Shown here in pieces: positions 1 through 47,424 of a DNA stretch of 47,424 nt (position 1 is the stretch's first letter; each line of letters opens with the position of its first letter). Source of the DNA: Bacteroidota bacterium (lineage in GTDB: Bacteria > Bacteroidota > Bacteroidia > Chitinophagales > JADIYW01); NCBI GenBank assembly GCA_020436225.1, contig JAGQYE010000089.1, forward strand, positions 1 through 47,424, read 5' to 3'. The position numbers were made by a program, and so were the translations under genes. The notes under the pieces were generated by a model. The model searched no databases, was not told the origin of the DNA, and saw only the letters and a program-made list of their open reading frames with translations.

Positions 1-90
1 AAATTTATAAAATCCTTAGTTAATGATGAGCAATTCCTAAGCAATTTTAAGAAACTTGTTTTTGATAAATTTCAAATCTCTATTTTATAG
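1..90 (+). CDS. C-terminal tail of an unidentified protein (cut by window start)
   Basis: An open frame enters from the window edge and runs 29 codons to TAG at 88-90, ending in ...DKFQISIL. The other two forward frames hit stops within the first 20 bases. The tail is too short to assign to a family. A strong terminator follows at 156-186, which fits the end of a transcription unit. In DNA this AT-rich, 29 open codons could occur by chance, so confidence is moderate. Confidence 0.4.
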   Translation, partial: KFIKSLVNDEQFLSNFKKLVFDKFQISIL

Positions 91-111
91 TGATTGAAAG
101 GAAAAAAATTT

Positions 112-152
112 GTGTCGGCGTTCCGAATCTTCGGAACGATCCCGCCCCACAC
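112..152 (+). other. GC-rich nested hairpin resembling a tRNA 3' end
   Basis: A 7-bp stem GTTCCGA/TCGGAAC (120-126 with 131-137, loop ATCT) sits inside a weaker outer stem, GTGT 112-115 with ACAC 149-152 and GGCG 117-120 with CGCC 143-146. The right side, GATCCCGCCCCACACCA, looks like the T-arm and CCA end of a tRNA or tmRNA. No anticodon arm, D-arm or 5' acceptor strand is visible to the left. It may be the 3' remnant of a structured RNA, an attachment-site scar, or an unrelated hairpin. Confidence 0.35.
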
Positions 153-155
153 CAC

Positions 156-186
156 AAAAAGGCTGCAATTATTGCAGCCTTTTTTG
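156..186 (+). terminator. Rho-independent terminator
   Basis: GGCTGCAA and TTGCAGCC (161-179) form an 8-bp stem with a 3-nt loop, preceded by an A-run and followed by six Ts. It ends whatever is transcribed from 1-152. Confidence 0.85.
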
Positions 187-233
187 TTTTTATTTATACT
201 TACTAATCATTCAACTTTTCTTGCCAATATTTT

Positions 234-255
234 TGGGGTACACTCTGGGGTACAC
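234..255 (+). repeat. Short direct repeat TGGGGTACAC x2
   Basis: Two perfect 10-bp copies at 234-243 and 246-255, period 12 bp. Spaced direct repeats like this can be binding sites for a regulator or a recombinase. No integrase gene lies within the window to support that. Confidence 0.5.
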
Positions 256-272
256 ATTTTTTTCTTTTGTAA

Positions 273-299
273 GCAGTGTCTCACATCGTGGACTCTACG
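273..299 (+). repeat. Decayed REP-like palindrome (forward)
   Basis: Aligned without gaps to the REP core found at 33911-36956, 20 of 27 positions match. The inner stem CTC/GAG of the intact copies is CAC/GTG here, a compensatory change that keeps the pairing. This suggests an old member of the same family about 33 kb from the RAYT gene. Confidence 0.5.
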
Positions 300-310
300 A
301 TTTTTAACAA

Positions 311-337
311 CGTAGAATTCTTTTCAAGAGTCTTGCT
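311..337 (-). repeat. Decayed REP-like palindrome (reverse)
   Basis: It begins GTAGAATTCTTTTC and ends CTTGCTCAGAAAG. With one gap it aligns to the reverse-oriented REP copies at 34755 and 35868, including their right flank CTCAGAAG or a similar purine run. It faces the copy at 273-299, giving a head-to-head pair like a bacterial interspersed mosaic element. Similarity is modest. Confidence 0.35.
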
Positions 338-391
338 CAGAAAGAAAGTTATCCTATCGTATTGTTGAATATAGAAATACAAAAAAAGAAA

Positions 392-399
392 TACCTTTG
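392..399 (+). promoter_or_regulatory. Bacteroidota -7 box TACCTTTG for the flippase gene
   Basis: Matches TAnnTTTG exactly and ends 14 bp before the ATG at 414, predicting a leader of about 10 nt. No clear -33 TTTG is seen at the ideal distance. Confidence 0.6.
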
Positions 400-413
400 T
401 GTTCGTATAATTT

Positions 414-1859
414 ATGTCGATAATAAAACAGTTAGCCGGCGATACTTTCGCTTATGGAGTAAGTAGCATTTTAGCAAGGCTGATTAATTTTCTGTTTGGG
501 TTTCTCATTATCCGATATATAACGCCGGCTGAATTTGGAACGTTTACCAATTTCTATGCGTATGCCGGTTTTATTTTAGTGGTGTTGACGCACGGAATGG
601 AAACCGCTTTTTTCCGTTTTGCCAATAAAAAAGATAGCGAAGCAAATGCGTTTTCTACCTCATTTTATTCGGTGTTGATGGCAGTTGTCATTTTTGTTGT
701 GCTGGTACACATTTTCCAACAGCCTATTGCAAATTATGTAAAAGAACCTGTGTTGTATGTCAAGTTTTTTGTGTGGATGTTATCTTTTGATGCCTTGGCT
801 GCCATTCCGTTTGCTTCTTTGAGAAAACAAGGAAAGCCTATTCAATTTGCTGTTTTCAAGATTTTGAATATCGTTTTCTTTATTGTGTTTAATGTGCTGT
901 TTTTTATAGTATTTCCAATTGTACACATCAGTTTTCCGTTCACTAAAGTATCCTATATTTTTATCGCCAATATCATTGCCAGCGGATTGACGTTTTTACT
1001 TATTCTAAAACAATTAGGTCAACTACATTTTTCTTTTGATTCAACATTATATAAAGAAATGTTTCGCTATGCTTTGCCTATAATGTTGGTGGGTTTTGCG
1101 GGTATGATCAATGAAGTATTGGATAGAATAATTATGACACGTTTGTTGCATGGAACTATCGTTGAAAATAAAATTCAATTAGGCATTTATGGCTTCAATT
1201 ACAAATTCGCGATGATTGTTTCCATGTTTTTGCAAGCGTATAGATATGCCGCAGAACCTTTGTTTTTCAAACATGCAGAATCAACAGACAGTAAACAAAT
1301 ATTGGCATCTACTATGAAATATTATACCATTAGTGTGTGTGTCATATTTTTGAGTATTGTATTGTTTCTTCCACTTATCCAAGAATTTTTCATTTTATAT
1401 TCGCCTACTTCAAAAGTTTATTTTGTTGGTGCAGGAATTATTCCGGTGTTATTAATTGCCAATATTTTCTTGGGAATGTATTTTAATATTTCTACTTGGT
1501 ATAAGATAACAGACAAAACTTATATTGGTGCAATAATAGCCATTGTTGGAGCTATTATTACAATCGTTACAAATGTGCTTTTAGTGCCGAGAGTTGGCTA
1601 TTGGGGCGGCGCTTGGGCAACGTTGATTTGCTATTTTAGTATGGTAATTTTAGGATACATCACGGAACAAAAATTTTATCCGATTCCTTATAATTATAAA
1701 AGAATATTATTCTATTTGTGTTTTGCAATACTACTATTCGTAGTGTTGCATTTCTTAATACTTCCACTTCAACTTTCGCTTGTTATCAATACGCTAATTG
1801 CATTTATTTTATTATTGTTTTATCTATCTGTAGCATATTTTTTAGAGCGAAAAAAATAA
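414..1859 (+). CDS. Oligosaccharide flippase / polysaccharide biosynthesis membrane protein (Wzx/MATE-like)
   Basis: The 481-residue protein is almost entirely hydrophobic, with about 12-14 predicted membrane spans. The N-terminus (SIIKQLAGDTFAYGVSSILA) and the following RLINFLFGFLIIRYITPAEFG are typical of the polysaccharide_synt/Wzx group in the MOP superfamily. Family members flip lipid-linked oligosaccharides from the cytoplasmic to the periplasmic face of the inner membrane. The substrate cannot be read from the sequence, and no O-antigen cluster is attached. The gene is followed by dut and envelope genes on the same strand. The ATG at 414 is supported by the promoter box just upstream. 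Confidence 0.85.
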   Translation: MSIIKQLAGDTFAYGVSSILARLINFLFGFLIIRYITPAEFGTFTNFYAYAGFILVVLTHGMETAFFRFANKKDSEANAFSTSFYSVLMAVVIFVVLVHIFQQPIANYVKEPVLYVKFFVWMLSFDALAAIPFASLRKQGKPIQFAVFKILNIVFFIVFNVLFFIVFPIVHISFPFTKVSYIFIANIIASGLTFLLILKQLGQLHFSFDSTLYKEMFRYALPIMLVGFAGMINEVLDRIIMTRLLHGTIVENKIQLGIYGFNYKFAMIVSMFLQAYRYAAEPLFFKHAESTDSKQILASTMKYYTISVCVIFLSIVLFLPLIQEFFILYSPTSKVYFVGAGIIPVLLIANIFLGMYFNISTWYKITDKTYIGAIIAIVGAIITIVTNVLLVPRVGYWGGAWATLICYFSMVILGYITEQKFYPIPYNYKRILFYLCFAILLFVVLHFLILPLQLSLVINTLIAFILLLFYLSVAYFLERKK

Positions 1860-1878
1860 TCGAATAACAAAAACTCGC

Positions 1879-1886
1879 TATATTTG
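1879..1886 (+). promoter_or_regulatory. Putative -7 box TATATTTG upstream of dut
   Basis: TAnnTTTG match 41 bp before the dut ATG, in the 68-bp gap after the flippase gene. It could start the dut-to-lptC transcript. Confidence 0.4.
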
Positions 1887-1927
1887 TTATTGATAGAGTT
1901 GAATTTTTCCATTGTATAATATTAGTA

Positions 1928-2362
1928 ATGAAATTAAAAATCGTAAATAATTCAGATAATCCGCTTCCGGTATATGAAACAGTTGGGTCTGCCGGAGTAG
2001 ATTTGCGTGCACAGTTGCAAGAACCTGTACTTTTAAAACCTTTACAAAGAGCCTTAATTCCAACAGGTTTGTATATTGAATTGCCTGACGGATACGAAGC
2101 ACAAGTGCGACCACGTAGTGGCTTAGCTTTAAAAAAAGGAGTTACTGTTCTCAACTCACCGGGCACTATCGATTCGGATTATCGAGGTGAGATAAAAGTG
2201 ATTATGATAAATCTCTCTAATGAAACAACTGTCATCAATACCGGAGAACGCATTGCTCAGTTGATTGTGGCAAAATATGAAAGAGTCCAGTTTAAAGAAG
2301 TAGATGAATTAAACGATACAGAACGTGGTGAAGGTGGATTCGGTCATACAGGCGTCAGTTGA
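1928..2362 (+). CDS. dut: dUTP diphosphatase (dUTPase)
   Basis: The enzyme hydrolyses dUTP to dUMP and diphosphate, keeping uracil out of DNA and supplying the dTMP precursor. All trimeric dUTPase motifs are present: SAGVDLRA (motif 1), RPRSGLALK (motif 2), [11 protein letters not shown] (motif 3, with the catalytic Asp), GERIAQL (motif 4) and the C-terminal [10 protein letters not shown] (motif 5, the phosphate-binding arm). At 144 residues it has normal length. The ATG at 1928 leaves a complete N-terminus. It is cytoplasmic, and its place before envelope genes looks like conserved neighbourhood and not shared function. Confidence 0.97.
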
Positions 2363-2473
2363 TTTCCTGCTAAAAAAGGTTAATTCTATTCCGATTTGAC
2401 AATACTTCATCCTTTATTTTACTAAATTAGAATACAAGGAACAATCTTTGATTTACAAAACAAACTATTCACA

Positions 2474-4240
2474 TTGAAAAATAAAATTTCCGACTATCTA
2501 TTCTTGCTTTTGGCAATATTAATGATTAATAATTCGCCTGTTTTTGCTAAAAAGAAAAAGCACAAAAAAGCAGCGATATCAACCGTTAATACAAAAGAAG
2601 ATATAGAAACACAAGGCATTTTTATTTCAGGTGTTCAAGCTTATTTAAACGGAAATTATCAAGAAGCCATCACCAAATTTAACCAAGCATTACAACGCGA
2701 TCCCAATATTGATGCGGCATATTACGAATTGTCTCGAATAGCATACGAATCCGGAAATATGGAAAAAGCAACGGAAAATGCACAAAAAGCCATAGATATA
2801 AATCCGGATAACGAATACTATTATCAATATTTAGCAGAAGCGAAAGGCGCTTCAGGCGATTATGTTGAGGCAGCTAATGTGTATAAAGAACTCATCAAAC
2901 GCAAGCCCAAAGAATACAATTATTATTACGATTGGGCATATATGCTTACGAAAGCAGAAAAATACAAAGAAGCAATTGATGTATATAACCAATTAGAACA
3001 AAAAACAGGAGTTCAGGAAGATTTGATTTTCCAGAAACAACCATTGTATATCAAGTTGGGAAAAGTTGATGATTGCATAAAAGATATTGAGAAATTAGCC
3101 AAAGAATATCCGGAACAAACTCGATATATCGCTCTTATTGGCGAAGTGTATAAATCGAATAAAATGTACGACAAAGCCATAGATACCTATGAGCGCATTT
3201 TAGCCAAAGAACCTAACAATGCCAATGCTTTATTGTCGATTTCTGAATCCTATCTAAAACTTGGAAACACAGAAAAATACAAAGCCTATCAAAATCAACT
3301 TTTTAATTCCGACAAAATCGACATCGACACTAAAATATACACGTTGATTCCATTAATTCACCAAATGATAGACGACTCAACAATGCGACCTGAAGTATTG
3401 AATATCGCTAATAAATTAGTGGAAATGTATCCTGATAATGTAAAAACAATTACCGCTCGCGCAGATGTATTATATAATTCAGGAAATAAATTAGAAGCAC
3501 AAAAAGCATATTCGCAAGCTGTGAAAATGAGCGACGTGCCGACAACAGTTTGGGTACAATTATACATTTTAGATGCTGAGTTAGAAGATTACAAACATCT
3601 AATTGAAATAAGCAACGAAGGCATACAAAAAAATCCGGAAGAACCTTACGGTTATTTCTATAATTCCTTGGCTAACCAACTATCCAATAACTATCAACAA
3701 GCATCTGATGTATTATTAAAATCGTTTGATGTAAGACGAAAATTAAAAAATGATATTTCGGTTTATCCACCTCAACTTACCTTGCAAATGCTTATAAATT
3801 TGGGTGATGTTTCTTTCCAACTTAAAAACTATGCACGCAGCGATAGCGCTTATGATGCCGCCTTGGAGATTGATCCGAATAGTGCAATAGTGCTCAATAA
3901 TTACGCCTATTATTTATCTGAACGAGATGTTGATTTGGAGAAAGCAGAACGCATGAGCAAAAAATCAAATTTATTGGAAGATGATAACTCAGCATATTTA
4001 GATACGTATGCTTGGATTATGTATAAAATGAAAAATTACAAAGAAGCTTTAGAATGGATAGAACAGGCATTGCAATTGCCGGATGCCAATAACAGAGCAG
4101 AATTGTTGCAACATTATGGCGACATCTTATATAAATCCGGCAAGATTGAGAAAGCCGTTGAGCAATGGAATTTAGCTATCCAAAAAGGAGGCGACAAAAT
4201 TGCATTGGAAGATAAAATTAAAAATGCCAGAGCAAACTAA
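2474..4240 (+). CDS. Exported tetratricopeptide-repeat protein
   Basis: The 588-residue protein starts at TTG 2474. The next in-frame ATG (2522) would remove half of the signal peptide (hydrophobic LFLLLAILMINN, cleavage near VFA), so the TTG start is preferred. After a lysine-rich linker, TPR units of about 34 residues run from residue 45 to the C-terminus; examples are GNYQEAITKFNQALQRDP and YDKAIDTYERILAKEPNN. TPR proteins are scaffolds. In the periplasm this one may organise the envelope proteins encoded immediately downstream. It carries no enzymatic motif. Confidence 0.85.
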   Translation: MKNKISDYLFLLLAILMINNSPVFAKKKKHKKAAISTVNTKEDIETQGIFISGVQAYLNGNYQEAITKFNQALQRDPNIDAAYYELSRIAYESGNMEKATENAQKAIDINPDNEYYYQYLAEAKGASGDYVEAANVYKELIKRKPKEYNYYYDWAYMLTKAEKYKEAIDVYNQLEQKTGVQEDLIFQKQPLYIKLGKVDDCIKDIEKLAKEYPEQTRYIALIGEVYKSNKMYDKAIDTYERILAKEPNNANALLSISESYLKLGNTEKYKAYQNQLFNSDKIDIDTKIYTLIPLIHQMIDDSTMRPEVLNIANKLVEMYPDNVKTITARADVLYNSGNKLEAQKAYSQAVKMSDVPTTVWVQLYILDAELEDYKHLIEISNEGIQKNPEEPYGYFYNSLANQLSNNYQQASDVLLKSFDVRRKLKNDISVYPPQLTLQMLINLGDVSFQLKNYARSDSAYDAALEIDPNSAIVLNNYAYYLSERDVDLEKAERMSKKSNLLEDDNSAYLDTYAWIMYKMKNYKEALEWIEQALQLPDANNRAELLQHYGDILYKSGKIEKAVEQWNLAIQKGGDKIALEDKIKNARAN

Positions 4241-4293
4241 TATTGTTTGTTTCTTATGAGAGAAACTCCGTTTTCCTATAGTTTATTATCAAA

Positions 4294-5088
4294 ATGAAGA
4301 AATATTACTACATATTAATTGCTTGTTTGTTGCTGTTTGTTGCTTGTAAACACACTAAAGTAATAAGCACATCTCCAACTTCTCAAAAAACAATTATAAA
4401 TTCTACTAATTCAAACTCCGATGTAAAAGCCTTAGAACTAATAGCAAAAATTCAAAAAGACGAATTGCCATTTCAAGAATTGAGCGCTAAGATGAAAACA
4501 AAAATTACTTCAAATACACTCAATCAAAGTTTCACTACTAACATTCGTTGGAAAAAAGGAGAAAAAATTTGGATGTCAATGTCTATTATTGGAATCGAAG
4601 GAATGCGCATATTGATTACGAAAGATAGTATCAAAATAATGGATAGATTAAATAGTCGATATATACTAAAACCACTTTCTTATATTAAAGATAAAGCTTT
4701 AGTGGATTTGTCTTTTCAAGATGTAGAACATATCTTATTAGGTCAACCAGTTTTTATTGATACAACTCGTGTCAAATATGCAGAAAATACTGACAATTTC
4801 ACGCTTTCTTCCAATGGCATTCAATTTTTAACTACCATTTTGCTTGATAAGAACAACCAAAATATAACACATTTATTTACGCAAGATCAAAATAAATCGC
4901 AGAGCTTAGAGGCCACATTTTCCAACTATCAAACCATACTTGGAAAGCCATTTGCAACAACAAGATTATTAACGATGAAAAATCCAACTGAAACGTTCAA
5001 TATTACTTATACCTTTCAAAAAATTGAAGCACAACAAAATCTTTCATTTCCTTTTTCTATAAATTCATCTTATAAAATTGAAAAATAA
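4294..5088 (+). CDS. DUF4292-family outer-membrane lipoprotein
   Basis: The N-terminus MKKYYYILIACLLLFVAC is a lipoprotein signal with the lipidated cysteine in FVAC. The 264-residue mature part (core DELPFQELSAKMKTKI, then IRWKKGEKIWMSMSIIGIEG) resembles the Bacteroidota DUF4292 family, whose predicted all-beta fold recalls LolA/LolB-type lipoprotein carriers. The gene sits between a TPR protein and an EnvC-like protein, an arrangement I know from other Bacteroidota, and overlaps the latter by 11 bp. A role in envelope assembly is inference. Confidence 0.8.
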   Translation: MKKYYYILIACLLLFVACKHTKVISTSPTSQKTIINSTNSNSDVKALELIAKIQKDELPFQELSAKMKTKITSNTLNQSFTTNIRWKKGEKIWMSMSIIGIEGMRILITKDSIKIMDRLNSRYILKPLSYIKDKALVDLSFQDVEHILLGQPVFIDTTRVKYAENTDNFTLSSNGIQFLTTILLDKNNQNITHLFTQDQNKSQSLEATFSNYQTILGKPFATTRLLTMKNPTETFNITYTFQKIEAQQNLSFPFSINSSYKIEK

Positions 5089-6481
5089 TTTATATAAATC
5101 AAGCAAAATATTTTTTTCTAAACTGAGCAAATTTAGCTCAATAAGTAGCGTTTTGCTTATCTTTTTTTTAAGCTGGATAACCTTGTTTTCTTTTGCCAAT
5201 GATTCGAAAGCAACACTCGAAGCCAAAAAGAAAAAACTTCTCGAAGAAATTCAATATACACAACAATTATTGTCCAAAACAAAAGCATCTAAAAAAACGA
5301 CCTTAGCTGATGTTCAAGCGCTCAATAAGCAAATTGAATTGAGAAAAAGATTGATAAAAGAAGTAGAAAATGAAATCCAAACGTACTCCGATATAATTGA
5401 TAAAAACACCCAACAACTTCAAGCAGAAGAAGTGCAACTTGACATCTTAAAAAAAGAATATGCAGATGCAATCGTGCGTATTTACAAATCACAACGTTTT
5501 ACCAATAAATTGTTGTTTATCCTCAATGCTAACTCCTTTTCTGAAGCACTTCGCCGAGTAAATTATCTTAGAAAATATGCATCATTCCGCCAACATCAAG
5601 CCGATGAGATAATCGCACAAAAAGCAGCAATCAGCGCTCTTATTTCCAAAATTGATTCGAAGAAAATGGAAAAAGAATCTTTGTTAAGCGGTAAAATTGA
5701 TGAAAAGAAGAAATTAGATAAAGTAGTCGATAATAAAAATGCAGCACTTCAAGATTTGAAAAAAGAAGAAAAGAATTTACAAGCAAAAATAAATACTAAA
5801 CAAGCTGCAGCCAACAAACTTAATGCACAAATTGAAGCCATTATCAAAAAAGAAATTGAGATGGCGCGATTAGCAGAAGAGAAAAAACAAAAAGAAGCAG
5901 CTGCAAAAGCCGCTGCCGAAGCCGCAGCGAAAAAGAAAGCTGCCGAGTTGGCTATCCAAAAAGCTAAGGAAGCCGGAAAAGAACCTTCAAAAGAAGACTT
6001 GGAAATTGTACAACAAAAAGAAGATAAAACGCCAGTAAAATATACCAACACGCCGGAATACGATAAATTATCTTCCGGCTTTACAAATAACAAAGGAAAA
6101 CTGCCTTGGCCTGTAGAGAAAGGGTTTGTCAGCAAAGGATTTGGTGCATATACAGTTGCCGGCACCAATATAAAAATGAACAACAACGGCATCGACATTC
6201 GTACAGACAAAAACAGTAGCGTTCGCTGCATTTTTGAAGGAAAAGTGGTTGGCATATTAAGCAATCCAACTTTTAAAAATGCAGTTATTGTTAGCCATGG
6301 AAGTTATTTTACGGTGTATTCAAAATTGGCATCTGTGAATGTAAGCAAAGGTCAGTCTCTTTCCACTAAGCAAATAATCGGCACCGCTTATACGGATGAA
6401 GATGATATTACGGAAGTACATTTAGAAGTTTGGAAAGGCTCCACCAAACTCGATCCGCAAGGATGGATTTACGATAAATAA
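5078..6481 (+). CDS. EnvC-like murein hydrolase activator with degenerate LytM (M23) domain
   Basis: The TTG start at 5078 overlaps the previous stop; no in-frame ATG occurs before the signal-anchor segment (SVLLIFFLSWITLFSFA). Residues 45-300 are a long coiled coil rich in K, E, A and Q, as in EnvC. The C-terminal 125 residues are a LytM fold (KGFVSKGFG, then GIDIR, then VHLEVW). The zinc ligands are mostly missing: the first-motif His is Asn near residue 369, the usual YAHL is YSKL, and the HxH motif is EVH. This is the signature of a non-catalytic domain that activates N-acetylmuramoyl-L-alanine amidases during septal peptidoglycan splitting. Confidence 0.9.
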   Translation: MKNNLYKSSKIFFSKLSKFSSISSVLLIFFLSWITLFSFANDSKATLEAKKKKLLEEIQYTQQLLSKTKASKKTTLADVQALNKQIELRKRLIKEVENEIQTYSDIIDKNTQQLQAEEVQLDILKKEYADAIVRIYKSQRFTNKLLFILNANSFSEALRRVNYLRKYASFRQHQADEIIAQKAAISALISKIDSKKMEKESLLSGKIDEKKKLDKVVDNKNAALQDLKKEEKNLQAKINTKQAAANKLNAQIEAIIKKEIEMARLAEEKKQKEAAAKAAAEAAAKKKAAELAIQKAKEAGKEPSKEDLEIVQQKEDKTPVKYTNTPEYDKLSSGFTNNKGKLPWPVEKGFVSKGFGAYTVAGTNIKMNNNGIDIRTDKNSSVRCIFEGKVVGILSNPTFKNAVIVSHGSYFTVYSKLASVNVSKGQSLSTKQIIGTAYTDEDDITEVHLEVWKGSTKLDPQGWIYDK

Positions 6482-6511
6482 ATTGAGAAACAAGCGTATT
6501 GTTTCGTATCT

Positions 6512-7102
6512 ATGAACAACATTTTTCAGCATATTAATAAAAAAACAAAGCAACCCTTTAGGCTGTTTTTATGCTTGTTTATGCTTGTTTTTATTCCGGC
6601 TTGTAAAGAAAATGATTTGGCAAAAGTGAAAGCCATTTTTAATGAAGATGATGTTCAAATTGAAAAGGCAGATAGCGTAATTTTTACTTATAAAGAAGGC
6701 GAATATATACGAGCCGTCGTTACCGGAAAAGTCATTCGGCGTTATACAAAATCTCAAAATAAAATAGATTTTCCAGATGGATTATTGGTAAAATTCTACC
6801 AGCAACTTCAATTAATTTCCATTTTAAAAGCCGATTATGCAATGAATGACGATGCCAACCAAACTATAAAAGTTTCCGGAAATGTGTATATGGAAAATTA
6901 CAAACACGAAAAATTGGAAACTGATGAACTGACTTGGGATATGCGCACAAAAAAAATTTTTACCAATAAACCCATTAAACTAAAAACGCCGGATAATTAT
7001 ATTTATGGCGTAGGTTTTAATGCTGCAGAAGATTTTTCTAATTACACCATTCGCAAAGTAACCGGCGTTGTTGCCGTAAATAACGAGAATGAAATAGAAT
7101 AA
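6512..7102 (+). CDS. lptC: LPS export protein LptC
   Basis: This 196-residue lipoprotein-like protein has a signal ending in FIPAC. The LptC domain follows: DADSVIF-type beta strands (KADSVIFTYKEGEYIRAVV), then VSGNVYMENYKHEKLETDEL and the tail GVGFNAAEDFSNYTIRKVTG, which is the characteristic LptC finish in Bacteroidota. LptC bridges the LptB2FG extractor to LptA in the periplasm. It lies 30 bp behind the EnvC-like gene and 30 bp ahead of the CNNM gene. Proteobacterial LptC is membrane-anchored; here anchoring through a lipidated Cys is predicted. Confidence 0.85.
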   Translation: MNNIFQHINKKTKQPFRLFLCLFMLVFIPACKENDLAKVKAIFNEDDVQIEKADSVIFTYKEGEYIRAVVTGKVIRRYTKSQNKIDFPDGLLVKFYQQLQLISILKADYAMNDDANQTIKVSGNVYMENYKHEKLETDELTWDMRTKKIFTNKPIKLKTPDNYIYGVGFNAAEDFSNYTIRKVTGVVAVNNENEIE

Positions 7103-7119
7103 ATCCAAGCACAATTTTG

Positions 7120-7127
7120 TAAATTTG
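7120..7127 (+). promoter_or_regulatory. -7 box TAAATTTG directly ahead of the CNNM gene
   Basis: The box ends 5 bp before ATG 7133, so transcription should begin at or next to the start codon (leaderless mRNA). Confidence 0.55.
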
Positions 7128-7132
7128 TTTAA

Positions 7133-8407
7133 ATGGAAACAAGCACCATATTATTTCTACTTTTCGTGTCGTTGGTATTTTCAGCTATTTTTTCCGGTAT
7201 CGAAATCGCCTTTTTATCAGCCAATAAATTAAAGATTGAACTCAGCTTTCAGCGAGGTACATATTCCGGAAAATTATTGAACGATTACATTAAAAATCCA
7301 TCAAAATTCATCATCACCACATTATTAGGAAACAATATTGCGCTCATTGCTTTTGGTATCCTCACGTCAATGTTGCTCGAGCCATTACTTTATGCATTAC
7401 TTTCTCCATATTTAGATAATCCACAAGTTTTTGTTTTCATTATTCAAACATTAATCTCAACAGGCATCATCTTAGTATTAGGAGAGTTTATTCCGAAAAT
7501 CTTATTCAAAGTTTTTGCTGATTCTATTTTGCCGGTGATGGTAATTCCATATAAACTAATTGACATTATTTTGACACCAGGCGTTTTCTTAATTACAGCT
7601 TTGTCTTCTTTCATATTTAAAATTTTCGGGATAAAAGTTACACAACAAGACATCCAATTTTCTTCTGTAGATTTAGAGAAGTTTATCAAACAACACGGAA
7701 AAAATGAAGGCGAAGATGAAGAAGAAGTGGATACCGAATTATTCGAAAATGCCTTATATCTAAAGAAATTACGAGTTCGAGATTGTATGGTTCCTCGACG
7801 AGAAATTACAGCCATAGACTTGAATAGTTCTGTCGAAGCACTCAAAAAACGCATTATTGAAACAAATCATTCACGCATTTTAGTGTATGATGAAGGGATA
7901 GATAAAATAGTTGGCTACATTCATCATTTTGACTTACACAAACGTCCAACCGAAATCAAATCAATATTAATTCCAATAAAAGTTGTACCCGAAACATTCT
8001 TCATCCAACATTTACTGAATGAGTTTATTAAAGAAAACAAAAGCATAGCTTGGGTGGTAAATGAATACGGCGGCACAGCCGGCGTCATTACTTTAGAAGA
8101 CATCTTAGAAGAAATTTTTGGAGAAATAGATGACGAATACGACAAAGAAGAATTAGTGGTCAATCAATTGTCAAAAAATGAGTTTATTTTATCCGGAAGA
8201 TTGGAAATTGATAGAATAAATGAAGAATTTGACTTACATCTTCCCGAAGGTGATTATGATACTCTTTCCGGTTTTATTATTGATTATCACGAGGCCATTC
8301 CTGAAAAAAATGAACTGATTGAAATCGGGAAATATCACTTTAAAATTATAGATGTTTCAGAAACCAAAATAGAAACCGTAAAGTTGGTCATTAGTGAAGA
8401 AGCGTAG
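7133..8407 (+). CDS. CNNM/CorC (hemolysin C-like) family transporter with CBS pair
   Basis: The domains in order are an N-terminal DUF21 membrane domain with 3-4 spans (residues 1-150), a CBS pair (around 200-330; RDCMVPRREITAID and AGVITLEDILEEIFGEIDDE) and a C-terminal CorC_HlyC/transporter-associated domain (about 345-424; GRLEIDRINEEFDLHLP). Family members are linked to Mg2+/Co2+ efflux and sense adenine nucleotides through the CBS domains. The Bacteroidota gliding-associated protein GldE belongs to the same family, so a gldE-like role is possible, but no gldD is adjacent. The length of 424 residues is normal. Confidence 0.88.
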   Translation: METSTILFLLFVSLVFSAIFSGIEIAFLSANKLKIELSFQRGTYSGKLLNDYIKNPSKFIITTLLGNNIALIAFGILTSMLLEPLLYALLSPYLDNPQVFVFIIQTLISTGIILVLGEFIPKILFKVFADSILPVMVIPYKLIDIILTPGVFLITALSSFIFKIFGIKVTQQDIQFSSVDLEKFIKQHGKNEGEDEEEVDTELFENALYLKKLRVRDCMVPRREITAIDLNSSVEALKKRIIETNHSRILVYDEGIDKIVGYIHHFDLHKRPTEIKSILIPIKVVPETFFIQHLLNEFIKENKSIAWVVNEYGGTAGVITLEDILEEIFGEIDDEYDKEELVVNQLSKNEFILSGRLEIDRINEEFDLHLPEGDYDTLSGFIIDYHEAIPEKNELIEIGKYHFKIIDVSETKIETVKLVISEEA

Positions 8408-8509
8408 AATTCATAAAAATTCTAATATTTTACTCAATTGTACAGTAATAAACTGCCTGAACGTCAATTTTATGCGTGCAGAACATTTTCAAATGTCCAA
8501 ATATTCTGC

Positions 8510-8517
8510 TATCTTTG
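8510..8517 (+). promoter_or_regulatory. -7 box TATCTTTG of the PpiD-like gene
   Basis: Exact TAnnTTTG match in the 133-bp gap after the CNNM gene, 23 bp before ATG 8541; leader of about 19 nt. Confidence 0.65.
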
Positions 8518-8540
8518 CACACTTTAAAATTTAATTTAAA

Positions 8541-10709
8541 ATGGCAGTTATAGGAAAAATCAGACAACGCTCGTGGATATTGTTCGGGTTTATTGCAATC
8601 GCCTTGCTTATCTTCATTTTAGAAGCAGCATTTAGCAACAACTCGTTGTTTGGTGGAGGAAACGGGAAAGATACTGTTGGCTCAATAGATGGCTCTAAAA
8701 TTTCATTAGCCCAATACAGCAAAGGTATTTCTCAATACGAAGATGGTGTAAAATTAATCAATCCACAGTTCCAATCGAACGACCAAGTTCAAGCACAAAT
8801 TCAAGAAGAAGTTTGGAATACAATGGTGTCCGAAAAGCTCTTAAGTAATACGTATTCTTCTTTGGGGTTAGACGTTTCTGAATATGAAATGGGCGAATTG
8901 ATGTGGGGAAAACATCCGCATCCTTTAGCACAAAATTTCATTATGCGCGCCAGACAAGTAAAACCGGATATTATCAATGATGCCGGACAAATCGATCAAG
9001 CGAGAATGCGTGAGTTTATTTCCAATATCGACCAAATTGACCAACAAAATAAAACCAACTTCAGAGAAGTATTAGGATATATCGAAAATCTTATCAAAGA
9101 CGATCAAGTAAAACAAAAATATGCTTCGTTAGTAGCTCAATCTTTCTATATGCCAACTTTTATGGCAAAAGAAATTGTAAATTCAGGAAGAGCTGCTAAA
9201 GCAGCTGTTGTTGCTGTAGAATATTCTACATTGCCTGATGAAAAATATACCGCAAGCGATGCAGAAATAAACAAGTATATTAAAGACCATGCTGCTCAAT
9301 TTGAGCAAGATGCATCACGTGTTGTAGATATAGTATCGTTTGATGTTGCTCCTTCTGCTGCAGATACAGCACAAGCATTAGATAAAATCAACAAATTGCA
9401 TTCCGATTATCTGGCATCTTTGCCGAAAGATTCAGCATTTATCGCCAGAAACTCAGTGCAAGGTGAAAATGTAGATTATTACTCTAAAACAGAATTAGCA
9501 CAAACCAATAGAAATTCTGATACATTATTTAGCTTACCTGTAGGTACAATTACCAACGTATATAAAGAAGGTAGCTTCTATATGTTTACTAAAATTATAG
9601 ACAGACGTGTTGTGCCGGATACAGTTCGAGCGGCACATATTTTATTGTCTTTAAATAATAGAACGGATGAAGATATTAAAGCAGCAAATGCCACTGCCGA
9701 TAGCTTGATTCGATTACTTTCTACAGGGAAAGCTCAATTTGGTCAATTAGCAGCCGAAAATTCATTAGACAAAGGCTCTAAAGATAAAGGTGGTGATTTA
9801 GGTTATTTCTCAAGAGGACAAATGGTCAAAGCATTTAACGACCAAGTTTTCTATAAAGGAATGGCTCCTGGACAAATTGCAAAAGTGGAATCGCCTTACG
9901 GGTTACATATTATCTTATTAATAGATGCTAAAGCACCGGATGTAGTAACCAAGTTTGCCGATTTTGCAGTTGAGTTAGCTCCTGGTGATGAAACTGAAAA
10001 AGTAGCGTATGATAAAGCTGTAGCTTTCCAACAAAAAAATCAAACTGCAGACCAATTTGATAAAGCCGCTAAAACAGAAAACGTAGCTAAAAATGTGGTG
10101 TTATCACAAAATATGATAGATGTTCCAAAAGTCGGACCGGCAAGAAAATTAGTACAATGGGCATTTCAACAAGAAAAACCGGGAAGTATTGAGTTCTTTG
10201 AAAACGATAATAAATATCTTGTTGCAAAATTGAATAAAGTAATTCCAAAAGGTTTAGCAACTGCTGAAGAAGTAAGCGGAGAAGTAGGAATATTAGTTAG
10301 AAATGAGAAAAAAGGTAAAGAATTAGTTCAACAACTCGATAAAGCAGCAACCGGCACTACAGACCTTAAAACGATAGCATCTAAAGTGAAAGATGCTTTT
10401 GTGGTGGATTCAGCATTAGTACATTTCTCATCAGCATTTACCGGAGAATTGGGCAATGAACCAAAATTAGTTGGTACTGTTTTTGGACTTGCACCGGGAA
10501 AAACGTCTAAAGCTGTTGCCGGCGAAAGAGCAGCATTTATTGTTCGTCCGTTAAGTATAGAAGAAAATACACCGGAAATGGCTGGCGACATTAATGGCTA
10601 CAAAAATCAAATGCAACAAATGTACATGCGTCAATTAAATTTCCAAAATATTTTTGATGCTATTAAGAAAAATGCTAAAATTGAAGATACTCGATATAAG
10701 TTCTATTAA
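8541..10709 (+). CDS. PpiD/SurA-type periplasmic peptidyl-prolyl isomerase and chaperone
   Basis: The 722-residue protein has one N-terminal membrane anchor (WILFGFIAIALLIFILEAA, residues 11-30) and a large periplasmic part. A SurA_N-like helical domain spans about 40-230. A parvulin (rotamase) domain spans about 365-470, containing RAAHILLSL, GGDLGYFSRGQMVKAF and SPYGLHIILL. The C-terminal portion is a second, more divergent rotamase-like region. This matches PpiD, which helps outer-membrane and secreted proteins fold as they leave the Sec translocon. It has its own promoter and a strong terminator, so it is probably monocistronic. Confidence 0.9.
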   Translation: MAVIGKIRQRSWILFGFIAIALLIFILEAAFSNNSLFGGGNGKDTVGSIDGSKISLAQYSKGISQYEDGVKLINPQFQSNDQVQAQIQEEVWNTMVSEKLLSNTYSSLGLDVSEYEMGELMWGKHPHPLAQNFIMRARQVKPDIINDAGQIDQARMREFISNIDQIDQQNKTNFREVLGYIENLIKDDQVKQKYASLVAQSFYMPTFMAKEIVNSGRAAKAAVVAVEYSTLPDEKYTASDAEINKYIKDHAAQFEQDASRVVDIVSFDVAPSAADTAQALDKINKLHSDYLASLPKDSAFIARNSVQGENVDYYSKTELAQTNRNSDTLFSLPVGTITNVYKEGSFYMFTKIIDRRVVPDTVRAAHILLSLNNRTDEDIKAANATADSLIRLLSTGKAQFGQLAAENSLDKGSKDKGGDLGYFSRGQMVKAFNDQVFYKGMAPGQIAKVESPYGLHIILLIDAKAPDVVTKFADFAVELAPGDETEKVAYDKAVAFQQKNQTADQFDKAAKTENVAKNVVLSQNMIDVPKVGPARKLVQWAFQQEKPGSIEFFENDNKYLVAKLNKVIPKGLATAEEVSGEVGILVRNEKKGKELVQQLDKAATGTTDLKTIASKVKDAFVVDSALVHFSSAFTGELGNEPKLVGTVFGLAPGKTSKAVAGERAAFIVRPLSIEENTPEMAGDINGYKNQMQQMYMRQLNFQNIFDAIKKNAKIEDTRYKFY

Positions 10710-10744
10710 GATTCTTTCATTTTAGAAATACCAAATCAAAATAT

Positions 10745-10779
10745 AAAAAGCGAAAATCAACAAATTTTCGCTTTTTTTT
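10745..10779 (+). terminator. Rho-independent terminator after the PpiD-like gene
   Basis: Stem of 11 bp, AAAGCGAAAAT (10747-10757) with ATTTTCGCTTT (10764-10774), 6-nt loop, then a run of Ts. Confidence 0.9.
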
Positions 10780-10828
10780 GTTTTATTTAGATTGGAAGAA
10801 TGAATGAAAAGAGAAAATAAAACTACAC

Positions 10829-11329
10829 ATGGAATTAGTAAATAAAGTAGCAGAAAGCGGCATCATCACACTCGACTTAGAACAATTTTTTCCAAGCGAA
10901 GAAATTGTTGAACTCGATATAAAAATTTTCTTGTTCCGAGAACTTATCTTAAAAGAAAAAGAATTTAGAACAGCAATAAAAGAATTTGACTGGACAAAAT
11001 ATTCAGGCAAAACGGTTGCTCTTTTTTGTAGCACAGATGCTATTATTCCGCAATGGGCATTTATGCTGATTGCCACTCAACTTAATGCTATAACGCCAAA
11101 TATATATTTTGGAACTAAAGACGAAGTTATGTATCGCTTGTTTTTAAAAAATATCCAAAATATAAATACAGAAAATTATAAAGATGAACGTGTGATAATA
11201 AAAGGATGCGGAACAAAAACATTAAAAAGCGATGCCTATATCGAAATCACAAAAAAATTACTTCCGGTTGTAAAATCTTTGATGTTTGGAGAAGCTTGTT
11301 CTACAGTTCCTGTCTATAAAAAGAAATAA
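10829..11329 (+). CDS. DUF2480 family protein
   Basis: The 166-residue soluble protein has no signal peptide. Its features (VNKVAESGIITLDLEQFFP at the start, IPQWAFMLIATQL in the middle, the ending FGEACSTVPVYKKK) match the DUF2480 family, found across Bacteroidota with no known function. It lies 7 bp before the lytic transglycosylase gene, so the two are probably co-transcribed. Several cysteines and the GEACSTVP motif are conserved in the family as I recall it, but no catalytic role is established. Confidence 0.8.
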   Translation: MELVNKVAESGIITLDLEQFFPSEEIVELDIKIFLFRELILKEKEFRTAIKEFDWTKYSGKTVALFCSTDAIIPQWAFMLIATQLNAITPNIYFGTKDEVMYRLFLKNIQNINTENYKDERVIIKGCGTKTLKSDAYIEITKKLLPVVKSLMFGEACSTVPVYKKK

Positions 11330-11336
11330 TTAAACG

Positions 11337-12266
11337 ATGAAAAATAAATTGACCTACTTCTTGCTTGGAGGCACCTCATTTTTGATTTTATTTTTATTTG
11401 TGAATGCCACTATTGACGATACCAATGCCTATTTCCCATTTCTAAAATCAAAAGCAAAAAAAGAAAATTTAGCCTTGCCGGTGCAAACAACGTTTGCCGT
11501 AAAAATTCCTGAAACTATAATATTTGCAGGCGAAGTAGTTCCATTAAATGATTTAGAAGTAAGAGAAAGATTAGATAGAGAATTAACCGTAAATGCTTAT
11601 TGGCAATCTTCAACTATTATTTTGCTAAAGCGAGCACACCGTTTTCTGCCAACTATTGAAAAAATATTAAAAGAAGAAGGTATTCCGGACGATTTTAAAT
11701 ACTTATGCATGGCTGAAAGCAGTTTAGATGATGTAGTTTCACCTTCAGGAGCGGCCGGCTTTTGGCAGTTTATGAAAACAACAGGCATTCGCTATGGCTT
11801 AAACATCAACAATGATATTGACGAACGATACAATTTAGAGAAAGCAACACACGCAGTATGCGCTTATTTACGCGATGCAAAAGCATTGACGGGTTCTTGG
11901 ACTGCTGCTGCAGCAGGTTACAACATGGGCACAAACGGCATTGTCAATCAACTTTCAAAACAAAAAGATTCTTCCTATTATAATTTGTGGCTCAATAACG
12001 AAACCAGCAGATATGTGTTGCGCATTGTTGCGCTGAAAGCGATCTACGAACATCCAAAAGATTTTGGCTTTTATCTTACAGAAGAAGATTTGTATCCGCC
12101 GTATTCTTATAAAACGGTGCAAGTGGATAGCTCTGTAGATTGGATAGATTTTGCTCAACAACAAAACACTAATTATAAAATGCTGCGCGAATATAATCCT
12201 TGGATAAGAGACAATAATTTATACAATAAATCCAAGCAAATTTATGAGGTGAAAATCCCGGCATAA
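11337..12266 (+). CDS. Membrane-bound or periplasmic lytic transglycosylase (SLT domain, MltD-like)
   Basis: The 309-residue protein has an N-terminal signal or anchor (TYFLLGGTSFLILFLFV). The SLT/goose-lysozyme-like domain covers about residues 105-245. It contains the catalytic Glu in CMAESSLD, then SGAAGFWQFM, ERYNLEKATHAVCAYL and AAAGYNMG, all hallmark motifs of family 1 lytic transglycosylases. The enzyme cleaves the MurNAc-GlcNAc bond of peptidoglycan, forming 1,6-anhydro ends. The C-terminal 50 residues (LREYNPWIRDNNLY...YEVKIP) look like a truncated LysM-like or MltD tail; full LysM repeats are absent. Confidence 0.88.
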   Translation: MKNKLTYFLLGGTSFLILFLFVNATIDDTNAYFPFLKSKAKKENLALPVQTTFAVKIPETIIFAGEVVPLNDLEVRERLDRELTVNAYWQSSTIILLKRAHRFLPTIEKILKEEGIPDDFKYLCMAESSLDDVVSPSGAAGFWQFMKTTGIRYGLNINNDIDERYNLEKATHAVCAYLRDAKALTGSWTAAAAGYNMGTNGIVNQLSKQKDSSYYNLWLNNETSRYVLRIVALKAIYEHPKDFGFYLTEEDLYPPYSYKTVQVDSSVDWIDFAQQQNTNYKMLREYNPWIRDNNLYNKSKQIYEVKIPA

Positions 12267-12267
12267 A

Positions 12268-13395
12268 TCAACCAAACTTTCTGCGTAGTTGCATAAATGG
12301 TTTCTCTATAAACTCATAACAAATAATGGATGCAACGATTAACAACCCAATCGAAATGATAGCAACAGCAAACGGATTTACAATATGAAAGAAGAAACAA
12401 ATTTTGATTACAAAATCAATCACAATCTGATTTAAGATATATAAACTGTAGGTTGTTTTCCCGATATAGTTCCAATATTTATTGTCAATTTTTAATAAAG
12501 AAGAATCATCCACGGCAAAATTATAAATCAAAATTCCACAACAAGGAATGACTAAAATATGCTTCAAGAACATAATATTATTGTCAGGAAAAATGTTGAT
12601 GAAAAAACAAAAAAACAAGCAAAAAACTTGTGTTGATTTCTTCTTGAAAAATTGATGGAGGCGTTGCTGTTTTTCTTCTTTATCAAATAAAATAAAATGC
12701 GCTATAATGCCACCAAAAGCGAATGCACCAAATCGCGTATAATCAAAAAATTTTGCCACATTAATAAACTCCTGATTGGCATTGTGATAATATAAATTCC
12801 CGATTAGCACCATCACCATCAACAGCAAACAATAAAATAGATAGATATACCAAAATGCTTTTAGATGCTGGCGAAAGAAATATAAAACTAATGGCCAAAA
12901 AATATAAAATTGTTCTTCGGCACCTATCGACCAAAAATTGGAAATATGTGGCAACGTTTTTTCTATTGCGTACGCAACATTGGGTAAAAATGCAAAATAA
13001 TAAATAGCTCTTTCGTTTAATTCCATGCACATAGGTGTATGTATGATGTCGATGTTTCCACAAGCTTTGTGATATAACCAATACATCAGAATGACCGTTA
13101 AATAATACATCGGTAAAATCCGGAAAGCTCTGCGCAAATAAAATCTTTTAAAATTTATAGTTCCGTGTTTTTGCTTTTCTCTCAATAGAATATACGTGAT
13201 AAGAAAACCGCTTAACACGAAAAAAACAGTCATAAACACTTGCCCTAATTGCACAATTCCCAAATATTTTTGATTGGTAAAAACCAAGGCTTTGTGCTTG
13301 TTCAAGGTATATAAAATAAAGAAATGCACAAAGGTTACATACATGGCCATAATGCCACGCAAGGCATCAAAATGCTTAAATTCATTTTTTATCAT
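12268..13395 (-). CDS. Acyltransferase 3 family membrane protein (OafA/YrhL-like)
   Basis: The 375-residue polytopic protein begins FKHFDALRGIMAMYVTFVHF, the family's N-terminal motif with the His thought to take part in acyl transfer. It continues with FVLSGFLITYILLRE, RRAFRILPMYYL and SIGAEEQFYIFWPL, all characteristic. Such enzymes O-acylate sugars of surface polysaccharides or lipids at the inner membrane. Its start overlaps the end of the upstream glycosyltransferase by 14 bp, so translation is probably coupled. It converges with the transglycosylase gene, only 1 bp between the stops. Confidence 0.93.
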   Translation of the reverse strand: MIKNEFKHFDALRGIMAMYVTFVHFFILYTLNKHKALVFTNQKYLGIVQLGQVFMTVFFVLSGFLITYILLREKQKHGTINFKRFYLRRAFRILPMYYLTVILMYWLYHKACGNIDIIHTPMCMELNERAIYYFAFLPNVAYAIEKTLPHISNFWSIGAEEQFYIFWPLVLYFFRQHLKAFWYIYLFYCLLLMVMVLIGNLYYHNANQEFINVAKFFDYTRFGAFAFGGIIAHFILFDKEEKQQRLHQFFKKKSTQVFCLFFCFFINIFPDNNIMFLKHILVIPCCGILIYNFAVDDSSLLKIDNKYWNYIGKTTYSLYILNQIVIDFVIKICFFFHIVNPFAVAIISIGLLIVASIICYEFIEKPFMQLRRKFG

Positions 13396-15082
13396 GTATC
13401 GTATTCAATACTAAAAAATAATATGGACAACCTTCAACAACTTCATATCTGTAACCATATAATTTTGGATGAGCAATGAATCTTTTCCAAGTGGCATCGT
13501 TGGACATACTCGGCGTAGCTTCCATGCAATTATTAACCAAAATAAAATCAGGTTTGTGATGATCTAAAATATAAGAAAATGGAACATTTGCAGTCTTATC
13601 AAAAATGGTATTGATTTCGCCAAAATTATTCGGCAGGAACCCAATAAAACAATGAATGTCTGAAAAGAATGTGTATTTTATTTTATTATCTAAAGTTTTA
13701 TTTTTTATATGTTCTAATGCTTTGCGCGAACACATGGTATAATCTTTTGTGTCTGTTAGGAAAAATGCATGGTATTTGCAAGAAGATAAAAAAGGAATAA
13801 ATAATATGGTCAATAAGAATAAATAGGTGTAGAATTTTTTCGGAACATAACGCTTGATAAAACATGTAAATAACAAGCAAAGTGGTATGATAAACAAGAA
13901 ATAATTCAATAAAATATAATGGTTTCTTGGAAAAATAAGTATTGACGAAATAATAGTAGGCAAACCCCAAATAAACAAGATAAATAAATAAAAGAAATTT
14001 TTCTTAAGTAATAGTACAAATTCTTCTCGAACAGGTTTTAACGTTAAACAAAAAATAGAAAATAGAAAAACTACAACTGCACCACCAAAATAAAGTTTGT
14101 TCATGCCCATTAAGTATGGAAAAATAACAGATAAATTTTTCAATACAATTTCTATCAAGTAATTTTTTACATTGGTGCTAATGTGCCAAAAAAATTCTCC
14201 GGGATAATTCCAAATCACATCGAAAATTGAATGACAGTTCTTAAAATAAAATTGATGAACATCTTTCCAATAAATCCAATCATATTCAGAAGCAGTGCCG
14301 GCAAAAAACCGATTGATTAAATAATGCTGATAAAAAGCTGCCAAACTTCTCGGATATCCTTGATACTGATTGGACGGAAACAGAAAGATGATATGTAATA
14401 AAAAGATAGTTGCGGCAAACAAAAAGATAGTTCGCCAAATATCTTTTCGTTTATATAATGCCGTTGCGAAAAAGTAAACCAAAAACACCAGAACAGATAT
14501 TATAAACGATAAATAAAATTCCGGTCGTGCATAGCAAGCAATGAGTAAAAATGTACTGAAAACTAATAAGCGTAGATAAACTTCTCTCAGTCGACTTAAA
14601 ATTATCATGCCGGTTAATAAAATGGAAATAGTAAAGAAGCTTACTCTTGGCCAAAGTGGAACAGATGCTTTAGATGCTAAAAAACAAAGTGCAAAATAAA
14701 ATGCAACTATTGGATGTATATTCAAAAAAATAAATGCCGCATAAATTAGAATGACAGCAACAATGGCTGTAATGGCATAATTAAAATAATATAGTTGTAT
14801 AGTGTCAGAAAAAATAAAAGAAAGCAACTTATACCATAAACAATACATCGGTCCCCAATCTCTATTAAAACTATGGCTAAGGTTTAATCCAATTTTCATA
14901 TAAACAGCTTCATCGCCATAAACAATATCCATGTAATCATACAAATTATAATATACACGTATGCTGGCAAGCAACAACAACAGAATACCAATAATTAATG
15001 CTTTATATTGAATGGGTTTTACGGAGCAATCTGCACAATAAAAATAAGAGTAAAATTTTTGAATACTTTGCTTAAATGGCAT
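13382..15082 (-). CDS. Polytopic membrane glycosyltransferase (GT39/PMT-like)
   Basis: The 566-residue protein has about 10-12 membrane spans. An N-terminal loop reads NLYDYMDIVYGDEAVYMKIGLNL; the acidic GDEAVY resembles the DxE/DE motif in the first periplasmic loop of GT-C glycosyltransferases, which use polyprenyl-phosphate sugars. The hydrophilic C-terminal domain of about 110 residues (from CSRKALEHIKNK) is typical of this fold. The acceptor is unknown. Overlap with the acyltransferase gene suggests the two modify one surface glycan. Confidence 0.75.
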   Translation of the reverse strand: MPFKQSIQKFYSYFYCADCSVKPIQYKALIIGILLLLLASIRVYYNLYDYMDIVYGDEAVYMKIGLNLSHSFNRDWGPMYCLWYKLLSFIFSDTIQLYYFNYAITAIVAVILIYAAFIFLNIHPIVAFYFALCFLASKASVPLWPRVSFFTISILLTGMIILSRLREVYLRLLVFSTFLLIACYARPEFYLSFIISVLVFLVYFFATALYKRKDIWRTIFLFAATIFLLHIIFLFPSNQYQGYPRSLAAFYQHYLINRFFAGTASEYDWIYWKDVHQFYFKNCHSIFDVIWNYPGEFFWHISTNVKNYLIEIVLKNLSVIFPYLMGMNKLYFGGAVVVFLFSIFCLTLKPVREEFVLLLKKNFFYLFILFIWGLPTIISSILIFPRNHYILLNYFLFIIPLCLLFTCFIKRYVPKKFYTYLFLLTILFIPFLSSCKYHAFFLTDTKDYTMCSRKALEHIKNKTLDNKIKYTFFSDIHCFIGFLPNNFGEINTIFDKTANVPFSYILDHHKPDFILVNNCMEATPSMSNDATWKRFIAHPKLYGYRYEVVEGCPYYFLVLNTIHDKK

Positions 15083-15177
15083 CGTTGCAGATTATTTTAG
15101 TTCAACCTATTAAAGTAACTAAAAATTATTTATTCTACAAAGGAAGACAAGCAAATTGGAATAAAATAAATTATAAA

Positions 15178-17052
15178 TTATCGAATCAGCATAATGGTGC
15201 CACTCACTTGATAATCGTTTCCGTTTTTGCCTCTATATCGGATAATATATAAATAGCCATCTTGTGGCGCTGGTGCTCCTTTAAAAGTGCCATCCCAACT
15301 GTCGGTCGTGTTATTGGTAGAAAAAACCAATTGATGCCATCTGTTATAAATTTGGAAAGAATAATTATCCGTAACAGCATAAATCAAAAACGGTCGGAAT
15401 GTTTTATTGTTACCTTCAGGTGCAAATGCTTGTGGCACAAATGCTTTCGGTGTCGGTTCTAAACAAACAATATTGGAATGACTATGCAATAACGTTCGAG
15501 GTGACGGATCATTGTTATTATAAAAATTTGCTGTAACGCGATAGCATACTTCATCTAATGAATCTAAACTATAATCAAAAATTTGTGTCTCTGAGTAATG
15601 TGTTTCATTTCTATTATAATTGGCAACAAATAAGGTGTCTGTTCCTTCAATTTTTTCTAATGTAAAATTTTGAAAGTTGATATTTTGAATGTCGAAACCT
15701 GTCCACGTCAACTCCGCTTTATTGTTGCCTTTATCTTTGATGCCTAAACGCAAAGTGGTTGCAGTATCTGAGAAATGCGGATTACCACAAGGCATATTTA
15801 AGCGCACCATATAAGAAAAAGAATTATTTCCGGGATTGATATTGTTGTTTCCAGGATCAGTATAGAGTAAAGTGTATTTGTCGGCATAATCCGGCGTATT
15901 GTTTAAAGGTATAAATACTAACATATCCGGACTTCTATATAAAATTGGATTGCCTATTGGTGGAGAAGCCAAAGTATCTTTAATATATTCAACAAACATG
16001 TTACCATTCTCGATAGAAATATTTCGGATGTAATCCGTTTTTGGCACTTGCACTACACGCAAACTATCAAAACAAAGTTCATTAGAAAAGGAAGAATCGC
16101 CATTTGTTAAGTTGGCTTTGATGCGAACACAATAATCGACTAAATAAGGAATATTTCTGACGATAGTAGCTGTCGTGTTTTGGTCAACCGTTGCTTGTGT
16201 AGTAAAACCCGTATTATTATTGTTAGTTTGAACTTCATAGTTGATAACGCCAGGTGTTGTGCCAATTAAATAAGGTGTCCAATTTATGGAAACAGTCTGA
16301 CTGCAAGAATCAGGTGCGGTTTGATTGTTGATGCGAATGGTGTTGTGTCGCTTGTCCGGTGGTGTAATGCTGCCTTCTAAATAATTGGGCAACGCTGATT
16401 GACAAGCATAAAATGCGCGAATAGCATACGTTACAGGCGCACTTTTAGGATTGTGAAAAGTGTCTGTAAACGTTGTAGTATTTCTGCCATAAACGGTGTC
16501 CGGAATATTAAATCCGCCGGACGAACCATCGGCATTATTATAAATAAAATAACCAATAACTTCCGGACTGGATGATGGCAACCAATTCACTACAATCTGA
16601 TTATTTACTACACTCACTTTTTCAATTTCAATGGCAGTAGGTTTGTCTGTAAATAAAGTATCTGATGTAGTTTTTGTTGGTGGCGTTGGATTATTGCAAG
16701 TGCCTCTGTTCAATATATAGAAATAATAAAATGGTGGATTTCCTGTGCTTAAGTTGATAGTGATATTCGTTTGCAAAGGATTGGTTATGCTGGCTTGCAA
16801 TGTATAAGGTCCGTTTTTATTTCCATTGGATGCGTAAATTTCATAAGCACTAAAACAAGGATTTATGCTCATTGGCAAATCCCAATTGAGTTCGGTTTGA
16901 CTGCCGATAGAACGCACGCATGTAAGTTTAGGCGCTTCGTAAATAGTTTGAGAAAATGAAGGAATATGGCAAATGAAAACCAACATCAACCAACATAAAT
17001 GCTTGGATTTTTTTGTAAGATTTGAGAAAATATATGTGTAATTTTTTTTCAT
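15178..17052 (-). CDS. Large exported protein with FN3-like repeats and T9SS gliding-motility C-terminal domain
   Basis: The 624-residue protein has an N-terminal Sec signal (LCWLMLVFICHIPSFSQ). Several fibronectin type III-like beta domains follow (for example TCVRSIGSQTELNWDLP, VVNNQIVVNWLPSSSPEVIGY, KAELTWTGFD). The last 85 residues match the gliding-motility-associated C-terminal/type B sorting domain: FVPQAFAPEGNNKTFRPF, YSFQIYNRWHQLVFST, SWDGTFKGAPAPQDGYLY, ending GTIMLIR. This routes the protein through the type IX secretion system to the cell surface. It lies 14 bp after the M16 pair, so it is probably in the same transcript. Confidence 0.88.
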   Translation of the reverse strand: MKKNYTYIFSNLTKKSKHLCWLMLVFICHIPSFSQTIYEAPKLTCVRSIGSQTELNWDLPMSINPCFSAYEIYASNGNKNGPYTLQASITNPLQTNITINLSTGNPPFYYFYILNRGTCNNPTPPTKTTSDTLFTDKPTAIEIEKVSVVNNQIVVNWLPSSSPEVIGYFIYNNADGSSGGFNIPDTVYGRNTTTFTDTFHNPKSAPVTYAIRAFYACQSALPNYLEGSITPPDKRHNTIRINNQTAPDSCSQTVSINWTPYLIGTTPGVINYEVQTNNNNTGFTTQATVDQNTTATIVRNIPYLVDYCVRIKANLTNGDSSFSNELCFDSLRVVQVPKTDYIRNISIENGNMFVEYIKDTLASPPIGNPILYRSPDMLVFIPLNNTPDYADKYTLLYTDPGNNNINPGNNSFSYMVRLNMPCGNPHFSDTATTLRLGIKDKGNNKAELTWTGFDIQNINFQNFTLEKIEGTDTLFVANYNRNETHYSETQIFDYSLDSLDEVCYRVTANFYNNNDPSPRTLLHSHSNIVCLEPTPKAFVPQAFAPEGNNKTFRPFLIYAVTDNYSFQIYNRWHQLVFSTNNTTDSWDGTFKGAPAPQDGYLYIIRYRGKNGNDYQVSGTIMLIR

Positions 17053-17066
17053 TTTCTTGCTGATTT

Positions 17067-18329
17067 CTATCCTACTACAACTTCAAATAAGCTTTCCTTT
17101 TGTAAATGTTGTTGTGCTAATTGTTGTAAAGATACGGCATCGGTTTGTTGTATGCGTTGCACAAATTCTTCAAACATGTTTATATCTATACCTTCAATAA
17201 AATAACTTTTAAAAGTTTCCAGTTGGCTGAATGCTCCGTCAGTTCTTCCGAGGAATTTTCCTAACAAATAATTCCGTGCTAAGGTAATTTCATTTTCAGG
17301 AATTAGTTCGTTTTGTAAACGTTCAATTTCAGTATATATTTCATGTAAACAAGTGTCTAAGTTTTCTAAATTCGTGTCGGTTTGTATAGCATAAATTCCC
17401 GTAGTTTTTAAAGTTGATAATCCGGAATAAATGCCATAGGTCAATCCTTTTTCTTCGCGAATATTACTCATTAAACGCGAGCCAAAATAACCACCGAAAA
17501 TGGTATTCAACAAAACAAAAGAAGCATAATCTTCATGACTTCTATTAAAAAATTCTTTTCCGATAACTATCGAGGCTTGTACAGATTTTTCTTTTTTGAT
17601 ATGTGAAATTTTCTGAGTTGAAGAAACTGCTGTGTATGTTTTTTTCTCTTGTGGTTGATTATTTCCTTTTTGCCAATTTCCTAAATAAGTGTCAATTAAT
17701 TTTAATTCGTTTTCGCCATATTTTCCGGCAATAAAAATCGTGCAATTAGTAGGTTGAATATCGTTGTTATAAAGTTGAAGCAATAATGCTTGTTGAATAT
17801 TTTGTATTGTCTCTTCAGAAACCGCATAACCAAATGGATGTGTTCCGCCAAAAATGATTTCTTTAAAAGCAACATTGGCAAGAAAGTCGTTTTTTTCTTG
17901 ATTGACTTTAAGTTTAGCAATAGCATTTTTTTTCATTATGGCTATTTCATTTTCCGGAAAAACGATATCGTTTAAGCAAGTCATCAACAGTTGCAAAGTT
18001 GCTTCTAAGTAACGATGCATACAATAAACTGAAACTGTCATTGTGTTGTATCCGGAATTTGCTTTTATTGTGCTTCCATAAAAATCAATTTGTTCATTTA
18101 AGGCAAAAGAATTAAGTGTAGAAGTGCCACTTTTAAAAAGTTTCGCAACCGATTCGGAAATGAGTTTGTCGGGTTCTGTCCATCTGCCTGAATCAAAAAC
18201 TAAATCTATGCGTAGAATATCGTTAGTAGCGCCATTAAAACCAAAAACAGGTATCGCATTCTTCAACCCTATTTTTTCAACTTTCGGAAATTTTATTTCT
18301 TCTATTGGATGTATAACCGGAATAATCAT
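17067..18329 (-). CDS. M16 family protein, non-catalytic (partner subunit)
   Basis: The 420-residue protein has the M16 (pitrilysin/insulinase-like) fold. The position normally holding HxxEH reads ISESVAKLFKSGT, so the zinc site is lost. The C-terminal half keeps the features of the partner subunit, NIREEKGLTYGIYSGLSTL and LARNYLLGKFLGRTDGAFSQ, with the Tyr/Arg region that contacts substrate in mitochondrial-processing-peptidase-like heterodimers. It follows the catalytic M16 gene by 16 bp. A two-subunit protease (one chain with zinc, one without) is the likely product of the pair. Confidence 0.88.
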   Translation of the reverse strand: MIIPVIHPIEEIKFPKVEKIGLKNAIPVFGFNGATNDILRIDLVFDSGRWTEPDKLISESVAKLFKSGTSTLNSFALNEQIDFYGSTIKANSGYNTMTVSVYCMHRYLEATLQLLMTCLNDIVFPENEIAIMKKNAIAKLKVNQEKNDFLANVAFKEIIFGGTHPFGYAVSEETIQNIQQALLLQLYNNDIQPTNCTIFIAGKYGENELKLIDTYLGNWQKGNNQPQEKKTYTAVSSTQKISHIKKEKSVQASIVIGKEFFNRSHEDYASFVLLNTIFGGYFGSRLMSNIREEKGLTYGIYSGLSTLKTTGIYAIQTDTNLENLDTCLHEIYTEIERLQNELIPENEITLARNYLLGKFLGRTDGAFSQLETFKSYFIEGIDINMFEEFVQRIQQTDAVSLQQLAQQHLQKESLFEVVVG

Positions 18330-18345
18330 TTCTTGTTTTTTATGC

Positions 18346-19581
18346 TCATTTTTTCTTTAAATAATACAACGTATTGCTGCGTTGTTTGGTAAATGTTTGT
18401 TTACAAAATACTTGGATTTCGCTTGCTTGAACAGCTTCGTATTTCTTATCTTCTTCATTTATCAAATTCAACTTTCCTAACTGTTCGTAATAAGCCAAAC
18501 TTATAGCACGATTAAGCAAACTCGACTCGGAAAAGTTTTGATAAGTCAGAATTTTATTTTTGCATTTTTGCAATTCATTTTCCGGAATTGCCATTTCTTG
18601 CATCTTTTCTATTTCTTTCCAAATTAAATCAACAGCAGTTTGCACATCATATTGTTCTGCCACTTTTCCTTCAAAAACAAACATACCAATATCGTTGCTG
18701 GCAGTAATATAAGCATCAATTTCTACAAAGGCTTTTGCTTCTTTTACCAAACGTTGATGTAAGCGAGAAGAAGTGCCATTAGATAGAATATCAGAAGTAA
18801 TATCAGCAACATAATAATCTTTTCCCAATCTATCGCACATTTTAAAAGCAATATAAATGGCATCTAAAGGCACATCTTCTTCAATCGTTTTTTCATTTGC
18901 TTGCGTTTGTTCTGATTCAACAAATTGTTTATGCGAAACATTTATTTTTTCTATCGAACCAAAATAATTTTCTATCAAGGTTAATGATTTTTCTTGCGAG
19001 ATATTTCCGGCAACTACTAAAACAGCATTGTTTGGTTGATAATACGTTTGATAGAAATTTTTGACATCATCAAGTTGCGCTTCTTCGATGTGACTTAAAT
19101 CTTTTCCAATGGTTGGCCATTTATATGGATGTTGCTTATACACCATTTCGCGCAAAAGATGCCAAGCATTTCCATACGGTTGGTTGATATAATTCTCTTT
19201 AAACTCTTCGCAAACCACTTTACGTTGTACATCCAAACTTTTCTTGTTGATATTCAGTAGTGTCATTCGGTCGGCTTCCAATGCTAATGCAGTTTCGATA
19301 TTTATAGCAGGCACTACATCGTAATAATTGGTATAATCGTTATTGGTAAATGCGTTATTTTCGCCACCGGCCTCTTGCAACGGTTTGTCAAAATCTTTAA
19401 AATGCTTGCTGCCACTAAACATCAAATGTTCAAATAAATGCGCAAAACCGGTTCTGTGCTCATCTTCGTCTTTTGCACCAACTTTATATAATGTATTCAC
19501 GACTACAAATGGTGTAGTTTCATCATGGTGATGAATATAAGTAAGTCCGTTATCGAGTACTGTTTTGGAAAAATTAATCAT
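18346..19581 (-). CDS. M16 family zinc peptidase, catalytic subunit
   Basis: The inverted zinc motif HLFEH is at residues 48-52 of the chain counted from the ATG at 19581, with the downstream acidic ligand in ALALEADRMTLL. The body (VCEEFKENYINQPYG, HPYKWPTIG) is standard M16B. Length is 411 residues. An ATG five codons upstream (19596) exists, but TATTTTCG at 19586-19593 looks like the promoter -7 box and lies between the two ATGs, so 19581 is preferred. No signal peptide is seen, so it is predicted cytoplasmic or non-classically located. Confidence 0.93.
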   Translation of the reverse strand: MINFSKTVLDNGLTYIHHHDETTPFVVVNTLYKVGAKDEDEHRTGFAHLFEHLMFSGSKHFKDFDKPLQEAGGENNAFTNNDYTNYYDVVPAINIETALALEADRMTLLNINKKSLDVQRKVVCEEFKENYINQPYGNAWHLLREMVYKQHPYKWPTIGKDLSHIEEAQLDDVKNFYQTYYQPNNAVLVVAGNISQEKSLTLIENYFGSIEKINVSHKQFVESEQTQANEKTIEEDVPLDAIYIAFKMCDRLGKDYYVADITSDILSNGTSSRLHQRLVKEAKAFVEIDAYITASNDIGMFVFEGKVAEQYDVQTAVDLIWKEIEKMQEMAIPENELQKCKNKILTYQNFSESSLLNRAISLAYYEQLGKLNLINEEDKKYEAVQASEIQVFCKQTFTKQRSNTLYYLKKK

Positions 19582-19585
19582 GGTG

Positions 19586-19593
19586 CGAAAATA
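19586..19593 (-). promoter_or_regulatory. -7 box TATTTTCG for the M16 operon
   Basis: One mismatch to TAnnTTTG. It ends 4 bp before the preferred ATG at 19581, predicting a leaderless message for the M16-M16-T9SS gene run. Confidence 0.45.
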
Positions 19594-19686
19594 CATCTTT
19601 TAAATAAAACAAGAATTGGCATTTACTTACCATACTATTTAATGAATGGTAAATGAAAATAAGTTGCCCAAAAAACATTTTAAATG

Positions 19687-19694
19687 TACTTTTG
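19687..19694 (+). promoter_or_regulatory. -7 box TACTTTTG for mqnC
   Basis: Exact TAnnTTTG match. It overlaps an upstream in-frame ATG at 19684, which therefore cannot be in the transcript; the real start is ATG 19708, 13 bp beyond the box. Confidence 0.6.
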
Positions 19695-19707
19695 TTGCTG
19701 TTTACAG

Positions 19708-20832
19708 ATGCAATTATCCGAATTATATAATAAAGCACTCCGATTTGAATTCTTAAGCATAGAAGAAGGCGTTTTTTTGTTTAAAAACGCTCCAACTGCC
19801 GAATTGATGACGATTGCGCATCAACTTCGATTAATTCAAAAACCGGATAATATCGTTACATGGCAAATTGATAGAAATGTAAATACAACAAATGTGTGTG
19901 TGGCAAATTGTAAGTTTTGTAATTTTTATAGAAAACCGGGACACGAAGATGCTTATATAACCGATATTGAAACCTATAAACGAAAAATTGAAGAAACCAT
20001 TCGCTATGGTGGCGATCAATTATTATTGCAAGGTGGGCATCATCCGGAATTAGGATTAAAATTTTATACCGATTTATTTTCTTCATTAAAGAAATTATAT
20101 CCGCAAATAAAATTACATGCACTTGGTCCGCCGGAAGTGGCACATATCTGTAAATTAGAAGGAATGTCGCACACACAGGTACTAACAGCATTAAAAAATG
20201 CCGGCTTAGATTCATTGCCCGGTGCCGGAGCAGAAATATTAAATGATAGAGTTAGACGCTTATTGGCAAAAGGAAAATGTGGAGGCGAAGAATGGTTAAA
20301 TATTATGCGTGCTGCGCATCAATTACATATTACAACTTCGGCAACCATGATGTTCGGACATATAGAAACCATTTACGAGCGAATGGAACATTTGACTTGG
20401 ATTCGACAAGTGCAAAGTGAGAAACCAGCAGATGCAAAAGGATTCTTGGCATTTATTCCTTGGCCTTACCAAGACGAAGGAACGCTATTGAAGAAAATGC
20501 GCAACATCTGCAATCATGTAACCGGCGATGAATATATACGTATGGTGGCAATTTCCAGAATGATGTTGCCAAATATTAAAAATATACAAGCATCATGGCT
20601 TACTGTTGGTAAAAATGTAGCACAATTATGTTTGCGCGCCGGAGCTAATGATTTTGGTTCTATCATGATAGAAGAAAACGTTGTTTCTGCTGCAGGAGCA
20701 CCACATCGATTTACTTCTAAAAGTATTCAAAATGCAATAAAAGAAGCCGGTTTTGAGCCAAGATTGCGCAATCAACAATATGAGTTTCGCACGATTCCGG
20801 AGGATATAGAAGAACAAGTTGTCAATTATTAG
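19708..20832 (+). CDS. mqnC: Cyclic dehypoxanthinyl futalosine synthase (radical SAM)
   Basis: The enzyme cyclises dehypoxanthinyl futalosine in the futalosine route to menaquinone. The 374-residue protein has the radical-SAM cluster motif CVANCKFCNFYRKPG (CxxxCxxC), then GGDQLLLQGGHHPELGL, LPGAGAEILNDRVRR, TTSATMMFGHIET and FLAFIPWPYQDEGT. These follow the MqnC pattern more closely than its relative MqnE. The start at 19708 (MQLSELYNKALRF) is set by the promoter box just upstream. It is divergent from the M16 operon. Other mqn genes are not in the window. Confidence 0.92.
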   Translation: MQLSELYNKALRFEFLSIEEGVFLFKNAPTAELMTIAHQLRLIQKPDNIVTWQIDRNVNTTNVCVANCKFCNFYRKPGHEDAYITDIETYKRKIEETIRYGGDQLLLQGGHHPELGLKFYTDLFSSLKKLYPQIKLHALGPPEVAHICKLEGMSHTQVLTALKNAGLDSLPGAGAEILNDRVRRLLAKGKCGGEEWLNIMRAAHQLHITTSATMMFGHIETIYERMEHLTWIRQVQSEKPADAKGFLAFIPWPYQDEGTLLKKMRNICNHVTGDEYIRMVAISRMMLPNIKNIQASWLTVGKNVAQLCLRAGANDFGSIMIEENVVSAAGAPHRFTSKSIQNAIKEAGFEPRLRNQQYEFRTIPEDIEEQVVNY

Positions 20833-21044
20833 TAATTGCAATCGAACTTAATCTTCTATATATATTCAATCAATATTATCACTATAAATTAGCGGTTAAC
20901 TTTATAGCAATATTGAATTCAAGATATTTGACATAGCTCAAAGATGTTTATTTATTAGCTGACCAAAAGCAGGTATTTCTGTTTGAATTAGAACCTAACC
21001 TTAAAAAATTCTTGAAAAATTATTGTTTCTTTAAAAAATTGTAG

Positions 21045-21052
21045 TAATATTG
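21045..21052 (+). promoter_or_regulatory. Promoter of the susC-like operon
   Basis: TAATATTG (one mismatch to TAnnTTTG) lies 19 bp after a TTG at 21023-21025, the expected -33/-7 spacing. The leader is about 50 nt. The rest of the 275-bp gap after mqnC is AT-rich, with no clear operator or ECF sigma site visible by eye. Confidence 0.45.
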
Positions 21053-21107
21053 CGTCTTAACACACATTAACTTCTTTAAGAATTATTAACAAAACCAGTT
21101 AGTCTTT

Positions 21108-24100
21108 ATGAAAAAAACGTTATTATTATGGTTACTTGGATTGTTATTGACCGTTCAAGTTTATGCGCAGAATCGCTCACTAAGTGGTACTGTAACAGAC
21201 GCGACCACAGGCGAAGCACTAATAGGTGTAAACGTTACTGGTAAAGGTACAACGATAGGTACCGTTACTGATATCGATGGTAAGTACACATTGGAACTAC
21301 CAAAGGACGTAAACACTTTAGTATTCTCTTATGTGGGCTACTCAAATGTTGAAAAACCTATTTTGGCTTTAATTACCAATGTAACAATGTCTCCTGACTC
21401 TAAAGTAGTGGACGAAGTTGTTGTTACAGCGATGTCTATTAAGAGAGAGGCAAGAAGTACAGGTTATGCAACAAATACTGTAAAATCAGAGGATTTTAAT
21501 AAAACAGCGACAGACGTATTCGGAGCATTACAAGCAAAAACTCCCGGAATTAGCATTAATAGCATTTCCGGTCAAGCAGGTGCTTCTTCAAGAATAGTTG
21601 TTCGTGGTCCTTCTTCTTTTGATGGAAGCAACAATGCACTTATTATTGTAGATGGTGTTGCCGTAAACAATAATACTGCAAATGGATATGATAACAGTTC
21701 TGCAGAAAACGTTGACTTCGGTAACAGAGGTATGGATATCGATCCGGATAATATTGAATCTATTACGGTGCTTAAAGGTGGTGCAGCCACAGCATTATAT
21801 GGAGTTCGTGGTAAATATGGTGTTATCTTAATTACCACAAAATCCGGTAAAGATATGTCTAAAGAAGATAAGAAATTCAATGTAACTTTAAATACAGGAA
21901 TTACTTTTGATAGAGCATACATCTTATTAAAAAGACAAGAAATGTTTGGACAAGGTTATGATAACCATCCTGACCCAATCGAAAACTTCTCTTGGGGTCC
22001 TGCATTTGATGGCGTTGTTCGTCCTTGGACAAGAGCAGTTCAAACTCCGAATGGTATGTCTCAATTAATCAGACCATATTCTCCAGTAAAGAATCAATTA
22101 CAAGATGCTTTTAATATCGGAACAACTTTTAAAACAGGAGTTGCCGTTTCTGGAGGAAATGAGAAATACACCTATTATATGGCTTATAATAACCTGAAAA
22201 ATACCGGAATCTTCGATAATCAGTTTTATAAAAGACATAATATAGTAGCAAATGCAACTGCAAAATTTAATGATAAAATTTCATCTAAATTCAATTTGCA
22301 ATATGCTCATATTGACCAACGCGCAGTTACAAATGCTGGTTCTGTAAACTTTAATGCTCCATATCAAGCATTTATTCAACAAGCAGCAAATATTCCTATT
22401 AATGAGCTTCGCGATTATAATGGTATTTATCATGGTTTCGAAGGATATTATGGTGGTTATACGCCAAACCCGTATTACATTATGAATAACGAGAACAATG
22501 ATGCAAAAATTGATAACATCATAGGTTCCGTAGAATTAGAAGTAAAACCGGTTGATTATATTACCTTAACTGGTAGAGCAGGAACAAACTTCACATTAAC
22601 AAATTTATTCTTAGAATCACCTAAGTTTGATTATCCTTATTCTTCTGCTGCAGGCATAGGTCGATATGTAGAAGAATATGATAAACGCAATCAGTTAACA
22701 TTAGACTTCATGGCTGCATTTAATAAAAATGTAATTAAAGATTTGAATGTTAACGCTTTGGTGGGTTATAACTTCCAAGATGCAAGAGTAAATAACTTAC
22801 AAAGTTCTACACAACAAGGATTAGTTATTCCAGGTTTTTATGATTTAAGTAACTCAGTCGCTACTCCGTATGTTGATAATGCTGGATTACATACTCGATT
22901 ATTTGGTGTGTATGGAAGTGTTGGACTTGGATATAAAAATATGGTTTTCGTAAACTATACAGCTAGAAATGACTGGTCATCTACATTACCTGAAGAAAAT
23001 AATAGCTTCTTCTATCAATCAGGAGATGTTTCATTTATACCAACAGAATTATTTAAACCGGGTTCTAAGGTTACAGATTGGTTAAACTACTGGAAAATCA
23101 GAGCAAGTGTAGGTACTGTTGGTGGTGCTCCTGATGCTTATTCAACTTCTTCTTACTTCTTATCTAACCCGAGATATCAAGATTATTCAGAAGGTAACTA
23201 TCCTGTACAATTCCCTGTAATTGGTTTAGATGGAAGTTCAGTGCCGGGTTATACTTTAGATAACTTCTTGGGTAACCCTGAGTTAGAACCTGAAAAATCA
23301 TTTGCTTGGGACATAGGAACAGATATCACATTCCTAAAAGAACACGTAACTATTGAATATACTTATTATCAAAAAACTGATAAAAAATTAATTGTAAATG
23401 TTCAATTACCAAGTTCTTCAGGTTACACAAGTACAAGTCTTAATATAGGTGAAATGGTAAATAAAGGACACGAGTTGTCAGTTTCTGTTTACGCATTGAA
23501 AAATATTAAAAACACAGGATTGAATTGGAAGTTGAATATGAGCTTTACTAAAAACAACAATAATGTTGTAAAAGTATCCGACCAATCTGATGAAGTTGCT
23601 TTCAGTACAGGAGGAATTCAAGTAATTGCTAAAGAAGGAATGCCATTTGGTACATTTAAAGCCTTAGATTTCGTTAGAGATTCTTTGGGGCGCCTTGTAG
23701 TAAACGAACAAGGTGCTCCGGTAGCTTCTTCTGATTATAATTATTTTGGTTCTTATCTTGAGAAGTATAGAATTGGTTTAGGAACAGAAATTTCTTGGAA
23801 AGGATTGTCATTTGGTATTCAATTTGATATCAAAAAAGGTGGTCAATATTATTCAGGAACAAAATCTGCTGCAGAGTTTAATGGAACAGTACTTTCGGCT
23901 TTAGTTAATAACAGAGAGCCTTACGTAATTCCAAACAGCGTGGTAGATAATGGTGATGGTACTTATTCTACAAACACAACTCCATTAACTAACGTGTTTG
24001 ATTTGGTTGGAAATTTACCTGAATCTCAAATGTTAATTGATGCTAGTTTTGTTAAGTTAAGAGAGGTTACCTTATCTTACACTGTTCAAAAGAAACACTT

Positions 24101-24293
24101 GAAGAACGTTCCTATCAATGCGATTACAGTTGGCTTAGTAGGTAGAAACTTGAAATTCTGGTTACCAACAGAAAACATTTATGCTGACCCTGAATCTAAC
24201 TCATTCGGTCAAGCAGGAAACGTTCAAGGTATGGAGTTCAGTCAAACACCTCCAACCAGAAGTTTTGGTTTTGATTTCAAAATTCAATTTTAA
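21108..24293 (+). CDS. SusC/RagA family TonB-linked outer-membrane receptor
   Basis: The 1061-residue protein begins with a signal peptide (LLLWLLGLLLTVQVYAQ). Next comes a carboxypeptidase regulatory-like domain (residues about 23-105; SLSGTVTDATTGEALIGVNV), then the plug (DEVVVTAMSIKREARSTGYA, PSSFDGSNNALIIVDGVAVN, ITVLKGGAATALYGVRG) and a 22-strand barrel ending SFGFDFKIQF with the C-terminal aromatic residue. SusC proteins import oligosaccharides or peptides with energy from TonB-ExbBD, with a SusD lid. The next gene is its SusD. No extra N-terminal signalling (STN) domain is seen. Confidence 0.95.
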   Translation: MKKTLLLWLLGLLLTVQVYAQNRSLSGTVTDATTGEALIGVNVTGKGTTIGTVTDIDGKYTLELPKDVNTLVFSYVGYSNVEKPILALITNVTMSPDSKVVDEVVVTAMSIKREARSTGYATNTVKSEDFNKTATDVFGALQAKTPGISINSISGQAGASSRIVVRGPSSFDGSNNALIIVDGVAVNNNTANGYDNSSAENVDFGNRGMDIDPDNIESITVLKGGAATALYGVRGKYGVILITTKSGKDMSKEDKKFNVTLNTGITFDRAYILLKRQEMFGQGYDNHPDPIENFSWGPAFDGVVRPWTRAVQTPNGMSQLIRPYSPVKNQLQDAFNIGTTFKTGVAVSGGNEKYTYYMAYNNLKNTGIFDNQFYKRHNIVANATAKFNDKISSKFNLQYAHIDQRAVTNAGSVNFNAPYQAFIQQAANIPINELRDYNGIYHGFEGYYGGYTPNPYYIMNNENNDAKIDNIIGSVELEVKPVDYITLTGRAGTNFTLTNLFLESPKFDYPYSSAAGIGRYVEEYDKRNQLTLDFMAAFNKNVIKDLNVNALVGYNFQDARVNNLQSSTQQGLVIPGFYDLSNSVATPYVDNAGLHTRLFGVYGSVGLGYKNMVFVNYTARNDWSSTLPEENNSFFYQSGDVSFIPTELFKPGSKVTDWLNYWKIRASVGTVGGAPDAYSTSSYFLSNPRYQDYSEGNYPVQFPVIGLDGSSVPGYTLDNFLGNPELEPEKSFAWDIGTDITFLKEHVTIEYTYYQKTDKKLIVNVQLPSSSGYTSTSLNIGEMVNKGHELSVSVYALKNIKNTGLNWKLNMSFTKNNNNVVKVSDQSDEVAFSTGGIQVIAKEGMPFGTFKALDFVRDSLGRLVVNEQGAPVASSDYNYFGSYLEKYRIGLGTEISWKGLSFGIQFDIKKGGQYYSGTKSAAEFNGTVLSALVNNREPYVIPNSVVDNGDGTYSTNTTPLTNVFDLVGNLPESQMLIDASFVKLREVTLSYTVQKKHLKNVPINAITVGLVGRNLKFWLPTENIYADPESNSFGQAGNVQGMEFSQTPPTRSFGFDFKIQF

Positions 24294-24313
24294 TAACTTG
24301 TAAACTCGTTAAA

Positions 24314-25795
24314 ATGAAAAATAAATTAAATATGTTGAACAAGATGAAATGGTTGCTTACCTGTGCGGTGCTTATCGTTGCTACTTCTTGTAAGAAAGCA
24401 TTAGATATCAATACGGATCCAAATAAAGCCTTAAATGCAACACCTCAATTGGTTTTGCCTGCTGCACAAGTGGAATTAGGTTTAACCATTGGTAACACGT
24501 TTGATTTTGTTGGCTCTATGTGGGCACAATATTGGACAGGAGGTCATGGTGTCAGCACATCCTTGTTAGAGTATTATACAATGCAGTCTGTCGATGTGGA
24601 AAGTGGCTGGACTCGTGCGTATGCAAGAGCCATGAAAGATTTTAATTACCTAACTAAAAGTGAGGAGCCTATCTATAGTGGTATTGCTAAGATTTGTAGC
24701 GCTTATGAATTTCAAATGCTGACAGACCTATTTGGAGATATTCCAATGGCTGATGCAATGAAAGGTGATGAAGGAGTATTCACACCAACATTTAACACAA
24801 CACAGGAAGTATATGATGCTTTAATTCCTTTAATTGATGAAGGTATAACTGAGGTACAATCAACTGACCCAGGTATTGCAACGCCAGGTGCAGATGACTT
24901 AATGTATGGTGGCGATTTAGATAAATGGATTGCATTTGCAAATACATTAAAATTAAAAGTATTGATTAGAAGAGGTGATTATGCAGCTGCTAAAACATTA
25001 GTACAAAGCGGAGTTCCTTTCATTGATGCTGAAACTGATAATGCACAAATTTCTTGGGCAGAAACTTCTCAAAATACAAATCCTATTTGGGCGCGTTTCC
25101 AAGCACGTACAGGTATTGAAATGTATTATGTAGCTACAACTACCATAATTGATAAATTAGAAGCCTTGAGTGATCCACGTATTGATTTCTTATTTAAGAA
25201 ACCATCTAAACCGGCAGCAAACTCTCCTCACAAAGGTGTAATTGCAGGTGATGTTAATACAGATCCTCAATATTTACCACCTAATTATTCTGGAACAGAT
25301 GTAGAAAGAAGAGCAAATTTCTCTCAACCAAGTGCATTAGTATTCGGTCCAACAATTCCTACTTATTTCATGACTGCTTGGGAAAGCAAATTCTTACAAG
25401 CAGAAGCATTGATTCGAAATGGAGATAATGCAGATGCATTGTTTGAAGAAGCAGTACAACTTTCATTTGATCACTTAGGTGCAGGAAGCGCAACTGCTTA
25501 TTTAGCAACATTAGGATTTAGTGGTAGCTCCATGGATGACCAATTAGACATTTTAGCAATCCAAAAGTGGATTTCAATGACCTCTTCTCAAATGGCAGAA
25601 AGCTGGTTAGAAACTTTGCGTTTCAACAGACCGGGTCATGAAATATTCACTAGCGGAACTTATACAAGTCCTTCTTTAAATTCATTAGGTGCATTTAAAT
25701 TCCCTACTTCTTTTGTTTATCCAACTCAAGAAGTGGCTTTAAACTCCAATACGCCAAGCCGTACAGTAACTGATAAAAGATTTTGGGATAATTAA
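24314..25795 (+). CDS. SusD/RagB family substrate-binding lipoprotein
   Basis: The 493-residue lipoprotein has signal TCAVLIVATSC with lipidated Cys. The mature start CKKALDINTDPNKALNATP resembles the SusD-like family that pairs with peptide or general nutrient SusC receptors (the SusD-like_2 type). TPR-like helices follow, for example ICSAYEFQMLTDLFGDIP and AFANTLKLKVLIRRGDY. The C-terminal region (IQKWISMTSSQMAESWLETLRFNRPG) is typical. The ATG at 24314 was taken; ATGs at codons 7 and 11 would also keep the signal. It lies 20 bp after the susC-like gene. Confidence 0.92.
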   Translation: MKNKLNMLNKMKWLLTCAVLIVATSCKKALDINTDPNKALNATPQLVLPAAQVELGLTIGNTFDFVGSMWAQYWTGGHGVSTSLLEYYTMQSVDVESGWTRAYARAMKDFNYLTKSEEPIYSGIAKICSAYEFQMLTDLFGDIPMADAMKGDEGVFTPTFNTTQEVYDALIPLIDEGITEVQSTDPGIATPGADDLMYGGDLDKWIAFANTLKLKVLIRRGDYAAAKTLVQSGVPFIDAETDNAQISWAETSQNTNPIWARFQARTGIEMYYVATTTIIDKLEALSDPRIDFLFKKPSKPAANSPHKGVIAGDVNTDPQYLPPNYSGTDVERRANFSQPSALVFGPTIPTYFMTAWESKFLQAEALIRNGDNADALFEEAVQLSFDHLGAGSATAYLATLGFSGSSMDDQLDILAIQKWISMTSSQMAESWLETLRFNRPGHEIFTSGTYTSPSLNSLGAFKFPTSFVYPTQEVALNSNTPSRTVTDKRFWDN

Positions 25796-25814
25796 TAACA
25801 AATAAAAGTTTAGT

Positions 25815-26552
25815 ATGAAAACAATAAATTTAAGTAAATCATTATTAATTCTACTTGTTGCGATTGTCTCAATGACAGGTTGTAAGAAAGATTATGAAGC
25901 ATCAAAAACAACTTTCTTACCCGAAATGTCTTTAATTGGCGATGATGTAGTATTTCTTCATGTAGGTGATACTTATGTAGATGCTGGCGTTGAAGCAACT
26001 GCAAACGGGCAAGCACTTCCTGTTACAACTACAGTTACCGGATCCTATTCGGGCGGTACAACTGTAGATAGCAATTCACCGGATATTTATCAAGTAACGT
26101 ATTCAGCAACCAACGAAGATGGATTTTCTGCTTCAGTTTCAAGAACTGTAATTGTAGCCAAAACAGGAGATTTAGTTAATAGCATTGAGGGTTTATATAC
26201 TGCTACCGTAGGTAGAGGAGCTCCTCCAACTGCGCAATATACAGATATGAAATATGTTATTATTTGGAATATCTCCGGTAATACTTATGGCATTTCAGAT
26301 GCTTTAGGTGGCTATTATGATTTAGGTAGAGCGTATGGTCCTGATTTTGCTGCTCAAGGAGCTGTAATTACAGCGAATGATATTCCAACTAATTCATTTG
26401 CCTTTACACAAGCCACTATTCCGGGATTTGGAAATACAGTAGATATTTCAAATTTTGCGGTAGATGCAGGAAATCATCAGATAACATTTACAGGCACCGG
26501 TAATTTCGCTAGTGGAGTTTTCAATGTAGTTTTAAACCAAGTAAATTTCTAA
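25815..26552 (+). CDS. Surface lipoprotein with immunoglobulin-like (DUF5011/DUF5012-type) domain
   Basis: The 245-residue protein has a lipoprotein signal ending SMTGC. A beta-sandwich domain covers residues about 38-120 (LIGDDVVFLHVGDTYVDAGVEA, then IYQVTYSATNEDGFSASVSR), which matches the DUF5011-type Ig-like repeat. A C-terminal domain of about 120 residues (SIEGLYTATVGRGAPP, YVIIWNISGNTYGISDALGG) resembles the DUF5012 partner seen downstream of SusCD pairs. It is probably an accessory surface glycan- or nutrient-binding lipoprotein of the upstream receptor. The gene is 19 bp after susD and 1 bp before the next gene. Confidence 0.75.
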   Translation: MKTINLSKSLLILLVAIVSMTGCKKDYEASKTTFLPEMSLIGDDVVFLHVGDTYVDAGVEATANGQALPVTTTVTGSYSGGTTVDSNSPDIYQVTYSATNEDGFSASVSRTVIVAKTGDLVNSIEGLYTATVGRGAPPTAQYTDMKYVIIWNISGNTYGISDALGGYYDLGRAYGPDFAAQGAVITANDIPTNSFAFTQATIPGFGNTVDISNFAVDAGNHQITFTGTGNFASGVFNVVLNQVNF

Positions 26553-26553
26553 T

Positions 26554-27093
26554 ATGAAAAATAAAGTATATTTAATTTTAATTGCAATCCTTTCGTTGGT
26601 TAGTTGCCAAAAGGAATATCAAGCACCTCAGTCTGCAACTCAAGCAATGGCAGGCAGATGGTGGGTGCAAGTGTATTTAGATTTAGATGCTAATGGAACT
26701 GCAGACGATGTAAATGATGTATTGGCTATGGATTTTAGTGATTTCGGACAGTTTGGATTAGTTACATCTAATACTGCAGCAAATGATGCTGATTCAGTTA
26801 TAATAGACGACCAAGAATTGTTCTATTATATGCGAGGTGTTATTCCTGTAGATTTAGCTACACTTACATTTAGACCGGCAACTGTTTTAAATATTAATCC
26901 TACAGCTTATTTAGGTACAGGTGAGACGTTAACTGTCGTAAATGGTGGTATCTTTAAAGGAGCTGGTCATTCCAAATCGGGTAGAGCAGCGGATAGTATT
27001 AATATAGCTTTACAATTTTCTGATTCACCGGGCGATCAATTTATATTAACCGGTCACCGTGATTCAGGTCAACCGGAAGACCAATATCAATAG
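26554..27093 (+). CDS. Small surface lipoprotein, lipid-binding/putative hydrolase (PF12888-like)
   Basis: The 179-residue protein has the lipoprotein signal LILIAILSLVSC. The body (QAMAGRWWVQVYLDLDANG, then a beta-rich stretch with NGGIFKGAGHSKSGRAADS, ending QFILTGHRDSG) resembles the Bacteroidota lipid-binding family annotated as putative hydrolase, often encoded at the end of SusCD operons together with the Ig-like lipoprotein. No catalytic triad is evident, so binding is likelier than hydrolysis. A terminator follows, closing the four-gene unit. Confidence 0.7.
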   Translation: MKNKVYLILIAILSLVSCQKEYQAPQSATQAMAGRWWVQVYLDLDANGTADDVNDVLAMDFSDFGQFGLVTSNTAANDADSVIIDDQELFYYMRGVIPVDLATLTFRPATVLNINPTAYLGTGETLTVVNGGIFKGAGHSKSGRAADSINIALQFSDSPGDQFILTGHRDSGQPEDQYQ

Positions 27094-27115
27094 GTTCTAA
27101 TAACACAATAACATT

Positions 27116-27149
27116 AAAGACTATTCATTTTTGAGTAGTCTTTTTTTTT
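27116..27149 (+). terminator. Rho-independent terminator of the susCD operon
   Basis: A 12-bp stem including one T-G pair: AAAGACTA (27116-27123) with TAGTCTTT (27136-27143), extended by TTCA/TGAG around a TTTT loop, then a T-run. Confidence 0.9.
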
Positions 27150-27201
27150 GTTATTAACACACATTTAATTTTATAAACAACTGAATATCTACATTCAAAT
27201 G

Positions 27202-27209
27202 TATCTTTG
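27202..27209 (+). promoter_or_regulatory. -7 box TATCTTTG of the ATP synthase operon
   Basis: Exact TAnnTTTG match. An in-frame TTG at 27207 lies inside it and so cannot be the start of atpB; GTG 27231 gives a leader of about 17 nt. Confidence 0.65.
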
Positions 27210-27230
27210 CACCGCAATTTATATCGTACT

Positions 27231-28343
27231 GTGACAAGACACTTACACATATTATTTTTACTGATTACGCTCTCGTTTTCTTATGCTTTAAAAGCAAATT
27301 CCGAGCTACAAAACCCGGTACACTCGGATTCAGCAGCTACGCACGAAGAATTAAGCGTTACGGATAGAGTGGTAGAACATATTATGAACCACGTAGCAGA
27401 TGCCAACGTAAACCATTTAGGAACAATAAAAGAAGAAGGTAAAGAGGATCATCATATTACAATTGAATTGCCTTGTATTTTATACAGAAAGGCAACAGAA
27501 AATCAAGCTGGCAAATGGTCTTTTTTTATGTCTTCAAAGTTCCACCACGGTCATGAAGCTTATGAAGGATATAAATTAGATGAACATACCGGAAGAGTTG
27601 TGGATGCAAATACAGGTACTCGCGATACTTTTTATGATTTATCTATTACCAAAAATGTATTTAATATGTTGCTGGGTTTTATAATCCTGTCAATTATCTT
27701 CTTTACAATTAAATCTGCTTATGTAAAACGTCAGGGTCAAGCGCCAAAAGGTATTCAAGCATTTTTTGAACCAATTATTGTATTTCTTATTGACGATATT
27801 GCAAAACCAAACTTAGGTGATAAATACGAAAAATATTTACCATACTTACTTTGTGTTTTCTTTTTTATTTTAATTAATAACTTATTGGGTCTTGTTCCGT
27901 TTTTAGGAAGTATCAACTCATCAGGAAATATTTCTTTTACAATGGTGTTAGCTACATGTTCTTTATTACTGATAAACATTAGTGGAAACAAACATTATTG
28001 GCAACATATTTTCGCAATGCCGGGTGTTCCAAAATGGGCATTAGCTATTTTAACGCCGGTAGAAATTATGGGTGTTATCTTAAAGCCTGCTGTATTAATG
28101 CTTCGTTTATTTGGAAATATTACAGGAGGCCACATCACAGTATTGGCAGTTGTAGGCTTAATATTTATTATGGGAGAATATGCTACAAAAATGAGTGGTG
28201 CAACAGCAGGTACTCTAATTTCTTTCCCAATTTTATTATTTGTGAATGCAATTGAATTGTTTGTTGCATTCTTACAGGCATACATCTTTACATTATTAAC
28301 AGGCATCTTTATCGGTGCTGCCATAGAAGAACATCATCATTAA
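27231..28343 (+). CDS. atpB: F0F1 ATP synthase subunit a
   Basis: Subunit a forms the proton half-channels against the c ring. The start is GTG 27231 (V/MTRHLHILFLLI); a TTG eight codons earlier falls in the promoter box. A signal-like segment and a hydrophilic N-terminal extension of about 100 residues precede the conserved membrane core, as is usual in Bacteroidota. The core begins near KNVFNMLLGFIILSI and contains the essential Arg in VLMLRLFGNITGGH, with FVAFLQAYIFTLLTGIFIG near the end. The His-rich C-terminus EEHHH is common in the group. It is the first gene of atpBEFHAG. Confidence 0.96.
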   Translation: MTRHLHILFLLITLSFSYALKANSELQNPVHSDSAATHEELSVTDRVVEHIMNHVADANVNHLGTIKEEGKEDHHITIELPCILYRKATENQAGKWSFFMSSKFHHGHEAYEGYKLDEHTGRVVDANTGTRDTFYDLSITKNVFNMLLGFIILSIIFFTIKSAYVKRQGQAPKGIQAFFEPIIVFLIDDIAKPNLGDKYEKYLPYLLCVFFFILINNLLGLVPFLGSINSSGNISFTMVLATCSLLLINISGNKHYWQHIFAMPGVPKWALAILTPVEIMGVILKPAVLMLRLFGNITGGHITVLAVVGLIFIMGEYATKMSGATAGTLISFPILLFVNAIELFVAFLQAYIFTLLTGIFIGAAIEEHHH

Positions 28344-28366
28344 TTAATCATTATAAACCAACTTAA

Positions 28367-28573
<207 letters not shown>

Positions 28574-28584
28574 TATTTATAACA

Positions 28585-28602
28585 TCTCATCTTAAGATGA
28601 GA
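28585..28602 (+). repeat. Perfect 18-bp palindrome between atpE and atpF
   Basis: TCTCATCTT AAGATGAGA, with no mismatch. In RNA it would form a 7-bp hairpin with a 4-nt loop, without a T-run, so it is not a terminator. It could stabilise or process the mRNA 3' of the c-subunit cistron, which is needed in many copies per complex. Confidence 0.6.
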
Positions 28603-28618
28603 ATTAAAATCTAAGCGT

Positions 28619-29128
28619 ATGCTATTAGGATTTGATCCAATGTCATTGTTGACGCCGGATTTAGGTTTAGTATTTTGGACAACAATTATCTTTTTGGTAT
28701 TTTGGTTGTTGGTGGGAAAATTCGCATTTAAACCCATCGCAAAAGCTATAAAAGACCGCGACCAAAACATCGCTGATGCATTGACTGCTGCTGAAAAAGC
28801 GAAAGCTGAAGTACAACAAATGCACTCTGACAATGCCTCTTTATTAAAAGAAGCCAGAGAAGAAAGTGCAAAAATTTTGAAAGAAGCTAAAGAATTGAAA
28901 GATTCTATAGTAGCAGAAGCACATCACTCAGCAAAAGAAGAAGCAGCAAAAATTGTTGCTAATGCAAAAATTGAAATTGATGCGCAAAAAAAAGCAGCAA
29001 TGGCAGAAGTGAAAAACGAAGTAAGCAAATTGTCGTTAGAAATTGCACAGAAAGTTGTAGGCAGAGAATTGGATAGCACCAAAGATCAACAAAATTTCAT
29101 CACCTCTTTAGTAGATAAATTAAACTAA
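28619..29128 (+). CDS. atpF: F0F1 ATP synthase subunit b
   Basis: The 169-residue stator protein has one N-terminal span (LGLVFWTTIIFLVFWLLVGKFAF), then a long charged helix (AADALTAAEKAKAEV through EEAAKIVANAKIEID) ending in the delta-binding tail (EIAQKVVGRELD). ATG 28619 was taken; an ATG at codon 8 is also possible. The stop and the next start share one base (TAATG), so translation of atpH is probably coupled. Confidence 0.95.
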   Translation: MLLGFDPMSLLTPDLGLVFWTTIIFLVFWLLVGKFAFKPIAKAIKDRDQNIADALTAAEKAKAEVQQMHSDNASLLKEAREESAKILKEAKELKDSIVAEAHHSAKEEAAKIVANAKIEIDAQKKAAMAEVKNEVSKLSLEIAQKVVGRELDSTKDQQNFITSLVDKLN

Positions 29129-29670
29129 TGTCGGCAGAAAAATTAGGAACGAGATACGCAAAAGCATTGTTTAATGAAGCAACAGAAAAAGCTTCATTAG
29201 ATGCTGTTTATGCTGACTTAAACAGTATTGATAATGCATTAAATGCAAGTAAAGAATTGCAAAATGTATTCAAAAGTCCGATTATTAAAAACTACAAAAA
29301 AGAAGCTATTGCTCAGCAATTGTTTGATGGAAAGGTAAGTGCAATAACAGCCAACTTTTTAAAACTGATTATTAACCAAAATAGAGATGCCTATTTACGC
29401 GATATAATGCGTGCATTTTTTAAATTGTATAATGAGACGAAAGGAATATCTGAAGTAACCGTAACAACAGCCGTTCCGTTGGAGAAAGAAAGTGAAAATA
29501 AAATCGTTGAATTTATCAAAAAAACGTCTGGTTATCCAAATGTAAAAATCAATCAAAAAATAGATGCATCTATTTTAGGTGGTTTTATTGTTGATTTTGG
29601 AAATAAACTATACGACAATTCTGTTAGATATAAATTGAACAAAATAAAAAAAGAAATTTCTATAAACTAA
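29128..29670 (+). CDS. atpH: F0F1 ATP synthase subunit delta
   Basis: The 180-residue peripheral stator subunit (OSCP homologue) connects b to the top of the alpha-beta hexamer. The start (EKLGTRYAKALFNEATE) and the C-terminal block (IDASILGGFIVDFGNKLYDNSVRYKL) are family hallmarks. It overlaps atpF by one base and is followed 43 bp later by atpA. Confidence 0.95.
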   Translation: MSAEKLGTRYAKALFNEATEKASLDAVYADLNSIDNALNASKELQNVFKSPIIKNYKKEAIAQQLFDGKVSAITANFLKLIINQNRDAYLRDIMRAFFKLYNETKGISEVTVTTAVPLEKESENKIVEFIKKTSGYPNVKINQKIDASILGGFIVDFGNKLYDNSVRYKLNKIKKEISIN

Positions 29671-29713
29671 TTCAAGAGCCAATTAATGGCTTAGAATACT
29701 TAAAAATAAAAAC

Positions 29714-31291
29714 ATGGTAGAAGTTAGACCGGACGAAATCTCAGCAATCTTGCGCCAGCAATTGGGAAATGTCTCTACAGAAGCACAATTAGAAGAAGTA
29801 GGCACCGTATTACAAGTGGGCGATGGTATCGCTCGTGTGTATGGCTTATCACAAGTGAAAGCCGGGGAATTGGTGGAATTTTCCAACGGAATGAAGGCAA
29901 TCGCGCTTAACTTAGAAGAAGATAATGTCGGTGTCGTATTAATGGGCGCATCTGATGAAATTAAAGAAGGCGACAGCGTAAAACGTACCGGATTAATTGC
30001 CTCTTTGAAAGTAGGCGAAGGTATGTTGGGTCGTGTTGTAAATACTCTTGGACAACCAATTGACGGAAAAGGTGCTATCAGCGGTGATTTATACGAAATG
30101 CCGTTAGAAAGAAAAGCACCTGGTGTTATTTATCGTCAACCGGTAACTGAACCTTTACAAACCGGTATAAAATCTATCGATGCAATGATTCCAATCGGAC
30201 GTGGTCAACGTGAGTTAATCATTGGCGACCGTCAAACAGGAAAAACAGCTATCGCTATCGATACTATCATCAACCAAAAAGAATTTTACGATAGAGGTGA
30301 GCCGGTTTATTGTATTTATGTAGCGTGCGGACAAAAAGCATCTACTGTTGCAAATATCGCTCAAACATTAGAAGAAAACGGCGCAATGGCATATACAGTT
30401 ATTGTTGCTGCTAATGCTTCTGACCCGGCTCCAATTCAATTCTATGCGCCATTCGCAGGTGCTGCTATTGGAGAATTTTTTAGAGATACCGGTCGTCCGG
30501 CATTAATCATCTATGATGATTTATCTAAACAAGCAGTAGCTTATCGTGAGGTGTCATTGTTATTAAAAAGACCTCCGGGACGTGAAGCATATCCTGGTGA
30601 CGTATTCTACTTGCACTCTCGTTTATTAGAACGTGCTGCAAAAGTAATCAACAATGATGCTATCGCAGCAAATATGAACGACTTACCGGAATCATTAAAA
30701 GGAAAAGTAAAAGGCGGTGGCTCTTTAACAGCATTGCCAATTATCGAAACACAAGCAGGCGACGTTTCTGCTTATATTCCAACCAACGTAATTTCTATTA
30801 CAGACGGTCAAATTTTCTTGGAAGCCAACTTATTCAACGCAGGTGTGCGTCCGGCTATCAACGTAGGTATTTCAGTATCTCGTGTAGGTGGTAATGCACA
30901 AATTAAGTCGATGAAAAAAGTGGCAGGTACACTTAAATTAGACCAAGCACAATATCGCGAGTTGGAAGCATTTGCAAAATTTGGTTCTGATTTAGATGCA
31001 GCTACAAAAGCGGTTTTGGAAAAAGGAAAACGCAACGTTGAGATATTAAAACAAGCACAATATTCTCCGGTTACTGTAGAAAAACAAATCGCTATCATCT
31101 ACTTAGGAACAAAAGGTTTGTTGAAAAACATTGCAGTGGAAAAAGTGAAAGCATTTGAAGAAGATTTCTTGAGTGCATTAGAAGCAAAACATCCGGAAGT
31201 ATTAGCAGAATTCAAAAAAGGAAGCTTAGGTGATGAAGCTACAGCAAAAGTAGAAGCATTAGCTAAAACTATGGAGAGCGCTTACGCTTAA
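29714..31291 (+). CDS. atpA: F0F1 ATP synthase subunit alpha
   Basis: The 525-residue nucleotide-binding, non-catalytic subunit has an N-terminal b/delta-contact helix ([14 protein letters not shown]), a beta-barrel domain, a P-loop [11 protein letters not shown] near residue 171, and the alpha signature [14 protein letters not shown] with the arginine finger. Length and motifs are normal. The start ATG 29714 gives the standard N-terminus [10 protein letters not shown]. Confidence 0.98.
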
Positions 31292-31355
31292 TAGATGAAT
31301 AGAAGTGAGAGTTGAGATATGAGGAAATTTCTCAAATCTAAAACACTAAACAAAA

Positions 31356-32246
31356 ATGGGAGCAAATTTAAAAGAAGTACGTTTAAGAATAGCATCTGTA
31401 AAATCTACAACACAGATTACAAAAGCTATGAAGATGGTTTCTGCGGCAAAGCTGAGAAGAGCTACGGATAGAATTGTACAAATCAGACCGTATGCCGACC
31501 AACTTAATAATGTACTTCAAAATATAGCTTCAAACTTAGGCGATGAGATGAATTCATCTTTTGCTGTTCAACGTCCAATCCAAAAAGTTTTAATCGTTGT
31601 AATTACTTCTGATAAAGGATTATGCGGAGGTTTTAATTCTAACTCCGTGAAATTGGCAAAATCTTTGATGAATGAAAAATATGCCGATATCTCTTCAAAA
31701 AATGGAGTTAGCATTTTAACAATTGGCAAAAAAGGATATGACGCTTTTAAAACATCTAAAATAAAAGTAAATAATGATTTTGGTAATTTGTTTAGCCATC
31801 TTAATTTCGAGGCAACAGCGAAAGCAGCGGAATACATCATGTACGCTTTTGAAAGAGGCGAATACGATGTCGTAGAAGTCGTTTATGGTCAATTTAAGAA
31901 TGCAGCTACGCAAGTGCCAACTGCAGAACAATTTTTACCAATTAAAACTGAAAAATCTTCAAGCGGCAAAACAGCCTTGAAATCAGACTATATGTTTGAA
32001 CCGGCTCAAGACCAAATCTTAAAAGACTTAGTTCCAAAAATATTAAAAACTCAATTCTTCCGATATTTATTAGATTCTAATGCTTCTGAACATGGCGCTC
32101 GTATGACAGCAATGGATAAAGCAACAGAAAATGCAAATGAATTATTGAAATCATTGAACATCATGTATAACCGCGCTAGACAAGCCGCTATTACGACCGA
32201 GTTGACAGAGATTGTTTCCGGTGCAGCAGCGTTGAGCGAAGGTTAA
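31356..32246 (+). CDS. atpG: F0F1 ATP synthase subunit gamma
   Basis: The 296-residue central stalk has the two terminal helices intact: KEVRLRIASVKSTTQITKAM at the start and NIMYNRARQAAITTELTEIVSGAAAL at the end. The Rossmann-like middle contains TSDKGLCGGFNSN. It is the last gene of this cluster. beta and epsilon (atpD, atpC) are not here and must lie elsewhere, an arrangement common in Bacteroidota. Confidence 0.97.
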   Translation: MGANLKEVRLRIASVKSTTQITKAMKMVSAAKLRRATDRIVQIRPYADQLNNVLQNIASNLGDEMNSSFAVQRPIQKVLIVVITSDKGLCGGFNSNSVKLAKSLMNEKYADISSKNGVSILTIGKKGYDAFKTSKIKVNNDFGNLFSHLNFEATAKAAEYIMYAFERGEYDVVEVVYGQFKNAATQVPTAEQFLPIKTEKSSSGKTALKSDYMFEPAQDQILKDLVPKILKTQFFRYLLDSNASEHGARMTAMDKATENANELLKSLNIMYNRARQAAITTELTEIVSGAAALSEG

Positions 32247-32321
32247 AAATACAAAGACTGTAAGCTGAAAATCCTACAAAGCAAAACAGGTCTTGAAACC
32301 AAACCACACATCAACTAATGT

Positions 32322-32352
32322 AAGCCGAATGTAACAACATTCGGCTTTTTTA
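32322..32352 (+). terminator. Rho-independent terminator of the ATP synthase operon
   Basis: An 11-bp stem, AAGCCGAATGT (32322-32332) and ACATTCGGCTT (32337-32347), 4-nt loop, then six Ts. Confidence 0.93.
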
Positions 32353-32428
32353 TTGTGTATTATAAATTTCTATGATATTCATAAACATTTGTTATACCAA
32401 ATTATGTTTTCTGCGCTCAGAAAAACTT

Positions 32429-32436
32429 TATTTTTG
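32429..32436 (+). promoter_or_regulatory. -7 box TATTTTTG of asnS
   Basis: TAnnTTTG match ending 17 bp before ATG 32454. It also supports ATG over the in-frame TTG at 32445, which would fall at the very 5' end of the message. Confidence 0.6.
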
Positions 32437-32453
32437 TAGTCTAATTGATAAGG

Positions 32454-33878
32454 ATGAAAAAGATATTTATTCAACAACTCATTGCGGAAGCAAAAATTGA
32501 TAGCAATGTAATCGTCAGAGGTTGGGTGCGCACTAAACGAAGTAGCAAAAATGTTACATTCATCAATCTCAACGATGGCACAACGATACATAATATCCAA
32601 TGTGTTGTAGAAGGTGGACAAATTGATGAAACTATTTTAGCAAAAATAAATACCGGTGCTTGCTTAGAAATACAAGGCAAACTCATCGCATCACAAGGTG
32701 CACAAAGTGTAGAAGTAGCAGTTCAATCGGTCAACATATTAGGAGAAGCAGATCCGGAAAAATATCCAATTCAACCTAAAAAACATTCATTCGAGTTTTT
32801 GAGAGAAAAAGCACATTTGCGTCCAAGAACCAATACATTTGGAGCCATCTTACGTATTCGTCATGCCTTGGCTTTTGCTATTCATAAATATTTTAACGAC
32901 AACGGATTTTATTATCTACACACACCTATAATTACAGGTTCCGATGCAGAAGGTGCCGGCGAAATGTTTCGCGTAACAACATTAGATGCTCAAAATCCTC
33001 CGAAAACAGAAGAAGGAAAAGTAGATTATGCACAAGATTTTTTTGGCAAAGAAACCAACCTAACTGTATCAGGACAATTAGAAGGTGAATTAGGTGCTTT
33101 AGCTTTATCTAAGATTTATACTTTTGGACCAACTTTTAGAGCAGAAAACTCCAACACATCTCGCCATTTGGCCGAGTTTTGGATGATAGAGCCGGAAGTA
33201 GCCTTCAACGATTTGCAAGATAACATGGATTTAGCAGAAGATTTTCTGAAATATTTAATCCGATATGCATTGGAAAATTGCAAAGACGATTTAGAGTTTT
33301 TAGACAAACGTTTTGCAGAAGAAGAAAAACAAAAACCAACACAAGAACGCAGTGAATTCGGTTTGTTGGATAAATTAAGATTCTGTATTGAAAATAATTT
33401 CCAACGCATGACATATACAGATGCTATTGAGGTTTTAAAAAATGCGAAAAAGAAATTCCAATTTCCTGTAGATTGGGGCACCGATTTGCAAAGCGAACAC
33501 GAACGTTATTTGGTAGAAAAACATTTCAAAAAACCGGTTATTTTAACCGACTATCCGGAACATATCAAAGCGTTTTATATGAAGCTAAGCGAAGATGGAA
33601 AAACCGTTAGAGCAATGGATGTATTATTTCCGGGAATAGGCGAAATCATTGGCGGTTCGCAACGCGAGGAAAACTACGATAAATTAAAGAAACGTGCACA
33701 TCAATTTGGCATAGAAGAAGAAAGTATTTGGTGGTATTTAGAAACACGACAATTCGGTACTTGTCCGCATGCAGGCTTTGGCTTGGGCTTCGAGCGTTTG
33801 GTGTTGTTTGTTACCGGAATGACCAATATTCGTGATGTAATTCCATTCCCACGATATCCAAAAAGCGCGGAATTTTAA
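32454..33878 (+). CDS. asnS: Asparaginyl-tRNA synthetase
   Basis: This class IIb synthetase of about 474 residues charges tRNA-Asn. The N-terminal OB-fold anticodon-binding domain ([21 protein letters not shown]) is followed by the catalytic core. Motif 2 lies in [22 protein letters not shown] and motif 3 in [16 protein letters not shown]. The signature [20 protein letters not shown] separates AsnRS from AspRS. The start is ATG 32454. A short AACG/CGTT hairpin with a T-run directly at the stop could be a weak terminator; beyond it the REP region begins. Confidence 0.96.
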
Positions 33879-33910
33879 CGCAAGCGTTTTTGTTTGATTT
33901 TCACTTTCTA

Positions 33911-33936
33911 GCAGAGTCTCTCGAAGAGGACTCTGC
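33911..33936 (+). repeat. REP palindrome, copy A (forward)
   Basis: Core: arm GCAGAGTC, unpaired T, CTC-GAA-GAG inner hairpin, arm GACTCTGC. The left flank is CTA, the right flank GTACTTGAACGTCAAT. The single bulged T makes the palindrome imperfect, as in classical REP sequences. Confidence 0.85.
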
Positions 33937-33963
33937 GTACTTGAACGTCAATTTCACTTCCTA

Positions 33964-33989
33964 GCAGAGTCTCTCAAAGAGGACTCTGC
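33964..33989 (+). repeat. REP palindrome, copy B (forward)
   Basis: Same as copy A except that the inner loop is AAA (CTC-AAA-GAG). Left flank TTCCTA, right flank GTACTTGCGTAATTAAAC. What follows (to 34081) is a near copy of the sequence after copy G. Confidence 0.85.
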
Positions 33990-34035
33990 GTACTTGCGTA
34001 ATTAAACATCAATGTTTTTTCTTCCTGCTTTATAA

Positions 34036-34086
34036 CTGTTACAAAGTATCTTTAACTATCATGGAAAAAGAGGTATTAATTTATTC
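34036..34086 (+). pseudogene. Duplicated promoter and first codons of the AhpD-like gene
   Basis: TTATAAC, TTAC, AAGTATCTTTAACTATCATG and the following codons (M-E-K-E-V-L-I) repeat, with few changes, the promoter and start of the gene at 37012 (M-K-R-E-V-L-I). Similarity stops at about codon 8, just before REP copy C. It reads as a 5' stub of that gene, cut off when the RAYT block arrived, or as a partial duplication. The stub frame reads through copy C and stops at codon 21. Confidence 0.7.
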
Positions 34087-34089
34087 TAA

Positions 34090-34115
34090 GCAGAGTCTCT
34101 CGAAGAGGACTCTGC
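34090..34115 (+). repeat. REP palindrome, copy C (forward), 37 bp before the RAYT start
   Basis: Core identical to copy A. Right flank GTAATTGAACGTCAAT. This is the upstream REP of the RAYT unit. Confidence 0.85.
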
Positions 34116-34152
34116 GTAATTGAACGTCAATATTTTTTTTTAAATTCACATC

Positions 34153-34731
34153 ATGCCTACAAGAACGATTATTCCATACAACTACGGCATATTCTATATC
34201 ACCTTCACAAACTATAAATGGACTCCATTATTTGACATTACTAAATCGTATGATTTAGTATATAAGTGGTTTGATTATCTAATTGAAAATGGACATTATA
34301 TTATCGGATATGTAATCATGCCAAATCATATACACATTATTATAGGGTTCAAGAAAACAGGAAAATCAATCAATACGATTATTGGAAATGCAAAACGATT
34401 TTTAGCATATGGTATTATTGATAGATTAAAGAATCTAAATAAAATTGAATTATTGGAAAGATTGATGGATGGAGTTAAATATACAGATAAACAAAGGCGA
34501 AAACTACATGAAGTATTTGAAGAATCGTTTGACTGGAAAGAATGTTTGACAGATGATTTTATCAAGCAAAAATTAGATTATATCCACAATAATCCATGTA
34601 CTATTAAATGGAATTTAGTTAAAAATCCTTCAGATTACATTCATAGTTCAGCAGCGTTTTATATATTAGATAAAGAAAATAAACATGTAACCAACTTTTT
34701 GAAAATGCATGATATTGATTTAAGTACGTAA
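34153..34731 (+). CDS. REP-associated tyrosine transposase (RAYT, Y1/HUH superfamily)
   Basis: The 192-residue protein has the HUH-type metal-binding motif PNHIHIII (His59 and His61) after the strand YVIMPNH. The catalytic tyrosine is Tyr143 in LDYIHNNP, the classic YxHxNP motif of IS200/IS605-like Y1 transposases of the REP-associated branch. These enzymes cut and rejoin single-stranded REP hairpins and are single-copy domesticated relatives of TnpA. The gene is complete and is flanked by REP copy C upstream and inverted copy D downstream, as expected for a REPtron. Its 3' end recurs twice at 35617-35844. Confidence 0.93.
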   Translation: MPTRTIIPYNYGIFYITFTNYKWTPLFDITKSYDLVYKWFDYLIENGHYIIGYVIMPNHIHIIIGFKKTGKSINTIIGNAKRFLAYGIIDRLKNLNKIELLERLMDGVKYTDKQRRKLHEVFEESFDWKECLTDDFIKQKLDYIHNNPCTIKWNLVKNPSDYIHSSAAFYILDKENKHVTNFLKMHDIDLST

Positions 34732-34754
34732 AAAGTAGTAGTTGCAAAACTGAC

Positions 34755-34780
34755 GCAGAGTCCTCTACGAGAGACTCTGC
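34755..34780 (-). repeat. REP palindrome, copy D (reverse), 23 bp after the RAYT stop
   Basis: Reverse complement of the forward core with inner loop GTA. The side nearer the gene reads GTAGTTGCAAAACTGAC, a flank different from that of forward copies, so this family has two flank types. Confidence 0.85.
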
Positions 34781-34835
34781 TCAGAAGAAAATATAATCGG
34801 AAATATCATATTTTATGGGAGTAATTATTTTTTAC

Positions 34836-34866
34836 AATAAAAAACCCTTACTTATAGGTAAGGGTT
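34836..34866 (-). terminator. Rho-independent terminator of the minus-strand gene at 34891
   Basis: A 9-bp stem AACCCTTAC (34843-34851) with GTAAGGGTT (34858-34866); on the minus strand it is followed by TTTTTTATTG. Confidence 0.9.
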
Positions 34867-34890
34867 AAATTTACAAAATTTATTAAAGCA

Positions 34891-35391
34891 TTACTTTACT
34901 TCATAATTACCCAAAACTGGTATATTGGAAACTATTGTGTTTGGCGGAATAACAGCGGCTTCTCCTTTTTTAGCCATATACGCAAGCATTGGAACTAAAA
35001 ATGTTCCAAGCCCAACGCCTAAGCCTACACCCAATGCTTTTCCTTTATTGCTTTTACCCACTTTTGAATGTTTGCCATTCAATTTGATAAACTGACCGTC
35101 TGCAGATTCTGTAGATAGGATAGTAATATCTATAGTACCTGGTTTACCTACTCCTGAGCGTTTCTTTCTTTCAATATTAAATTTTACAGGTGTGCCTCCT
35201 TTTATCAATACTTTTCCTGTATTACTGATAACATCATGAGCAACCTGTATTGAAACGGTGTTTTCATTTTCGCTCGATACCTCATCAACAATTAATAAAT
35301 CAACCAGCGTTCCATTTTGTAAATTGAAATTGGTTTGCGCGTGTACTTTCAACATAGAAAGAACAAGAAATAAAAAAAATAGTTTTTTCAT
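34891..35391 (-). CDS. Secreted protein of unknown function with a glycine-rich membrane-like segment
   Basis: The 166-residue protein has a Sec signal (LFFLFLVLSMLKVHAQ). A beta-rich middle includes NLQNGTLVDLLIVDEV and a Lys-rich stretch. A glycine-zipper-like hydrophobic segment, ALGVGLGVGLGTFLVP, follows near residue 120, then AAVIPPNTIVSNIPV. I do not recognise the family. The gene lies between REP copies D and E, opposite in direction to the RAYT, with its own terminator. It may be a passenger captured by the REP region or an older resident. Confidence 0.7.
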   Translation of the reverse strand: MKKLFFLFLVLSMLKVHAQTNFNLQNGTLVDLLIVDEVSSENENTVSIQVAHDVISNTGKVLIKGGTPVKFNIERKKRSGVGKPGTIDITILSTESADGQFIKLNGKHSKVGKSNKGKALGVGLGVGLGTFLVPMLAYMAKKGEAAVIPPNTIVSNIPVLGNYEVK

Positions 35392-35481
35392 AATAAATTG
35401 GTATTAATTCCCTACCAGTTCCTAATAAGAAGATTATTAATTAAAAACGTGGAACTGCATTCTTCGCCGTTGATGCATCTC

Positions 35482-35543
35482 AAAGAACCTGACAGGCAAA
35501 TACGAACAATCCCACGTCGAGTGGTGATCGTCAGTTCTTTTTG
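35482..35543 (+). other. Structured-RNA-like nested inverted repeat
   Basis: An outer stem AAAGAACCTGAC (35482-35493) pairs with GTCAGTTCTTT (35530-35540), with one bulge. Inside, ATCCCAC and GTGGTGAT pair around GTCGA. The element ends in a T-run (TTCTTTTTG), so on the plus strand it could be a terminator or the 3' half of a small RNA. It lies about 90 bp upstream of the minus-strand gene and so could also act in that gene's regulatory region. No known family is recognised. Confidence 0.45.
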
Positions 35544-35616
35544 CTTACCAAATAGCATTTTGCGGTTTTCAACGACAAAAAAACGTCTTATATTTTAATA
35601 TTCAAATATAAGTAAT

Positions 35617-35645
35617 AAATGCATGATATTGATTTAAGTAAGTAA
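35617..35645 (+). pseudogene. RAYT 3'-end fragment 1
   Basis: AAATGCATGATATTGATTTA and the next bases repeat the last codons of the RAYT gene (K-M-H-D-I-D-L-S). The tail after it leads into REP copy E exactly as the true RAYT end leads into copy D. It is only about 29 bp long and non-coding. Confidence 0.75.
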
Positions 35646-35668
35646 AAAGTAGTTGTTGCAAAACTGAC

Positions 35669-35694
35669 GCAGAGTCCTCTTCGAGAGACTCTGC
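35669..35694 (-). repeat. REP palindrome, copy E (reverse)
   Basis: Both arms are as in copy D, with inner loop GAA. Left flank TTGTTGCAAAACTGAC, right flank TGGGAAAA. Confidence 0.85.
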
Positions 35695-35703
35695 TGGGAA
35701 AAA

Positions 35704-35844
35704 AATCCATGTACTATTAAATGGAATTTAGTTAATAATCCTTCAGATTACATTCATAGTTCAGCAGCGTTTTATATATTAGATAAAGAAAATAAGCACC
35801 TAACCAACTTTATGAAAATGCATGATATTGATTTAAGTACGTAA
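35704..35844 (+). pseudogene. RAYT 3'-end fragment 2 (46 codons)
   Basis: An in-frame copy of residues 147-192 of the intact RAYT, from N-P-C-T-I-K-W to the same stop, with a handful of changes (for example K-H-V to K-H-L and F-L-K to F-M-K). It begins just after the catalytic Tyr and the first Asn of YIHNNP, has no start codon, and so cannot give a functional enzyme. REP copy F follows at the same distance as copy D follows the intact gene. Confidence 0.9.
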
Positions 35845-35867
35845 AAAGGAGTAGTTGCAAAACTGAC

Positions 35868-35893
35868 GCAGAGTCCTCTGCGAGAGACTCTGC
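35868..35893 (-). repeat. REP palindrome, copy F (reverse)
   Basis: Arms as in copies D and E; inner loop GCA. Left flank GTAGTTGCAAAACTGAC, right flank TGGGAAAAAGAAAG. Confidence 0.85.
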
Positions 35894-36017
35894 TGGGAAA
35901 AAGAAAGAAATTTTTATAATTAGATAAGGCCTGTGTCTATTCAAACCTTATCTTAAGTGTGTTTACTTTATTGTAAATATTAGTTGTATATTTAGTAAAA
36001 TAATCCAATAATATAAA

Positions 36018-36902
36018 ATGGAATATATGAGAATTAAGATAATAATTTTAAGCTCCTTAGTATTTTTCATGTCTTATGTACATGGTGAATCCAATTCTTA
36101 TATTGTTCCATTTGAACTAACACAAAGTGGGCATATTCTTGTTACTGCAAAAATAAATGGAAGAGAAGGGCGATTTATTTTTGATACAGGTGCAGGAATA
36201 AATCTATTAATAAAAAAGTTTGCAGATAAAACTCCGAATTTAGAAAAGTCAGAACATTTTTATACGGGACATAGGTCAACAGGAGAAGAATTAATGATGG
36301 ATATTTGGAAATTAAATAATTTACAAATCGGTAAATTTAGTGCAACAAATGAGATATGTTCGGTATATGATATAGATTTCCCATTTGATGGACTGATTTC
36401 ATTAACTCCATTCTTGTCAACACCAATTACAATTGATTTTCTAAATAAACAATTAATTATTGAAACAAAAAGATCCATAAAAAAAAGGATTTCATCTGCT
36501 GATTATCAAATTCCAATTAAGATTCATAATGATAAAGGAATATCAATAGATATTGCAACAAACATAAAATTAAATGATACACTTGATTTGCTCGTTAATT
36601 TAGATAGTGGTTCTGGATTTGGTTCATATAAATTTAATTATAGGTATATGAGCAACCTGAACATTGACACTTCGAATGTAAAAAAGATAGAAAGAGAAAG
36701 TATGTTTAAATCAGGTTATTATAATACACATTATTTTACTAAAGTGAATCAACTTAGTGATATTAATAACAATGTAATTACGAAGCAGATAAATGCTCAA
36801 TTTATTACAGGATTAATATATGAAGGAATAGTAGGAATAAATTGGATTGGCAGCATTATAACTTTCGATTTAGCCAACAAAAGATTAATTGTAAAGAAAT
36901 AG
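36018..36902 (+). CDS. Exported aspartic protease of the retropepsin-like/pepsin-like clan
   Basis: The 294-residue protein has a Sec signal (IKIIILSSLVFFMSYVHG). Two acidic motifs are visible: GRFIFDTGAGINLLI (D-T-G, near residue 57) and LVNLDSGSGFG (D-S-G, near residue 195). Each is followed by a hydrophobic-hydrophobic-glycine region (FDGLISLTPF and YEGIVGINWIGS). This is the layout of bacterial single-chain aspartyl proteases with two lobes. Substrates are unknown. ATG 36018 or ATG 36027 can start it; the second gives a tighter signal peptide. It lies between REP copies F and G and may be passenger DNA. Confidence 0.75.
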   Translation: MEYMRIKIIILSSLVFFMSYVHGESNSYIVPFELTQSGHILVTAKINGREGRFIFDTGAGINLLIKKFADKTPNLEKSEHFYTGHRSTGEELMMDIWKLNNLQIGKFSATNEICSVYDIDFPFDGLISLTPFLSTPITIDFLNKQLIIETKRSIKKRISSADYQIPIKIHNDKGISIDIATNIKLNDTLDLLVNLDSGSGFGSYKFNYRYMSNLNIDTSNVKKIERESMFKSGYYNTHYFTKVNQLSDINNNVITKQINAQFITGLIYEGIVGINWIGSIITFDLANKRLIVKK

Positions 36903-36930
36903 GATATTTAGACGTAGTTTTTTCTTCCTA

Positions 36931-36956
36931 GCAAAGTCTCTCAAAGAGGACTCTGC
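36931..36956 (+). repeat. REP palindrome, copy G (forward, slightly decayed)
   Basis: As copy B, but the left arm is GCAAAGTC (one G to A), which breaks one pair. Left flank TTCCTA, right flank GTAATTGAACATCAATG. Confidence 0.8.
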
Positions 36957-36997
36957 GTAATTGAACATCAATGTTTTACTTTATAACAGTTACGAAG

Positions 36998-37005
36998 TAT
37001 CTTTA
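36998..37005 (+). promoter_or_regulatory. -7 box TATCTTTA of the AhpD-like gene
   Basis: One mismatch to TAnnTTTG. It ends 6 bp before ATG 37012. The same box occurs in the upstream duplicate at 34047-34054. Confidence 0.55.
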
Positions 37006-37011
37006 ACTATC

Positions 37012-37638
37012 ATGAAAAGAGAGGTATTAATTCCTGAAAATGGTTGGATAAAAACGGAAGTGAAATTTGCTGCTTCTAATACAAAAATCCAAGCTGTTTC
37101 ATTTCGTGCATTTACACAAATATCCAAAGCATTAGGACGAAATTCCTTACCGGATATTTTTAAAGTGCTTTCCGTCAATCTATCTATTTTTTGGCGGTGG
37201 CTTTTATTCGCATCTCGATTGATGCCTTATGGAAAACTTTCCGCAAGAGAACGCGAACTGATTATTTTGCGCGTAGCTTGGTTGTGTAAATCAAGATATG
37301 AATGGGGACAACATATAGAAATTGGACAACGAATGGCGCATTTATCCGACCAAGATATTATACAAATCACAATTGGCGCAACGGCATTTTTTTCGAGTAA
37401 AGAACAACTCTTGCTTACCGCTTGCGATGAATTTATCCAACATAAAAGCATTCAAAAAAACACGTGGAAAAAATTAGCCCAACACTACCAGCAAGCCATA
37501 TTGTTGGAAATCTCTTTTTTAATAGGACACTACGAAATGTTGGCAGGTATTTTAAATAGTATCGGTTTGGAATTAGAATCTGATATCGAAAGCAATTATC
37601 AAGCGTTTAATAATAGAATAGAAGGGTTGCTAAAATAA
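37012..37638 (+). CDS. Carboxymuconolactone decarboxylase/AhpD-like family protein
   Basis: The 208-residue, all-helical soluble protein has the family core LSARERELIILRVAWLCKSR followed by YEWGQHIEIGQRM. The typical CxxC of AhpD is replaced by a single Cys and the YEWxxH pattern of the decarboxylase-like branch. A second conserved patch is SSKEQLLLTACDEF. The reaction is unknown; relatives include peroxidase-like and lactone decarboxylase enzymes. The ATG at 37012 is chosen because the promoter box lies just before it; an upstream TTG (36961) is inside the promoter region. Its 5' end is duplicated at 34036-34086. Confidence 0.85.
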   Translation: MKREVLIPENGWIKTEVKFAASNTKIQAVSFRAFTQISKALGRNSLPDIFKVLSVNLSIFWRWLLFASRLMPYGKLSARERELIILRVAWLCKSRYEWGQHIEIGQRMAHLSDQDIIQITIGATAFFSSKEQLLLTACDEFIQHKSIQKNTWKKLAQHYQQAILLEISFLIGHYEMLAGILNSIGLELESDIESNYQAFNNRIEGLLK

Positions 37639-37695
37639 AACTGAATTAAGTTGTTTTGCGGTTTAATTTAGCAATCAAATTTTTTATTTAATTGA

Positions 37696-37760
37696 TTATC
37701 AAGTTGAACCTTTTGTCACTTTTTTCTTAGTCAAAAAAAGTAACCAAAAAAGACAAGGCA
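37696..37760 (-). repeat. Probable dispersed repeat of the KKKVT type
   Basis: Read on the minus strand, the stretch encodes a short open segment of the kind LFWLLFLTKKKVTKG, with GGTTACTTTTTTTGACTAAG at its centre. I have seen similar short LTKKKVT-like stretches scattered in Bacteroidota genomes, but only one copy is in this window. The rest of 37639-37897 holds no gene. Confidence 0.3.
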
Positions 37761-37897
37761 ATAATATCGCTCCACGCTTTTAGCCACGCTTTGCTGGCGA
37801 TTTTTGCCGTGCCACGCTTCTCTACATTGCGCTTGTTCCAGCTTTTTTACTTCTTTATTCTGTTACATCGAAATTCATACCGCACAACGTATTAGAA

Positions 37898-38743
37898 TTA
37901 CACTTTAAATGCTTTTTGAAAATAATCATTCATCACTTGCAACACCCAATCAGAGGCAAACGTGAATTTATTTTTGCCCCAAAATCCAAACTTTATATCC
38001 GGCGATGTAAAAATATAATAATCATTTTTTACAATGCCTTTTATAATAGCTTGAGCCGCTTGCTCCGGACTAACAGCATGTTTTTGAAATTGATTTTTTA
38101 ATTTATTGAATTGTTCATCCGTAATTTCAATGCCGGAAACTTTGATGGTTTTCACCAAGCCGGTATCTACCGCTCCAGGGCAGACCAAATGCACTTTTAT
38201 TTTGTGTCGTTTTAAATCGTAACGCAACACATCCGACAAGCCGCGCAAGCCGTATTTACTGGCACAATACGCACCGTGCCATGGCAAACCAAACAGTGCA
38301 GCAGCTGATGCCACGTTCACTAAGTTTCCGCCTTTCTTAGCTTCCATCATCTTTGGTAAAAAAGATTCAATGATGTGTATTGGTCCCATTAGGTTGACAT
38401 CTATGACTTGCTTCCACTCGTGGTGTTGCATTTTATCTACTGCGCCCCAAATGGCAATGCCCGCAATATTCATCACGATATCTACACTTCCAAATTCTGC
38501 ATGAATCGTATTGGCATATTGTTGCACTTGTTCAAAGTCGGCTACGTTTAATGCCGTTGCATCGGCAACTTGTCCGCCATTTTGTTTGATGTCTTCGGCT
38601 GTTTTTTCTAATGCTGATGCTTGGATGTCGGTTAGAAAAAGTATAGCACCTAACTGCGCTAATTCCATGGCAACAGCTTTACCTATGCCGCTGGCAGCGC
38701 CTGTAATCAAACATTTTTTTTGTTGGAAATAGTTTGTTTTCAA
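37898..38743 (-). CDS. SDR family NAD(P)-dependent oxidoreductase
   Basis: The 281-residue protein has a Rossmann fold with nucleotide motif GAASGIGKAVA (TGxxxGIG type), a following Asp (FLTDIQA, suggesting NAD+ preference), NIAGIAIWG, the catalytic Ser in NVASAAALFG, and YCASKYGLRG (YxxxK). These make it a classical short-chain dehydrogenase/reductase. The C-terminal 80 residues (ISPEQAAQAIIKGI-like segment, then FGFWGKNKFTF) match SDRs of uncertain substrate. It starts 9 bp after the DUF6370 gene ends, so the two probably share a transcript. Confidence 0.92.
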   Translation of the reverse strand: MKTNYFQQKKCLITGAASGIGKAVAMELAQLGAILFLTDIQASALEKTAEDIKQNGGQVADATALNVADFEQVQQYANTIHAEFGSVDIVMNIAGIAIWGAVDKMQHHEWKQVIDVNLMGPIHIIESFLPKMMEAKKGGNLVNVASAAALFGLPWHGAYCASKYGLRGLSDVLRYDLKRHKIKVHLVCPGAVDTGLVKTIKVSGIEITDEQFNKLKNQFQKHAVSPEQAAQAIIKGIVKNDYYIFTSPDIKFGFWGKNKFTFASDWVLQVMNDYFQKAFKV

Positions 38744-38752
38744 GTATAATAA

Positions 38753-39115
38753 TTATTTTGATTCTGTTGGATTTGTCGTTTTCTCTAAACGTTTAAAGTA
38801 GGTGGCTTTAAATCTATCTTTTACAATTTCGCCTTGAATTTCTGCTTTATGCACTGCCATACAGAAACCATCTTTTGCATGTGGATGACCATAATCACTA
38901 ATACCAACGCCATCTACAAAATATTTTTTTCCATTTAAAATAATGGCAACATCACAGTCGTTTCCGGGCATTCCAAAATTACATTCACCACACGACACAT
39001 CTACTGATAACAACTGTTTATTAGGGTCAGGTTTTGATGCGAGATTTTTGTTGACTTGTGCCAAGCCAACTGTAGTAAAAAAGCAAAACATCAATAAGGT
39101 GCAAATAAGTTTCAT
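38753..39115 (-). CDS. DUF6370 family exported protein
   Basis: The 120-residue protein has a Sec signal (LICTLLMFCFFTTVGLAQ). The core contains VSCGECNFGMPGNDCDVAI, KKYFVDGVGISDYGHPHA and DGFCMAVHKAEIQG, with four cysteines and several His/Asp residues, which matches the DUF6370 pattern. Metal binding or disulphides are plausible from these residues, but no function is known. It is the first gene of a probable two-gene unit with the SDR. Confidence 0.75.
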   Translation of the reverse strand: MKLICTLLMFCFFTTVGLAQVNKNLASKPDPNKQLLSVDVSCGECNFGMPGNDCDVAIILNGKKYFVDGVGISDYGHPHAKDGFCMAVHKAEIQGEIVKDRFKATYFKRLEKTTNPTESK

Positions 39116-39273
39116 TGTATTTTAATTTTGATAGATACTATACGAAAGATACACATTTCGGAAGAATAGTCATACAAACAATACGTATTAATTGATGTAA
39201 CAAATAAGGCTTTGTGTTTCACAAGGAAATGAAAAATGTAATATTTTCAGAACGTGACAGATGCAAGACTGTT

Positions 39274-39300
39274 GTAGTATCCGCTACGAGCGACTCTGAT
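39274..39300 (-). repeat. Decayed REP-like palindrome (reverse)
   Basis: Aligned to reverse copy D, 21 of 27 positions match; CTACGAG and GACTCTG are intact and the right flank AGGAAAGAAAG resembles that of copy F. The left arm has decayed. It lies about 50 bp before the toxin-antitoxin genes and 2.3 kb from the last intact copy. Confidence 0.55.
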
Positions 39301-39312
39301 AGGAAAGAAAGA

Positions 39313-39344
39313 TTTGCTTCTAAACTTGATTTTTTATAACTTTA
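39313..39344 (+). promoter_or_regulatory. Promoter of the toxin-antitoxin operon
   Basis: TTTG at 39313-39316, 20-bp spacer, TAACTTTA at 39337-39344: the full -33/-7 arrangement. The box ends 4 bp before ATG 39349, so the message should be leaderless. Confidence 0.6.
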
Positions 39345-39348
39345 TTTT

Positions 39349-39567
39349 ATGATAGCAATCGTAAAAAACGAATTACTTTCCAAAATCCAGAATAGCGATG
39401 ACGAGATTTTGTTAAAACAAATTTCATTATTATTGGATGGCAATCAGGTAATGAAATTAAACAAACATGAAAAGAATGCAATTGATGAAGCTGTGGAAGC
39501 AGTGAAAAACAATCAATTCAGTTCTGATGAAGAATTTCAAAAAGAATGGGATAAATGGGTAGGATAG
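39349..39567 (+). CDS. Antitoxin of a RelE/ParE-type toxin-antitoxin pair
   Basis: The 72-residue acidic protein contains LNKHEKNAIDEAVEAVKNN followed by FSSDEEFQKEWDKW, the pattern of small RelB-like or addiction-module antitoxins of Bacteroidota whose C-terminal helix wraps the toxin. The N-terminal part (LLSKIQNSDDEILLKQISLLL) is helical and may dimerise; no clear ribbon-helix-helix is seen. It overlaps the toxin gene by 13 bp, typical of coupled pairs. Confidence 0.8.
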   Translation: MIAIVKNELLSKIQNSDDEILLKQISLLLDGNQVMKLNKHEKNAIDEAVEAVKNNQFSSDEEFQKEWDKWVG

Positions 39568-39848
39568 TCATCTGGTCAGCACCCGCACAAAAAGACATAA
39601 AAGAAATCACTACTTATTGGAATATCCGTAATAAAAGCAATACATATTCGCACAAACTCAGAAGTATTATCAGAGATAAATTAGATATTATAAAAATATT
39701 CCCGTTCATAGGAATTCAAACAGACCACCAAGATGCAAGATGTTTTATCATTAGTGATTACAAGTTGTTTTATGTAATTAAAGATGAAACCATAATTGTT
39801 TTGCGACTTTGGGACACACGTCAAAATCCTGAAAAGTTTAAATTATAA
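39555..39848 (+). CDS. RelE/ParE family toxin
   Basis: The 97-residue basic protein has the RelE/ParE pattern: beta strand IVIWSAPAQKDIKEITTYW, the helix RSIIRDKLDIIKIFPFIG, DARCFIISDYKLFYVIKDE, then IIVLRLWDTRQNPEKF at the end, which is the usual finish in this family. It either cleaves mRNA on the ribosome (RelE-type) or poisons gyrase (ParE-type); the sequence does not decide. ATG 39555 is the only sensible start. Confidence 0.88.
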   Translation: MGRIVIWSAPAQKDIKEITTYWNIRNKSNTYSHKLRSIIRDKLDIIKIFPFIGIQTDHQDARCFIISDYKLFYVIKDETIIVLRLWDTRQNPEKFKL

Positions 39849-40004
39849 TTGGTAGTTGTATACTTAACGCATAAATGGATTTTTAAAGTTTGTGACAATA
39901 ATGTATCATAGTGATTGACAGATGACGCTTGCCAACCCTAATGCCTTGCTTTGCTAATCACTTGTCTAATGCATTGGCTTGTGTCCTCACAAAACAACAA
40001 ACTC

Positions 40005-41351
40005 CTACTCTTCCTCACTCATCTCAAAGTCTTCTAAAAACTTAGTCGTGAAATTTCCACTTCGGAAATCTGCATTGTCCATTAACTGTAAATGAAATGG
40101 AATGGTTGTTTTTATGCCATCTATTTTCATTTCATTTAATGCTCGTTTCATTCGCTCAATGGCTTCTATACGTGTGTTTCCTTTTACAATCAGTTTTGCA
40201 ATCATCGAATCATAAAATGGTGGAATGATATATCCATTATACACATGCGAATCAATGCGCACACCATAACCACCGCTTGGTTGGTAGTTCGTTATTTTTC
40301 CCGGCGATGGTTTAAAATTATCATACGGATTTTCTGCATTAATTCTACATTCAATCGCACAAGCATTCGGGAAATAAGCATCTTGTTCCAACTTTTTTCC
40401 TGCTGCTAATTCAATTTGCAAACGAATTAAATCAACACCAATTACTTCTTCTGTTACCGGATGTTCCACTTGAATACGCGTGTTCATCTCCATAAAATAA
40501 AATGATTTGTGCTTGTCCACCAAAAACTCAATAGTGCCAACACCTTCATATTTTATAGCTTTTACGGCCTTCTTAGCAGCATCGCCTAATTTTTTACGCA
40601 AAGCGTCATCTACAAATGGGCTCGGACTTTCTTCCACTAATTTTTGATGTCGGCGTTGTATGGAGCAATCGCGTTCCGAAAAATGCGCCGCATTGCCATA
40701 TTGATCGCCGGCAACTTGCACTTCTATATGTCGAGGTTCTTCGATATATTTTTCTAAATACATACCCGAATTTCCGAAAGCTGCTCCGGCTTCTGCTTGC
40801 GCATTTTCCAAGTTAGATTGAAATTCTTCTTCACTCCAAACAATGCGCATACCTTTGCCGCCACCGCCGGCAGTTGCTTTTAAAATTACCGGATAACCGA
40901 TTTCTTGAGCTAATTTTTTTCCGACAGCAATATCAGTAATCAAGCCTTCAGAGCCAGGAATTACAGGTACTTTGGCGCGTATCATCGTTTCTTTTGCCGT
41001 AATTTTATCGCCCATGGCGTGAATTTGTTCCGGCGTTGGTCCGATAAATTTGATATTTTTTTCGGCACATTTTCGTGCAAAATTTTCATTCTCTGCCAAG
41101 AAACCATAGCCCGGATGAACAGCATCCGCTTTAGTAATTTCTGCTGCCATTAAAATATTATCTATTTTAAGATAAGAATCTTTTCCGGCGGGCGGACCGA
41201 TACAGAAACTTTCGTCCGCCATTTTTACATGCAAACTTTCTCTATCCGCAGTAGAAAAAACAGCCACTGTTTTGATGTTCATTTCTTTGCAGGTTCGAAT
41301 AATGCGCAAAGCAATTTCTCCACGATTGGCGATTAAAATTTTTTGAAACAT
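40005..41351 (-). CDS. accC: Acetyl-CoA carboxylase biotin carboxylase subunit
   Basis: The 448-residue ATP-grasp enzyme carboxylates biotin on AccB, the first step of malonyl-CoA synthesis. Motifs are the N-terminal [23 protein letters not shown]-binding [14 protein letters not shown], the catalytic region [18 protein letters not shown] and the C-terminal [16 protein letters not shown]. The usual partner accB is not beside it on either side. ATG 41351 gives the standard N-terminus. Propionyl- or pyruvate-type biotin carboxylases are close relatives, but the length and lack of fused domains favour AccC. Confidence 0.93.
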
Positions 41352-41460
41352 AGGTATGCTAATTTAATGACATTTTTTGCAATAACATAAGTTATTCCTT
41401 AAGGAAAGCAGTAGAATTATACAACAAGAAGGCAACGATGAAAAACCAAAATTAAACTTG

Positions 41461-41468
41461 TATTTTTG
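41461..41468 (+). promoter_or_regulatory. -7 box TATTTTTG of the glycosyltransferase gene
   Basis: TAnnTTTG match ending 4 bp before GTG 41473, predicting a leaderless message with a GTG start. Confidence 0.5.
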
Positions 41469-41472
41469 AATC

Positions 41473-42897
41473 GTGCGATCAATTTTACTTGGAGCGGGCA
41501 TTGTTTTACTGGCTATTTTAGCACTTGCATTGTATTACGACTTTACAACTATGTGGACATTTCTTCCCAAAGGTTCGCATATTTGGCGGCAAGCAGATTG
41601 TTTTGCAATGACATTAAATTACAAACAATTTCATTTGCCTTTTTTTCATCCTGCAACGTATAATTTACAATCGATAAATGGAAATGTTGCCGGAGAATTT
41701 CCGTTGTTTTATTTTATAGCGGCACAATTTAAACATCCGGCAATTGCTTTGCGTGTTATGCATACAATTGCTTTATTTGTTGGCATTTTGTCTATTTATT
41801 TTATAGCTTTTTATTTTTTGAGAAGAAGATTATTGTCAGTTTTTTGTGCCTTACTTTTTTTTACTTCACCATTATTGATTTTTTATGGTAATAATTTTTT
41901 GAGTGATGTTCCGGCATTGTGTTTTGCTTTTTTAGGTTGGGCAATTTTTTTATTTCATCAAGAAAAGATGAGTTATATTGTATTGTCTTTTATGCTATTT
42001 GCCATAGCAAGTTTATTGAAAGCAAGTGAAATATTTCACTTTTCAATGGTCTTCTTTTTCTTAATTATAAATAAGAAACGAAACATCAAAAATTATATAC
42101 CATTTGTTTTATGTTTGCTTCCAATTGCATGGTATATCTATGCAAAAAGATACAACCAACAGCAACATGATACATATTATTTCTTGAGTGTTTTTCCGAT
42201 TTGGAAACTCAGCATAGCGGAAATCAGTTTGGCAATTCGTAGAATGTGCATCACTTGGAGTAAAAATTATTTCTGGATTCCAACTTTGATATTGTTATTA
42301 TTTGGAGCGTTTAAAGTATTTCAACATCGACATAAATTAAATGCTGACTTAAAACAAATTCTTGTAATTAGTTTCGTATTTGTGCTGGTTTATATTTTAT
42401 TATTTTTTGAAAAGATGATTGAACACGAATATTACTATACTTTCTTTTTTGTGTTTTTCCTTTTTTTGACAATAGCCATTTTAAAGACCTATAATTGTTT
42501 TCAGGCAGAGAATATTTTTGCGCATACACTTTTGTTTTTATTCTTGATTTCGAATATTATTTTCTGCAATCATTTTGTAAAGGAAAAATTGAGTTATAAC
42601 CAATATGACACAACAACAGCTACCGACACATTCCAACAAAAATTAGAACAATTAGGTATTACAGAAGATAAAGTCGTATTGTCGTTGCCGGACATTTCAC
42701 CAAATCAAAGCTTATCTTTAATGCAACGCAAAGGATATACTGCATTTAATGAATATGCAACTCCACTAAAAAATAAGAAGATAGATTTTGTCATCCTAAT
42801 TCAAACGAAATGGGAACAATTTCCACTCCTGCAACCTTATGCTAAAGATAGTATTGGTACGTATGGTGACATTACAATTTATAGGTTGACGAATTAA
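41473..42897 (+). CDS. Polytopic membrane glycosyltransferase (GT39/ArnT-like)
   Basis: The 474-residue protein starts at GTG (M/VRSILLGAGIVLL) and has about 10 membrane spans. The first periplasmic loop holds FLPKGSHIWRQADCFAMTLN, and the HIWRQAD motif with its acidic residue fits GT-C enzymes in place of the usual DExxY. The hydrophilic C-terminus (KLEQLGITEDKVVLSLPDIS) is short. It probably adds a sugar from a polyprenyl-phosphate donor to a surface glycan or lipid. Donor and acceptor are unknown. Confidence 0.75.
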   Translation: MRSILLGAGIVLLAILALALYYDFTTMWTFLPKGSHIWRQADCFAMTLNYKQFHLPFFHPATYNLQSINGNVAGEFPLFYFIAAQFKHPAIALRVMHTIALFVGILSIYFIAFYFLRRRLLSVFCALLFFTSPLLIFYGNNFLSDVPALCFAFLGWAIFLFHQEKMSYIVLSFMLFAIASLLKASEIFHFSMVFFFLIINKKRNIKNYIPFVLCLLPIAWYIYAKRYNQQQHDTYYFLSVFPIWKLSIAEISLAIRRMCITWSKNYFWIPTLILLLFGAFKVFQHRHKLNADLKQILVISFVFVLVYILLFFEKMIEHEYYYTFFFVFFLFLTIAILKTYNCFQAENIFAHTLLFLFLISNIIFCNHFVKEKLSYNQYDTTTATDTFQQKLEQLGITEDKVVLSLPDISPNQSLSLMQRKGYTAFNEYATPLKNKKIDFVILIQTKWEQFPLLQPYAKDSIGTYGDITIYRLTN

Positions 42898-43041
42898 AAA
42901 ACACTTTGTTATTTATGCTTGTTTTTTCTATGTAAATTAATTGTATTTAAGTATCTGTTATGGTAATATCTGCTGATTTTTAAAATGGATTTTATAAGGA
43001 AATAATTAGTAGATTTATATCAAAAATTAATGGACTTCTTT

Positions 43042-43049
43042 TAAATTTG
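43042..43049 (+). promoter_or_regulatory. -7 box TAAATTTG of the methyltransferase gene
   Basis: TAnnTTTG match 65 bp before ATG 43115. Unusually for this window, the gene also has a purine-rich AGAAGGA at 43105-43111 just before its start, resembling a Shine-Dalgarno site. Confidence 0.45.
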
Positions 43050-43114
43050 TATAACGAACTAAGAAAATTTCAGTTTTATTATTTGAAGAATATCATTAAT
43101 AGATAGAAGGAACT

Positions 43115-43831
43115 ATGGGTGTAAAATTACCAAGGAAGAAGCATAGTATTATTTGGTTGTCTTTAATTTACAGACTTCAAAAATATATTCCAATTAGCCA
43201 CAAGCTAAAACTCAAGATATTCTTAAATTTAGAATGGTTGTTTGATAGATTAGCTCACGAGATGTCTTTTAAGTCTTATGCACCATTAGAACATCCTATG
43301 CGTCTTAAATCCAAACAATTTATTTTAGATAATGTTACATCGGAAAGTAAAGTGCTTGACTTAGGTTGTAACTTAGGTGATATCAGTTTTATAATTGCAG
43401 AGAAAGCAAAAGAAGTTATTGGGATAGATTATAATCCGAGATCTATCAATATTGCCAATAAAAGATATCAAAAAGAGAATTTGAAATTTTACAATATTGA
43501 AGCTTACGAGTATCTAACTCAAAATAAAGAACAATTTGATATTCTAATTTTATCACACATCTTAGAACATTTAGATAATCCGAAAGATTTCTTAATACGT
43601 TTCAAAGATTTTTTCAAAGAAATATATATTGAAGTGCCGGATTTTGAACGATATTATTTGAATTTATATCGACAAAATTTAGGCATGCATTTGCTTTATT
43701 CTGATGATGACCATATAACTGAGTTTGACAGAGACGAATTGCGTGCTTTGTTATCTTCTTGCAATATAGAAATCCTGAAATCTGAATATCGTTATGGTGT
43801 TCAGAAACTTTGGTGTAAGGTTTCTAAATAA
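43115..43831 (+). CDS. Class I SAM-dependent methyltransferase
   Basis: The 238-residue protein has motif I KVLDLGCNLGDISFIIAEK (SAM-binding, near residue 86) and the acidic end of strand 2 in VIGIDYNPRSI. The motif DILILSHILEHLDNPKDFL is typical of Methyltransf_11/23-type enzymes. The N-terminal 70 residues are basic and helical. The substrate is unknown; next to a glycosyltransferase gene a role in glycan or lipid methylation is possible. An SD-like AGAAGGA precedes the start. Confidence 0.88.
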   Translation: MGVKLPRKKHSIIWLSLIYRLQKYIPISHKLKLKIFLNLEWLFDRLAHEMSFKSYAPLEHPMRLKSKQFILDNVTSESKVLDLGCNLGDISFIIAEKAKEVIGIDYNPRSINIANKRYQKENLKFYNIEAYEYLTQNKEQFDILILSHILEHLDNPKDFLIRFKDFFKEIYIEVPDFERYYLNLYRQNLGMHLLYSDDDHITEFDRDELRALLSSCNIEILKSEYRYGVQKLWCKVSK

Positions 43832-43853
43832 TTCTTTTTTTCTTACAGCGAAC

Positions 43854-45374
43854 TTACTTTCCATTCATTTTATTCAACACTTCCAAGAAATTAACCAATT
43901 TAACCAATCCTTTTCCGGGAGCCATAAAGTTATTAGGAACGATAGTTTTATCAGTAACCGGTTTGCTATATGGTCTGAAAGTGCCATCCATACAAGTGGT
44001 TGTTATTTTATCTAATTGACGATTTATCTTTTTGTCATTCGGATTCTTAGTAAAACACATAGCGGCATCTGTAATGCTAAGTTTGTCGATACTATATTGA
44101 TAAAAAATAGTATTCTGAATACATTTTGGCTCAACATAAGTTACAGACGATTTTGGTAAAGTATTATTTACTGCTTGATTAAAATAAGTAGTCGCCATTT
44201 TTGCAGCTTCATACATTTGTGTATTTTCATATTGATACATCAACAATTTTACTAAGTTGGCTTTAGCATAGGCACCAACTCTGCTACTACTTACTCTTCC
44301 ATTTTGAGTATCTGCTGTCCTCATTAATGGTAAACTGCCCCAAGTTTGATTATAAGATGGAGTTTGGAAAACGTGTGTGCCATACGCATTGATATAAATA
44401 TTGTAGTTGATTTGGTTGGCATCATACAAATCTTTTAAGGCTAATGGACCCCAATTTTCAGGACCTAAAATGGTGGTTTTATTCGGATTTACTACCCAAT
44501 CTAAAGCGCCACTAAAATAAAATGCCGGAGTTTTATCTTGATTGTCGATAATATCGCCAAGTCCTTCTTTTGGTCCCGGCAAACCACCGCCATAAGCCAC
44601 TACAGCAACAATTCCATTATTATTGAAAGGTTGGTTGTAATTGAGTTTCTTTTTTATTTGGTTGAATAATTGATGTTTAAAATTATTTTCATCTGCATAC
44701 GTGAAGAACAATGAAGCATTTGCGCCTAAGCTTCCTCCAACCATAAAAAATTTAGTTGTATCTACAGATAATTTTTGGCTATTGTCCACAACAAATTTTC
44801 TGGCAGCATTTGACAAAAATAAGTTGATATACATCGTTGCAAAAAATTTATCTTTTGGAATAATTGCGCTGACTTGGTTAATTACTCTACTGGTATAAAA
44901 ATTACTGGTATTACCTTTTCCATCGTAGCGTTTAGCGTTGCTACCGGCATTTTCATAATAGGCAACCACATAGCCACGCAACGCAAAATCAATTGCCATT
45001 CTGTTAGTTTGCGACCAACTAAAATCTTCTCCATTTCCGTTGGTTAATAAAATACAACGTTTTTTGCTGTTTGCATATTGCGGTTCAATAATCATCATTT
45101 GGCTGTTGTCAGGCGTATAAAATACTTTTGTTGCCGTTAGAAAATTACTAAGCGGATAAGGTTTATTGCGTTCTCCATTTTTATAAACTTCGGAAAGACT
45201 TTGAGCTAAATCTAAAACAGTTAAATTATATGCATTCAAATAATTTCCTCCTGTTTCAGATAGTGGAATTGTGAAAGCATTTTGGTTCACATCAACATAA
45301 TTGATGTTGGCATTTTCTTCAGCTTTTGAAAATTGAAAGGCAAATAATAAAAAAAGTAAAATAAGTTTATTCAT
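43854..45374 (-). CDS. Exported alpha/beta-hydrolase-like protein
   Basis: The 506-residue protein has a Sec signal (LILLFLLFAFQFSKA). The middle has an alpha/beta-hydrolase look: KKRCILLTNGNGEDFSWSQ (oxyanion-side HG-like strand), AIDFALRGYVVAYYEN and the nucleophile elbow MVGGSLGANASLFF (GxSxG, Ser near residue 215). A later YFSGALDWVVNP may carry the Asp and YINAYGTHVFQT the His of the triad. About 90 extra residues follow. It resembles secreted esterases or PHB-depolymerase-like enzymes of Bacteroidota, but the substrate is unknown. It converges with the methyltransferase gene. Confidence 0.65.
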   Translation of the reverse strand: MNKLILLFLLFAFQFSKAEENANINYVDVNQNAFTIPLSETGGNYLNAYNLTVLDLAQSLSEVYKNGERNKPYPLSNFLTATKVFYTPDNSQMMIIEPQYANSKKRCILLTNGNGEDFSWSQTNRMAIDFALRGYVVAYYENAGSNAKRYDGKGNTSNFYTSRVINQVSAIIPKDKFFATMYINLFLSNAARKFVVDNSQKLSVDTTKFFMVGGSLGANASLFFTYADENNFKHQLFNQIKKKLNYNQPFNNNGIVAVVAYGGGLPGPKEGLGDIIDNQDKTPAFYFSGALDWVVNPNKTTILGPENWGPLALKDLYDANQINYNIYINAYGTHVFQTPSYNQTWGSLPLMRTADTQNGRVSSSRVGAYAKANLVKLLMYQYENTQMYEAAKMATTYFNQAVNNTLPKSSVTYVEPKCIQNTIFYQYSIDKLSITDAAMCFTKNPNDKKINRQLDKITTTCMDGTFRPYSKPVTDKTIVPNNFMAPGKGLVKLVNFLEVLNKMNGK

Positions 45375-45480
45375 AACAAAGAAATTATAATTAACTCTTG
45401 AGATAGAACAAGAATTATACCATAAAAATAATTAAATAAGTTTAATAGAATGATTATATCAGCCATTTTACTCAAATTTG

Positions 45481-45488
45481 TATCTTTA
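45481..45488 (+). promoter_or_regulatory. -7 box TATCTTTA of scpB
   Basis: One mismatch to TAnnTTTG, ending 4 bp before GTG 45493. A TTG at 45478 in the same frame lies upstream of the box and is rejected as start. Confidence 0.5.
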
Positions 45489-45492
45489 CAAA

Positions 45493-46095
45493 GTGGAAGA
45501 AATTCAAAAAAATATAGAAGCTATCCTATTTGCAGCAGAATTGCCAATTAAAATTGATGAATTGCTGTCTTATCTTAATAAAGATACGGAAACGCCATAT
45601 ACAGAAGAGGAAGTAGAAGGTATTTTACAAGTAATTACCGAAAAATACAATAACGATTTATTTCCTTTTGAAATTGGAAAAACCGGAGGTGGTTATCAGT
45701 TCCTAACTAAACCGATATATCACGAAGCCGTTTCCGCATTTTTAAATAGAAATACCGTAAAACGATTAACTACTGCTGCCTTAGAATCGTTAGCTATAAT
45801 TGCGTATAAACAACCGGTAACGAAAAGTATTATTGAAACAATTAGAGGCGTTAATGCAGATTATACCATTCAAAAATTAATGGAAAAAGAATTAGTGGAA
45901 GTTGCCGGACGAAGTGAAGAACCGGGAAAACCACTTCTATATAGAACAACACAACAATTTTTAGATTATTTTGGGATTAACTCCTTAGATGAATTGCCGA
46001 AATTAAAAGAATTTGAAGAACTACAAAACCAAATTGGTGAGAAAGAGAATATCGAGAACACCCATAGAACGGACGACATCGCCCAGCAAAACTAA
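45493..46095 (+). CDS. scpB: SMC-ScpAB complex subunit ScpB
   Basis: The protein of about 200 residues has two winged-helix domains. The first begins VEEIQKNIEAILFAAELPI; the second holds TVKRLTTAALESLAIIAYKQ and PVTKSIIETIRGVNAD, the ScpB signature, ending with GKPLLYRTTQQFLDYFGI. ScpB dimerises and, with ScpA, bridges the SMC heads for chromosome segregation. The GTG start is supported by the promoter box. scpA is not in the window. The gene overlaps the pseudouridine synthase frame. Confidence 0.93.
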   Translation: MEEIQKNIEAILFAAELPIKIDELLSYLNKDTETPYTEEEVEGILQVITEKYNNDLFPFEIGKTGGGYQFLTKPIYHEAVSAFLNRNTVKRLTTAALESLAIIAYKQPVTKSIIETIRGVNADYTIQKLMEKELVEVAGRSEEPGKPLLYRTTQQFLDYFGINSLDELPKLKEFEELQNQIGEKENIENTHRTDDIAQQN

Positions 46096-46948
46096 TTTCC
46101 AAAAGAATAGAAAGACGTTTACGCAAAAGAAAGATGCCTTTGCTTATAAAATAGAGCAAACCGTAAAAGATTTTGTGCCACCGAAAGAAGTGGCTCAACA
46201 AGAAGATGTAAGACTTAATAAATTTATTTCCAACGCAGGTATTTGTTCGCGCCGCCAAGCTGATGAATACATCAAAGCCGGTTATGTTACCATTAATGAC
46301 CAAACGGTGCTGGAAATGGGCTACAAAGTACAACCTAAAGATGTAGTAAAATTTAAAGGCAAAAAAGTACAGAACGACAAGAAAGTCTATATTTTGCTTA
46401 ATAAACCAAAAGGCTATTTAACTACTGTTTCTGATGATAGAGAACGAAAAACCGTAATGGAATTGGTAAACACCGTTAAAGATGCACGTATTTATCCGGT
46501 TGGACGATTAGATAGAAATTCTACCGGCGTTTTGTTATTGACAAACGATGGTGAATTAGCACAGAAACTTTCCCATCCAAGTGGCGAAGTAACCAAAGTA
46601 TATCAAGTAGAATTAGATAAACCATTAGCACAAAAAGATTTGTTGAAAATAAGAGAAGGTGTTGAGTTGGAAGATGGAAAAGCAAATGTCGATCAAGCGG
46701 ATTATACTTTACCTCGCGGCGATGATAGATTTGTTGGTGTAGAATTGCACAGCGGAAAAAACAGAATCGTACGTCGTATTTTTGAAAGCTTAGATTATGA
46801 AGTGCAAAAACTCGATAGAGTATTGTATGCCGGATTAACCAAGAAAAATTTACCACGTGGCAAATGGCGTTTTTTGTCAGAAAAAGAAATTATCTTCTTA
46901 AAATATTTCATTGCTAATAAGAAAGAGAAAAAGAAAAAAGAAGAGTAA
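46013..46948 (+). CDS. rluB: 23S rRNA pseudouridine synthase, RsuA/RluB family
   Basis: The domains are a basic N-terminal extension, an S4 RNA-binding domain (VRLNKFISNAGICSRRQADE, about residues 67-125), and the RsuA/RluB catalytic domain with the nucleophilic Asp in VGRLDRNSTGVLLLTNDG and LHSGKNRIVRRIFE at the end. Bacteroidota usually have this enzyme after scpB. No ATG precedes the S4 domain, so the start is non-ATG: TTG 46013 (taken here), GTG 46037 or GTG 46175. The first two overlap scpB by 83 and 59 bp. RluB (23S U2605) is likelier than RsuA or RluE/F, judged by the extension. Confidence 0.88.
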   Translation: MKNYKTKLVRKRISRTPIERTTSPSKTNFQKNRKTFTQKKDAFAYKIEQTVKDFVPPKEVAQQEDVRLNKFISNAGICSRRQADEYIKAGYVTINDQTVLEMGYKVQPKDVVKFKGKKVQNDKKVYILLNKPKGYLTTVSDDRERKTVMELVNTVKDARIYPVGRLDRNSTGVLLLTNDGELAQKLSHPSGEVTKVYQVELDKPLAQKDLLKIREGVELEDGKANVDQADYTLPRGDDRFVGVELHSGKNRIVRRIFESLDYEVQKLDRVLYAGLTKKNLPRGKWRFLSEKEIIFLKYFIANKKEKKKKEE

Positions 46949-46962
46949 TCGTTTTCTTTTTT

Positions 46963-47424
46963 TTACCAGAATTTTATTTTTCCGGCAGCAAACCAACACA
47001 TACGCAACAACATAAATCCGTTGGTAAAACGAGAAATGTTAGTTGAACCATAAGTTCGTTCTTTATATCTAATTGGTAAATCAATGATTTTTAAGTTGAG
47101 TTTATAAGCGCCAAACAGCAAATCAAAATCACCGAAAGGGTCGAAGTCGCCGAAGAATTTTCTATTTTCAATCAACTTCAAATAATCTTCTTTAAACATC
47201 ACTTTGGTGCCACACAAACTATCTTTTATCGGTTGCTCCAACAGCCAAGAAAAAATGTATGAGAAAAATTTATTTCCAAGTGTATTTAAAAAGCGCATCG
47301 CTTCTTTTTCCATCGGATATACTAAGCGTGAACCATTAATAAACTCAGCCTTTCCGGTAGCAATGGCGTTATAAAATTTCGGCAATTCTTCCGGTGGCAT
47401 CGTTAAGTCGGCATCTAAAATCAT
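46963..47424 (-). CDS. Glycosyltransferase family 2 (dolichol-phosphate-mannose-synthase-like), cut by window end
   Basis: The 153 visible residues end at 46963. The frame begins at the window edge with MILDADLTMPPEELPKF; this is the internal DxD-containing motif of DPM1-like GT2 enzymes, so the Met is not the start and about 80-100 N-terminal residues lie outside. Downstream, KFFSYIFSWLLEQPIKDSLC and GTKVMFKEDY match the acceptor-loop region, and PIRYKERTYGSTNISRF is the usual C-terminal block. It transfers a sugar from a nucleotide donor, probably to polyprenyl phosphate, and could supply the donor used by the two GT-C proteins in the window. Confidence 0.85.
   Translation of the reverse strand: MILDADLTMPPEELPKFYNAIATGKAEFINGSRLVYPMEKEAMRFLNTLGNKFFSYIFSWLLEQPIKDSLCGTKVMFKEDYLKLIENRKFFGDFDPFGDFDLLFGAYKLNLKIIDLPIRYKERTYGSTNISRFTNGFMLLRMCWFAAGKIKFW

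Follow-up and report, generated by a model that had tools for sequence, protein, structure and literature searches.

A bulged hairpin that accompanies one clade of REP-associated tyrosine transposases in Bacteroidota

Why do seven short palindromes surround a tyrosine transposase gene within about 3 kb of a Bacteroidota contig, and does this gene spread them? The window—the whole stretch of 47,424 nt analysed here—had been described, in a sequence-only reading, as a REP/RAYT locus. All seven 26-nt palindromes indeed lie at the places and on the strands given there, dinucleotide shuffles of the window contain no match to the 26-nt bulged palindrome, and the intact RAYT between REPs C and D was confirmed. 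The division into two flank types is also real, with REPs A, B, C, and G continuing into GTA(A/C)TTG... and REPs D, E, and F into GTCAGTTTTGCAAC..., but the list of seven was incomplete. The features are as follows, in window coordinates.

273 to 298, + strand: additional (eighth) REP, CAC-ATC-GTG type, absent from the earlier list
33911 to 33936, + strand: REP A, CTC-GAA-GAG type with a left-end flank; in the congener G005, a single degenerate REP occupies the orthologous site
33964 to 33989, + strand: REP B, CTC-AAA-GAG
34028 to 34081, + strand: duplicate (93%) of positions 36979 to 37032, the 5' end of the CMD-family gene further downstream
34080 to 34089, + strand: foot on the 5' side of REP C, with the sequence TTTATTCTAA; it forms the outer end of the left unit
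34090 to 34115, + strand: REP C, CTC-GAA-GAG, closest REP upstream of the RAYT (left end)
34153 to 34731, + strand: intact RAYT (TnpAREP-like Y1 transposase), 192 aa, H59/H61 and Y143
34735 to 34754, - strand: right-end inner flank, GTCAGTTTTGCAACTACT..., common to dispersed copies on contigs C54, C60, and C69
34755 to 34780, - strand: REP D, CTC-GTA-GAG, closest REP downstream of the RAYT (right end)
34781 to 34790, - strand: foot on the 5' side of REP D, with the - strand reading TTTCTTCTGA; it forms the outer end of the right unit
35617 to 35668, + strand: copy of the last ~50 nt of the RAYT 3' region, joined to REP E
35669 to 35694, - strand: REP E, CTC-GAA-GAG
35701 to 35867, + strand: copy (93%) of the last ~167 nt of the RAYT 3' region, joined to REP F
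35868 to 35893, - strand: REP F, CTC-GCA-GAG
36931 to 36956, + strand: REP G, CTC-AAA-GAG, single arm mismatch

REPs E and F each follow a duplicated stretch from the 3' end of the RAYT, and the stretch at 35701 to 35867 codes for 48 amino acids that are 90% identical. The similarity between the CMD-family gene and its duplicate stops at 34081/34082, just beyond the foot of REP C, the duplicated gene start ending in TTAATT directly before that foot.

The palindromes recur well beyond the window. In the window's own assembly (G000, 2.69 Mb), a pattern search found 40 to 44 copies, compared to 0 matches for the reversed control, and a covariance model search (E <= 0.01) found 53 copies at 30 sites on 21 contigs. 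Nearly all copies are intergenic, 48 of the 53 overlapping no open reading frame of 100 amino acids or more. Their inner stems fall into three base-paired types, CTC/GAG, CTT/AAG, and CAC/GTG. CTC is the REP type adjoining the RAYT; the CTT or CAC types account for about 28 of the 45 aligned copies and may be relics of another RAYT. These CTT and CAC copies lie in close inverted pairs: contig C131 carries four such pairs in tandem, and contig C10 two. The genome holds 11 neighbouring pairs of + and - REPs no more than 200 nt apart, with a spacer as short as 4 nt between model ends. Such close inverted pairs are the REPIN/BIME arrangement. We also asked whether the repeats stem from the second RAYT of this genome, on contig C50, and rejected this, because that gene has a different palindrome, which occurs twice.

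That the hairpin itself is selected had been argued from conserved arms and varying loop bases. Identical arms in recent copies are insufficient for this conclusion on their own; it is carried instead by the inner stem, where both partners of a pair have changed together (30 cells with changes on both sides, compared to 11.6 expected from shuffles), as they also have at related RAYT loci. The loops do differ, but they are not free to vary, the third base being A in 42 of 47 copies. The hairpin stands on a T-rich foot with a TTCCCA-like end: among 47 copies, a count that takes in two reverse readings, T is found at position -10 in 44, at -6 in 44, and at -5 in 45, and A at -1 in 45.

The RAYT of the window carries the motif N58-H59-I60-H61 and a single catalytic tyrosine, Y143. 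It matches NF047646, the NCBI model of REP-associated tyrosine transposases, with an E value of 4.2e-17 and 62 bits, under the 80-bit cut-off, and PF01797 (Pfam Y1_Tnp) with an E value of 7e-4. A sequence search of the PDB with this protein found no relative. With an AlphaFold2 model (five sequences, mean pLDDT 76), the top PDB match was 4er8, the Escherichia coli TnpAREP-REP complex, followed by the transposases of ISDra2 (2xma) and IS608. The protein also has the NHIH, YIHNNP, and HSSA motifs of the subclass 2.6 type, and its nearest named loci belong to Cytophagales and Chitinophagaceae metagenome-assembled genomes, carriers that suggest a host within Bacteroidota.

We gathered RAYTs of 38 to 59% identity from relatives and from a sample of the class, and scanned their flanks for any hairpin. 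Nearly all related RAYTs are flanked by hairpins with an outer stem ending in GTC/GAC, one unpaired base in the 5' arm (mostly T), an inner stem of 3 to 4 bp, and a loop of 3 nt, which is longer in some; the common build is 8 bp, one bulged base, 3 to 4 bp, and a loop that is mostly GNA. In a set of 17 hairpins, taken from 16 RAYT loci, both sides have changed in 9 of 11 pairs, and the covariation score was reached by none of 500 shuffles, slid controls giving at most 0.13 compared to 0.59. The 100% pairing of these 17 hairpins results from their selection as hairpins, and it is the compensatory changes that are the evidence. Twelve of the loops are GNA and two ANA. DNA mini-hairpins with GNA loops are reported to be unusually stable (PMC4686876), as would suit a hairpin that works in single-stranded form.

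This architecture belongs to one branch of the family. A tree built from 57 RAYTs places every one of the 26 bulged hairpins within a single clade (99/99 support) and the 12 perfect-stem hairpins, several of which contain GTAG...CTAC, outside it. A model of the 17 hairpins matched 21 of the 23 genomes that have a RAYT of this clade, compared to 1 of the 22 that lack one (45 genomes; Fisher 1.5e-9), a test that is partly circular in that some of these genomes supplied the hairpins of the model. The circularity is answered by the genomes not used in the model, where the figures are 8 of 10 compared to 1 of 22 (3.6e-5). Two genomes with the RAYT, G053 and G293, gave no match to the model. The proposed tie between repeats and RAYT clade holds over the 45 genomes at the level of hairpin architecture, and the reading of the locus as REP/RAYT gains support at closer range as well: seven congeners, in which no orthologous full-length RAYT was found, hold 0 to 6 copies at the covariance model threshold used for the window's genome, compared to 53 there. 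Neither of the two outcomes that the sequence-only reading had named as refuting it, a lack of copies beyond the locus or equal numbers in relatives without the gene, was therefore seen. The few REP copies of these RAYT-lacking relatives are worn. The nearest congener, G005, has the same asnS-to-CMD gene junction without the 3-kb RAYT region and keeps one degenerate REP where the window has REP A, so that the REPs predate the split of the two species. The asnS site was the only informative one in our search for a clean filled/empty pair for a single REP of the window's genome, and no such pair was found; the flanks of C131 and C8 showed no synteny in G003 to G005, the C8 site lying at a synteny break.

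Canonical REPs have GT[AG]G at their 5' foot (PMC6006769, PMC8266576). GT[AG]G was not found at the 5' foot of the REPs in the window's genome, and the feet in other families (TTCCCA, GTCCCA, GTCCCC, TTCTCC, GCTCCC, and similar) are likewise pyrimidine-rich. On the protein side, the residues of E. coli TnpAREP that have been assigned to the GTAG region are W94, Q95, E100, H101, and R104 (PMC6006769); the residues aligned to them here are F122, E123, W128, K129, and L132, so that all five are replaced. F122-E123 stands where W-Q is usual, and the WQ motif is absent from every row of the bulged-hairpin clade in the alignment. The change of the foot and the loss of the GTAG-region residues go together, and one may have caused the other.

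How, then, might the hairpins spread? The ends of individual copies offer a record. Among right-end CTC copies, the inner flank shared with the end of the RAYT gene extends over 9 nt (three copies, C54), 19 nt (two, C60), 31 nt (C69), 52 nt (REP E), and 167 nt (REP F), and over 50 and 140 nt in G007, but on the outer side the similarity ends within about 17 nt in most. Since outer similarity stops while inner lengths vary, a copy has one constant end, at the foot, and one that differs from copy to copy. The same pattern is seen at the left end in the related genome G078, which has three RAYT copies, 97 to 99% identical, at three loci and with the same left boundary. Nearly all left-end fragments of G078 start at the foot and stop at differing points, spanning the range from the hairpin alone through 43 RAYT codons to the whole gene. 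G078 also contains a REPIN of 201 to 203 nt at seven sites, with sharp outer ends (AAT-TCCCAGC ... GCTGGGA-A). For six junctions in this genome, the intact target is known from another copy, and in each of them the insert directly follows a T (CTGATT, GGCCT, CACCT, GCGT, AAAAT, and GTCAT).

The window holds a REP/RAYT system, and we consider it likely that it is one of a divergent clade which spreads its hairpins by single-strand cleavage at the 5' foot and joining next to T. The RAYT, a predicted HuH/Y1 single-strand endonuclease, would recognise its own hairpin, made up of an 8-bp stem, a bulged T, a 3-bp stem, and an NNA loop, together with the pyrimidine-rich 5' foot of about 8 to 10 nt, and would most probably cut where the foot ends on its outer side, beside a T. 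In HuH enzymes, the 5' phosphate of the cut strand is held by the enzyme (PMC8266576); here, Tyr143 would hold it, so that the held strand would begin with foot and hairpin and run inward. The held end would then be joined to a 3' OH of the new site, immediately 3' of T. Cleavage at the foot and joining 3' of T would fix the 5' (outer) end of each new copy. Its far end may be provided either by a second, inverted REP, giving a REPIN, or by the adjacent DNA, ending at no fixed point, which leaves a RAYT 3' tail on the REP. The more far-reaching proposal, that this is a distinct RAYT clade which has exchanged GTAG recognition for a foot of the TCCCA type and a hairpin with a bulged T and a GNA loop, and which spreads its REPs by one-ended strand transfer, is more tentative, and we regard it as possible rather than probable. 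For the variable tails, the main alternative is recombination between REPs, which could produce them through tandem duplication and deletion.

The three nearly identical RAYT copies of G078 with their common left boundary, and the RAYT region missing from the orthologous site in G005, could also be read as the traces of an IS200/IS605-type insertion sequence, in which the RAYT and its flanking REPs move as a unit and the scattered REPs are internal-deletion derivatives. We think this unlikely: in the window's genome, 53 REPs stand against one intact RAYT; inverted REPs make up the ends, unlike those of IS200/IS605, which are read on one strand; and the CTT or CAC copies, the larger part of those aligned, are not deletion products of a CTC unit.

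The other two readings would take the RAYT out of the explanation altogether. Where both neighbours of a site in the window's genome are known, 14 of 25 sites are flanked by convergent genes and 2 by divergent ones, which speaks for palindromes that are mainly transcription terminators or stabilisers of mRNA ends, spread by recombination and not by the RAYT. However, no T run follows the hairpin on either strand, the T-rich foot lying 5' of it, the loops are mostly of the GNA kind that is very stable in DNA (PMC4686876), and the architecture follows a RAYT clade across genomes, all of which makes a terminator role as the main explanation distinctly improbable. The inverted pairs and AT-rich flanks look like those of a MITE, but a MITE of an ordinary DDE transposon, with the RAYT adjacent by chance, would have to account for a hairpin that co-segregates with the RAYT clade and adjoins the RAYT in most genomes of the clade; we give this reading almost no weight.

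The REP/RAYT system of the window resembles several known systems. One is TnpAREP subclass 2.6, which corresponds to RAYT group 5 and is found mostly in Bacteroidetes, shares the NH[LIV]H, YIH[QN]NP, and SS motifs, and was reported in 2018 to have REP-like structures, without GT[AG]G, that flank the gene and recur elsewhere in the genome (PMC6006769). Compared by published description, it differs in its WQ consensus, as opposed to F122-E123 here, and in structures that were called weak and atypical, as opposed to a defined bulged hairpin. Bacteroidetes REPs were therefore already known in outline, and the suggestion that the locus would be a useful new Bacteroidota case stands for a defined variant and overstated its newness. 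The E. coli REP/BIME system with RayT (subclass 2.2, 4er8) has the same HuH/Y1 fold, a bulged imperfect palindrome, inverted pairs, and several REP subtypes in one genome; unlike it, the present system has no GTAG foot, all five GTAG-region residues are replaced, and the stem carries a single bulged T instead of a two-base mismatch bulge (PMC8266576). The group 3 RAYT REPs of Stenotrophomonas and Marinomonas are also short hairpins with a small loop in which one base is important, but their stems are perfect and carry GTAG (PMC8266576). IS200/IS605 elements (IS608, ISDra2) share the HuH/Y1 enzyme and subterminal hairpins with an irregular stem, and they insert 3' of a fixed short target, to which the T described here corresponds; in the present system, however, inverted REPs form the ends, there are far more copies than genes, and no tnpB was seen at the RAYT locus.

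What the present work adds is a definition of the bulged architecture and of its foot, the finding that this architecture co-segregates with one clade, and the one-ended copies, for which we found no earlier description in a literature of which we covered a part. The portion of the 2021 TnpAREP work on which we draw calls the spread of REPs poorly understood and describes experiments on groups 2 and 3 only, all of them with GTAG (PMC8266576). Over about 20 genomes of the clade described here, hairpin and enzyme have changed together to what would be another recognition code, which can thus be tested by swapping feet and hairpins, and the readable junctions—a fixed outer end, a T target, and variable tails—give a concrete, falsifiable model of how REPs are dispersed.

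The genome to which the window belongs (2.69 Mb) carries a second, divergent RAYT (REP-associated tyrosine transposase), and this gene and the other features considered here are as follows.

Contig C50 of this genome, positions 180-695 of locus L044: second, divergent RAYT, with an NF047646 score above the cut-off.
L115 (G420 C237:3456-4805, another genome): RAYT, then a tight array of at least nine bulged REPs (short hairpin-forming palindromes) at a spacing of ~40 nt.
L046 (C54:1-700 of the window's genome), L047 (C60), L018 (C19) and L129 (empty site in the nearest congener, G005): palindrome ATTCCCGCTTCTGCGGGAAT with GACATT.
Window 36018-36902: gene for a retropepsin-like aspartyl protease (PF13650) in the interval from REP F (35868-35893, minus strand) to REP G (36931-36956, plus strand).
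Window 37653-37898: AT-rich intergenic repeat.
Window 39349-39848: ParE-family toxin ORF.

On either side of the C50 RAYT lies a perfect palindrome, TTGACGGGTC-TTGT-GACCCGTCAA. These two copies are the only ones in the genome, whereas the bulged-REP system of the window RAYT numbers 53 copies there.

The orthologous G005 site lacks the protease gene. The ParE-family toxin ORF is preceded and overlapped by a short ORF, the usual antitoxin position. Several partial copies of the AT-rich repeat lie elsewhere in the genome (on C51, C80, C85, and C127), and many more occur in five of its seven congeners.

The ATTCCCGCTTCTGCGGGAAT palindrome, which resembles the dRS3 repeat of Neisseria, is located within the spacers of REPINs (inverted REP pairs) and also at the G005 empty site, the counterpart of the RAYT region. 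One REPIN (C8:9998-10083, L038) coincides with a synteny break, its left and right flanks matching separate contigs in three congeners (G003, G004, and G005). In the related genome G078 (C36, L224), a 203-nt REPIN interrupts, after 43 codons, a RAYT gene from the clade of the window RAYT, and the remainder of the gene was not found within the next kilobase. The G420 genome, which harbors the tight REP array, contains 98 matches to the cross-family model built from 17 RAYT-flanking hairpins.
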